This document shows, piece by piece, positions 1-64,000 of a stretch of DNA of 64,000 nt. Within the stretch, counting starts at the first letter, position 1; each line of letters starts with the position of its first letter. The position numbers were made by a program, and so were the translations under genes. The DNA lies in NCBI GenBank assembly GCA_963920665.1, contig OY987271.1, positions 9,737,350-9,801,349 of the forward strand. The letters run 5' to 3'. The notes beneath the pieces are model-generated. The model made no database searches. It saw nothing but the letters and a program-made list of their open reading frames with translations, and was not told the origin of the DNA. The DNA is from Straminergon stramineum (lineage: Eukaryota; Streptophyta; Bryopsida; Hypnales; Calliergonaceae).

Positions 1-701
1 ACAAACCCAACGCCAGCCTACCCGCAATTGCTCCCGTAATTGCGCTTGCACCCATCTCGCACGAATTCGACGTTCCCATCCCAAAACAATCTGGAACTCA
101 GCAATCTTCGCACTATGGGCACCGTGAAGTTCCCCAGTTGCACTTGAAAATCCGCACAATCCTCCACCATCGATGCACACTTTCATCGCCCCGAAAGCTG
201 GCACCCACGTGAATTGCGCTTCCTCAAAATCACTCCAAAGCACTTCCAATCATGCACACGATACTTGAATCTCACGTGGGACCGTGCTCCCAACGCGATC
301 CCAAGCTTGTTCGAACCCACCCCAACGAACAAACGGATTGATCACTACAGTAGCATTCTCATCAGGTCGTGAGCGCCAGGACATCAGCAGTTGACTGCAT
401 CCCGTGGAAGGGAGGACCGAGGACGGCCCAGGCCGGAGTTGACGAATGGAAGGGGGGCGCTTTTCTAGGGGATTGGTACTAGCCCTGGAGTAGTAGCTAA
501 CGACTTTTCGAAGAATCCAGTGCTGCCTGAGGGTGTACTACGACTGTCCCGTTCCAAAGCTTTGGAGAAAGATCTGTTTGGGTCCCAAGAGTTGGATCCC
601 GGGATGATGAGGGGAGTGAGGGAGTGGCGTTGCAGCTTTTGTTGCTGCGAGTGAGCTTGGTGCCCAGCTTCAGCTTGGTGTGACGTTTGTGGAGGGGAGC
701 G
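1..701. other. Upstream region of the MLO gene
   Basis: No gene is recognised here. The first 350 bases are moderately GC-rich with no convincing open frame. The last 200 bases before the MLO start are GC-rich and probably contain promoter and 5' leader. The long reverse-strand open frame that overlaps exon 1 is a shadow of the gene. Confidence 0.5.
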
Positions 702-3700
702 ATGGCAGGGGGGGAGAGTGAGAAGTCGTTGGAGCAGACGCCCACTTGGGCTGTCGCGGCGGTGTGCGCGGTGTTCGTGATTGCGTCGCTGGTGGTGGAG
801 CGCATCTTGAAGTACTTGGGCAACGTAGGAAGTCTGACGGGCACTCTTGGGTTCTCGTTGAGAATTTGGGGCTAGGTTTTTGTTTTTTTGTTTTTTTGTT
901 GGCTCATCCCTTGGGTTTGCTCCTCACGAGTGATGGAAGGAACTCACAAGGTTTCAGTTTTATGTACTGGAAGAACTCGGAAGCTGTGGCAACTATAGTG
1001 GCTTTTTACAGTGTTTCCTCTTCTGTTGGTTGGAGTGCCAATTCTTGCGAATTTAGTAGCCTTGCTGTGATTCTCGCCGTGAATTTGAGTATTCTAGTCG
1101 TTAATCCCGTGAAATTTCAACCGAGCGAATTCGATCGTTAGTCCCGTGAAATTTCAAACTGTGTTTTAATCGGTAGTGCGGTAAAAGTTCAAGAGATTGG
1201 TACTTTTTCAGGCGCTCTTTTGGAACCTCGGTCTTGGTTAATTAGAGCCCTCTGCAATTGAATGTCGCGATTTTGTTTCTTTGAATTGCACCGCTTTAAC
1301 ACATTTTGTGACCCCTGTAGTCAGTTATCACAGTGCCTAGTTTTCATATTTTTACTTTGTTGTGCTTTGGGTGACCCAGTTATGTCATTTTCACAAATTG
1401 TTGCATCGTGTGCAGTACTTGAGGAGATCGAAGCAGAAGCAGTTGTTACACACACTGGAGATAATCAAGGATGGTAAGTGCATGAATTCTACTCCCCTGT
1501 TATTCTTCTCTCTCATGAATTCAACTGTTAAACTGTTAAACTATTTCTAGATTGAGCTCTGGACTAATTTGATTTCTACAGGAACCAAGAAGCCCAAATT
1601 GGGCCTCATGTGATTTTCAACAGATCTGTGGACTTTGTTTGGTCAATCTCAATGTTTTAATAAAATTCAATATTTTCAACCCAACAGAGTAACGTTCTTC
1701 ACTGATTCAGGTGTTTTAAAAAGTGGACCTATCTGAATTACTCGTTTCACAATATGATTGGTCAATTGAACCGGTCATTTTGAAACCATGCATCCTCGGT
1801 CTCTTAGCCTGCGTTGATGGGAAATTTAGCATCGTTTGAACGGCTCCTTGTACCTTAACGTGATTGCAGCTAATTGCGATCTGTTTTCGAATACCGACTC
1901 CTACACAATCTTGCCTGAAATGTACTGTCTCTTTTCATGAACGCGTAGATCGATTCTGGATACCCCTTTTTTCAACAACTTGAAAATTCACAGTTTACTC
2001 ATAGTGTCCAAACATGGATGATAAGCGATTCTGGAACCCCCAGATCATACAAAACCAGTACAGTTTAGTACTAAGTACCATTTTCGAATGCTTGTTCGGA
2101 TGATTTTAGATGTAGTGACCTTCACGGCCAGTTGTTTGACTTTGTTGCATATGTGTTCATTGATTGTGTGTGCACAGAGTTGATGCTTCTGGGGTTCATT
2201 TCACTGTCTCTCACGGTCTTTCAGGCGAAGATCGCCTCCATTTGCATGCCAGAGCGACTCAACTCGATTATGCTCCCGTGCAAGTACCGAGCTGTTGTGG
2301 AAGCGGCAGCTGCTGCTCCTGCAGAAGCAGGGGCTCACAGGCGCCTCCTCGCTTCCGGCGGAGTTGTGACGTGCCCTGCGGTACTGATCATGCCCTGATC
2401 CACCCATTTGCCTCTTCGTTATGTTCTCATAATGCAATTTCATGCTTGATATAATGGTTATAGCCTTGTAGCAGTATAGCCCTGTTGCTCTAATCCAGAA
2501 ATTTGCATCTTCGTTAAGCGCTCTTAGTGCTACTTCATATTTGCTGATGTTTATGCTCTAGTAGTCGTATTGCCCTGTTGCCCTAATCCACCAATTGGCC
2601 TCTACGTTGAGCTCTCGCAATGCAATTTCATGCTTGCTGATGGTTATCATCTACTACATGTACTGCCCTGTTTCCCTAATCCAGTAATTCACATCTTCAT
2701 TAAGCACTCTTAGTGCAATTTTGTGCTTGCTGATATTTGTGCTGTAGTAGTCGTATTGCCCTGTTACCCTAATCCAACAATTTTGCTTCTTCATTGGGCA
2801 CCGTCAATGCAAATTTATGCGTATTGATGATCATAGTCTAGTTACCGTACTGCCCTGTTTCTTTAATACAGAAATTTGCATCTCCAGAAATTTGCCATGC
2901 AATTTTATGCGTGCTGATAAATATACTCCATCAGGTGAGTCCTACTGATGGGTTTGCTTGAATTGTCTGCTGCAGGGAAAAGTGCAACTTATATCGGCCG
3001 AGGGTCTCCACCAACTGCATATTTTCATCTTCGTGATGGCTATTGTGCACGTGATTTACAGTGCAATCACAGTGATAGTTGGTTTATGGCAAGTAAGTCC
3101 ACTCTTGTTCCCTTCTTGGGTCTCTACTGAGCTCGGGATCGCTGTTCATGAATTAGATTTAATTTTTACTGAAGTCAGAGGATCCTCATACATTTCAAAC
3201 TCTCCGTAGCAAAGCGAGTACTGTGAATTAGCGGGAGAGTTTACAATTGTCACAGCGCTGTTTTTACAAACTCTCGCACTAATTGAATGACCCTTGATTT
3301 CATACTACTCTTCCTTGAGGGAAAAGGAGACAGAAGAAAATATTTTGGGGGTTTCTTACCTTGGAGAATTGAATCAACAGGTACACAGATGGAAGAGATG
3401 GGAGATGCAGGCAACAGATGCACTAACGGAAGATCAATGTTTTAATAAAGGTGAGTGATTTTGCGGGGGTCTTCTCTTCCTTCAGTTGAAGGAAGCTGTC
3501 AATGGTTCAACAAAGGTTACAAAATGCTGATTAAGATAGACGGTCTCAAAACAGTTTGCGCTCTAAATGAGCCTCCTCGAATGCAGGGGTGCACATTCCA
3601 TTCTTCAATGTAGTCGTAGCGAATTGGGTGTTTTTTTTATTTCAACTTCAAACGTTCATCACTAATTCTAGAAAAGTTCCCGAAAATATGAAGAAAAGTG

Positions 3701-6700
3701 CGCTAGATGCTTCCGTTTTATCTTTTGAAAAGAAATTTACTGAAAGAATGTTTGGAGGTGTGCAAGCCCTGACTCCAAAAAGTTCAGGAATTTCTTGAGT
3801 TTGGGTATTGATTGGATTCTGGGGTTTGATTGATTTGTGTGCAGCTTTGGCCGGAAAGCACGTCGTTGGTGATTTCATCTCATGCCGACTACGTCGCAGT
3901 TGCTTGCAAACCTCAAGAACTGGTTATCACATTAATGGCTACTTCGTAAGTTCCAACAACGCACCACGAAAAATGAAGATTTCCAATGCACCTTCATTCC
4001 ATCTATTTGTTGGATTTGTTGGTGAATTTGTTTGTTTTGTATCAAAGCAGGGGAAGTCCATTTGCATTAACCCAACTAAGCTAGTGTATCCCCAAATCTC
4101 CAATTTTAATGCTATGCACAGTTCCTATTATTGGACTGCTTAAATGTTCTTGTAAGTAAATGAAGAAGGATTCTAAATTATCAAAGAATGCGGTTTTCAG
4201 ACATAGCATTGTCAAAGTCATGGATGTTCAAAGTTTTATTGTCAGATGACCTTAACTAGTTGTTGAAGATAGTGTGGTTTATATATTATTAAGGCACCTT
4301 TGGCCTTAGCTCAGTGGCCTTGACCTTGGCACACCATTGAAGTGGTCATGAGTTTCAAACCCAGCCATTGGTGGGGTGCTTACCTCCATAGTTCACCAAA
4401 CTATGTTGGGATCAAATGACCTCATTGTCATATGGGGACCTCAGAATTTCTTGGGGGAAGGAATGTGTTGATTCATTATAGGGTCTACCTCCTAATGGAG
4501 GCATCAAGGATGGAATTCACCATTCAGGTTTATGAGGCTTGGATAGTTGAACCTTCCCCTCCCAAACAGATATATGCTTCATTCACACTAATCTTTCCAA
4601 CAAGAGTCAACCTTCTATATCTTCCCATTTTTTAAGATTTTACAGTGACAATTTTCTGTTCGCATTGATTGGGGTGACCCCTACTGACATCTACTGTGAA
4701 TTGAGAAAGTTTGAGTTCGTTCTTATATTTTCATCAGAGATTTTTTCTAATGAAGAACTGAAGGGTATTTTTTAACCATGAGAAAAGCTACACTGAGATC
4801 CTCTTCAAGCATCATAACTGCTTTTTTTTTCTTCTTCATCTTGCATTTCCGATGTCGACTTGATACGAAAGATTGTCATTCATTGACTGTGCACATTCAA
4901 GCTTTATATATAACTTGTTGCTGTTGTTGTTCACTTTGTGTTGTGTGTCTACAGTACAGTTTTTTCCGGCAGTTTGGAAAGCCTATTTATAAATCCGATT
5001 ACCTGTGTCTACGCTTAGGTTTCATTGAGGTGAGTTGGTGGCTTGAATTCATGCTTGAATTTCTGGATCATCTGAAATTTAGATACTTCATCATCATTCT
5101 TCATCTTCATGCTCGTCAATTGCAATCAACAAGACTGTTCACTTGAAGATATCATTCAGCTTTCAATTGTCGCCCGGGGCTTAAGATTCTGAACTGCAGT
5201 TTTCTTTGGTGGCTGTTCTGTAGCATCATAAACTCAAACCAAACTTTGACTTCCACAGCTACATCCGGCGGACCATGGAAAAAGACTTCCAGCATGTGGT
5301 GGGCATCAGGTGATTCTAAGACATGGGCTGTTTTTAATGGAATGATGCCAAGTGGACCAGTAGGCAATGCACATGTGTCATGTTTTTCTTTCGTTGCGAG
5401 GGAGAGAACCTTATAATTCAATTAGAGGATTTTTATTTTTATTTTTTAAAATTAACACTTTAAGGTAGTCTGCTCTAAAAGCGACCGGGTTCTAATTGCG
5501 ACTACTGCCTAGGAATGAATGACATGTTGTTTGAAATATCTATTACTGTCAATGAAGAGTTAGGTAGGCTTAATTGGTCACTTTAAGAGTAGACTACTTT
5601 AATTTGATTCAAGGATACTGCTTCCAATTAACTCTCAGTTCGTGAAGATTATCTTCCTATAATGATAGATCATGATCCTTGGTATAAAAGTACATATCAC
5701 TGTTTTGGATGTGTTCTTAAAACTCCACTAGCAAATTTCTCCTTCGTTTTCCATATTTAACTAGTTTTCCACAGTGTTACTTTTTGTTAATGCTTCTATT
5801 TTTATCATTCATTATTAGGAAATCTCTTGAAAGTTTGGTTTTTATCTCGTTGCACCCATAATCAACACTCCCCTAAATTCTACACCTACATTTGTACCAA
5901 AAACGTTGCTTACATAAGATGTATACAAGCAAAACATGAGAGTCTTACTATAGTAGTGTTGGCTTTTTGGTATACCTAGAGAAAGGAAATTCTTATTCAT
6001 ATGGTGTCCAAATAATGCATTCTAAAGTGCGTTGGAATCCTCTTTCAGTTGCCAATAAGATGCAATTAAAGGAATGTATGCCTAATAAGAGTATCTATCA
6101 GCTCATTTTGTAAGTAGTGACACAATTGTACGTGTGCATACCATCTTAGTTTCTAGAATCTTGCATTCAATTTTCTTCAGTCTTCAACGCACTAAATGCG
6201 ATTCTCTCTTCCATAGCTGGTGTATGGATTGCGGATTTGCGGCTGCTTTTGGTTATCGTACATTTCAATCTGTCGATCACTTACTTGGCTTTGGATTTTA
6301 ATCGTATTTAGTTGTTGTGTGGTCTGACTTTTGACAGCGCTTACTTGTGGGCATTCGTTTGCATCTACCTCCTTGTTGATATCAATGGTGGGTTGATCCT
6401 CCATTTCCTTCTTCTTCGTCATAAAAGCATTTCAAATTTTTTTCTTCCTGTTTCATCGGCGACTCGCCGATTTTCTTTTTTCCATCATTTCACTTGTCCA
6501 ACGCGCACGACACTTTGTTCTTCTTGATTGCAACTGTATCTTAAATTACGGTCTTTCCGAATTGCAGGGTGGTACAGCTACTTCTGGTTGGCCTTTGTGC
6601 CTACAATCGTGAGTTATTCAAAGACTTGAATCCATCTTCCTCCTACTGCTGAATTTATATTCGGTGACCCAAGATTAATTACAACTGAATTTTCAGAAAA

Positions 6701-9700
6701 TTCGATTGTTTCATCAACTTTTCTATAAAATGGGAAGAAAAATCGTCCGTGCGATGATGGTATCGCCGGACGGGTACCACAGGGATAAGTACTAATAAAT
6801 CAGCGAAGAAAGTTTCCTTAAATCATGTTCTCTAAAAGTTCATGAACCAATTCGAGATTTTACTTTTAAGTTAAGCCTCGGTTTTAGGTCAAATTTAAGG
6901 CATGTTTATCATGTGCCTGTTGCTTAGGTTTTGAAGAAAGATGTTTCTGGGATGAGAACCATTTTGTTGTTGTTGTGTGGGATGAGAACAGATGGTATTG
7001 CTTGTTGGAGCCAAGCTTCAGCTCATCGTCACATGCCTGGCTCGTGAAGTACGATCCAAAGTGGAGATCCACAAAACCTGCACAAATATCCGACTCTGCA
7101 AACGAAAGGACGTGAAGAAAATGGCGTCGGTGACACCGCGAGATGAACTGTTTTGGTTCAGTTCTCCCCGACTGTTGCTGTTTGTTGTCCACTTCATCCT
7201 CTTCCAGGTTCTTTCGACCGTTCTTTCGAGCTCATAGCAGTCTTGTACGTTTTCAATATGAAAGTTTGTAATGTTCATGAAATTTCAAAAGCTGATATCA
7301 ATCAATGTGTATTTATTTTGAAACACTAGAATGAAGCTTGTTGCAATCAGCAACACCAAAAAGGTTTCATGAAGTTGGAAGGTTACTTTTCATCAAGAAA
7401 ACGTTTAGATGTCATTAGGATTCACTAGTAAAAATTTGGTGTTTTATAACTAAAGTAACTAACCGAATTTTGACTGCTTTTCAAAACCTATCAGTCTAGA
7501 TTCTTCAGTGCCTAAAATGTATTCCCACTATTCATGAGAGTCTATGGTTGGTTTTACGAACACCTATTTTCAGCACTTTGAGAATTTGTAGTTGATTCAT
7601 ATGGTCTCCAAAAATGCAGTAGATGAGAATGTAGAATCCCCTTTTGACTACCAACAAGACCCTACAAAAAGTTTTTTAATATAAAAATGGGAACCATGTT
7701 GAATTACTTGTTTGTGTGATTTTAGGTGTAGTTACCTTACCCTTGTCTAAAATAACTTGTTCATAACAACTCGTTTATTTATAAAAACGAGTTGTTTTTG
7801 AATGGCATCTAGAAGAACTGGCCTAAAACAAGTTATTTTGGGACAACGAGAGTTGCTTGTAATCGATTGCAAAAGAACAAATTTCTACTAGTGATTAAGC
7901 AAGAATGAACAAATGAAAATTACATGGATGAAAATGTGACACCTTTTTTGCATTTTAATATAAGAAGTCATCACACTTGAACACAACTAGTTGTAAAAAT
8001 AAAACTTATATATATTTTAACTCTACTTGCTTTTGTTGCTCAAATACTCAAATTAACGGTAGTCATTTCCAAGTTGATTTCTTTGTGAAGTTTTCTTGAT
8101 TCTTCAGTTATATCTAATTTCTCAAATTGCATTTGTTTTTTGTGGTGTATTTTCTAGAATGCCTTTGAACTTGCGTTCTTCTTCTGGACCGTGGTAAGTT
8201 CATATTTAACTTTTAATTAGAGGAACAAAAAAAAATTATTACTATTCAATTACATTACTATAGGTTATTAGCAATTTAAGGACTTGACTTCCCAAATATT
8301 TATATATTTATTTTAGTGTGTTACATATGTTTTAAATTTTTTTTATTTAATCACAATATGACACATGACAACATTTGCAAGATTAAAAAATGATTTTTTG
8401 CCAAGCTACTATTATAGTAGTCTTTGAGCTTGCTTTAAAAACAATTTATTTCATCCCATTTAATTTAATTTTTTTTGTATTGCAGTTCACTTATGGATAT
8501 TCTTCATGTTTGGTGGGGCCTACGTGGATGGTTATTGTGCGCATTCTAGTTGGGTATGGTGTTCATTTCATACATCTCTCTATTTGAGTATGCCTATTAA
8601 TTCATTTTTGATCACCAATTATTGAACTTGTCGAGGGGTATGGAATTGGTATTAAGTTTTATTGATTGAAATTTAACAACCGTAGTTCTTTTGAATTGGG
8701 TTTGTTGCTACAAGAACTTCACTTTATTGATTCTCACTTTACGAGGATTGCTAGAATAACCCATCTTTTTGTCCTTGTGTTTTTGGCATGGAACTTACCA
8801 TTTTGGATTGTATACAGATTTTCTATCCAAATTTTATGTAGTGCCAGTACTTTGCCCCTTTACGCCCTTGTCACTCAGGTATTTAAATCTTGTCTTGCCA
8901 CTCTAATATTTCAACATACTATTTCTTAGCGGGTACATTCGTACCTAGGAGATATTTTAAAGTATCCCCTAGAGGAGTAGAGCCTATTGTGATGTTAGGG
9001 CATCCTTAATTGGACCAATATATAGGTTCGCCAAATACAACTCTAACTTTTCATTGATTTACAATAATTAGAACTTGAAATTTTGATCACGGGAAGTACA
9101 TTTAAAAGGACTTTGAATGCATGTAAGAAAACTTAAATTCAAACATGGGAAAATGAAAATAAACCACTTCAAAAGCACATTAAAAGACAAACAAAAATTA
9201 TAGTGGTGTTGGCAAATCATGCTTATCAATTGGCCAATTGCACTCCATTACCTAGTTCATTTTTTAGTCTAAGAATTTGATGATTTAGAGGCCTAATTTG
9301 GTTATATTCGATTGTTAGTAGTTGGCATACAACAACACTTGAGACTTCATAATTGACATCACTCTCTTGTGCAGTTGGGTACCCACATGAAGTTTTCCAT
9401 ATTCCAATCTGAGTCAACAGGGGCTGCTCTCCGAGTTTGGGCCAAAGCTGCAAAGAAAAAACACAGTGAAGCCAACCATGTCCACACCCCTTTGGGCACA
9501 CCGCGTGACTCAAGCCAAGATTCAAGCCACAACTCAAGCCAGGACTCAAGCACGGACTCGAGTACTAGTCAAGACTCAAGACCACATGTCTACACACCAC
9601 ATGATGTAGGCCACATGAAACCACACATTGGTATCCTTGGTCTTACCAAAGCTCTTGATGGGCATGGACACCCAATCACTATGTCGCCGGGGACAAAATT

Positions 9701-10561
9701 GCATGGAACTAATTGGCAAGCCCATGGAAATGGCACTCCACATTATGTACATCCACATGGCCAACCACCTCCTCAAACACATGGTATGTTTGCAATCCAC
9801 CACTGAAGATTTTAAAAGAAATTTCTTGTATTAAATCTTGATCATTATTTTCTTGTACCAATATTTGGGGAGAAACGCTAGTTAGCTCATTGGTAGTTGG
9901 TGGAATTGGGGAAAAAAAACCCAAGTGAAAACAATGGAAAAAACCTAGTGAAAAAATCTATAAAAATTTTATTTGGAGGAAAAAAGAGGGAAAAAAAATC
10001 AGACTTGATACTTGATAAACTAGTTTAATATGAGAATTAAAAGAAAAATAGCTAATATACTTTTTAATGACTACCAAGGGGAAGGTTTTTCTTCATATTG
10101 AAGTCCATTAAAAAGAAATGGTTATCATTATTCTAGTAGAAAAATGCAATATAAGAGAATTAGTATGTTTTGTAGTAACTGGTGTGAAAGCAATGTGAAA
10201 TGTTGGTGTGAATGTTGTCCAAAATATAATAAATTGTGTTTCTAAAAAATAATGCGTGACACCCTTGTTTTTCAGTTTAATAAAGGCATGTTCGCACTTG
10301 GTGTTAGGGGTGATGCTTGCAATGTGAATCTGGTCCAAAAAGAGGTCTAAATTCGTTCCTAAGATCCTCTCTGTAACACTCTTTAACACCAAGTGTAAAC
10401 ATACCTTAACCACACTAATTAGAAGCTATGTTGCATTCTTTCTGACAATGGATGCTGTTGTGGTTTCAGATGAATTCCATACTGTAGAAATTGGGGAGCC
10501 ACCTGCTGCTGCCATGGAAGATTCCGGAAGAAAAGATGAAGATAAGAACCCCCAAGTGTGA
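702..10561 (+). CDS. MLO: MLO-family seven-transmembrane protein
   Basis: MLO proteins are plasma-membrane proteins with seven membrane segments and a cytosolic calmodulin-binding tail; family members act in powdery mildew susceptibility, root thigmotropism and pollen-tube perception, several as calcium channels. Exons: 702-824, 1416-1473, 2178-2380, 2976-3092, 3381-3450, 3845-3945 (uncertain), 4955-5029, 5224-5309, 6338-6387, 6568-6608, 6992-7207, 8158-8193, 8486-8553, 8818-8878, 9375-9783, 10470-10561; all phases agree, giving about 601 residues, at the long end for the family. Diagnostic pieces are the N-terminal [78 protein letters not shown], and [11 protein letters not shown] before the tail. 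A calmodulin-binding-type segment (about 450-465, Trp457, then basic KAAKKK) follows the last membrane segment. If the last intron is retained, the protein ends at 9806. The weak point is the second cytosolic loop (residues 191-224), where family motifs are missing. Confidence 0.93.
2392..2934 (+). repeat. Six-copy minisatellite in MLO intron 3
   Basis: Six imperfect tandem copies of a unit of about 92 bp begin near 2392, 2480, 2572, 2665, 2758 and 2852. Each opens with GCCCTGTT-CCCTAATCCA and carries TGCAATTTCATGCTTGCTGATG or variants in mid-unit. Copies 2 and 4 resemble each other more than copies 3 and 5 do them, suggesting growth by a two-unit block. The array fills almost all of the intron between exons 3 and 4. 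Confidence 0.85.
3845..3945 (+). other. Candidate MLO exon for the second cytosolic loop
   Basis: This 101-base segment is bounded by an AG acceptor and a GTAAGT donor. It is the only piece I found between 3450 and 4955 that bridges the phase-1 end of the preceding exon to the phase-0 start of the next, adding 34 residues (begins [11 protein letters not shown], ends HINGYF). The length suits the missing loop, but the residues do not show the family motif around R-T-R-x-TSF. It may be a diverged exon, or the true exon may have been missed. Confidence 0.4.
4290..4600 (+). mobile_element. tRNA-derived SINE-like insertion in an MLO intron
   Basis: The segment opens with a pol III A-box-like stretch (TTAGCTCAGTGGC, about 4304) and, roughly 45 bases later, a B-box-like stretch (GAGTTTCAAACCC, about 4350), the spacing of a tRNA promoter. 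The remainder is a non-tRNA body reading out to about 4600. It does not fold into a complete tRNA gene. This is the layout of plant Au-like SINEs. Boundaries are approximate and I did not identify flanking duplications. Confidence 0.6.
7743..7846. repeat. Foldback palindrome in an MLO intron
   Basis: Outer arms (7743-7761 and 7827-7846) are inverted copies around AAATAACTTGTT with one indel. Inner arms CAACTCGTTT (7767-7776) and AAACGAGTTG (7785-7794) pair perfectly. This could be a small foldback element or an old MITE remnant. Confidence 0.65.
9878..10075 (+). repeat. Dispersed repeat, copy 1
   Basis: This A-rich stretch, beginning with a TTGGTGGAATTGGG-containing segment and ending near a GAGAATTAAAAG motif, resembles 63406-63605 along its whole length. 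It lies in the last MLO intron. The family is not identified; a degenerate retroelement end is possible. Confidence 0.5.
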
Positions 10562-11400
10562 GAAAAGGGGAGAAAATGTCAGTGTAATTTTTGTTTTGTT
10601 TTTTCATTTGTTTTATTCTTTCAGAACCGTTTTGAGGAGCTCAACATGAATGATATGAGCACGCAGTAAGTACCATTGCGCAGAATGACTTGGAAGGAAA
10701 AAAAAAGCAGGGTGTAAGAAAAATGTGGATTAACTAGCTTAATTAGTTTGAGTTGTGTGAAAAAAGAAGCCTAATCTTTGTTCACATAATACTTAAGAAT
10801 GGGTATTTGATTACCGACCTTGTAATAAAAAAAATACCAGAAGTGGTTTATAGAGTGATGAAAATATTGAACAGTTGATGAAAACTGTGACTGTTTTTTG
10901 GGCCTGGGAATAGGCGGGGAATTTGTTCTGTTTTGGTGCTTGACTCAGTTTACTTGCTGGGACTCCAAAATTTGTGACTGAACACTTAGCAAACCTCTGG
11001 ACAGTTCCGTTTGAGTGCTTGTTTTCAAATCCGTCAACTAAGTCCGGTGAGGCACCCCTTCGGAAGTCTCGGCCAACAATCTTCTTCAGTACTGCACTGA
11101 ATGATTTAAGGATAGTGTGAGTTTTGACTTGCATATCGAAGTAATAGGCACATGACAGTTACAGAAGCGCAAGTGTTACTGGAATCTGTATTCCATGACT
11201 AAAGCAAGGGTCATTCGATACGCTAGCAAAAGAAGTTCCAAACAAATGCAGCAATGAATCAATAAATGCTGCCGTGACCACAGAAAGAGAATTATCAAAT
11301 AGAAGAGTTGTCTTTCCACGTGAATACAGAGTACAACATAAATCATTGTCCTCCAAAGTAAGATAAAAGAAATTGGAATTAGGAAGTATAAAATGAAGAT
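10562..11400. other. Gap between the convergent MLO and TADA genes
   Basis: The 3' ends of MLO (+) and TADA (-) face each other across about 840 bases. Reverse-strand open frames at 10811-11134 and 11159-11479 show no recognised family and probably lie in or beyond the TADA 3' untranslated region. Confidence 0.5.
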
Positions 11401-13575
11401 TCAAAATTGGAACCACCGGCGCACCCAGTAGTTCAGTTTCTTTAAGGCAGGTGGGAACCAAGCAGGAGATCTTGGCCAAGGAGCAGATTTTACACCTATG
11501 CGAGCATCAGTCGTTGCACACTTGGGTTGCAGTCTCCTCATGGCAAAAAACGTTTGCATAATATCAGCACTTTCTTCAGCTAATACACCTCGCCGCACAG
11601 AGATGGTTCTATGAAATGGGTGAAGGTAGTCCTTGCCTTTGGGTTCCTGTTCGCAAGTCGACGACACTGGAAATAGCCTGCAAGCGAAAAATGAAAAATG
11701 ATCAACATGATCAAACATCCTATCAGCATTTTGACACAAGTAGGAGTGAAATTTCTGGGACATCACGATAGAGATTTGGAGAGATCTTGGGTCACAAGAG
11801 CCAAATCTATTGAGATCAAATTTTTGTCACTATGTAAGACTCGTGTATGCAATTTCAAAGTGAGGTTGTCGACCGCTATAACTGACAGTCAACCACCCCA
11901 TTTCCATTCAATGATCATAGGCAATAACAAATTAGACACGTCATGCTTATACCCAACTTTCTAATTGAAGGCCATCCAGGGAACGAACGATGAGTTGCTC
12001 TTGGTCACACAAGTGTCAGTATAGAAGACGGCATCAGGTCTCTACTGGTTCTAGTATTTTCAATCTTTGGTCATGTGTAAAGCAGAGTGAACACGGAACA
12101 AAAGCATTCAAAAAATTAAGTATACAGATGGTAGAATGCCCACTTGATCCAACTCCCATCTGCACCGAGAAGCGAGTTGGGTGCACCCCAGACAAGCTCG
12201 CTCATCCTGCCTTGCAAAATAGCCCCTGCACACATAGGGCATGGCTCCAATGTGACATACATAGTCACGTCCTGCAGCACGATTTTCTAGTGTTAGCGAG
12301 TCTCCCAAACCTCCCAAACCAACACCTGAAAAACGACCATCATGAAATCCCTTGAGCAGGGACCAAATACGAGGTCTGTGAGGTACATTATACGGAAACA
12401 CGTCCGAAATATTTCACCGTCTCGTCAGAAGAAAGTAGGGACACACCAAACCAGAAAATAAATAAATTCTAAAAGGTAGAGTATCAAACGGCATCATAAC
12501 GACAGTAAATATTCCTGCAAAGTAAACTTTCAAGTGAAGGTATCTCTGCAATGAGCCTATATCGTTTGGACATTATACGTTGAGCAACCACCTAATTACA
12601 ATAGCTCCACATGATTCCGAAATACCTGCCCACATCATACAGGGCAACACGTTGAATCACACAGGCGAGATAGGTGGAACATCACGTACCGTAAGTCGCC
12701 AGCTACCTAATTGAGCCGCAGCACTGCGAATGCACAGCATTTCTGCATGAGCGGTGGGATCATTGCTGGTCTCCACTCTGCGCTCACCCACTGTAACATC
12801 AACACAACATTACAAGGCGGACAATCAAATTTAAAGATATTGATGCAAAGCTCCAATCAAAGAAGCAGATCATTCTTCAATAAGAAAGGGAAAAATAAGA
12901 TCTGGTTCAGGGTGCGCATTACACTTACTGGTTATGAAACCGTGCAATGATCTTATTGTTGTGCACGAGAACAGCGCCAACTGGTACTTCGCCTTGCTTC
13001 GCCGCTTTTCTCGCCTCTACCAACGCTTCCTGCATGTAACCTAAATCTTCCTCCTCGGAGTACAACCTCTTCGAAGCCTTCGGAACAACTGTTTTCCGCT
13101 TTCGCTGGCGACGTCCAAGCAATCTTGGATCAACAGGCATATCCACACTCGAAGCTTCCTGGAACTCCGGCGTAGCGGCTTCTTTGAGCAGCTCTTGCTC
13201 CAAAATTGGCATATACTCGGCTGACCCAGTACTCCTCGGCTTGGGAATGGATCCAAGAATGCAATCCTCCTTCACAATTCTAGGCTTGGCAACTTGTTCC
13301 TTCGGTACAAGATGCGGGTTTAGAAAGGGAAACGGAGGCTCAGAAGAGGAGGAGGCATACCACCTCAGTGGATTCCGGAATGGGCGATTGATGGTCAGAA
13401 AGGAAGCGTAAGAAAGGAATTGAGGGGCAAGAAGCGGCGTCAAGTCACGATGCGCAGCGAAAGTATTGCGGGGAGGAAGAATTGATGCGTCCATTGCAAC
13501 AGACGAGGAGAATCTCCGAAGAAACAAAGGGCGAAGGTGAAGAAACATCAATGACCCCCTCATGAGGCCAGGCAT
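11401..13575 (-). CDS. TADA: tRNA adenosine deaminase, chloroplast TADA type
   Basis: TADA enzymes deaminate A34 to inosine in the anticodon of chloroplast tRNA-Arg(ACG). Exons on the reverse strand: 13575-12929, 12777-12690, 12271-12144, 11677-11401, all phase-consistent, giving about 379 residues. The zinc-dependent deaminase signature is intact: H226-A-E228 (in DPTAHAEMLCIR) and PCPMC with Cys256 and Cys259. GEVPVGAVLV, WGAPNSLLGADGSW and a conserved HPFHRTISVRRGVL tail follow. The N-terminus is Arg/Ser-rich and lacks acidic residues (RPLFLRRFSSS), as in an organellar transit peptide. It is far shorter than Arabidopsis TADA, whose long N-terminal extension is absent. The intron 1 acceptor must be the GCGCAG ending at 12778; the stronger-looking one upstream gives a frame with a stop. 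Start could also be the Met at 13563. Confidence 0.9.
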
Positions 13576-14145
13576 AGGGCACACATCCTAAATCCGCGCC
13601 GTGGAAGAAGAATGCAGAACTCTACCATGAATGGACGTGGAGAGCTCCGCATCGCAAGAATCCCGTGCCTACACATCGTGGCATTGATGCAATTAGGGTT
13701 CCTCCTTCAATTCCATCTTTGAGCAAACTGAACCTCGATCTCTTCAATTAGGAAAATCACAATTCGGGAAAAACCATCGATATCAAGACAAGCTGAAAAT
13801 TTCATGGACTACACTTAACCTAAAATCAAATCCACACAAACCCATCACAAAGAATCACGTCCTGCACATGGTATTAGGGTTCCACGCTAAATTCCAACTT
13901 TGAATAAATAGAGCAAACTTTGCTAAAGACTCAATCGCATCATGTTCGCAATATGGGCGAAAACACCGATGAGTAGTTATGCTGAAAAACTCATGCACGA
14001 CACTTTGAGAAAAAATCCAGTCTACGCAAACGCCATCACTGGAGAGCTCCAGAGCGGGTGATTCAGATGGAACACTGCCACCTTCACTTTGACATAAAAT
14101 TCATGATAAAGCCATTGGAAACATAAGAACGAAGGTGATACTTAC

Positions 14146-14370
14146 AGCAATTTGAGTGAATTCACGGAAGAGGTTGTGCCTGTGCGAGCACAAGCAATTG
14201 ACAACGGAATCTTGGTTCCGCAAAAATATGATTCTGGCAGGGAGACGAAGAAATTCATTCGAGAACTGGAGAGACGCTCGAGGAGCCTCGCGAAGGCCTC
14301 GCGTGCTCCTGTCCCTTGGATCTTGCAGCTTCACAATCACCGTCGATCTCAAAATGTTCCCAGCGTTCAC
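14146..14370 (-). other. Possible upstream TADA exon (5' untranslated or N-terminal)
   Basis: A GC-rich open stretch on the reverse strand ends at a GTAAGTATC donor in phase 0. A TTTAG acceptor just before 13587 would join it in frame to the TADA coding exon. The 75-codon frame has no in-frame ATG, so it is more likely a 5' untranslated exon than coding sequence. Confidence 0.4.
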
Positions 14371-14399
14371 TTCAACTCACTGATTACGGTGTGAACAGG

Positions 14400-15995
14400 A
14401 CGGATTAAACAGTCCCGAATCAAGCCAACCCGGGAGGCCACGACCAATCAGGAAGATTGTTTATAGAAAAAAAATAGATGTTTATTTATTTAAAATTTCA
14501 TTTATTTAGATTTTTACCTTTAAGAAGAATTGATGTTCCAAATTCCAATTTATTTATGAGGTCTCTCACTAAGGTAGGAACATCCATAACCGTCAATTTA
14601 AGCAATTCAACATAGTTGGGGTCAAATTTTTCTACAAAAAATATTTTTTCAATATTAGCAATTGAAAATCATGAATTTTCTTTGGTCGGAGATGACCCTA
14701 AACTACCGGGTAATGGTGGAGAGGTACCCCAACCGATTGGCGTGGTTGTAGGTTCAATACGTAGCAATGACAGGTTTTTTACTTTGCGTGAAATCAACCT
14801 CTCTTCCTGACAAAACCCCTTGCATTGTGTTTCCTAAACATGCTTGTTTCGACAAAAAAATCATGAATTTAAAAAAAAAATAAATAGAATGTTTGGATAA
14901 GGCATCTAATTTCTATAAATTTTCAAAGTAGAACTCCCTAGGGCACCAATAGCCACACTCTAGCACCAAAATTTGAAAAAATCAAAGCCCACCAACCACA
15001 ATTAAGTATGGAGATGGTTTCAAGGTACTTTGAAGATGGTTGCAAGGTACATTAGGGAACACTTTGAGGGAACTCTACTCTGAACTATAGGTACACTCAT
15101 GGTTATAGATGTTCCTACCTTCTACAAAGGTTTGATTTAGGCAAAAGTGCTTGATAAACTTGAAATTAGTTGAAGAAAAGACACATAAACAAAGTGCTTG
15201 ACCTTTTGAAAGTTTGAATCTTTTTTGAATTTTTGCATATTTTTTCTTAAGTCTTTTTCAAGACTTGTGACCTCAATAATAAGTCTAAATCAATCCTAAT
15301 TTTTTAGAGCTTTGTTGAGATGAAAGTTATGATTTTTAGAGCCCAAAACCTAAAAGATTCTTTCAAGTTGGTTCCCTATTTGCTAGCCAAAATTTAAAAT
15401 TATGAAAAATTTATGAAAAATTTATGAAAAAATGAAAAAAAATAAAAATCAAGAAATAATATTTGAATTTTTTTTTAAATTATTATCTGACATGGCCCTA
15501 GCCTAGCCACATCAATTAATTGTTGTGGCCAAGTTCCCACAGTCTGAGAATTTATGGAAATTTGTAGTCTTCCAAAGTAGCTCAATCCCTTCTGATGATT
15601 CAAACCATAAAAATATGTGGTGAACCATATCATTATATGGTTATGCTTTTGACTCCAAGAATAGAAATGACCACGTACGAAAGTATAGCAAGAGATACAC
15701 CATTGGATTGATTATTCAACAAATGAGCATTTTTTATTTGGATGTCACTCTAACATTCAAACCTCATGTAAGGCATTGTACATAGAAAATACGTAACCAT
15801 TTTATAGCTTTTGGGACATATAGAGGTTGCATCCAAATTGGATGTTATTTGTCATTGGATTTAGATGAATATGGATACGAAATGTTATCAATAGTGTATA
15901 CCTCAATTTATGCATGCACCTTCTATATCAAATACAAAAGAAAACATATTGCATCTAGAGTTAGACTTTCCATACCTGTAAGGATTAATCTCTAA
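14400..15995. other. AT-rich repeat region with no gene
   Basis: No coding exon is recognised. The part from about 14620 to 15020 is a copy of a dispersed repeat also present at 41440-41640. The part from about 15760 to 15975 resembles 28100-28300. Confidence 0.5.
14679..14856 (+). mobile_element. Short SINE-like insertion with target duplication
   Basis: A segment of about 178 bp ending in an A-rich tail is bracketed by AAAATCATGAATTT at 14665-14678 and 14857-14870. A related intergenic repeat at 41458-41600 carries the same flanks without the insert, so the insertion is shown by an empty-site comparison. A B-box-like GTAGGTTCAATACG lies inside, which favours a tRNA-derived SINE. Confidence 0.7.
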
Positions 15996-17267
15996 CTCCT
16001 AAATGTCTAGATTCATCTCTAGAATTGGCAATTGGAGAACAATCATTATAAAGTGTTAATTGGAAGAATATTTTGGAATTGATATACAAAAGAATTGTAG
16101 ACTATAAATTGTAGATTCCATCTGTATTAGATTTGACAATGCAATCACCAATACTTTTTGATAAATTTTTGAAAGGAAAATTTCAAAATTCCTCCAAAAT
16201 TCAACTACAAGCACAATCTTATCATTTTCTTGAGTAAAATTTGTTGGAAGGGATTTGAAATGAGGTTCAATAACTTCTCTCTACTTGTTGATTTTTTGAA
16301 ATTTTTGTGTTTTTAACCCCTAAATGCCCAATTGACCAAATATGGTTGATCTAAAATTTCAAGCTCATTTTAGCCTGGGTAGTTGAATTCTTTTCTTTTT
16401 CACTGAAAAAGATAAATACTTGATTTTTGAGAGGCCTTTAAAGGCATAATTATATGTACTGTAAGTGAAGAGTAACGCTTGCTAATTATAAAAAATTGTA
16501 CTTATCCATTTGTTTTGAAAATGGTCCCAATTGAAAGAGTAAAGTATTTTTATGATTTTCACCATCAAAAATTCAAACATGCAAGTGTTGATTGTGATTT
16601 CTATTTATAAAAAAAAACTACTTTTCAACAATTGCAAGGTGGATTGTGTAATGAATTCGATAGCTCTTCATTTGAACTTACGGTTTTTGGAAGTGCATTT
16701 TAGTGTGCTAATACAATTTTTAGTTGGTCATGTCACCTCTAATTCCAAAAAACTTTTAAAAACAAATTTTTGAAACATTATGGGGAGGGAGATCATACTT
16801 AAAATAGAAAATATACATTTCTCTTGTTATAATCTCACAACTCCTATGCAATTTCAAACTCAAAATTGGTATGTGTATTAATAAGCAAGCTCTTTAAACA
16901 TTCAAACCATTAGATTTTTTTTAATTTGCTTCATTGTGAAAAACTATAAGCCCGTGCTCTTTTTTTATAGTCAAAATACACTTTGAAAGGCTTGGGCATT
17001 TTGGGGTTAAAATCTATGACCTCATTTTGGCAAATCCCATTTTAAATTAGAGTCAATGCAATTTTGGCTAGGTCAAATACTTGACATACTTGTACATTGG
17101 TAATTTTACAAAAATATGTACTCTAGTAACACCAAATCCAACCTTTAAATAGGACAACAACTTTCTAAAGTATCTCAACAAATTAGATTGACTTTCACCC
17201 ACGTAGTAAGGAAGATGAAACTTGAGTTTCAATCTTGTCTAGAAAATGGATGTCAAAGAGCTTAGGG
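15996..17267 (-). mobile_element. TTAA-flanked TIR element (570-bp subfamily), interrupted
   Basis: Reverse-oriented relative of the 570-bp elements at 42240-42809 and 59844-60413, with degenerate ends (CTCCTAAATGTC at the left, GAGCTTAGGGATTA at the right). Removing the 690-bp element nested at 16317-17006 and one TTAA leaves about 578 bp. No transposase frame is seen. Confidence 0.75.
16317..17006. mobile_element. Nested TTAA-flanked TIR element, 690 bp
   Basis: Begins CCCCTAAATGCCCAA and ends with the complement of CCCCAAAATGCCCAA (14 of 15 match). TTAA stands on both sides (16313-16316, 17007-17010). It splits an older member of the 570-bp subfamily, and the host reads continuously once the element and one TTAA are removed. 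No long open frame, so it is non-autonomous. Confidence 0.82.
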
Positions 17268-17645
17268 ATTATAGAATGTTTGAAGTTCTAGGAAGGTTGC
17301 CCAAACTTGGATTTCATAACTTTTCTTAAATGGGCGTCAAGTAGGTGACATAGCTTGTTCTAAAATGACCAATCAATGATGAGCTTCCACCCTCTTTGAC
17401 CAAGGCCATGGACAACCTCAAAACCACTATTCAATTTTTTTTATCACATTGACTTTCTAATGCAAAAACTCTTGAAGTTCAAATTGTGATTCAAACCCCG
17501 AGATTTAGATTGATAAATGCATCTTATGAAGCCAAAGAGAATGTCAAACCAAGGAAGTTTACATGTAGTTGAGTAATGAGGAGTTTTCCTAAAGATTCTT
17601 TGAAAACCCAACCTTTGGATCTATGTCTATCATTTTTAGGGTGAA

Positions 17646-18692
17646 CCCCTAAAGGACCATTGTCCCTTCGAAGGACAAATGAGAGTTTGGGCAGGTACTT
17701 ACGGTCTCAATTTTTGTCCGGATTTTCTTGAAACTTTTTATAAAGATAGAAAAATTAATTAGCTTCATGGGAATATAATTTTTTTTAATTTGGTGCCCGG
17801 GAACAAAAGTTATGCCCAAATAAGCTCCAAACAGGGGAGAGGGGGTAGCAAAAAAAAGTTTCAAATATTTGATTTTTTTTTCCCTTATAGATTATATTTT
17901 TGTCTACACAAAAAACTTTGATTAATTCCATTTGGATTTGTTATAAGAAAGTTGTAGACAATCTTGTTCTTCGGGCAATTAAAGCATCTTCTTGAAAAAA
18001 TAACTTGTAGGATTCATTTTGTAATGCGATTTCCACAATTTTTCAAAAAAAAAGGTTTATATGGTTTCATTTGCTTTCTAGAACAATCTCACCATTGGGA
18101 TTAGTGCATTTTAATTCCATCTTAGAGATATTAATAATTTAGATTTTCTTTCTATCTTGTACCCATCATTTTTGTTTTGAGTGATAATTCACTAAGCCCA
18201 CCAAAAATTGGCCCCTGTGCTGTCGTCCCTCACAATTTCAACTAGTGTAGCACAACCAACGAATTGCCACATGGCCAAAGAAAAACCCTGCTTGTACCTA
18301 CTTCTACTTAACAATTTTTTAAAGAATAAAAATTAATTTTTTTGGTATTTAATTTTTTTCCTAGACTCTCAACTCAATCATAAAGATAAAGATTTAAAGC
18401 TCAAAAATCTGTAGTGCAAAAAATTAAAGTTAAGAAGGTTCAAAGTCAAATAACCTAATCCCGCAATGTGTGGAAAAACTTATTTTCTTCACTTTAAATG
18501 CAAATATCTTGCAATCTATGCGGTCAAAATTTCTGAAATTTTTTCCACACATTCTCATACTAGTTAGTTGTAAGATCCTACGGTTAGATGTGCAAAAAAA
18601 TATATAATTTTCCATTTTTTTACTCTTTGCTCTAGAAACGGCAGTTTTGAGTGTTTTTTTTTGTAGAAAAAAAAGCCTTGGTCCTTTAGGGG
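17646..18692. mobile_element. TTAA-type TIR element, 1.05 kb
   Basis: Left end CCCCTAAAGGACC (preceded by TGAA, a mutated target site), right end CCTTTAGGGG followed by TTAA (18693-18696). The last 300 bp match the right part of 50411-51362, sharing the block around ATCTTGCAATCTA. Much of the body resembles 43080-44255 in reverse. No transposase frame. Confidence 0.75.
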
Positions 18693-18833
18693 TTAACAAC
18701 CTTGACTATTCTTCTTCTTCTAAGGTTAGTCACTTCCTGAAAACAAAGGTCTCCATTATTGCCACCCCACTGACACTTCAAAAAGTCCCTCAACTGAAAA
18801 TCACTGTACGCTATCAATAAACTCTAGAAGCGG

Positions 18834-19127
18834 CTAAGGGTCAGTCAACAATTTGAGATCAGTGGCCGTTATTGCAATCGGCTCAATCAATTCAGCAGGA
18901 ATGTGACAATCTTCACTAAGACTGAAGACTTGGATAAAGTTGCGAACAATTTGTTCCTGTAGCTCGGCATGTGTACACGTTTTCTGCAAATTCAAGCTAG
19001 CTAGCTTTACAATCCTGAAGCCAGGTAGGCCGGTACCACTGTGAACGAGGATAAAATCACGAGTTTTCTTTTTGTTTTTATTTGAAACAAAGGAAACGGA
19101 ATGTCGTAGAATCACAAGTTCACACAA
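18834..19127 (-). other. Open frame of unknown function
   Basis: An open frame on the reverse strand of up to 97 codons without a clear ATG. The C-terminal part (from LPGFRIVKLASLNLQ to a TAG at 18834) has protein-like composition. No family is recognised. It could be an exon of an unplaced gene with the frame at 19331-19606, a gene relic, or chance. Confidence 0.2.
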
Positions 19128-19330
19128 CGTACGCCACTACATCCAACAATTCTAAGGATTGCTTTGGCCAGCTTCAAGAGCTGATCGATAGTACGTACAC
19201 TTTAATTGTCAAGATTCGATCTCTCTAGCTGATGCTACCCAAGAGAAAATTAAGTTGAGAACAACGCATTAGAAATTCAGACAATGAAGATAAGAATTAT
19301 TTATAAAAACGGCAGGTTTCAGAGCTAGCA

Positions 19331-19606
19331 TCAAAACGGTGCCCACACTAAGTTAGTAGAAGGATCGATCTGATAAATTACACTCCTAGAATGACAGCAG
19401 AAAATGTCCATTTTCGTCGAATTCCCCAAATTCCAGTACGCTAATAGGCACAATAATTTCAGTACGTCAGGGTGCGCAACTTGAAACTTGAATCGATACC
19501 AATCCCAGTTTTTAATGAAAGTCTTTGTGGGTCTTAATGACGCAATTTTTGACGCCCACAATCTCGCCAATTCAACAAAATGGAGCATCATAATAAAGCT
19601 GTCCAT
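19331..19606 (-). CDS. Hypothetical 91-residue protein
   Basis: An ATG-started open frame of 91 codons on the reverse strand, rich in Trp, Leu and Lys, with no recognised domain. A TATATAA sequence stands about 27 bases before the ATG (19632-19639 on this strand), so a transcript started from it would have almost no leader. I do not assign a function; it may be a relic or a short exon. Confidence 0.25.
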   Translation of the reverse strand: MDSFIMMLHFVELARLWASKIASLRPTKTFIKNWDWYRFKFQVAHPDVLKLLCLLAYWNLGNSTKMDIFCCHSRSVIYQIDPSTNLVWAPF

Positions 19607-19789
19607 GACACTAACGGCTGTGCTGTTCTTTTTATATAAGGTCGGTTATCCTTTGGCCGGCCGCGATCGGGAGGACTAACGTACGGCGTGTCTCTGCGCC
19701 GCATCCCGCGGCACTAGCTCGTCCCTTGCCTGTTCGTCGGGTCTGATCGAGTCCTTTCCTCTGTTGCTTCGTTTTGTTTTCCCCCGCCA

Positions 19790-19862
19790 GGCCACCTGTG
19801 GTTGGCTTCTAAGTTAAGTATTCTGCGGCTTTGCAATGAAATTCCGTTTCATCTGTTGCAAA
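19790..19862 (+). repeat. Short interspersed repeat tail, copy 1
   Basis: Carries GCCAGGCCACCTGTGGTTGG, then TTGCAATGAAATTCC, then an A-rich end. The same order occurs at 21357-21440 and, inverted, at 20331-20412. The layout suggests the 3' part of a SINE family. Confidence 0.6.
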
Positions 19863-20330
19863 AAAAACAAAAAAACAAAGGCCAGTTAGTGTCATTTGTT
19901 GCTCTCATGTCATTCTTTGCGTGTCCTTGAACTCTGATTACTAGGACTGGTGTAATTCGGAGGTTTCAATTCGGTGACTGAGCCACTCCAATCTCATTGA
20001 AATTTCGTCATCAAATATGATTGAGATTAGTTGATCAAATCGAAGAATCAGGAGTACTACTTTGTTGTACTGTACCACACTGGCACAGCATCCGGCAATC
20101 AGTCAAGGAAAGCCAAGATAGGGACGACATGACAGGTAGTCTGCTCGAAAAGGGCAACTGTTTCCTTCAACAGCGACCCTACATTTTGCTCGAAAATGGA
20201 CATGAGGTGGTCCTGAAATTGATATAAGATAGTCATTGAATGGATTGAGGATAAAAGTGAAAGGACATTGAGGTTTGTCAGATATTAGTTTAGGGTTGAA
20301 TGATGGATGGAAAAAGCATGTGGTTGGGTC

Positions 20331-20412
20331 CATTTTGAAACAAATAAAATGGAATTTCATTGCAATGGGTGATGTACAAGACCACCAACCACAAGTGGCT
20401 TGGCAGGAGAGA
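20331..20412 (-). repeat. Short interspersed repeat tail, copy 2 (inverted)
   Basis: Inverted copy of the repeat at 19790-19862: GGAATTTCATTGCAA is followed by CCACAAGTGGCTTGGC. It lies within a forward open frame (20275-20520) that I take to be non-coding. Confidence 0.55.
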
Positions 20413-21356
20413 ACCACAAGACACAACGGAGGTTGGGGTCCATATTCAAATATCTTGAAGAAGTGGACATTCATGCATTTTCAATTGGAAGTTGGAAAGG
20501 ACAACTACCTTGTTATTTAGAATGTAGAATGCAAAATGTAGAATCTGCAAAATTGATGTGACACAACCATGGGCACACTCAAGACCCTTTGCCTATTGTT
20601 TATTGTAAGTCCCTATGCTTCTTCTTAGTTTCCCCATCTCTATTTATAGGCGACGTATATGGGATTGGTGTTGATTCTATTTTAGTGTGATTCTCAAGAG
20701 AATGAAATAGGGAATTTTTATGGGGAGTTGAGTCCCATCAAGTAGTATCCCTATTGCTCAAATATCATCCACCTATCAACATTCAACACCGCATTTTGCT
20801 AGATCAATTATTTTTAGGAATAGGTGCCTACAACAAAAGAAATGGAAAATTTATAAGTAATTCAATAATGCTCTAGAAAATATGAAATCACTCGTGTCAC
20901 ATTCCCCATCTATTTCTCTTCGTCTGAAAAATGAGCTAAAAATCTTCCCATTCATTGAAACCCATAAAAAAGCCGGACCAACCCTTGAATGGTCACATTT
21001 ACACTAGACTACCTGTCCATGAGTTTGTTCGATTAGTACTAGAATGATGCACTAATTTCGTCATCTCACATTTTCCTTCTAGAACAAAATTTTAGAACCA
21101 ACAATTTCATGGTTTCAGGACAAAGAAATACTGACTCCCTTCAGTTCTCTCGGTGGCCTCTGAAAAAGTAAAAATAAAATGGTTGTGTTTCTCATAAAAT
21201 GAATTAGACTGTGACTAAATGATTCTGAATTGTGACTATGGATACTATGCATGAAGATTCCTCTGAGCTACAGTAGGTGACTATCGATACTACCTTATGC
21301 ATGAAGATACCTCTGAGGCAGGTGACGAAGTTAAGGAATCAAGGTACACTTCATTC

Positions 21357-21440
21357 CCCGCCAGGCCACTTGTGGCTGCTGGTTTTGTGATTTTATCTTT
21401 TGCAATGAAATTCCTTTTCATTTGTGTCAAAAAAAAGAAT
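21357..21440 (+). repeat. Short interspersed repeat tail, copy 3
   Basis: GCCAGGCCACTTGTGGCTGC, then TTTTGCAATGAAATTCC, and an A-rich stretch after CATTTGTGTC. Same family as 19790-19862 and 20331-20412. Confidence 0.6.
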
Positions 21441-22816
21441 AAGAATAAGAAACTGAAGGTACAATTCAGAATCCTCAACTGATTCTGGGAGTTCAATAAA
21501 GCGGGGGTACGTGCAGCAAGGTCGAGGTGCAACTGCTCTGCACTGGCGACGTGGGCCGTGCACTGACAGATCATTCAGCGGAGTTGCCACTTGCAACACC
21601 AACGTGGTTCTTAATTACGTAAGCTTAAACCGGCACTTGTCGGTGAAAAGAAATGAGAATGCAAAACGTGAATATTCACAGGAAGAATAACTGAAGTTAT
21701 CGGCGTCTTTTCCTTTGCGGGAATGTCAGAAGTGTTCCAGATGATTTTGAACATATTCCTTTCCCTGTTGGCAACCCTGTAAACAGGGAATGGGAAACCG
21801 GGAACGAGAGGTATATATAAGTTAATCTCACTGTGTTCGTAATATTGGCGGGTGTCTGGAAACTTAAATCGCCTGTTATGTTAAATTGGGCTTGATTCTA
21901 GGCGTCAGAAATTGTTAGCATTTATCTGCATAAAGTCGTAAAAACGAGAACAGGTATAGCTTTAGGTTCGAGGCCTGAGAAGACTGGAGTCTAAGTCTTG
22001 AAATTCACTAAGTTATGAAATCTAAACCAGTCCTTGTTCCCGATCCTTCGTTTTGAAAGCTCCCCATTTAATGACGCTATTTGGAGCTCTGAATTGTGCC
22101 TATAAAAAAGAATTGAAGATGCAAGCATCTAGCTTTCCCAACGGTGCAAGAAATTAGACAAAAACTGATGACACAAAAACAAAGTTTGCGGTTGATCACG
22201 TACAGCCCTGCACGGCCAGGTTTACTGTACCTTTTTCCGCCGTAAACCATGTCTGCATTAGATTAGACTCTCCATCTTCAAATTAAGTATTTCTCCTCAC
22301 GGATACAAATATTGAAGTTGATCTCGCGAGAATCCTCTTCCATCGCCATCCTCAACTTCGGCTTCTTCGCACTTCCTCTCCTTGCACAGTCAATTGCTCA
22401 CTGACTGCTTCTGTCTTCCATACCTTGTCTGAATTCTGAACTCGTTAGATTTGAAACAGACTGTCGATCTGAAGCTTCATCATAAGATTGCATGAACGCC
22501 CTCACTTGGTTGGAATATTATTTCAATAGCTAGTTGAATCTTTTGAATCTTCTCGATCTCTACTGTCTTCCTCTCTCTTCTCGCTTGAGCACTTCTATAA
22601 GTTAGTGTCTGCATGATAACTTCGTTTTCAGGTTCTGGATTCTGTGCCATCACTTCTCACGCAGTCTCGCTTCGTCTTTAACCGATAATTCTTTCCAGAC
22701 GCATCTGAATATATTAATCTTACTGCCTGAGCTAGTCTCACATCCGTTTCTTGGGTCTTATAGAAGTTAAAACGTCGAAAATTCCTTAACGTCAGCTTAA
22801 GAAAAAACTGCAGAGC

Positions 22817-22822
22817 ATGTAA
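22817..22822 (+). promoter_or_regulatory. AUG-stop minimal upstream ORF 1 of NIP
   Basis: ATGTAA, 384 bases before the NIP start codon, in the presumed 5' leader. In Arabidopsis NIP5;1, AUGUAA in the leader stalls ribosomes and promotes mRNA decay when boron is high. Confidence 0.55.
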
Positions 22823-22973
22823 AGTCTATCAGTTTCAGATATAACCATCGAAAAAAAACAAAAAAAAGGGAAAAAATTCGAAAATTCTAATTTAGTTCCT
22901 GTTAAGTTGGAGTTGAGCTCTGGTGGAAAGAACTACGCTTCCTTAACGAAACCTTATTAAAAATCTCTCAAAT

Positions 22974-22979
22974 ATGTAA
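22974..22979 (+). promoter_or_regulatory. AUG-stop minimal upstream ORF 2 of NIP
   Basis: A second ATGTAA, 227 bases before the NIP start. No ATG with an open reading frame lies between it and the first. Confidence 0.55.
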
Positions 22980-23061
22980 GCGTTCCTTTGTAGAAACCCA
23001 TCTCTTAATCTTAAATATTAAAAAAATTAAAAAGAAAGATAAAAAAACCCGGTGTTCCAGA

Positions 23062-23067
23062 ATGTAG
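23062..23067 (+). promoter_or_regulatory. AUG-stop minimal upstream ORF 3 of NIP
   Basis: ATGTAG, 139 bases before the NIP start. It is the last ATG before the initiator and again is followed directly by a stop. Confidence 0.5.
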
Positions 23068-23200
23068 TTTACGCGCTCAGAGATCCTCAGCAAGAACTAA
23101 AGAGTAGCAGAACAAGGCTTGGTGTTTTTGATTTGGTCCCAGAGAGAAAGAGAGAGAGCCCAGCCCTTTCAGTAGAAAATTACTTGAAGGACTGAGATCG

Positions 23201-26200
23201 ATGGCAGTGCCTCCGGAGCGTCAATTGTCCATTCCAAGTGCTGCAGGAATGGAAAGACAACTCTCCACTCACAGTGCTGGTGGCGCGGCCAAGTGTTTCC
23301 CAGTGGAGTTTATGCTGGAGAACGGAATCTTCACCATGCCTGTGACGCAACCTCCCATTGTCTCCCTCCCTCGCAAGGTTCGTGGGTTTCCACACCATTT
23401 GGATTTGCACACTATTTGAATTTGTGCATGGTAAACTGATCTTCAGCGGAGAGCTTGACTCCCGACTCCCGAGTTGCAATGTCGAATAGGTGGGCAACAT
23501 GTTGTGCTCAAAATGTTTGGAATTTTTGAAGAATTACATAGTCAATGTCCAGTGAATAGGATAAAGTCACTACGATAAACTAGGAATGAGAACTGTCTTG
23601 GAGAGAAAAGGACATTTGTCCAATTCTTTCATAAACCCAGTTTAAGGACATTGGTTCAATTCTTTCATGAACCCAATTCAAGGACATTTTAATTTTCAAT
23701 TTCCATATTGGATTCTCCTGGGAAAGCATCGTCATCCTCTAGATTTTCAACATTTTGAGCACTTGACACTCAGTCTGGGAATCCGCCATGTTGACAAGTA
23801 CGTAATTAAGGTCATCTGATATGTGATGACACAGTCACGTCCACTGACCTGCTCATGTGCAAAGCTAAGAAACAGGTTGCCACGGAGCTTATCGGCACGT
23901 TTGTCTTGATCTTTGCGGCGACGGCCGCTTCCATAGTGAATGAGAAGACGGGAGGGTCCGTCACTCTGCTGGGGAATGCCGCAACGTCGGGGCTGGCCAT
24001 CATGATCGTCATCTTCGCCACAGGCCACATCTCGGGTGCCCACGTGAACCCCGCCATCACCATAGCCTTTGCTGCCCTTCGCCATTTCCCTTGGATCCAG
24101 GTGAGCAGCCAACTTAGCTGGGTTCTTGGTTCTGGATCCCAGAAGAAAAAAGAGAAAAAAAGCCAAAGTTTAGATTCTTTCAACAAATAGAATCATAATA
24201 AATCAATAACCACGAGTGGTTGGCTACGAGTATTATAACAATGCCACTCGGACTTTTAATTTCTCAAACATTCTTCAGACACGTACTGAATCGATCAATG
24301 TAAGTTCACCTCAATTGATCACTGATTGTTTGGGGAATCCAGGTGCCATTCTACATTGCAGCACAAGTGTTGGGTTCCATTGCGGCATCCTTTGCACTCA
24401 AGGGCATCTTTCATCCCTACATGCACGGTGGAGTGACAATCCCACACGGCAACGAGTGGTCTTCGTTTGTGATGGAGTTCATCATCTCCTTCAACCTCAT
24501 GTTTGTGATCATCGCCGTTGCAACCGACACTCGCGCTGTAAGTCGTCACTCACTCTACAATTTACGGTATTCTGTCTGTCTCCTCCATCCATGTTTGCTG
24601 CGCAGAATCTGCATCTGCTCAAAGTTCTTGCACACCCATATCAAATGAATCACCCTTTGAGATTAAATCTATACCTTAAGTTAGGTTGTTTGTTTGTTTT
24701 GTTTGTTACGTTGAGATCTCCCGGACCGTGCATCCCCGACCGACTGCTTGGTACCGTCGGAAAGCCCCTTGGCGAGGAGGGGTGCATACTGCACAGGCTT
24801 TGTTTCGTGGCATTTGGCCTACAGTGTGAAAGTCATTGAATTTTGAAGTTTTTATGAACTAAAAAATTAGAAAATTACTTTTACTTTGATTTTGACTGTG
24901 ACAATGGCATAGGGCACACTAGTGTATTTGGTTTTTAGAGATGATTTGGGGAGTTTTTCTTCACATTAATCTGGTTATACCTTAAATGGGGTTGTTTGTT
25001 TTGTTTGTTTGTTTGTTGTGGTGAGATTTGTGGAACCATGTGTCCCCTGGCCACGTTCTTAGTACCATTAGAAAGCTCTCACTAAGAAGGGGTGTATGGA
25101 CTTTGTTTCATGACTTTTTGGCTCACAATAGAAAAATATGTTGTTTTTACTTCTATTTTCTAATATTGTGGCAATGGCACAATGCATACTAGTATTTATA
25201 AAAATATGTTCATTTTATTGCATCATGTAACCTTGTCAAGCCTTATTTCAAGGTAATTGAGGTGATAGTTAGGATAAAGTGATAAACTACTCAAAGTTGA
25301 TATTTTTTTGTTATATCACTATAAGTACCTTGTGTTTTTTGCATTTCTTGCATTTTTTTTTACATCCACTTGTTTTGATATTAAGTGTGATGTTACAACT
25401 AATGTCTTGACATTACATTTGATGTCATTGTTGACATAAAAATATGGACTTTAGAAAAAATGCTTAAAAAAATATGGGGTTCTTCTAATGTGTGCAAGAT
25501 TCTTCCGTCATATGCAATATTTGTACTTCATTTGCAAATTTTTTAATAAAGGTAGTGTTAGTTTAGTCTTCCAACATGTCATCTCAAAGCACTTTTTCTT
25601 TTTCAATTCTAAGAGAATCAACCATTTGCATTTTATTGTAACCAATAAATGACTAAAATTCTTCATATGATTAAAAATGAACATGGATATAATTAATAAT
25701 GCCCAAACACAAAAGCAAGTCTCTAAAAGAGACATTTTGACATTGAAGGTGCATTCTTGTGTAGGTGGGAGAGCTCGCGGGCATTGCTATAGGTGGTTGT
25801 GTGATGATGAACATGTTGATAGCTAGGTACCAAAAGTTCTCTCCTTCAATCCCACTCAATGAAATGTATCATTGGATCCTATTTATTATTGAACCTCACT
25901 TGAAAGTAATTTAAATCATTAAAGTCAAACTAAAGATGGGAAGAAAAAAACTATTCACCTTGAGAAATAGGGGAGTTGTTTTATCTCAAGCTCTTGAAGC
26001 ACAAGATGTGGAAAGTTCCACATTAGTACATTACTATCTACTTTATCTACTTACCATCACCCAAAGTTCTAGATGCAGCAAAGGCTCAATTTATAAGCTG
26101 AATTTTATTATGAGTTCAATTTTAGACATATTATTGTTATTATTGACATATTCCAAAGTGAGTTTGTAAACCATGTGAGAATATAGTTATGAAATAAAGC

Positions 26201-26943
26201 AAAAGTAAGACAAAAAGTTAAAATTATATAAATTTTATTCTCACATATAAAATACATACCAAAAATTACAATCACTGAATACGTGATATCTTCTAGTTTT
26301 GTTTTTTCATGGTTTAATTTTTTTGCCATTATATTTTCATTGTTTCTTCAAGTTTGGAATTAATTATGCTACAATGGTAGGATATTTGCATATACATATA
26401 AATGTATTAACCCTTAAAGGACAAATTGGTGACCATGGAAATATTCCCTTTTGGAACCGTGTGACATCATCTACTATATAAAATCCAAAAATTATTTAGT
26501 GGAAGTCATACTATTGTAGAAGACCTATGCTTTTTTCTCACAAAATTCAAAGGATAAATAGTTGCAATTCTTTGTCTTATAGAAAGAGATTCTTTGTCAT
26601 CCATCGGACACAAAAATTCCGTGTCAACTCTTTCTTATAAGAGTTTAAAATGGGATAGGATTATATTGAGTAGTTTGCACATGTCATAGCCAGTAATAAA
26701 TGCATGATTGTGCTAACATAACCTAAATTGTATTGTTTTTGTATTAGCAGCTCAATATCAGGAGCATCAATGAATCCAGTGCGTAGCTTAGGGCCAGCCA
26801 TAGCAGCCAACAATTACAAAAGCATTTGGCTCTACATTGTTGGGCCAATTGTGGGAATGGTCACTGGTGCTACAACCTATACAGCACTTCGTCTCAAGGG
26901 TGAAGACACTCAAAGCATCCCTGTTCGCATCTTCCGCCGCTGA
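23201..26943 (+). CDS. NIP5: NIP-type aquaporin, NIP5;1-like (boric acid/metalloid channel)
   Basis: NIPs are six-helix plasma-membrane channels for small uncharged solutes; the NIP5/6 group carries boric acid. Exons: 23201-23381, 23835-24100, 24343-24537, 25765-25826, 26751-26943, phase-consistent, 298 residues, normal for the family. The first pore motif is NPA (132-134), the second NPV (243-245), the variant seen in NIP5/6 proteins. Aligned by eye to NIP5;1, the selectivity-filter positions are Ser112, Ile223, Ala240 and Arg246. ALRHFPW, YIAAQV, SFALKGIFHP, GGVTIP, TDTRAVGELAG and a C-terminal PVR-x-FRR also match NIP5;1. Exon 1 uses a GTGGGT donor four bases past a competing GTTCGT, because only this keeps the frame. 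Introns carry AT-rich DNA, including a TTAA element in intron 4. The three AUG-stop codons before the start suggest boron-dependent translation. Confidence 0.93.
26411..26644 (+). mobile_element. TTAA-type small TIR element in NIP intron 4
   Basis: Begins CCCTTAAAGGACAAATTGG after TTAA (26407-26410) and matches 49687-49894 and, inverted, 27197-27418 across GTGACCATGG-like and TGTGACATCATCTACT blocks. The right end is degenerate (GAGT before TTAA at 26645). Confidence 0.65.
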
Positions 26944-27043
26944 AATTGTTGCCACCCCCCAATTAGAAAAACTTCATGTAAACCTCTAGTTGGAAACTAA
27001 ACCATATATATATGAGTAGTAGATATTAATTAACCCTAGAAGG

Positions 27044-27489
27044 GCCTCAAAGCCCTTTGTAGCCGTATAGTATATTACGTATTTGGTGGTATTTGATTAG
27101 GAAAACATTGACCAGTTGAAATACTTTTCAAGCCAAAATAAATTATTGAACTTGATAGAATATAAATAAAAATGTTTGAAACTACTCATCTATTAACCCC
27201 TAGACAACGCGGCAAACATTTTGTGCATGATGAATGACAAGGAATACTCATGTGTAGGACAAAAGTACAACTATTCATCCTTGGAATTAGGGTTGGAAAG
27301 GGGAGATCTTCTACAGTAGTTTGACTCCCAATGAGTATTTTTTATTTTTGTAATGTGGATGATGTCACAAGGTTCCAAACTGGGTGATCTCTACGGTCAC
27401 CAACTTGGCGTTCAAGGGTTAAACCACAATTGAAGAGTTATAAAGCTAAATACAAGTCATATGGAGGGACCCCAAGGGCCTTTCAAGGG
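27044..27489. mobile_element. TTAA-flanked TIR element with a nested element
   Basis: Left end CCCTAGAAGGGCC, right end the complement of CCCTTGAAAGGCC (11 of 13 match), TTAA on both sides (27040-27043, 27490-27493). It lies 100 bases after the NIP stop codon, so may be in the NIP 3' untranslated region. Removing the inner element leaves about 220 bp. Confidence 0.75.
27197..27418 (-). mobile_element. Nested TTAA-flanked small TIR element, 222 bp
   Basis: Flanked by TTAA (27193-27196, 27419-27422), left end CCCCTAGAC, right end TTCAAGGG. It is an inverted relative of 26411-26644 and 49687-49894 and sits inside the element at 27044-27489. Confidence 0.75.
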
Positions 27490-27493
27490 TTAA

Positions 27494-29162
27494 CAATTGT
27501 CTTTGATGCACTAGCTAGTATATGAATACATCAATAATGTTGGGCATGTCCTAAGTATAAACCTTAGGGGCTTACAATGTAACCCCATCATGGATTCATG
27601 GTGGCTTGATTAGTATTATATTGGTTATAAATATACTCCATAGTAGTATTTATTATGTGTATCATTTTTTATTATTTCTACCAAAAATGTTTATTATTTA
27701 GAGTTTGTATGGAAAAAAAATGATTATATTATTTGTACGATATTATGTATTATCAATATGGATTAATAAGTATGTTATACATCATAACATATCATTTTCA
27801 TGCGACACAAACTCACAATTTTTTAAATAGATCCCATATTGTTTAGATAAAATTAATATTTGATTCTTTAAATCCATGATATGAATCCTTCAATTACTTA
27901 GTGTTATGAATTTTTTTTAATAATTGGGATATGAAATTATTGTGACTTTTTGAGAAAATATGAATAAATTTTGTATCAACTAAAATTACAAAAAATTTGA
28001 ATTTTCTTCATAGATGAATATTATAGGAAAGAACCTTTTGATGCAAAATCTTTTTTAATTCATTCCACAATTATAAAATGAGTATGATATAGCCATACCC
28101 CCTAAATGTCAAATTGCAATAATGATCCAAATTAGAAGTGTCATATGTCGTTGGATCTAGTTCAGTACATAGACAAACTTTTGTCATTAGTGTAGACCTC
28201 AATTCATGCACCTTCTATGTCAAGTACATATAAAAAATCTTATCACTATGAAAATTGGACTTTGCAGATTTTCAAGGAGTAAATAGGTGTTTGCATAAGA
28301 CTTTTGAGTAGTAGGGAGGCTTAGAGGTATTCTTAGTATGACATTGTCATTCTAACTATAATGTAACAAAACTAACTTGTATTACAAAGACCCATAATTC
28401 ATAAACAAATTTGCATTCAAGATTTTCTACAATGAAAGGACCCATGGAAGAAAGCAATGGGACCCTTGACTTGCCTTGAAGTTTAACCCTATAAAAGACA
28501 TTACAAACTTGACTAGTACTTTGAAAGTCAAAACCTAAATTTTCACATAGTTATTGATTTTAAATGTTTTAAAGCTTGATTAATAAATTGCAGCTCCAGT
28601 AATCTATAATTTACTCCATCTGCTTTTTTTTCAAAATTGTGAAAATTGTAACTTTTGAGACACTTTGAAGAGAGCATCTTGAAAGCTCAAAATTCACCGC
28701 TTTTGAACTTTTTCTACAGTAAATTTCTCTTGAATGTTCCAAGTTACGGTTACCTCGTAACTTGCATCGAGACGACGCGAAATTTGCATTCCCGAAGCTT
28801 AACATCACCTGCATCTGCTCACATTTGTATCACCTCACGATGTATGTCCCACAATTTTTTCGAAAACCGAAGATATGCGTCTTCAGATAATACTCTCGAA
28901 ACTGCAGTTGTCAAATTTCTGCTGCACACATTGAGAAACGCATCTTTGTTCAACTGTATCAATGCGAATTTTTTTGATGCAATTTGGCCAAATTGCCAAG
29001 TCCGTGTCACTAATTGCGCATTGCAGCCAACTCGAGCTGCTAGAGTGTTTGGTGTGGTGTAGAGTGCCTTTAGAAATGGGGAGTCGAGAAGCTTATGGAA
29101 GGGTTAGCGTGGAAATCTTTGGGGCTGGACGAATGCCGAGTTCACTAACGTAGCGGAGACAG
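27494..29162. other. Intergenic region and ArfGAP promoter
   Basis: AT-rich to about 28600, with a degenerate repeat at 28098-28300 that resembles 15760-15975. From about 28700 the base composition becomes more balanced; this is probably ArfGAP promoter and leader. The 135-codon forward open frame at 28655-29062 is not recognised and probably not coding. Confidence 0.45.
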
Positions 29163-30336
29163 ATGGAGCAAGAGTTGCGGAAGTTGCTTAAGAGACCAGG
29201 AAATGACGCATGTGCAGATTGCGGGGGGCGCTACCCCCGATTCGCCTCCATCAGCTTGGCCGTCTTCCTGTGCAATCGCTGTTACGGAATCCATCGGTCG
29301 ATAGGAACCCACGTGACGCGCACCAAGACTGTGGGGTTGGATCGCTGGAGCCCCGATGAGGTGCATCGAATGAGTTCCATAGGAAATATTGTTGCGAATT
29401 CGTACTGGGAAGGTGCTTATCTATTGCTCTACTGAAATTGATCGAAAACGCTGAAATCTAGGAGTAGTTTTCTCCCGACTCCTAATTTGTTGCGATCTGG
29501 TGAGGTTTTAGGGTTTAGGGTATACTATTCCACCGTGTGTGCAATTTCTATAGTGAGCTTAATGAGCTCACTATCAATGAACCCCAAAGGAAATGTTGTT
29601 GCGAATTCTTATTGAGAAGGTGCGATTGCGTCATCATACTTTTTGCTATTCCAAAATTGATTGAAAATGTTGGAATCTATGAGCAGCTCTCTCTCCAAAC
29701 CTAATTTATTGCAATCTAGTGAGGTTTAGGGTTTACCATTCCACCTTGTGTGTAATTTCTATTGTGAGCTCAGAATCTCTATTGTTAACTGTTGCAGAAA
29801 ATGCTCCTCCAATTTTCAAACGTCCGAATGCCGACTCTCCAGATTTTGAAGTCGAGAAATGGATTCGCGACAAGTATGAGAGAAAGCTTTTCTGCTCTTC
29901 AAGCCGAGAACCGCCTTCCGTGAATCCACAAGTAAGTAAAACCTGTCTACTAATTGAGATTTAAGTGTGATTGATTTGCATGTCACATGCTGAGAATTGC
30001 AAGTCGGAAAGGATACCGACATGATTGCATTGCCATTTGCAGATGGTTGAGCCTGCTCACCCTGATGCCTCGACAAGAAGCGTGAGTCCCAAAGTAAAAT
30101 TGCTGCCTCAGGGAACTCTACGATGTGGTCCGGACTGTGCATCTCCGAGGTCTCTGGGTGAATCCAGCCAAGTGAAGTCTCGTCGACCGAGCCAGCCTTG
30201 TACTAACAACTCGGCCTTAGCTTCACAAGTTCCCTCTAGCTCACAGTCTGGTACTGATCATGCTCATAAAAATGCGGAACAATCTGAGGTAGTGTTTGAT
30301 GACGATGAAGAGTTTGGAGAGTTTGTGCAGGCGTAG
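29163..30336 (+). CDS. ArfGAP-domain protein (Arf GTPase-activating protein)
   Basis: ArfGAPs stimulate GTP hydrolysis on Arf GTPases and so control vesicle coats. Exons: 29163-29412, 29798-29931, 30043-30336; 225 residues. The zinc finger is intact: Cys17-x2-Cys20-x16-Cys37-x2-Cys40, followed by GIHR with the catalytic arginine at 45, then LDRW and GN-x-VANSYWE. The later half is Ser/Pro-rich and disordered, ending in an acidic DDDEEFGEF motif five residues from the end, of the type bound by the ear domains of AP-1 gamma-adaptin and GGA proteins. Most resembles short SMAP/AGD-type ArfGAPs; no PH, BAR or ankyrin domains. Intron 1 contains a tandem copy of the exon 1 end. Confidence 0.88.
29374..29770 (+). 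repeat. Tandem duplication over the ArfGAP exon 1/intron 1 junction
   Basis: Two imperfect copies of about 200 bp: 29374-29575 and 29580-29770. Both contain GGAAAT-TTGTTGCGAATTC, then the splice-donor region, then AAATTGAT-GAAAA, then GTGAGGTTT-AGGGTTTA. In the second copy the exon-like part carries a stop in place of the Trp codon (TGG to TGA). Confidence 0.7.
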
Positions 30337-33083
30337 TCACCTGTCGAGAGGAATGGACTTTTTTCATGTGAAAGTGGATTGGCATATGACTTGGCTGAGG
30401 TTTGATGCTTTCTGACCAGGGGTGGTTACAGCTTTTTCTTGATGTAGAAAACGTCATCCTATTAAGAGAATTGTGGCCGTCAGCGTTCCAGTGCTTATTG
30501 TACGTGGCATTTTCTTGAAGGGAACCTAGTGAAATGAGCTCTGATCGAGTAGGGCATTGGATTCTTGCGATCAGGTTAGTAACAAGAGCAAGCAATTTAT
30601 TTCCTTTTCAGTAAAGATTAAGCGTGAGCTTGCACATTCGCAAGTTCTGTACAATTCCTCCATAGCTACTCACCTTTGAGGACGACCACCCACCTTTGAC
30701 GGTAGTGCACGTCAATGTTTGCGCAGCAGACGTATCATTCTCTTCCGCCTTACTCCAGAATATATAGTGAGTTTTGGATTGGGTAAGTCAATTTCCTAGG
30801 GTTCAGTTCCTTAGTGCGGGACACATGTAGAGTCGGGAACCAAACGTCGATCATCTGATAAAAGGCAGGGTCGGCAGGGGAAGCCCCGAATGCTTATCCA
30901 CGTTTGGTCGACGAAGAGGTCTGTCAAGATCAACTACCCACGTAAAATGTCACTGTCACTCATCCCTCCCAAACATCCCTACATTCTTCTGAACTTTCGA
31001 ATTCTCCTGCATTCTGAAAGCGCCCAAACCAAGCCGGCAATTGCTCCGGAACTTTTCATATTTTATTGCTTTTATTACTGTGGATTCAAAATGCCCCAAA
31101 CTGAGTTGGCAATTGATCTGGAATTTCAAAGAAACTTTAAGAGGCACTTACCAATCTCTACACTGCACTAACAATGTATATTACAAGCATCTTCAAGTGT
31201 TCAAACCCTCTCAAGGAAGCAAATCTTCTATTTTGTAGCTATTGAACTAGGCATACACACATTTGTTGCTCTCACTTCCACTCCTAGCAATTGTCTACAA
31301 TTTCCTGACGATTTTGAACTACTACCTAAAGTTGTAGATTGTGATGTTATCTTGTGGAATATCTATGGGGAAAGTGCATGATTGTTGTAGAGTAGGTGGA
31401 TATTGGTGTTGTTGTGGACAAAGACATCGTAGGAAGACAAAAAGTTCTAGATGAGGTACTTAGTTTGAGAATTCAAACTTCACTATCAAATAGGCTTTCA
31501 CTCTCATGTACCACTAGAACAAGAAGGTCCCTTAAGGCAATGCTTGAATTGATGCAAAAGTGAAAAAGAGCCACTAATGTAGATTGGTGTATACATTGTT
31601 GCAAAATTTGTATGTAGGTTATGAGTGGTGAATAATATGAGAGAATTGGTAAACCAAGTAAGATTGTTGAGATTCATGAGAGCAAATTTGGGAAAAGAAA
31701 GTATCATAGGGAAAGGAGAGTGGAAGCTAAGGACAATGGATTTTGGAGGACATTGAGAGAAGTAGTGTGAAGGTCTTCTTGGCATGTGTGCCAAACTAAA
31801 CCACCATAACCCTAGAAGAGATCATTTTCAAGTATGTGTAACATGGGACAAAGATCTTGAGTGACTATTGGACTTCTAACTCACAAGGGTTCAAACAACA
31901 AGGATACATCTACAAGACTATCAAACACTCAAGGTAATCTAATGACCCAAGTTATTAAACCACATACAAATACAATTGAAGGGATGTAAAGCTCAATGAA
32001 GTGTTTTCTATGAAGATACAATACAATAACATCTCATGATGGTTTTAGATGTTGAATGACCAAGAGATCTCCACATATTTATGTTGGAATGTTACGAAAA
32101 TAGTGGACAATTCAAAATTTGCTGAAATTGGTTACTAATTTAGCAAGCAAATTGTGAAAATTTGTTAAGCCACCAACAAGTTTTCAACAACTATGAAGTG
32201 TTTACTATTTTCCTGCCTTGCAATGGAGAGACTATAATGTGTTTAATTGATTATTGTCCTTATTTGAATTTTTGCATTTCTGTTTCATAGATTTTTTATG
32301 CGCCTCCAGTGACAATATGAGTTGAAATTCTCAGCGGAGTCAGGAAGAACGAAGTCCCGCCCTCCCAACCACCAGTCGGTCACCACTCATAACCGACCGC
32401 AAGTCGGCAACAGAGCTCTGTTCCTCGGAGAAAGCAAACCCCGCGAAGTCGCAAACCTCTTCTCGCATCGCATCTCGAAATCTCGAATCTCGTGCATCTC
32501 TTGCAAATCTTGCTTTCGAATTCGCATTCAGTGTCCTCAATTGATTTCCTTCCGGTTTTGATTCTGCTCATATCATCCGATTCATGATTAGGGTTTCCAC
32601 CTGCACACATGCCATGCTCGTGGCAACGCGGTAACAGGCAGGCACCAATCTAATGCGCAGCCAAGCCAAGCCACGCCAACCGTAACCTCAGGTGCGGTAA
32701 TATTCCTTTCAGAATCCAGCGTTTCTTGCGGTCCACTTCAACGGGTCACCTCATTCTCTTGGTTCATCTCCACAAAAAGAATTCGATACCCAGTTTTGGG
32801 TTTTGCCCTAGCCCAGATGTTGAGTCCCGTTCTTAGATCTTTCCTTTGCCACGTCCAACTTGCAAATCAATCGTCGTCTGTGATCTAAATCTCTGAATGG
32901 GTTTTGCGAAAGCAGGATGTTTGCTGGACCATGTTCTCGAATTTGAAATCCTTGGAGTGGCACCGATGGCGGCGTGGCTTGGTTGCTGAAGGCTTCACAT
33001 TGCGCTCAATCCAAGAGTGCGGGGTTTCCTCGTTGGAACGATTTGGGAGTTCTGTGAAGAGAGAGCTTGAGAGAAGAGGGGCC
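30337..33083. other. Intergenic region between ArfGAP and the kinase
   Basis: No gene is recognised. A tandem duplication with a 72-base offset lies near 31011-31129 (both copies contain GGCAATTG with C/T-rich flanks). From 31200 to 32250 it is AT-rich with no clear repeat family. From about 32320 the DNA is GC-rich and probably holds promoter and leader of the kinase. Confidence 0.45.
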
Positions 33084-35456
33084 ATGGGGTGCACATGGTC
33101 GGGGCTGAACGCTCTGACTGCAGCTGTCAGCGGTGGGGGTGGGGAGGTTTTCATTGGAGAGAGACGGTTTCGGATTCAACGCCAGATCGGGGAAGGAGGA
33201 TTTGCATTCGTTTATCTGGTCAAAGAATTGGACGAGAAGCCTGACGATCCATTCCGCTCTGGTGTGTTTTAGGGTTTCGCTTCCTCTCTCTCTCTCTCTG
33301 TCCATTCCTTTGGTTTTCTTACCGACACTCGTTTTCGTTTGGTTGGGACACGTTAAGGAAAGTGCTTATCGTGGAAAGGGTCTAATCTATGTAAGTTCTT
33401 TTGCTATATATTAGACTCTTTTCCAACTTTAGGTGCTCTTTTGAAGACCCTCGTATATCATAAATCCTATGAGTAGGGTTTTGATCGTACTGGAATGGTT
33501 GTACGGCCTGTCCCAATTAGTGACTGATCAAAATTTGTGAAGGAGCGCCCCGTAGAGGTTGATCTCATTGGCCTTTGGTTTTTGAAAGTATACTGGGGTC
33601 CTTCAGACTTCTGATAGGACCTGGTAACCTTCCATACCCTACAGATCGCCGGTGCTGCACAGGGGGGCCTCTCTACTACACCTGTCCTCTCCGTGCTTTG
33701 TCTTGGTTACTGCCATTAGGCATGCCATGTGGCGTCTTTGATATGGTTTTCCGGGTTGCTATAGTTTTCAATGGGTCTGGTACTCTGGTTGCGTACTTGT
33801 TCTGAATCGTCCATTCACTGAAAATGCAACAGAAGATGGAATGTATGCGATAAAGAAGTTCCTGATTCAGTCCGAGGAGCAGCGGGTGTTGGTGAAACAG
33901 GAGATTGAAGTCTCAAAACTATTCAACCATCCCAATTTACTCCATCTTTTAGATTCGGATGTCATCTCTGCCAAAGTACGCTATGAACTATTTCGTCTGT
34001 TTTTGTTTACTTAGAGGGAGCAAATTATGTTCAAATCCGGTTTATGAACAATTCTTCACATGTCTATGGAATATTCAGAGTTTTGTGATGGTGGAGTACA
34101 GACTGAAACACCAGGGAGTCAGGAGGCTTACTTGCTGTTCCCATTTCACCGGGATGGAACACTCCTTGACCACTTGACTCGTATGCAGTCAGAAAAGAAG
34201 TTTTTCCCGACTATCACTGTCTTATATATATTCCAGCAGGTAACTATTGTCTTTTCCATCAATTTCTGGCTTTGTTTGAGACCAAAGTACAAACATGTGC
34301 TGTAGGATGCAGAATGTTCTCTCGCTCGCTCTTTGTTTGTTGCGATGTAATCAATGCTCATTTGTATCTTCTCTATGTATGGCCATTACTTTCATGTTAT
34401 TTATCTTCAACTGGACAGTGTTCTGTAACAAGTATCTATGACAGATATGTGCAGGATTGAAGGACATGCACACTCATGATCCGCCGTATGCTCACTATGA
34501 CATGAAACCTGGAAACGTGCTTCTTAGCCTACCGCGGAACAAACCGCCGGTAGCAGTGATTATGGACTTTGGTAGTGCCAACCCTGCTCGAAAGCAAATC
34601 CATTCTCGAAAGGAAGCAATGAATGTGCAGGTACCATATCAATAAAGGATCATACTATATTTTCATGTCTTAAGAAGGTTTCCTCATAATCAAAACTTGA
34701 ATAGGGAAGTGGAGAGCATCATCTGTTGTTGATGCCTTGGGTATTGTGGTACAGGAATGGGCCTCACAGCATTGCACAGCTCCATATAGGGCACCCGAGC
34801 TATGGGACACCCCTAGCGAAACGCTTTTAGACGAGCGCACCGATATTTGGGCTCTTGGGTGCACACTCTATGCTATTATGTAAGTGTGCCTACCTTTTCA
34901 AGTCGGGCTTTTTCGTTGATATTTGAGATCTCTTTTGTCTTGCAAGTCAGCTCAAATTTAACTAATCCTAGCTATTTCGTTAAATTATGCCCTGTAGTAT
35001 TTCTAGATGTGGATATTGTTTTAAATTTGAGGTGTTGTACATAGTTCAATGCACCTCAGAAACTGTGTAACGATCTAACATTTGTAGCTTTCTTCATTTA
35101 GAAAGTGCAAAACAAGTTTCAAGTTTTCATAGACCCAGCTTCTTTTTATATCTAGTCATGTTGCAATGCAATGTTGTTTCAGGTATGGAATGTCCCCTTT
35201 TGAGTATTCTCTAAATGAGCAAGGGGGAAGCTTACATCTGGCTATAATAAGCGGGGTCGTGAAATGGCCTCCAGGGCCAAGCCCACCATATCCAGAATCA
35301 CTCCACCTTTTTGTCAAACAGATGGTGAATCCATCAGTGGAATCACGGCCTTACATTCAAGACGTGTGCCTCCGTGTTGATGAACTTATTGAACAGTTTA
35401 GCGGTGTAAACAAGGGTGACGCACGGGGTCTTTGGCCCTTGAAGACCGAGTCTTAG
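33084..35456 (+). CDS. STK16: STK16-type (NAK family) serine/threonine kinase
   Basis: STK16/MPSK1-type kinases are lipid-anchored at the Golgi and work in secretion. Exons: 33084-33261, 33833-33975, 34102-34239, 34445-34630, 34755-34879, 35183-35456; 347 residues. The N-terminus MGCTWSG predicts myristoylation at Gly2 and palmitoylation at Cys3. Kinase landmarks: glycine loop IGEGGFAFV (35-43), Lys67 in YAIKK, catalytic loop AHYDMKPGN with Asp172, Lys174 and Asn177, DFG at 194-196, APE at 228-230. The HRD arginine is replaced by Tyr171. DERTDIWALGCTLYAIMYG-type C-lobe motifs match STK16. Intron 1 holds a CT repeat near 33283-33300. The chosen ATG is the one that gives the myristoylation signal; upstream open frame is leader. 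Confidence 0.9.
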
Positions 35457-38400
35457 AGATAGTGATAGCTGTAGTTGTAGTTTGTAGACCTGTACAGCAG
35501 CATGACTTCAGCTTCTTAGGGGGAATAAGTTTGTTATTGTACACTCTTGAAGCAGCAATAAGAAGCAAGAAGAATGTTTTGGAAATGCTGAATCTGTTGT
35601 CTGTTTTCATGTTCATTTAATAGACTTTGGGGTATATTCCACCATCCTAGACTAATCGAATCCCCTATAGATTCCACTTTGTAATCAAGATATAGTATAA
35701 GAGATATGGAGGTTGAAAATTGATCATGAGTTCATCCAACTATGAAATTTGCATGAGAAATAAAGTAGAATATATCCCATGAGATTAGTTACAACCTTAC
35801 ATATTCAAATGTGCAATCAATTTCAAATCCTTGCTAATTATTTTGTGTATTGAACTCTTTCCTAGTGTAGCAAGTGAGTCCTACATACTAGATTGAACAA
35901 AAAATAATTAGCTAAGATACTAGGACAAGAGAGCTACTCCAATAGAATTTGGTAGCTATGAAACAAGGTTATCCAAGAGTATCCAATACAACACAATATG
36001 TAATCATTTATTCTCCCTAAAAAGCCAAAGGCATGCTATTGATAGATTCAATATAATAAACTATGTAATGAGGTAAGAAACCCATTAATGAACCATTTAG
36101 TCAGTACACATAGTAACAATTATTGGATTCACAATTATTTTTTTGCATAAGAATGGCTAATGAAGGATTGTTTCATATTCATTTTGGTTATAAAAACTTT
36201 TGATGAAATGATATAAATTGCAAATGATCAAGAACATATACTCCTATTGGGGACCCTAGGGAGGGACTATTCTTGCCCTTTTGGATGCTAATGTAGTTCT
36301 CTTACTTCCCTAGATGGTTCCAATGAAAATCTAGAAGCACCCTTTCGTATAGTGAAACAATGAATGAAACTTTTTGTTATGATTGTATAGAAGTCACATA
36401 GGTGAGTTCCTTGAATTTATGAAATGGTGACTTTCCAACCCAATCCCAAAACTTTTGAGTTCCAATTGCATACTCAATCATGCAATAAAAACTACATTAG
36501 AATGCAATAAAACCAAAGTGGATTCAAAAGTAAGACTCCAAATTTGGGATGCAATGGCCACAATGAGTTACTTTGCTTACCTTACTTTGGCCAAAACACT
36601 TTGAAATCTTCTTATTAATGCTTATAGAATTTGAAATTTCAAGCAATACATATTTTTTTATTTGTACATAAAGCAAGTTAGGGAATGGGGTTTAGTTGCA
36701 GTTTCCAATGTTTTCCTATATAAATTGTATTTACAGGACCACTCAAGGTTTAGCATTGGAAAGACACAACCCAATCACCAAGGTAGTCTACCAACAATTA
36801 TTATAGTCTACATAACATTCTTAAATGGGAAATCAAGGAGTTTCTTCTACAATTTTCCTATAATGATAATATATTTGAATTTAAGTTCCACAATATACGG
36901 GCAAGCTTTCATTTAGAGTGTTTTAGAGTGAAAAGAGCCTTGGTTCATGGAAAAAAGAGGGGCCCTTGCCTTGAAGTTCAAGAATGTTATGAAGGATGAA
37001 TAGGTGCATTTTGAATTTTTATAGTTTCCTAAAAGTCATTCATCAAACACTTTTAGTCCCTTGAAACATTTCAAGGTTAACCAATCCATGTTTGCATTTG
37101 AAAATTCATAGTTATCTATTTCTTCTCTAATATCTCTTGCATCAACATTTGACCCTTGTCATTACTTCAATACCCTAAAATGTTTCAAGATTGTTTTATA
37201 ACATCAACCCAAAAAGACAGGCATATAATGGCAACTAACAACTGTACAATCATCTTATAACCAAGTGTAAAAGTATACTCTTAGGTTCTACATCAACATT
37301 CAAGGTAATTTATTGAACACATTTGGTCTCCGCATCATTACAAGGCTATAAGGTAGGGACACCTAAAAGTACCACTTTTTCCTACTATACATATTTATTA
37401 TATTAGACTAGTCAAGAAAATACATATTCTAATTGACAAATGAAAGGAGATTTTCAATGCACCAAAGATTGCATGATGTGAATATCATATATAGAAGTTA
37501 TAAGAAATCAAAAAAAATTTGGTAGATGTTCTAAAATTGCTTCTTCAACTGTAGGTACATATTGATGTAGGAGATGTACATAATGACAACAGCTGGTCAA
37601 GTTCTGCTTTTAGGCACTTTTAGGCACGTGGCACATTACATACGAAAGCATGCAATATGCAATCATACTTTCTCATATAGTTTGCATACCAAATTTCAAT
37701 AGTTTACACCATACCAAAAACGAAAAAATCAAACATAAATCATTTCCATTTTTACTTAACAAGCACAACTCACAGGAGTGACAGAATGTAGCTTGAAGCA
37801 TAAGGCACGGCATAAAATTGAAATTGGATTTCTTTACACATAATAACCCAATAAAGACCCGCTAGTCTACGCACCCAGATGTTAAAGAAGCAGTAAGCTT
37901 AACAGAATAGTTTCATGTATCCACAAACGTCTGAACTACCAGATGTTATGAATGCTAAATAGGTTCCTTCATAAGTTACAAAAATCTCTGCTTCGAACTA
38001 TTGCCGAAAATGAAAACATGTATTTTCGTACAGAGCTTCCACAGTGGATCAAACATAGTGCATACACTGGAAACAGAAAATGTACATAATTACACTACTA
38101 TGGTAGCTTGGTTTACATTAAAAACTTGGGTACAATTCAACTTCATATTTGATAAAATGGCAGATTTCAACGAAAAATGAGTAAAACCTCAGATCCATAC
38201 CAATCCTAGTTTTTGAAGCTCTGAGTACTTGAATGTTCCAATCTTGGGGCTCTGAAACATGCCATAGTAGCAAATATAACCCTACTTGATATTCTGCGCA
38301 GAAGAGTGAGCCCCAGGAAAGAGCAACTGGGAAGCAACCTGATGCTATCTCCTCTTAAAAATCTTCTCCCTCCTCTACGTCCAGACAAACTTCAAAATAT

Positions 38401-38560
38401 GCACCAAGTATAACCATCGTAGGCTTGGCACTGCATGAATACCAAGATATCGGTACTAGATGCACTTCCGTCTCATGCATCGTCACCACTAAAACCTCTT
38501 TAATACGACCTCTAAAATGATAGGCAGTCAGATTAACGAGGTCAGTGTATATAACTTAGC
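35457..38560. other. AT-rich intergenic region
   Basis: No gene is recognised. The sequence is AT-rich from 35640 to 37800, with a short stretch near 36940-36985 resembling 28430-28480. From about 37900 it is probably the 3' untranslated region of the next gene. No TTAA-type element was recognised. Confidence 0.45.
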
Positions 38561-40351
38561 CTACTGGAAACTGATATTTACGAATGTGTCTTTGGCAATG
38601 ACAGGTTCTTCATCGAACTCCAGGGGTCCTGCAGGGTCCGCAATGCAGTACGTGCAGCAACAGATCCCAAGAAGCGTCACAAAGCAGCTGGCGACAACCT
38701 TCCTCTTGATTTTGTTACGACGCCGTGGCGGCATCCACGTCCCACGTCGTGACTCCGCAATCGACTTGCTGATTCGCTCGTAGGCACCATCATCATAATA
38801 CTCCATGGCCTTAACCCTGTCAACAAACCACTGCAACACAATTCCAGTTAAGTCCCATTCTGTCAATTGAGACTAGAAACTAACGTAGAGGATACTAAAC
38901 CGTGAGGACGTGATCCCACTCCTATACTGACCCCAGTTACGAAACAGCAGCTCATCAATCCTCCAGTATTCCAGTCACATTCTAGCTTGAAACACGTAAT
39001 GACAATCGCATTTCTCAGCCATGCAATCCAACATTCTAACCACATGTCTCTCGATCCAGCCAAAACACGAACGTAAGCTCCAAGCTTCTATCAATGGCAC
39101 AACACGATCCAATTAACTGGGATCAGGCACTCACCAGACATGCAAATTGAAAACAGCAACCTCGTCGTCGGTGTCTGCGCGAATGTACGTCACTCCAATT
39201 CTCTGCACACTGTCTAAATCAAGCTAGAGAATTACGCATTCCATTCCTACAACGTCGTCATCTTCTTCCTCAGAAGGTTGTGGCTTGGAGCGAAAGCAAA
39301 GCGCCCTGCTTTAAGAACCTTCCCCTCAGACGACTGAGGTGACACCTTCCCCTCAAATGTACACCTCGGGTACATTCTCTCCAGTATACATACACAGGGT
39401 AGTAATGTAATGTTCATAAGTGTGTACAATAGACGATCTAACTTAGCCACATCGGGACAACTCCGGATTCTACAGATAGTTCGTCACACCTGCAGTAAGA
39501 AATTTTTAAGTCTTTGAAAGGTTGTGGTGAGTCATCAAACCGCGTGACCGCCACCTCCATGCGTGAATGGATGAAGCAACCCGTATAGATTTCTCTTGTG
39601 ACTGACGTAGATCACACAACACAGGCAGGTCAAATTTAGTTCTGGCATAGATCGAGGCTCTGGGAATACCTTTTCAGTGTTGAAATGGTCCCGGATAGTG
39701 CTCTTCGGTTCCACGAAGCACCATGTTTGTCAGTTAACCGCGTTCCTCTAGAAACTCATATACAATATTCTAATGTAACCGTACTTCCTAGTCACTGGGC
39801 CACCTGCCAGTAACTTATTCGGCAAAAATTTGGGCGTTCTCGAAAAAATTGGATGACCACCCAAAATCTGAAACTGTGCATAAATTGCAGAAAAGGAAGC
39901 GTATAATGTACCTTGAATATAGTTTAAATGGTAGAGCCAGTAGGGCTCCCCAAGTCGCTTCCAAAGAGAATTTACCACTACTCTAGTGGTAGAGTGCAAA
40001 TTTCAAGAAAGATCATACTGTACCTCAAGAAAGTATATGAAAAGATGCCAGACAAATTGAGTCTATCGCAATACAAAAGCAGTCAATCACCATTAGAACT
40101 AGTTTCTTAAGCCATCATATTAAACGGAAATGCGATAGGAAACAAATGTTCCTAAAGCTAGAAGATTACTATCTTCAGCTTGATTACGAAGATAAAAGAG
40201 TGTAAAAATTGAAGTGTATCGGTATGCTGTTCACTCAAAAATGTGAAGTCTATCATCATCGTACCTCAAGAAGGAATGTCAGGCCAATTGAGAGCACTGT
40301 GGCACAGGACCAGACGAGCCCCAATCGAATTGCACGAAGAGCAAGTTTCAT
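38561..40351 (-). CDS. Small protein with two membrane segments, unknown function
   Basis: Exons on the reverse strand: 40351-40265, 39202-39135, 38816-38561, phases 0/2/0; 136 residues. The first exon codes an N-terminal hydrophobic stretch (about 10-28, from the sequence LGLVWSCATVLSIGLTFLL). The second exon is hydrophilic (VTYIRADTDDEVAVFNLHVW). The third has EYYDDGAYERI, a basic MPPRRRNKIKRK, a second hydrophobic stretch rich in Cys (about 92-111), and an acidic tail. I do not recognise a family. The exon joins rest on phase and splice sites, including the acceptor at 38817; another exon may be missing in the long first intron. The last exon could splice out at 38580 to another short tail. 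Confidence 0.6.
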
Positions 40352-40488
40352 AAGCCATCGAATTAAAGAAAATAGACATACGACAGGAATCTAATGTTGA
40401 AAAAATTCGAAGATAAAACATCTCAGCTTGATTACCAAGATCAAAGAGTGTGCAAAAATTGAAGTGTACGGGTATGCAATTCGACTCA
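40018..40488. repeat. Tandem duplication around exon 1 of the two-segment protein
   Basis: Two copies of about 225 bp: 40018-40238 and 40259-40488. They share GTACCTCAAGAA, GTTTC-TAAGCCATC, CAGCTTGATTAC-AAGAT and AAAATTGAAGTGTA. The copy at 40259-40488 contains the first coding exon (40265-40351); in the other the corresponding frame has a stop. The second copy may be a dead alternative exon. Confidence 0.65.
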
Positions 40489-40672
40489 CAGCTGGCTGCT
40501 AAAAACCAACAGCTCCGTCCACACTTAGAAACCTAATCTCGCATGCAATTGAACATTTTCGTTCTACCATACGGGAAAACGATTGTCATGAAAAACCAAG
40601 GCAGCGCTACGATTATCCTGCCAACCAATATCAGGTCAAAGGGACGAAATTCCTAATTCAAACGAAACCCTA

Positions 40673-41005
40673 TTATTTCAAGAAAGAGCGAATCGCAGCT
40701 ACAGCATCGCCCTTATGCTCTCTCAACGTCCTCTCCGCCACTTTCTTATCCAGTTCGAGCTCGTTCGCAATGATGTCCACATCCCCGGCGTTGATTTTCA
40801 CCGCCGCGAGCTCCTTCTCCCGGAGCCTCTGCGCGTTCCTATCCGCATCTGAAGTGGCCGCGATGGAGGCCATCGCCTGTTGCACGCGCGTGGAGTCCAG
40901 CTGCCGGTCCTCGACATGGTCCGTCAGGGAATCGAGCGCCTTGCTCTGCTGTTGCAAGTCCTTGGAGTCGGGCTTCCCCGCCACTTCCACGCCCTCATCC
41001 GCCAT
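40673..41005 (-). CDS. HYPK: HYPK homologue, NatA-associated UBA protein
   Basis: HYPK binds the ribosome-associated N-terminal acetyltransferase NatA (NAA10/NAA15) and affects its activity and stability; in plants it supports NatA-dependent acetylation. A single exon codes 110 residues, normal for the family. The N-terminal part is acidic and disordered, a charged helical stretch includes REKELAAVKI, and the C-terminal UBA-like domain (about 68-109) has DIIANELELDKKVAERTLREH-type features and ends RSFLK. The start is the ATG at 41005; an upstream open frame is leader. The next gene begins 320 bases downstream on the same strand. Confidence 0.9.
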   Translation of the reverse strand: MADEGVEVAGKPDSKDLQQQSKALDSLTDHVEDRQLDSTRVQQAMASIAATSDADRNAQRLREKELAAVKINAGDVDIIANELELDKKVAERTLREHKGDAVAAIRSFLK

Positions 41006-42239
41006 CGCTCCTCCTAGCCCCAAACTCTTTAAAAAAAAACTCGAAAACGCTACAAAATTGTTCTTAAATGTTTCGTAATGCAAAAAAGTTTCACAACCCA
41101 AGAATATCTCGAGTAACCTCGTTGGGATTTCTGAGTGTCTGCGAACAATGAGCAACCACAATGACGCGAGCAAGCTCGTTGCAATTCTAAAGTTTTAGGG
41201 TTTAGAGTGACTTCCGCGAATCTCATAATTGTTATCCGCCTGTCCTGTTACCCGCCAAGTCAGGCCCAGGACGCCACTGATACCCGGATGCTCTCCATGT
41301 TACCCTTCAAGGCCTAGGAAGCCCCATTTGTAGTTGCAACTTGCAACATGGTGTTTTTTGTGTATTTGACATAAGGTAGAAACACCTAAAACTAGCAAAA
41401 TAAGAAATTCAGCATCATTGGAAGCACCTTCATCCAAAAAAAATATTTATGTAGTATTAGCAATTGAAAATCATGAATTTCAAAAAATATATAATTTTTG
41501 GATATGACATGTAATTTCTATGAATTTTCAAAGTGGAAGCTCCATAGGCCACTATAACCATCATATAGTTGGACCTAAAACCAAAATTTAGAAAAATCAT
41601 TAGTCAACTAATCATAGTTAAGTATGGGAATAGTTTAATGACACTTTTGAGGAACACTTTAATAGAAATCTAATATACAAAAATAGCCAATTGTGGGTGT
41701 TTTTATCCTAGAAGATTTAGGAAATGAGGTGTCTACAAGTAGTAGTGACAAGAGTTTGTCCTCATTCTAAATCAAATTCAATGACATTTAGTTGATTGAT
41801 CATTATTGCATCTCTAACATGGTTGAGAAATTACAAAATGATGAAATATTTTGATTGTATGGTGTTAATTATATAATATTTGAGTATGAAAAGGTTAAAT
41901 ATTAAAATGACATTTGAATGAAAGATACTAATTGTTGAATTTTGAATCTAATGGTATATTTTCTATACTTAATTCATAATTTAAGAGCCAAGTATGATAT
42001 TATATATTGAGCCCTTTACAACCTTTTAATAATAAACCCATAAAGATCCTTCCCATAAAAATGTGAATATGCTAAACTCAAATTCCAATCCAAACCTTTA
42101 AATGCCTATTTTTTGTGCTTGATTTTAAGTACTCAATTAATAATTCAATTAGCATGAGTATTTAAATAATTTGAGGCCCTATACTATAATTGAATATATT
42201 TTTGGATGACTGTTGATTGATGGCAATTACACTATTTAA
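41006..42239. other. HYPK promoter and AT-rich repeats
   Basis: About 200 bases of GC-moderate promoter and leader, then AT-rich DNA. The segment 41440-41640 matches 14620-15020 and carries the uninterrupted site of the SINE-like insertion there. Confidence 0.5.
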
Positions 42240-42809
42240 CCCCTAAACACGTTGATGTCCATTTTCTGGATGATGAACAGTTTGAAATACTAGTTTCATC
42301 CTCCTAACTACTTGGATGAAAGTTATTTTAATTTGTGAAGATACGTTATCAAGTTTTTGTCCTATCTAAGGGTTGGATTTGGTGTTACTAGAGTTAATTT
42401 TTTTCTAAAATTACAAATGTGCAAGTATGTCAAGTGGTCAAACTGCATTGACTTTAGTTCTAAACTGGATTAGTGAAAATGAGGTCATAGATAGGAAGAA
42501 CACAAAAATTTCAAAAAATCACCATGTGAAGAGAACCTCATTTCAAAACCATTTCAACAAATTTTACTCAAAAAGTGATAATATTTTACTTGCAATCGGA
42601 TTTTGAAGGAATTTCGGAATTTCTCTGTCAAAATTAATAAAAAAAAGATCGGTGATAGCATTGGTGAATCTAACCGTATAGATGAAATCTAAAAATTATA
42701 ATCTACAGCTTTCATTTATATATCAATTCCAAAATATGCTTCCAAATATCACTTTATAATGATTTTTCTCAAATCATCAATTCTAGAGATGAATCTAGAT
42801 GTTTAGGGG
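42240..42809 (+). mobile_element. TTAA-flanked TIR element, 570 bp
   Basis: CCCCTAAACACG at the left and TGTTTAGGGG at the right, TTAA on both sides (42236-42239, 42810-42813). Alignable over its full length to 59844-60413, which is the same length. No transposase frame. Confidence 0.85.
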
Positions 42810-43079
42810 TTAAGATATTATGAAGAAATTTTAGATTATTGTATATTGGTTTTCTCTAAGTAAAACTTGTATTTCCATTGTAATATTCATAGTAATTTTA
42901 CTTAGTTTTCAAATTATTGCAAGTTAGAGTTCATATTGTGGGTTGCACTAATCATATTAATTGAATAGAAAAGTGAAGATTGTCAATTTATTTTCTAAAT
43001 CATGTTACAAAGTTGAAAATTTTAAAATATTCTATAAGTCTAGACCCACTTTTAATGAAACAATAAAAAATTATCTTTC

Positions 43080-44255
43080 ATCCATAAATTTCTAAGGCAA
43101 ATTTTTTTTTTGTTAAAAAATACATTCAACATTGCCATTTCTATTACAAAGAGCAAAAAAAATTTAATTTTTTCCATGTCTGACCAAAGGATCATGCACT
43201 ATTGTAAGAATGTGTGGAAGTTTTTTTTAGAAATTTTGACTGCATAGATTGTAAGATATTTGCATTTAAAGTGGGTAAAAAAAGCTTTTGGTAGGTGTGC
43301 TAATATGTGAGCCTAGAATCATGAGCATGTGAATCTAGGAGCCTGATTACTTATATTATAGGTGTCTTTATATTATAAAAATCTTCCATGATTATAAGGT
43401 ACTATGTTATAGATACTCCTACTTCGTATATTATAGGTATTTATGCTATAAGCACCTTCAATGGTTGTAGGGTATCTACTTATACCAAGGCTCAAAGTTC
43501 ATTTGTTCACATTCTAGCATCTTTGGTTTCTTACACCTTGTTCAACTAGATTTTTTGGCTTAGAATCTTCTAAATTTAAAATTTTTGCACTACTAATTTG
43601 ATTTTTGTCTTGAAGAATTGAAATAAGATCTAAGGATAAAATTCAAAAAAACACTCACTTGATTTTCATTCTCAAAAAAATTGTTAAGTACGTAGAAGTA
43701 GGTATGAGATAGAAAGAAAATCCAAATTGTTAATAGTTCTAAGATGGAATTGAAATGCACTAATCCCAAAGGTGCAATTATTCTAGAAAGCAAAGTCAAT
43801 TATATAAAACTTTATTTTTTGAAAAATTGTGAAATTTGAGTTCACAAATGAATTTCATAATTTATTATTTGAAGATAATGCAATGATTGCCAACAAAACA
43901 AAAAGTTCCATGACTTTTACAAAACTAATCCAAATGGAATCAAAATTTAACATATAGACAAAAATATTATTTTAGAGGAAAAAAATTTAAAATTCAATAT
44001 TTATTTATTTATTTATTTTTATTATTATTATTATTATTATTATTTCTGTATTCTCTAGCAAACTACTTTGGGGACTTAGGATGGTATAACTTTTGCTCCC
44101 AGGTACAAATTGAAATAAAAATTATATTCACATAAAGCTAATGTGATTTCATATCTTTCAAAAATATTTCAAAAAAATCATGTCAAAAATTGAGATCACA
44201 CAAACCTATCTAAAATTCTAAGAGTCTCCAAAGTGGACTTGGGACTTTAAGAGTT
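43080..44255 (-). mobile_element. Degenerate TTAA-type element
   Basis: Reverse-oriented relative of 17646-18692: it shares the block around ATTGTAAGATATTTGCATTT, the AATCCAAATGGAAT block and the TTTTGCTCCCAGGTAC block. The end near 44240 (GACTTTAAGAGTTAA) is a decayed CCTTTAGGGGTTAA. A (TTA)n microsatellite at about 44006-44044 lies inside. Confidence 0.6.
43999..44046 (+). repeat. ATTT/ATT microsatellite
   Basis: Runs of ATTT followed by about eleven repeats of ATT. Confidence 0.9.
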
Positions 44256-45188
44256 AAACATTTGGAAATTATTTAAAATTTGAAAAATGCATTTGTAACT
44301 TGTTCAAATAGAATTTCAAGACTTTGGGTTGAATTAAAGGTATGAGATTCTTTTGAACATCTAAATTAATCTATACGTTGCCATAGAAAATAATTGCTTC
44401 CATACTCAAACTACAATGTTTATTATTTAAATGTTACAAGCAACAAATGCATTTTTCAAGTATTAACAAAATTGTATAGTATTTTTGGAATACACTTGGC
44501 TGAATTTCACTTTGATAAGCATGATTTGCCAAAGCCTCTACAATTTTTTGTCTTTTAGCTTGCTTTTGAAGCAACTTATTTTCATTGTTCAATGTCTAAA
44601 TTTAAATCTCTTTGTTATGCCTATTTAAGGTACATTGGGAATTTGTAGTCTGTAGTTTCAAATTCTAATTACATACGAGTCCAAAGTTAGAAATAAATTT
44701 GAAGGGCCAATATACCGGTTCGACTGAAGATGCTTTTAGACCCTCAAAGACGTATAGGGACTTCTTCACCGTTTTGAAAGAAAACGAAGGAAAATGGAAA
44801 GAAAGGAAAAAGGCGAAAATGGAAAGAAAAAGTGAAAAGAGAAAGAAAATGGACAACGAAGCGAGTCACTTCAGACTGCATCGTTCACAGACTCTGCAGT
44901 AAAAGCCCATTCCGCAGTGGCCGCGGCGATGGCGAACCAGACACCGCAACCGCGCAGGCGTTAGAATTCTCTTTTGTTGTGCCGTAGAATCACCGCCACC
45001 GGAATGGAAATAACGACAATCATCTCATTCAAGCCACAGCGCTCAATCGTTCCCTTTCTTTTCTTGCAGAAGCGGTGAATTTTTAGGGTTTGGGGGTGGG
45101 GTGGGGTAGGGTTTTAGTTTTGCGGGCATCGGACGTGTTGTTGCTTCTGTAGATTGGGATTTTGGATCTGAGAAAGGGAGGGAGAGCG

Positions 45189-48100
45189 ATGGTGAAGGTG
45201 AAAGGCATCGAGTGGAACCACGTGATCGTGATCAAGGAGCCGGAGAAGCATGGCATGGCGACGCTGGTTCGGTGCATCCACTGCGACAAGGAGTTTCAGG
45301 GGAATGCGATGCGGATCCGGGCGCATTTGCTGGGGAACAAGCGGCAGGCGGGCGTGACGGGGTGTCCCACGGTGCCGGACGAGGCGCGCGAGGAGCTTCG
45401 CTTGATTGAGATCGCCCGGGAGCAGACGCAGAAGAAGCGCAAACCTGGGGGCGGCAAGATGCGGGGCTCCGCGGGAGGGCCGCGCGGGGCGTCGTCGGCG
45501 TCGGACCATTCGTCCGGAAGCGCCGAGCATTTCGACGGGAAAGTGCTCACGTCGGGGCGGAAAGGCGACCGGATGAGCTCGCAGCACGAAATGCTCTTGC
45601 GTATGGTATAAAAAATTATGCCTTTGAATTTCATTTTAGGTTTCTTCTCTCTTCCTCTTCATTTCATTGCCCTTAGGGGAGTCTCAGTAGTTTTCCTCTG
45701 GTTCCCCCAGTTTGCTGAATGCTTCACGTGTCCCAATCTCATTGGATAACCTGCTCAGCTTCCCGGAATTGGCTGAAGATCTAGTACTCATCGTTTGTGC
45801 AGCGTGATCTTTCCCCGAATTCGTTGATGAACAGGCTGGTTAGTGTGACTACCCTTATGAGTAACTGCGCGAAACGAAACGCAACACTGAACCGAAGCAA
45901 GGAATCCCTACCTTTACAAAACGGTGTTATCCTTGGTTTGAAGATTGATTTTGCTTGCAAATGCGATTGCTTGGTGTTCCTTGGGAACGGGATTGGTTCT
46001 CTTTCTTAACTTTGAACGACCATGAGGCCCAAATTTGTTCTTATGTTTTTCTTAGCAGTTTTGAGGAAGTTATATCGGAACTTTCTTTACTCCAATTTTG
46101 TTTTTTCTTTTGACCAACTTATGAAGTGTTCTTCACTGATAGTGATGATATAATTTTTCTGCCTCATCTGAATTTTATGATGAATTGAAGAGGTCACTTT
46201 TAAAATCATGAATCGTTGGTCCTTACGGGATTAGCTTGTGATGAACGACATTGAATTGAATTTTCCCTTGCCGTCGTCGTGAATGACTTTTTGGATTCCG
46301 GCGGGAGGTTTAAGTCTTCTGAAATTAGGGCGGGGATAGTATCCGCAATTGTTAGTTTCGGATTTGCCCAGACTGCAGTTTTGAACTCTAAGCAAGTAGA
46401 TTCATTTTGAAGGAATGTCAATCATTGTGTTTGGAATTGTCTGAGATTTTGTTCCTTTAAAAGCGCGGGTTAAAATCCTTTTGATCACCTTGCATCTTCT
46501 TTAGGGTCGGCTTTTAGGAGAGGTACGTGATGATGTACGCTGAGAGATACTGAGGGATAAGTAGCTGTTGCTAAGTGAGGGTTGGCCTGGGGCTGCAGTG
46601 GTTAATTTGAGTTAGTTTAAATTGGTAAATGTCTTTGAAATTTTAAGCCTTTTGTTTCATGCTTGTCGCTTCAACTTAAGCAATCTAAAGTGGTTCTTTG
46701 TTTCAGTAGAGGAGTAAATTTTGGGTTTCCTTTAGTTTCTGTGTTTAGTATGTCATTGTAATGAAGTCTTTCTCTTCGTACCTAACCCAAGTAATTATTA
46801 CAGAGGGTACTTCCAAAACGGGTAGGAAAAGAGAATAAATGATTTTGTTTGTAGAAAACGATCTATTTTGCATTGTCATGCACCGGGAAGGTGCCTTGCA
46901 TATTGGCATTTTCGTGGATGTTTGAAACGTTCGTTCTGGAGCATTTTTGATGAGCGTGGGACATATCACAGGCTAGTTACCTTCATGCTTATCGCAAGAG
47001 GTCACGCTTGAACGTACACGGATGAGTCTCTGGGACTAAGTCGCAGAGAGCCTTGAAATTCAGAAGTATCGTGCGAAATTCTTGATACTGCTGTTGTATA
47101 TGGCAAGATGGGCATGCGCAAATCCCTTGAGTCTGACGAGGTTTTTGTATTGGTTTCCTTAAGCGTTGGATTTGTTTAGTCTTTTCAGCATTTTGTGTGA
47201 ATCTGATATTGTGATTTAGCATCCTATGACGTGAAGTTGTTTGTTCTGTTGTTTGTCAGAGCTCCATTATCGCCTCCATAGACCTTGACACCTTCTTTGA
47301 AGGTTTTGGACTTCGACCTGAAACCGTCGTCAAAATTAAGGAGATGGGATTCACTGCAAAAACTCTCATGTCTAATCTTGATGAACTCCCGTCTTTATTA
47401 GAGTCGATTAACCAACATCACCAGCTTACACTTGGTGAGGAGTGGGGGATCAAGGGTGCTGCAAAGAAGTGGCAAAGAGGTGACAATGTGAATCATATCT
47501 TTTTTAATGTTCTCATTGTCTGGTGTCGTGGATGCATTTGCCTGACATGTGTATTCGAAAGCAAGGTTTTCGACCAGATCTTCTGCAGTCTACTTGTATG
47601 CCACTGCATGTGTTTCCGTCTACTTCAGGAACTCTTATTGTGGCTTAAAACTCATTTCTGTTTGTGTGTTGAAATGCAGAGCAAATGTTTTTTGTACAAC
47701 CAGAAGATGAGAAATGGCCGGAATCGGAGGATACTTGTAAAGAAGTGGCATGCATTGGTGAGTTTGTTCAGACTCTATCTCCCTTGGTAGATTACCACTG
47801 ACTACTAGGGGTAACCTCTTGCTCTTTAGACTAGTCCGCTGTGATTAACTTTCCAATTCTTTCTGAATTTTGGTTTTGTTTGATGTAGCTCAAAGCTAGC
47901 GCCTATCGATGCTTACACAGACATGGTCCTCAGATAGTGAAGAAGTGACACAACTCGACCCCTACTCTAAGTGGATGCAGCAGCAACAACAAGGGCAACA
48001 ACTCCAATCACCGCATTTAGTATCACCTCCGAGCCTTACTGCTCATAATTTATCCCCACCAAATCCAGATGTCACAGATGTAAGATCACATGTTCTGCGT

Positions 48101-48700
48101 TTTACTTGTGTCTCTCTGTTCGGCATTCTGTGGCTTTTCATCACAATCTGCGATTCGCTGCTGTGGCATATGTCAGCGCTGCATGTATTCTGTTCGTCTT
48201 TGAAGTCTACCTTTATTGTCTCTACCCGAAGGGAAGAAACTAAGTTTACAAAAAGTACACAATTCTTGTATTCAATTAAATGAAAACAATGATCGCATGT
48301 TGTGGTTATCATTCCAAACACTGAATTTCTTGCATCCAATAGATTTGTGACATGTGGTTACAGGAATAGTGGTATTCTAAGATGTGACATAGGGCTTTTG
48401 AAATTATCAATCATTTAGGAACATAATGAGGATTGAATGGTAAGAGACATGAAAATTCTATTTGGAGTAGAGGCTCTTGCGATTAGCCGCTTGTTAACCT
48501 ATGAATATTTTCTTCTTCTTTTGCAGGTTGGACCAGGGGGATCACCAGGAAGGGTAGGCTACTATACGAATCTGTTAGCGTACCAAGCTAATCAAGGAAA
48601 TGGCCGCTTTGAGATGTTGAGGGAAGTAGACGTCGCTTCGCAAAGACAACCACCACAGGTCAAACATTCTTTTGACCATGGCGCTGCAACTACATTTTAA
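45189..48700 (+). CDS. BED zinc finger protein with a LEAFY-like SAM domain
   Basis: Exons: 45189-45605, 47260-47479, 47680-47757, 47934-48079, 48527-48700, phases 0/1/1/0; 344 residues. Residues about 8-62 form a BED-type zinc finger (Trp9, Cys29-x2-Cys32, His46, Cys59) of the kind in hAT transposases and plant genes derived from them, followed by a basic, Gly/Ser-rich linker. Residues about 146-209, almost exactly exon 2, resemble the N-terminal SAM oligomerisation domain of LEAFY/FLORICAULA: FFEGFGLRPETVVKI, KEMGFTAKTL, and GEEWGIKGAA correspond to conserved LEAFY segments. The C-terminal part is Gln/Ser/Pro-rich with no further domain; the LEAFY DNA-binding domain is absent. It is probably a nuclear DNA-binding protein that self-associates; this is inference. 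Splicing of exon 3 to the acceptor before 47934 is forced by frame; an upstream acceptor meets a stop. Confidence 0.75.
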
Positions 48701-49686
48701 CTTCTCACTAAACTTGCGAAGAGCATTTCGTCCCTCAAGAACGAGTTTGAGGATTGAGGTCTGCTGAAGACACCAATTTTTCCAAGTGCCGCCTTCAGCT
48801 GTTACAAGTGAGTTCAGAGAAACACTTTGTGTTTGCAGTCGGACAACAAAACGCAAGATTAGGTGCTGGAACAGTAGCTTAACCATTTTTCTTTTGGGCC
48901 CTTTGATCCTCGTTTGATCATAACGAGGCGTAGCTGTAACAAATTTACAACAGATTCACTTGGATTTTCTGGAGGAAGTACAGAAGGTTCATGGCAACGA
49001 ACTTGCCATTTTGATTGATATGTTTTGTGATAACCATGCCATTATGTGCATGAATGCTCAGGTCTTATTGACAGGGTATAGTCTGTTGATGTATATATCA
49101 ATTATTATGGCAATACAACTACTTCCTTTCTTTGGTAGCAATTGAGTTCCATGCTGTTCTGTTCTAGTTTACTTGAATACACTTTATTTTCCATTTTCTC
49201 TTGAATTTGAGATTTTGCTTATAGTGTAGTGGTTGTGTAGTCTGTGATCCTAATGTTTAGGGTAGTGATAGCATGAGTGTCCTCAATTGTTAGAAATGTT
49301 AGAACTTGAGATCTGAACAAGCAGCTTTGCTAAGGTAACAACACCTAAATGTGTCCAAATAAGGGTTTGAGAATTGTTCCTATAATTTGACTGAAGTTTT
49401 TGTTGGGTCTTGTTGGGTCTTGCTTGTTGGGTCATATGAATAAACTATGAATTTTCTAAGTGTTGAAAATAGGTGTATCTAAATTCAACCGTAGACTCTT
49501 ATGTATGGAGTGTGTATTGAACATTCTAGGTGGGAATCTAGAAAGGAAAATTTTACAAATAGGTCATATTTTTGTAGGGCTTTCTCCTTTGAAGCACAAC
49601 CTTGTACAAAAGTCGTAAATTTGTAGCTTTCCTCATATTTAGGATTATCCCTCATCTTTCAAGAAGTAATGAATATAGTAACTTAA
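48701..49686. other. 3' flank of the BED/SAM gene
   Basis: Likely 3' untranslated region followed by intergenic DNA. The open frames here show no recognised family. Confidence 0.45.
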
Positions 49687-49894
49687 CCTTTAAACTCCAA
49701 GTTGGTGATTGTGGAAATCATCACTTTTGGAACCATGTGACATTATCTACTTTAAAAAATAAATAAAAAGTATTCATTGGAAGATCTTCTTTTTCCACCC
49801 CTAACTCGAAGGATGAATAGTTGCACTTCTATTCTACACAAGAGAATTCCTTGTCATTCATTGGACAAAAAACATCTATTGTGTTGTTTATGGG
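49687..49894 (+). mobile_element. TTAA-flanked small TIR element, 208 bp
   Basis: Starts CCTTTAAACTCC after TTAA (49683-49686) and ends TTTATGGG before TTAA (49895-49898). Body matches 26411-26644 and inverted 27197-27418, sharing TTTTGGAACCATGTGACAT. Confidence 0.75.
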
Positions 49895-50410
49895 TTAAGG
49901 AACCTATTGAAGACTTTTTAACTTCATTGCATATATAGCATTTATTGATGCAAAAATATGTCCAATGACTACCATACCCAAGCGGTAGCCTTGGTTGAAA
50001 ATATTTCTAAAAATATATGCCAAAAATTTGAGGTAATCATTTTCATAAAATTGTATGGAGTTTTTTCTAATTTTATAAAATTATTTGATAATACTATTGA
50101 GCCTACTACCTAAGTGCAACATTATAACTAACACAGTTGTTCAACAATGTTCTAAAGGAAATTTAGAGATCATTAACTCCCCACCACTTAAGGGAATGAA
50201 ATACATCCCCTTTCCAAGGTATTCTGAAAATACTCCAGACATTGAGGGGTTAAAGCCTAGAGTCAAATTGGTTGAATTGAAGTTATCAATTTCCTACTTC
50301 CATTCAAAGCCTAAAAAAGCTATCCGCTTAGAAATTTGTTTGCTGAATATTTAGCTACAAGAAAAAGCAAAATATTCTTCATGTATGCTTTTACTTTTGG
50401 GAACATTTAA

Positions 50411-51362
50411 CCCCTACAGGACCAAACGGCGTTTTTTGGCAACATAGCGATTTTGGGCAGCTCACTACAAATGGAAATTTTTTTTTTTCTTTCAAATTTT
50501 CACACAACATGTGCCCGAGGAGTAGCTTTAAGGCCTGACAATTTTCATAACTTTTGAAGACATGGTTAAAAAGTTATTTAATGATATGTAGTTTTCATTG
50601 CTCGGCGGGTAGCTCAGGCAGTAAAAAAAACTTCTTTAAGAACCACTTTTTTTAAAATAAAAATTTGAAATTATTTTTCTAGATTTATATATGCATGGAA
50701 AGCTTTGAATCATTCGATTTTGATTTGTGAGATGAAAGTTATGAAGAGTTTTAGTTGTGGGTAGTTTGTGGGTAGTTTGTGGGTACTTATGGAATCTCCA
50801 CTATAAAATAAACTTTGAAGACCTTTATTTCACTCAATTTTCATTATTTTGTAAAAAAATAAAAATCTTAGTTGTAGATTGTTTATTACAACATGACAAC
50901 CATTGGGATTGGCATTTTTCAATTCCATAAATAAATTGTTAACAATTTAGTATTTTGAATCATTCTCTACTTCTTTCTAATTACTAATTTTTTCCTACAT
51001 GTTGTACAATTCGAAATGATCTAAAATTTTTCAATCATGTGGACAACTTGCCTTGAAGAATGAATCCAAAGAGTTACAATTGTTTTGGACATTTTTTCAT
51101 AATGATTTGACCTTGTGAAGTGCAGCTGCCCAGGTTTTTGCAGGGCCAAAAAATGGCTTTTTGTCAATTTAAACGCTAATATCTTGCAATCTACATGGTG
51201 GAAATTTCTGAATTTTTTTCCACATCTTTTCAGCCCAACGTACTTCAAGATCTTACAGTCACATGTGTCCAAAAATGTATTTTTTCTTAAATTTGGTACT
51301 TGTACTAGAAATGACAGTTTTGAAACATTTTTGGTGAAAACATAGTCAAATACATTTAGGGG
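50411..51362 (+). mobile_element. TTAA-flanked TIR element, 952 bp (inverted-pair arm 1)
   Basis: Left end CCCCTACAGGACCAAACGG, right end ACATTTAGGGG, TTAA at 50407-50410 and 51363-51366. Its whole length is an inverted copy of 53254-54198, close to 88 percent by eye in the part I compared. Contains a short GTGGGTAGTTT triplication at 50756. No transposase. Confidence 0.85.
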
Positions 51363-51366
51363 TTAA

Positions 51367-53249
51367 CCTCAAAATGCCTAAGATGATATTTTTGTACTTT
51401 TGATGATTTTAGGGAAATAAAATAAAATTTTAGGGGGTACTTGAACTCATTTTCAATATTAGCTTTTGGATATTCCCTCCTTGTGATATTTTTGACTTTC
51501 CTTCATAAGAAAATGGCAAATCCAAGGATCACATTATAGTGTATTTTGGCAATTTATGGTCCATTCTCTTGGTCTAAATTTTAGCCAAGAATTGATCTTT
51601 TTTTATTATCTGAGACCAACTAGTGAAACAAAGCTTACCAAGTCCACTTTCTACTTCCAAATTATAAACTTTGAGGAATTTTTAAACTCCATTTTTTATT
51701 GTATTTTTCCTATAATTGTAGAATGTTGATTTTATGATTTTAGAATTGAATGACATGGTAAATTGATTTGTACAAAAATGTTGAATACTATAGTATAGGC
51801 CTAAAGGATAAATTTCAAATTCTTTCATCATAATTTGTGCTCCTTCTATTCCAAATGATCTTCCAGTTTATTATAATGTTTTTGTCCCAAAATGGTCTTC
51901 CAATTGCTCAAATATGATCATCTTTGCCCTTGAAGATTTAGTGATTGGACAACAAACTTCATTAAAAAATACTTAGAAACGAGATGAAATAGTATTATTT
52001 TCAGCTTTAATCCTAAATTTTTTGCCCAATTGCAAGATCATTTGGGAAAAGAGAGTATTTGATATGAATTTTTTTACTTTTTATTCAAAAATTCACAGTA
52101 ATTTTGAATATTCATAAAGAAATTTGAAGTATATATGACTTATATAAAATGTGCGGTTTCATATATAATTGCAAAATGGGAACATACAAAGAGGACTTTG
52201 AAGTTTGAAAAACTAAAGATAGATCCATCTTTTCAAGTCAACCCTATTCTACCACTAAGGAGAAAAAATGTCCTAACTATTGGAAAGATTTGTAGAGAAT
52301 AGAAAACAATTGTTTTTCATCCCAAAAATTTGTATTCAATAGGACCAATGGTATGCGAGTGTAGGCACCAAATATTCAATGAATGATGATAGCAAAAAAT
52401 TTAGAAAAATGTTGATTCCCAAAATATGGATTACCCCATAGTAGAGTTGATTGTAAAGTTCTCCCTAATTTGTACTAGGTGTGTTAAAGGAAGGCTTAAT
52501 GAAGAATAGTACAAAAGAAACAAACATCAAATTCCACGAGACCCCAATTTTGGTGCTTAAAAGAGTTTCATCTTGAGTTTTTTCCAAACTCTAGCTCCTA
52601 GTAAGTCCTTCATTTCACACACTTTAACCCTAAAAGACGTGGCCCCTTGTGACCAAGGTAGTGGCCAAAATTCTCCAATTCTTCACTCAATAGGTGCATT
52701 CTCTTTTTCTACAATCAACAATGTCCTTCCAGGGTTAAGATGAACTCTAGTGTATTTTGGCAATTTGTGCTCTTTTTTGTAAATTTGAATTTATGCCACG
52801 AAGAAGATTGAAAAAAAATTTAAGCCCAAATATTGAAATGAAGCTTATCAAGTCTAGATTCTACTCCAATCTAAAATTTTGAAAAATTCCTAAAATTCAA
52901 TATTTTACTAAAATTTGAATTTTGGGCCTATAACCATGGAGAGCTAATTTTCTCATTTTAAAATGATATGATAAGTTTTTTTGCATCATGATGTTCTTCA
53001 TTTAATGCACACTTATAGAGAAGAATATATTGTATCTCATATGAATTATTTCACTTGTTATTCAAAAGTTCATAATAATTTCAAATTTTCACCAAAAACA
53101 TCTAGAATTTTTAATAGAGGTCTTATGACTTAATCTTTGAAAAATAAAAAGTAAAAATTTTGTCAATCATTTTTCAAAGGAAAAATAAAGCATCGAAGGT
53201 AGAAGACTTGATGTTTGACCACACAATCCTAGACTCTAGCATTTTAGGA
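51367..53249. other. AT-rich spacer between the inverted arms
   Basis: About 1.9 kb of AT-rich DNA with no gene. Contains the 107-bp element and otherwise unassigned repeats. Confidence 0.5.
52628..52734. mobile_element. Very short TTAA-flanked TIR element, 107 bp
   Basis: CCCTAAAAGACG at the left and TCCTTCCAGGG at the right, with TTAA at 52624-52627 and 52735-52738. It lies between the two arms of the inverted pair. Confidence 0.6.
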
Positions 53250-53253
53250 TTAA

Positions 53254-54198
53254 TCCCTAAATGTATTTGACTATATTTTCACCAAAAACGCTCCAAAACT
53301 GCCATTTCTAGTACAAGTACCAAATCTTAGAAAAAAATACATTTGGGGGCACATGTAACCGTAGGATCTTGTAGTACGCTCGGTTGAGACAATGGAGAAA
53401 CAATTTCAGAAATTTTCACCGAGTAGATTGCAAGATATTAGTGTTTAGATTGACAAAAAGCCTTTTTCTGGGCCGTGCAAAAAACCGGGCAGCTGCACTT
53501 CACAAGGTCAGATCATTACGAAAAAATGTCCAAAATGGTTGTAACTCTTTGGATTCACTCTTCAAGTCAAGTTGGCTACATGCTTGAAAATTTTTAGATT
53601 ATTTGGAATTGTACAACATATAGGAAAAAATTAGTAATTAGAAAGAAGTAGAGAATGATTCAAAACACTAAATTGTTAACAATTTATTTATAGAATTGAA
53701 AAATGTCAATCCCAATGGTTGTAATGTTGAAATAAACAATCTACAAATAATGTTTTTATTTTTTTACAAAAATAATAAAAATTGTGTTAAATAAAGGTCT
53801 TCAAAGTTTATTTTAGAGTGGAGATTCCATAACTACCCACAAACTACCCATAACTAAAACTCTTCATAACTTTCATCTCATAAATCAAAATGGAATGATT
53901 CAAAGCTTTCCATATACATATAAATCAAGAAAATCAACTTCAAATTTTTATTTTTTTAAAAATGATTTTTAAAGAAGTTTTTTTGCTGCCCGAGCTGCCC
54001 ACCGAGCAATGAAAACTACATATCATTAAATAACTTTTCAACCATGTATTCAAATGTTATGAAAATTGTCAAGCCTTAAAGTTACTCCTCAGGCACACGT
54101 TGTGTGAAAATTTCAAAGAAAAAAAATAAAAATGTCATCCATAGTGAACTGCCCCAAATCACTATGTTGCCAAAAAACACCGTTTGGTCCTTTAGGGG
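53254..54198 (-). mobile_element. TTAA-flanked TIR element, 945 bp (inverted-pair arm 2)
   Basis: Left end TCCCTAAATG after TTAA (53250-53253), right end GGTCCTTTAGGGG before TTAA (54199-54202). Inverted copy of 50411-51362. The short open frames inside are not conserved as protein. Confidence 0.85.
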
Positions 54199-54202
54199 TT
54201 AA

Positions 54203-55059
54203 TCCCTAAAGGACCAAATATATGCAATCCAAGTCCACGAAAATGCAATTTCTCGTCCATCAATTTTTTTGAAGATTCTTCTATTCATTCTCTAACATTT
54301 GTACATTATAGATTTTGAAGATTTTGTTTTGCAAATATTCTATAGCTCAAAGGATATTCGTAGGTCTAGCTTCAAAAAAGAACTCTTTTAGTTCAAAAAA
54401 TGACCTTTCAAAAATGACTTGAATAAAGAAGTAACATAAAATTCTTAAAAAATCACTATGATTAGAACTGAGCATTTTGAACTAAGGAAAAAATTCTTGT
54501 AAAAATCATAAATATTCAATCTACAATCAATTCTAGAAGAAATTATTGAAAAATATAGGTTTGTATACTAGATGATCTAGCTATATGGATATGATCAATG
54601 GATCATATTTTACAACTTTTCTTTGAGAGTCATCATTGAATTCTTCTTCTAAGTTGCGAGCCTGGTGATATGCAATAATAAAAGATACAACCTGATGAAT
54701 GAGAAAGTAATCATATTATGATTGAATACAACTCACAACCCTGTAGAATGAGCTTTTGTCTGAAAAAAAGATTTGAGTGCCTAAGTGTGACTAAATGTGA
54801 CTGTATGTAAATGAAGGAATTGTATAAACATATTGGAAAGCCAATCCCCCCATAAATCTCACGCAAAAGTCTGCACAACAAAATGAACTCACAGCAAAAA
54901 GGAGCTATAATCAAACTACAAAAATTCAGCAACAATAGGTGTTGCACCTCTTCAAGCATTGTGATTTTTTCCAGAAAATGGTCGCATATCTCAAAATATT
55001 GTTCTATCCAATATCTGAAATCATGCAAACATCCAGAGATTTGTAATGCCCTTTAGGGG
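54203..55059. mobile_element. TTAA-type TIR element abutting the previous one, 857 bp
   Basis: Starts TCCCTAAAGGACC directly after the TTAA that ends 53254-54198, so the two share one target copy. It ends ATGCCCTTTAGGGG followed by ATAA, a mutated target. The body differs from its neighbour. Confidence 0.7.
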
Positions 55060-55421
55060 ATAAGCCTGAGTCCCCAAAAGATCAATAGGACTTGCATGAA
55101 AGACCCACTTCAATTCGTCTGCAGCCTCTCACAATGTAATTAATCAGGTCCCGGCAGCATGGCACTTGAAATAAAATTAAGAGTTGCAGTGCCTGAATGT
55201 TCCTTAGCTTCCTTACAGAACCATAAAAGCTCGCATACCTTCGTTGAAAAGTAACTCTACTACCGGAACATTTAAATTATACTACAATCGTACTAAATCC
55301 TATAGCTACAAAACCTTATCGAAAAATCATAAGAAGTATCATACAGCATTCTCTAGGTAATTGGGAAAAGGAGGAAGAAGAAGAGGAAGATACAAGGCAG
55401 GCAAGCAAGCGCAGAGAGGAT

Positions 55422-58229
55422 TTACAACGTTAGATGTCTTGGTTGGGAAGGTTGGGTGGCAGTACGAGAAGCCCGGCTCAACCGCTCACGACGAGCTTCA
55501 ATCACACAAATGCAACGCACACTGGTCAGATTAAGGCATCCGCTTGTGATGACAGACCTGCGCTCTGGACACGTATGCAGTTGTGGAAAGGTATCACACA
55601 AGGCCTGCACAGCTTGAGCGGACAAAGCCGTGCAGCCACTAAGGTTGAGTGACACTAGGCCATAGCCTGCAGGATCCCTTAGATAGGAAGTATCAAACCC
55701 CCCACCCTTGGATGTACTGATGACGTTGCTATTGCAGCTGCTTCCGCTGCTGGAACTGCAGCTCCCTGCGCTGCTATAGCCGAAGGAACTTCGGCTGGTG
55801 GTGGGATACTCGTTGCGGTCCCGAACTCTCGTGTTGGAGCCTGTGCTGCTGCTCCGTTTGTTGCTTCGCAATGCGTCTCTGCGTTTGCTGCTGTTCACGA
55901 GGGAGTAAATGGCGACGTCGGTGATGTTGCGGCAGCAGTGGAATCCCAGGACTCGTAAACGAAGGCAGTTGTCGGCCAAGATGATTACACTTTGATCTGT
56001 GGGTGGGCAAAGTTAGTGGAAACGTCTGAGGTGGAGAAAAGAACTGGGTTGATTATGGACCGTGATCTGAATTCTAACTATCCTGAGTAAAGACGGCATT
56101 ATCAGAAGTTTGATCGACGCAAGAATTGTTCCATATAAGATCGATGACATATTAAGTAAAAGTTATGTTGGACAAACCTGTAATCTGTAGGCACCCACAG
56201 AAATCAACAAATCGTAAATCGCGGCACCCACGTGCCAATGCGGTTACACCCACATCTGTTATTTTTTCACACCATCCTACATTCAGGTATTGCAGCCCAC
56301 TACAATTTTGAGCTAAAGCCTGCCAAGCAAAATTCGCAGAGCCTGTCAGTAATGCCTCCATCAACCCCAGTGAGCTTGCCGAGATCTTAAGTAGAAATGA
56401 ACAAAAATGAACACAAGAGAGGAGATAGAAAGGCAACTCAGTTTCAAAAGAAATTACACAATATCAGAGATCAAATATTATGATGCGTCACAAGCTTGAA
56501 AACCTTACCACCAAAGCAGCATCAGAGCCGGCATTATCACAACCACAGAGGTTCAGGTGCCTCAGGTGCTTGCAATGCTGCGCAAGTCCAACAAGTCCAG
56601 CTTCAGAAACGCCCACACAACCACTGAGGTCCAACTTCTCCAGTAAAGGGCAGCCATTGGAAAGAGCGATTAACGAAACATTTGTAAGGCGTGTTCCATT
56701 CGTCAAGTCCAAGGACCTCAATTCATGCCAATGAGCAACACCTGCTCTCATAGCATCGTCCGTGAGATACGAACAGCGTCGAATACTGCAATTTTCGAGG
56801 CGGGAGAACTTATGCGCCACAGATTGTACTAGGTTGCTCACGCTTTTTTTACACCTGAACAATCGATTCTTTCAAGTTTAAATTTCAATAAACGGCCCAT
56901 GACGAGCTGGGGAATCGTAAATAATCAGATGAATGAACTGTCATTCTTACCATGCAAAAGAAAGGTCAGTAACCCCCGCACAAATGGAATCTCGCCACCC
57001 AGTGCACACCCCTGTGGCTACCACCACTGTCCTATCATCCCCGAGTGCTAAAATTCGAACTAACAGCTCCATTGGCATGTCCTTCCACTTAGATTCAGCC
57101 GTATCCCCCTGTTTTTCGTCTACAGCATCCTCTGACCCCATGCCTATAACTCTTTTCTGCATCATCTTCTTCCACCTATGTTTCATATCACGAGGAGCCG
57201 ACTCCATCTCATCATCTTCAGAGACCCAGAACAGGCCGGAACTTTGAGGCAAACCTTTCCACGTCATCCTCTCGAACATTCCCAAGGAGTCCAAGTCACT
57301 ACCGTCGACACCAACTTCCGATGTGTAGTACCCGGCTTGAGGGTCATATATTTGCCCTGAACAAGTAACCATAAACCACATCTTTGACAATTAAATTCGA
57401 AAGGCAATGACGGTGAATGCGAAAAACTGATATGTATTAATAATTGATCTTTAATTAAAAAGGGGGGACTGAACCCTTGTATCCACCGAAGATCGGGTAT
57501 GACGAAAAATTTATCAATTTGAAATGCCCAATGTTAGTAACAGTCCTTCATACAAAATCCTAATTCAGAATCGCTTTTATTGTAAACATTCATCGTTTGA
57601 TTCTCAGCCTAAAGTACCAAAATCTTTCATTCGGAGCCACTATGCTAAACGAGTTGAGTTTTTGAGGAAGTCGAGCAAATGTCACCACTGCGAGAAGTAA
57701 AACTTACCCGCGCATGGGTCAAAAATTCTTCCCTACTTTGAATCAAGAATCTATATTGCAAAAAATGCGACACTGATAGGATGCACAGTTCTAAAAATTA
57801 TGCTAGCTACGTGACTGTACCATAAGTCCATCCTTTAAAGCCGCTTATGGCAAAATACTTGCAACCCTAATCAAATGTCCAAAATAGTCCAGCAGACGTA
57901 CTGTTTTACCAACTGACCTCGGGAAAGAGAATCCAGTCTCAAATCTCAAGAGATGTTATGGACAAGGCTCTTGAAAACGGAGTGAGAAAGAACAGCAAAC
58001 TGACAAGACTTTCGTCTACAAATTGCAGAGAGATAAGAGAAGATACCAGCCACACCAAATCACTGAACAATTTTCATAGAAGATCCGTCATTCAAAAAAG
58101 ACCCTAGGTAGCCTTTACCCTAAACAAGTCTCCTCAATTTTGTCGCATTTTTTAAAAGGACCTTCGCAGCAGAAATAAGCAAGAAACCAAAAAGCAAAGC
58201 GTCGTTTGCTCACCTTCTCTGGAATCCAT
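55422..58229 (-). CDS. SKP2A: F-box/LRR protein, SKP2-like
   Basis: F-box proteins recruit substrates to SCF ubiquitin ligases; Arabidopsis SKP2A directs turnover of cell-cycle factors such as E2FC and DPB and binds auxin. Exons on the reverse strand: 58229-58214, 57356-56951, 56854-56509, 56319-56178, 55996-55422, phases 1/2/0/1; 494 residues versus about 360 in SKP2A. The F-box begins WKDMPMELLVRIL (96-) and continues DDRTVVVATGVCTGWRD. Cys-containing LRRs follow: LENCSIRRCSYLTDDAM, LEKLDLSGCVGVSEAGL, LNLCGCDNAGSDAAL, LNVGWCEKITDVGV, VDFCGCLQITG and FHCCRNITDVAIYSL. The C-terminal LSAQAVQALCDTFPQLHTC and SGCLNL matches SKP2A. Additions are an acidic N-terminal region (about 1-95) and a Ser-rich stretch (about 340-395) between the last repeats. 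The tiny first coding exon ending GAAG gives the only good frame into exon 2. Confidence 0.9.
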
Positions 58230-58307
58230 GTTAATCTAGTTCCAATGCCTTCGCCCAATGAGTCTATGCATCCACTCGATTGCGGCGTCAAAGGCACAAC
58301 GATACTC
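58230..58307 (-). promoter_or_regulatory. 5' leader exon of the SKP2-like gene with a short uORF
   Basis: Between a TTTGCAG acceptor and the start codon lies a short upstream ORF with its own ATG at about 58263 (11 codons, MHRLIGRRHWN, ending TAG) that stops before the main ATG. Its effect on translation is not known. Confidence 0.5.
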
Positions 58308-59843
58308 TGCAAATTTCACAAAAGTAGGTGAACAATACACAATTGAACACTATGCCACATGCCAAAACAATTGGAGGCACACAACCGTTCGCTTCAAAAC
58401 AAAATGCACGCAGCGACATAAACAACAGACGCAAATAGTCGGGAATTCTATTCCCCTAAAAGGACGAGAAGAAGACTCCAATCAAGTGACCTACTGTCTC
58501 CTCCATAACCAAAGTCATTCCTCAAATCCAGAGCACTCTCTTGCCTTCACATAATCAGCTGTAAAGCCAAAAGAAGAAACAGAGAGCTTGAACAATTACA
58601 AAACCAAGAGGTGCGAGCGACTGTAGTTGTAGGTAAGAGAACGCTGCGAGACACACGGGGTGCAGGCTACCACGAAAGACGGAATAGAATTACACCCGAC
58701 CCGAACTGCGCGAAAAGAATTCTCCTTAACCATAAAAACCTTGACTTCAATAAAACCAGACCATTGCTAACTCACCGCTGGACTCAAAAGAACGTTAATT
58801 AATCACCATCTCCGCCGTCGCCATATACAGCGACACAAACGGCAATTAAAAAAACGCACATGAACTCAAACCGAGTGAATTCAACACCATACCAAGTATT
58901 AACGTCGCTCCACCAATCAAAATTCTTCACAATCGAAAAACAAACGCGCTCCAAGAAATTGGCGACTCACACCTACTTCTTCACCAGCCGCACCTTCCTT
59001 GAGCACAATTGTAAAGAAAGAACGCCGAACACGCCTCACGAACAATACGAAAGCGATCAATTCTCTACGAACACTAAAATTCTCCAAAAGCACGTCGCTC
59101 CCAAACCCGCGCGGATCAAAAACGACACTCCAAATTCAGAATCCTCGCGACCGGCTGCTTTTATTATAAAAAACGCCTCACATGAAGCAGACGGATGGCA
59201 AGCACACTCCAAGTCTCCGATTGTTACTAAGTTGCGAGAATCACGAACGAAGTACGCAAGCGGCAGAAAGAAGAAGAAAGCGTCGCGTTCTCTGAACTCA
59301 GGACATCGTGACAAGAATTGAAAGAAGAATTGGGAGAATTGCGAGAGGCAGCGTGAGAAGGTGACACGAAGACTGACGATGGTGTTCTCGTCTTGTTGGC
59401 AACGTTGCGCACGAGCGATTTCGGCAGTGGAGGAATCCGGAAAGGGGAAGCAAAACGGGAAGCAAGAGGAGCTTGGAGAAGCTGCGAGGTGGAAGCACGC
59501 TAGCAGGAACCTCCACTGCCACGCTTCCTGGTTCACTCCTGTGTGAACGGGACTCTTTTGAGGTCGCGTTCACACCTTGGGAGGCGTCCAAGGGTTTGGG
59601 TGGGAGAATCTGCAGGCGCCGCCTACTGCTGCCTATACTGAATATTCTACTACCGTATGTATTATATTGGATTGGATTGTTCTCAATAGACCAATTATTT
59701 TGTATTCATAAAAGGTAGATATACCCAATTCCATGTGCCTATTTGAAAGCATGCCCTAAGAAAAATCTTGAAAATAAGTAGATATTAGGATTAATTGTAA
59801 AATGAACCACAATATGTAGAAGGGGTGTCCAAGGAAGGTTTAA
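58308..59843. other. Leader intron and promoter of the SKP2-like gene
   Basis: Probable first leader exon lies in the GC-rich part around 59300-59600, with a long intron to 58307. The overlapping open frames on both strands at 58860-59720 are not recognised as protein. Confidence 0.4.
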
Positions 59844-60413
59844 CCCGTAAGTGCTCCGACGTCCATTTTTTGGACGATGAACAAATTGAAACTCGAGTTT
59901 CATCCTCCTAACTATTTTCCTAACTGTTTGGATGAAAGTTAGTCCAATTTGTGGAGATACTTTATCGAGTTGTTGTCCTATCTAAGGGTTGGATTTGATG
60001 TTATTAGACTATATATTTTTCTAAAATTACAAATGTGCAAGGATGTCAAGTAGTCAAAGTGCATTGACTTTAGTTCAAAATTGGATTTGCCAAAATCAGG
60101 TCACAGATTTGAAGAATTAAAAAATTTCAAAAAATCACCAAGTGAAGAGAACCTCATTTCAAATCAATTCCAACAAATTTTAATCTAAAAATGATAATAT
60201 TTTGCTTGTAATCGAATTTTGAAGGAATTTTGGAATTTCTCTTTCAAAATTTATTAAAAAAATGATTGGTGATAGCATTGGTGAATCTAACTATACAGAT
60301 GGAATCTACAACTTTCATTTGTACATGAATTCCAAAATATGCTTCCCAATAGCACTTTATAATGATTTTTTTTCAAATTGCCAATTCTAGAGATGAATCT
60401 GGACATTTAGGGG
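59844..60413 (+). mobile_element. TTAA-flanked TIR element, 570 bp
   Basis: Left CCCGTAAGTGC, right TGGACATTTAGGGG, TTAA on both sides (59840-59843, 60414-60417). Same length as, and alignable throughout to, 42240-42809. Confidence 0.85.
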
Positions 60414-60417
60414 TTAA

Positions 60418-62258
60418 CTAAGAATAGTACAAAAGCCCGTACAAAAGAAACACAACATTAAGCTCCATCTAACCAAGTTTGGGTGCTTCAAAGAGTTTCG
60501 TCTTATATTTTTCTCAAACTCCATCTCCTAATCCCTCATTGCACACATTTGAATTGAATAGAATTAATTATATTCAATTCAAGATGTATAATCTACATAC
60601 CTTACTATCATGAAAGTTGAAGCCATAATTAATTGTTTTTGAGGTTCTATAATAAATATGTTAGGAAAATTATAAAAATACCTATAAAATGTAGAAATAA
60701 CTCATTGAAAAAGCTTAATTTTTGTAAATCATTCCATTAAAAAAAAGCTCAAGTAAATGAATGTTATATAAATAAATTGTATCCATCAAATAGACCATAT
60801 GTAAGTAAAGATGAAGAATTACCTTAGCTCTAGGACTATTATGAATAAAGAGTATGTTGGAAGTAGAGTTTACTCATCTTGGTAGCATTGCAACAAATCG
60901 ATTTGCATTGCAATGCCAAACCCCATTGTGTAGATATGATACTTCACTTAGCAACCATTAACCATTGTAGAGGTATGTAAGGAGATACAATGAAAGAAAT
61001 AACTATGACATGATGGGTCAAGTATTGGCATAATACAAGGATTGTAAAGGAAATAACTAGGATGTAATGAGACAAACATCCAAAACACAAGGTGGAGATA
61101 GTGTTTAGAAGGTCAATAATATGAACCTAAATAAGAAAAGAAAAGAAACCTTCATTTGCTTAACTTTGCAAAAAATAATATTGTGCCTATATTAGGTTTT
61201 TCTCCTAAATTTAAATTATTAGGTAAAGGTTGTTTAAGCTACCATTACAGTAGGATACATCAAAATTAGAACATGGTTTTGGAAATCTATTAAAACAAAC
61301 TATATAAAATCATAATTAAGACATATGATATCAAAAAAGTGTACAATAAAGTTTTAATTTTGAGAATCTTTTTTTGAATTGAAAATGAGATCCCAAAACA
61401 TTTGAGAAAATTCAGTAATGAAAACTACCAAAACTTACAAATAAAATCCAAAGGGTTTTAGTTATCAATGATGAAGAAACTTCATTCATGAATACCTTTA
61501 TAGAGTAGGGGACAAAAACATTCATTTCTCATTAAAGATACTTCCACACAAAATCAATAATTCATCAAATATTACAATTATCTACATAATCTAAAGCTTT
61601 TAAAGAAAGACAAGAAGGTCGAGAAAAAAGTATAAAATTTGGAGGCGTATCAAACAAAAAAAAATAATAGTAAAAAATTAGAAATGATAGATTAAAATCA
61701 TGGTTAGAATGCTATGAAAGCTGTTTTAAATCTACCACATACCAGTTTGATACTAGTCCATTTTCAATCCAACAGTACTAGTATGTGAGCCCAAGAATGT
61801 GAGCTTGTGAGCATTGAGCCTACATTATAGGTACCTATAATATAGATATCACACACTATAGAAGGTGTATGTAGACTCACACTCCTATGCTCACATAATA
61901 GCAACCCTCATTTTCAATCTACAAGATGCTCACTTGATTTGAAGCACTTTTAGGTTCTAAAGAATGATGTAGAGCCAAAACAATGTTGTTAGATGTTGAT
62001 GAGCATGGCACATTTCTTGGGAATTATAGGTGCAAAATTGTGCTTGGCAAGGGTTGAAAGGATGGTAGGGCACTTGCCTTCACCTTGAGATTTAATACAT
62101 TTCTTCCCCATTTCTTAATTTTCAAAATCTATTGTTAGTTTTAAATTTCATAGAAAATTGACTCCATGGGAAGGTCCAAGTGAGAAATGGACTTTTTTGT
62201 CCACATCTCTAGCTTAGTGTTTACTCCAAAGATTATATTAACATGTGACTATTCTTAA
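60418..62258. other. AT-rich repeat region
   Basis: No gene recognised. About 1.8 kb of AT-rich DNA; one short stretch near 62040-62090 resembles 28430-28480. Confidence 0.45.
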
Positions 62259-62811
62259 CCCCTAAAGGATTGAGGCAAATTTTGAGCAAAAATTGTAAGA
62301 AATATCATTTTTTAGCCAGTGAGAAGAAAATGAAAAAGACAATTGTACAAATTTGTACTAAACTTATATGGGAATGTGTGGAAAATTTTTTAGAAACTTT
62401 GACCTTACATATTGAAATACTATAATGTTTGAATTTAGAAGAAAATGTTTTTTTTCCAACCTTGCCTAGCAAGGCCAACAAACTTTAACTTCTCATCTTA
62501 GAGGGAGATTTTTGCACTACACATGATTTTTTTAACATTCGCATCTTGTATCATGTATGTTACAAACCTGCCAAATTTTAAAAAATTTGAAGAGGAGTTT
62601 GCACATGCTATATAAAGCTACCCAAGTTGCCCCAAACATTCAAGGTAGCATAACATTTGATCTGGGCATCCAATGAGAAAAAAAATTATATTTCCTCTAA
62701 GGGAATACATGTTCACATCAAAATTTTGTGAACATCTTACCGAAATTGACTTTGTGCGTAACTAACCGAGATCTCATGTGTATGTTGAATGATCACTTGG
62801 TCCTTTAGGGG
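62259..62811. mobile_element. TTAA-flanked TIR element, 553 bp
   Basis: Perfect 11-bp terminal inverted repeats, CCCCTAAAGGA and TCCTTTAGGGG, with intact TTAA on both sides (62255-62258, 62812-62815). The left third is related to the right part of 17646-18692. No transposase. Confidence 0.88.
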
Positions 62812-63405
62812 TTAAAATGGTATGTAGTAGTTCTAAAGTTTTCAAACATAAATTTTCTATAGAATAAGTCTCGAAGGTAGGCTAATCCAAGATTCGAGGG
62901 CCTTACTACTTAGAGGCTAAAGTTCTCAATTGTGAACTAACCATAAAAGGTGTGCACCTCAATACCAATGCACCACTAACACTAAACCACCATTTTCACT
63001 CTGTGTACATCACCAAAATCAATTATGTACCTGTGTGAAAGAAACGAGTTTAGAACCAAACTTTGTTCCTTCATAGCTTTTGCATATGGTATCTAAATGT
63101 TATGTTCTTTGGTGCATTAGAACCTCCTTTTTAAGTGCCAACAAGAAAATATGAAAATTTGACCAGTCTAATAATAGTAACTAGGCACATAAGGTATTTC
63201 GGTAGGTGTGAGCCCAAGTACGTTAAGTTAGATCATGAGTTCAGGACTTGCTTTCAACTTCTTGGAATCTGCTGTGTTGGCATGACATGTCAGCAATCCT
63301 TTTCTTATATACTTATGTCCCCTGATTCCGTGTCTTTCTTTTTATGTTATCAATCTGCAACTTGGGTCACTTGTGGAATGTGGATCAATATTCTGGGAGA
63401 ACTGC

Positions 63406-63605
63406 CGGTTAGGCTATCATTAACTTACTTGGTGGAATTGGGAAAAAAATCAGTTGCAATTTGAAAACAACGAAAGGAAAAAAATCCAGCGAAAAAATCA
63501 ATAAAAAAAATTTGGGAGTAAAAAAATAGAGAAAAAAATGGGACTCAGCCCTTGAAAAACCAATTCAACATGGGAATTAAAGGAAAATAGATGATAAAAC
63601 TAAAA
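63406..63605 (+). repeat. Dispersed repeat, copy 2
   Basis: Counterpart of 9878-10075: GGTGGAATTGGG, then a run of A-rich blocks and GGGAATTAAAGG. Not identified further. Confidence 0.5.
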
Positions 63606-63734
63606 AAATATCCCGAATGATGATGTGGATCCCTCCCAATACCATGGATCCAATGACTAATATAATTTAGTTCAAGGAATACATTACTAATTATGCAGTA
63701 GGGACTCAACATGACAATATGCTAATAAGCTTAA

Positions 63735-64000
63735 CCCTTAAGCATTGGGTTGGTGACCGCAGAAATCATCCCTTTTGGTATTGTGTGACATCATCTACTT
63801 TTATACAACCAAAAGTATTCATTAGAGGTCAAACTATTGTGCAAGATCTCTCCTATTTGTACAAAAATTCAAGAATGAATTTTTGTTCATTCTTGTTCAT
63901 TCTTGAATTTTTGTACAAATAGGAGAGATCTTGCACAATAGTTTGACATAGAAAAATTGCCCAATTGCCTTCTTACAAATGTTAAAAGAATTTAGGGTCC
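63735..64000 (+). mobile_element. TTAA-type small element, right part rearranged or outside
   Basis: CCCTTAAGCATTGGG after TTAA (63731-63734), then GTGTGACATCATCTACTT as in 26411-26644 and 49687-49894. The usual right end is not seen; the sequence turns back on itself in the palindrome at 63828-63947. Confidence 0.6.
63828..63947. repeat. Perfect 52-bp inverted repeat with 16-base loop
   Basis: Arms 63828-63879 and 63896-63947 are exact reverse complements; the loop is 63880-63895. It lies inside a TTAA-type element. Perfect arms indicate a recent event, or an assembly artefact. Confidence 0.9.

What the first reader, a model, noticed from the sequence alone, without database searches (positions are those of the whole stretch)
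45189..48700. BED zinc finger joined to a LEAFY-like SAM oligomerisation domain
Seen: exon 1 codes a BED finger (Trp9, Cys29, Cys32, His46, Cys59) and exon 2 a segment with KIKEMGFTAKTL and GEEWGIKGAA. Known: LEAFY's conserved N-terminal SAM domain has the same spacing of a K-I-x-E-x-GFT-x-x-TL block and a GE-x-x-GIK-x-A block, and lets LEAFY multimerise and reach closed chromatin. I know of no described family pairing this domain with a BED finger; LEAFY is usually described as single-copy with both its own domains. Inference: a domesticated hAT finger captured a SAM domain, or a LEAFY paralogue lost its DNA-binding domain.
Basis: partly seen in the sequence, partly recalled or inferred. Interest (0 to 1): 0.88.

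Follow-up and report, generated by a model that had tools for sequence, protein, structure and literature searches.

The report
Moss zinc-finger genes with LEAFY's oligomerisation domain
This moss gene joins a zinc finger to the self-assembly domain known from LEAFY, the flower-control protein, and mosses turn out to keep a small conserved family of such genes plus a second family that puts the same kind of domain on a different DNA-binding unit.

The parts
45189..45605 (+). exon 1 (139 codons, ends in phase 0): BED-like finger, basic stretch, low-complexity linker
   Evidence: colinear with P0001-P0003
45213..45365 (+). C2HC BED-like finger, residues 9-59 (Trp9, Cys29, Cys32, His46, Cys59)
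   Evidence: residues invariant in 7 of 7 aligned fingers; zf-BED 12.2 bits, below cut-off 20.6; in the model of orthologue P0001 strands at 12-16, 25-29, 35-38 and helix 40-48, mean pLDDT of 10-residue blocks 75-83 over residues 11-80
45432..45443 (+). basic cluster KKRK, residues 82-85, possible nuclear localisation signal
   Evidence: read from the sequence; inference only
45606..47259 (+). intron 1, 1654 bases, GT-AG
   Evidence: the join is uninterrupted in P0001-P0003
47260..47479 (+). exon 2: SAM domain exon, 220 bases
47281..47478 (+). LEAFY-type SAM domain, residues 147-212
47680..47757 (+). exon 3: acidic EKWPESEDTCKEVACI segment; EKW invariant in the 12 aligned family proteins
47934..48079 (+). 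exon 4: Gln/Pro-rich tail of the C9-type paralogue
   Evidence: colinear with P0001 and P0037
48527..48700 (+). exon 5: conserved C-terminal tail ending DHGAATTF, and stop codon
   Evidence: colinear with P0001, P0025 and P0037

Best explanation
The gene is one of three paralogues, in this moss, of an old moss family of short, probably nuclear, regulators. An N-terminal C2HC BED-like finger contacts DNA. A LEAFY-type SAM domain polymerises the protein head to tail through the acidic/polar mid-loop surface of one molecule and the basic end-helix of the next, so that weak finger-DNA contacts become cooperative, as shown for LEAFY. Shown here: gene structure, the uninterrupted exon join in relatives, SAM_LFY homology, the predicted fold of an orthologue, conservation of interface residues by alignment, constraint on both domains, presence in three moss genera, and a parallel trihelix-type+SAM family. 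Inferred: zinc and DNA binding by the finger, nuclear location, oligomerisation and cooperative binding.
Confidence: 0.66

Rival explanations
1. A regulator of LEAFY itself: the SAM domain inserts into or caps LEAFY SAM polymers, and the finger is a protein-interaction or targeting module, so the protein tunes or competes with LEAFY.
For: Interface residues are compatible with LEAFY's. The genome keeps one intact LEAFY. In LEAFY, single-face SAM mutants still pair with each other (PMC4844672), so a partial partner could cap a polymer.
Against: Only 28-37% identity between the 6 family SAM domains and the three LEAFYs aligned. No interaction data. Constraint on both domains does not discriminate.
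Confidence: 0.2
2. The SAM fold is kept but does not polymerise; it is a simple protein- or RNA-binding adaptor on a finger protein.
For: R112 is Lys in the 6 family sequences; SAM domains have many uses (PMC4844672).
Against: All three named mid-loop residues are kept and both end-helix positions remain basic.
Confidence: 0.2
3. A degenerate LEAFY paralogue or a gene-prediction artefact with no function.
For: The UniRef name looks like an automatic domain match; one Physcomitrium model, P0025, lacks the finger.
Against: Long open exons with GT-AG joins, 86-90% identity to the closest full-length relatives P0001-P0003, dN far below dS, contigs too short to be unspliced, no LEAFY DNA-binding match outside LEAFY.
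Confidence: 0.02

Closest known systems
LEAFY/FLORICAULA transcription factor (PF01698 SAM_LFY + PF17538 C_LFY_FLO)
   Different: No C_LFY_FLO match in the 344-residue protein; PF17538 matched this genome only in the C4 LEAFY. The SAM lies C-terminal to a zinc finger instead of N-terminal to the LEAFY DNA-binding domain. R112 is Lys.
BED/hAT-transposase fingers (zf-BED PF02892; DUF659 PF04937 elements of this genome)
   Same: Trp, CxxC, H, C order; marginal profile match to N-terminal fingers of hAT elements of this genome (probability 44%, single-comparison E 2.3e-4, no control run)
   Different: zf-BED 12.2 bits, below cut-off 20.6; no DUF659 or hAT dimerisation match in the protein
Trihelix-type + SAM_LFY proteins of mosses (met here: own-genome C2 locus, P0047-P0052)
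   Same: A non-LEAFY DNA-binding domain N-terminal to a LEAFY-type SAM; conserved in the same three moss genera
   Different: Different DNA-binding domain (PF13837 Myb_DNA-bind_4, 57-62 bits in P0047-P0052; 'trihelix' is the recalled plant name); its SAM is 21-25% identical to the three finger paralogues' SAMs of this genome; R112 equivalent is Trp

Membership tests
SAM_LFY domain (PF01698) | profile score above the curated cut-off | tested here: met
   41.3 against 25.2 bits for the 344-residue protein
SAM_LFY domain (PF01698) | fold of the LEAFY N-terminal SAM (4ude) | tested here: met
SAM_LFY domain (PF01698) | mid-loop surface residues T72, T75, E83 | tested here: met
   kept in 6 of 6 family sequences aligned; residue numbers from PMC4844672, placed with the recalled Arabidopsis sequence
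SAM_LFY domain (PF01698) | end-helix residues R112 and R116 | tested here: inconclusive
   R112 is Lys in 6 of 6; R116 is Arg in 1 and Lys in 5 of 6: charge kept, letter not
SAM_LFY domain (PF01698) | head-to-tail oligomerisation | not testable with these tools
   needs purified protein
[quoted passage not shown]
   no match up to E 1 in the 344-residue protein; PF17538 matches in the genome lie only in the C4 LEAFY gene
BED zinc finger (PF02892) | profile score above the curated cut-off | tested here: not met
   12.2 against 20.6 bits, 12.7-14.2 bits in 4 of 8 relatives and no match in the other 4
BED zinc finger (PF02892) | aromatic residue and CxxC, H, H/C zinc ligands in order | tested here: met
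   W9, C29, C32, H46, C59 invariant in 7 of 7 aligned fingers; the definition is recalled
BED zinc finger (PF02892) | zinc and DNA binding | not testable with these tools
   needs purified protein
hAT transposase | transposase (DUF659) or hAT dimerisation domain beside the finger | tested here: not met
   no such Pfam match up to E 1 in the 344-residue protein or P0001, nor up to E 10 in P0002 and P0003

The most novel reading that the evidence does not exclude
Mosses run a shared LEAFY-SAM assembly system: LEAFY, BED-like finger proteins and trihelix-type proteins carry compatible SAM domains and co-polymerise on chromatin, so that one polymer reads several DNA motifs at once. LEAFY's SAM domain was then never exclusive to LEAFY but a movable chromatin-access module.
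Probability: 0.2. Interest if true: 0.88.

Novelty: new variant of a known kind. Interest (0 to 1): 0.66.

Why it matters
Passages of PMC6588583 and PMC8742948 define LEAFY by two conserved domains, and the Discussion of PMC4844672 says its SAM domain has no sequence homology with other SAM domains. If that SAM domain also sits on a zinc finger and on a trihelix-type domain in mosses, then the part that lets LEAFY bind cooperatively and reach closed chromatin can be studied apart from LEAFY's own DNA-binding domain, in the laboratory moss Physcomitrium, where relatives of both families exist. It also warns that automatic 'Floricaula/leafy-like' names in moss genomes cover proteins that are not LEAFY, and that surveys keeping only an intact FLO_LFY domain (PMC6588583) would leave them out.

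Tried and rejected
Gene-prediction artefact: rejected, since every join is GT-AG and relatives carry the exons uninterrupted. LEAFY DNA-binding remnant at the locus: no PF17538 match outside the C4 LEAFY. Exon 1 donor at 45601 and other exon 4 acceptors: they break the frame; P0001 settles exon 4 at 47934. zf-BED census of the genome: 0 of 28 scored candidates at E <= 0.01, and the tool's control genomes gave none either, so it says nothing about absence. Finger profile against the PDB: 12 matches up to E 10, best E 0.12, none a BED structure by name. The finger's fold was not tested by fold search: the SAM part filled the list. hAT comparison: of 15 hAT loci held (out of 150 matches listed), 13 gave a finger piece, several of them cut short; L020 gave only a remnant that stayed in the alignment as first row; L030 gave none; no shuffled control was run. 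A first pattern for the same fingers found 0 of 15. The weak finger-only match at C2:14252346 (E 0.48, two stops inside) showed no clear coding context. Pairwise identities do not tie the SAM to moss LEAFY rather than seed-plant LEAFY (28-36% against 30-37%); with one moss and two seed-plant LEAFYs no tree of SAM origin was tried. NCBIfam: nothing for P0001 or P0048. Rfam: nothing in the window. PF26664, listed beside the finger region in the protein database, is not in the library here, so its name is unknown to me. PMC12866927 (two passages) only lists LFY among plant factor families.

Full report
What is there. On the + strand, 45189-48700 is a complete five-exon gene of 344 residues. All introns are GT-AG. 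Exon 1 (45189-45605) carries a C2HC finger, a basic stretch and a low-complexity linker; exon 2 (47260-47479) the SAM domain; exons 3-5 (47680-47757, 47934-48079, 48527-48700) an acidic segment, a Gln/Pro-rich stretch and a conserved tail. P0001, 340 residues with a longest contig of 1706 bases, is colinear with the whole model and 90% identical over the 238-residue query; a contig shorter than the gene with one uninterrupted frame is presumably spliced (inference, assuming similar introns in that plant). P0037 (178 residues, longest contig 1161 bases) covers part of exon 2 to exon 5, 99% identical over 30% of the query.

The first domain. Trp9, Cys29, Cys32, His46 and Cys59 are invariant in 7 of 7 fingers, but zf-BED scores 12.2 bits, below 20.6; of 8 relatives, 4 score 12.7-14.2 and 4 do not match; the finger profile found no BED structure in the PDB. 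The protein has no transposase domain. hAT elements with DUF659 are common here (150 of 150 scored candidates matched, of 676 found). Fingers at their N-termini match the family's profile weakly: probability 44%, single-comparison E 2.3e-4, with a remnant row left in and no control. So 'BED-like' is fair, 'domesticated hAT' is possible, neither is proven.

Family in this genome. G000 (326 Mb, 59 contigs; a moss by the orthologues found, inference) has five PF01698 matches: C4 (103.6 bits), C9 (the window, 43.9), C1 (41), C6 (36.8) and C2 (30). C4 is a two-domain LEAFY and the only place matched by the LEAFY DNA-binding profile; it reads KPKMRDYVHC where the seed-plant LEAFY P0046 reads KPKMRHYVHC, the moss type II letter as I recall it. 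C1 and C6 each have a finger exon, a SAM exon and a short third exon like the window gene. Nei-Gojobori distances between the three paralogues: finger dN 0.13-0.24 with dS 1.3 to saturation, SAM dN 0.05-0.20 with dS 1.0-3.7.

Family elsewhere. The search with the first 238 residues gave 42 hits; 10 carry a species name, all mosses: Ceratodon purpureus (2), Physcomitrium patens (4), Sphagnum (4). By my reading of table and sequences 16 of the 42 span both finger and SAM. A profile of 12 of them found 46 proteins; the only named non-moss is an ordinary LEAFY of Rumex. That search needs shared five-residue words and bounded length, so absence outside mosses is not shown. In a tree of 18 proteins (15 of the 42 hits plus the three paralogues; midpoint root) the C9 type groups with P0001, Ceratodon and Physcomitrium (100/100), the C6 type with Ceratodon, Physcomitrium and two unnamed rows (100/100), one branch (99/97) parts C1, C6 and their relatives from the rest, and the six rows of Sphagnum (4) and unnamed metagenomes (2) form a weakly supported group (82/83). 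Presence in Sphagnum, Ceratodon and Physcomitrium implies a family older than their split (inference; horizontal transfer not tested).

What it most likely does. LEAFY's SAM polymerises head to tail, limits monomeric DNA binding, and helps LEAFY reach low-affinity sites and closed chromatin (PMC4844672, abstract, part of Results, Discussion). A family that keeps the interface pattern beside a finger most likely uses the same principle: weak DNA contacts made cooperative by polymerisation. That step is inference. Rivals are capping or tuning of LEAFY itself, and a SAM adaptor that does not polymerise.

Known or new. The parts are known kinds; I found no description of the pairings. Searches (listings seen unless noted): LEAFY with BED zinc finger (one unrelated paper), LEAFY/SAM domain/moss (six), Floricaula/zf-BED (none), SAM_LFY (three), LEAFY/BED-type zinc finger/bryophyte (600 papers hold two of three terms, 20 listed, none of the 20 with the BED term), trihelix/SAM domain/LEAFY (one, on shoot meristem), TAPscan/LFY (three), LEAFY paralogs/mosses/SAM oligomerization domain (four), leafy-like transcription factor/Physcomitrium (none), LFY/sterile alpha motif/moss (three). 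The library holds open-licence papers only. PMC6588583 (passages) kept only sequences with an intact FLO_LFY domain, which would exclude this family; PMC8742948 (passages) describes LEAFY as two-domain; PMC8075897 (passages) reports a single LEAFY in Anthoceros hornworts. UniRef names seven of the 42 hits 'Floricaula/leafy-like transcription factor', so they are visible to automatic annotation but, as far as I could see, not recognised as a separate architecture.

Verdict. Real, conserved, and a new variant of a known kind. The mechanism is plausible and testable in Physcomitrium but not shown.

Noticed in passing
L018 (G000:C2:22119500-22129400, minus strand); P0047-P0052: Second architecture: a trihelix-type domain (PF13837) joined to a LEAFY-type SAM, conserved in Ceratodon, Physcomitrium and Sphagnum.
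   Followed up: yes
L042 (G000:C2:117500-126500), SAM at G000:C2:120038-120241 minus: A further trihelix-type SAM copy (62% identical) in a 120-residue open frame with no trihelix match in the 9 kb fetched; SAM-only gene, distant exons or a fragment.
   Followed up: partly
L019 (G000:C4:9575500-9585400): The one genuine two-domain LEAFY found in this genome, with Asp where seed-plant LEAFY has His in KPKMRxYVHC (moss type II as recalled).
   Followed up: partly
L020-L034: hAT elements with DUF659 are very common in this genome (150 of 150 scored candidates matched, most listed without a stop inside the match).
   Followed up: partly
window 12925-13587 (-), 40673-41194 (-), 56947-57390 (-): Ordinary neighbours: a cytidine-deaminase-type exon, a HYPK-like UBA protein, and an F-box-like exon (the last below its cut-off).
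   Followed up: partly
P0001, P0003, P0020-P0023 and others: The protein database lists a Pfam family PF26664 for some members and finger-only pieces but not for the Sphagnum-named ones; the library here does not hold it.
   Followed up: no
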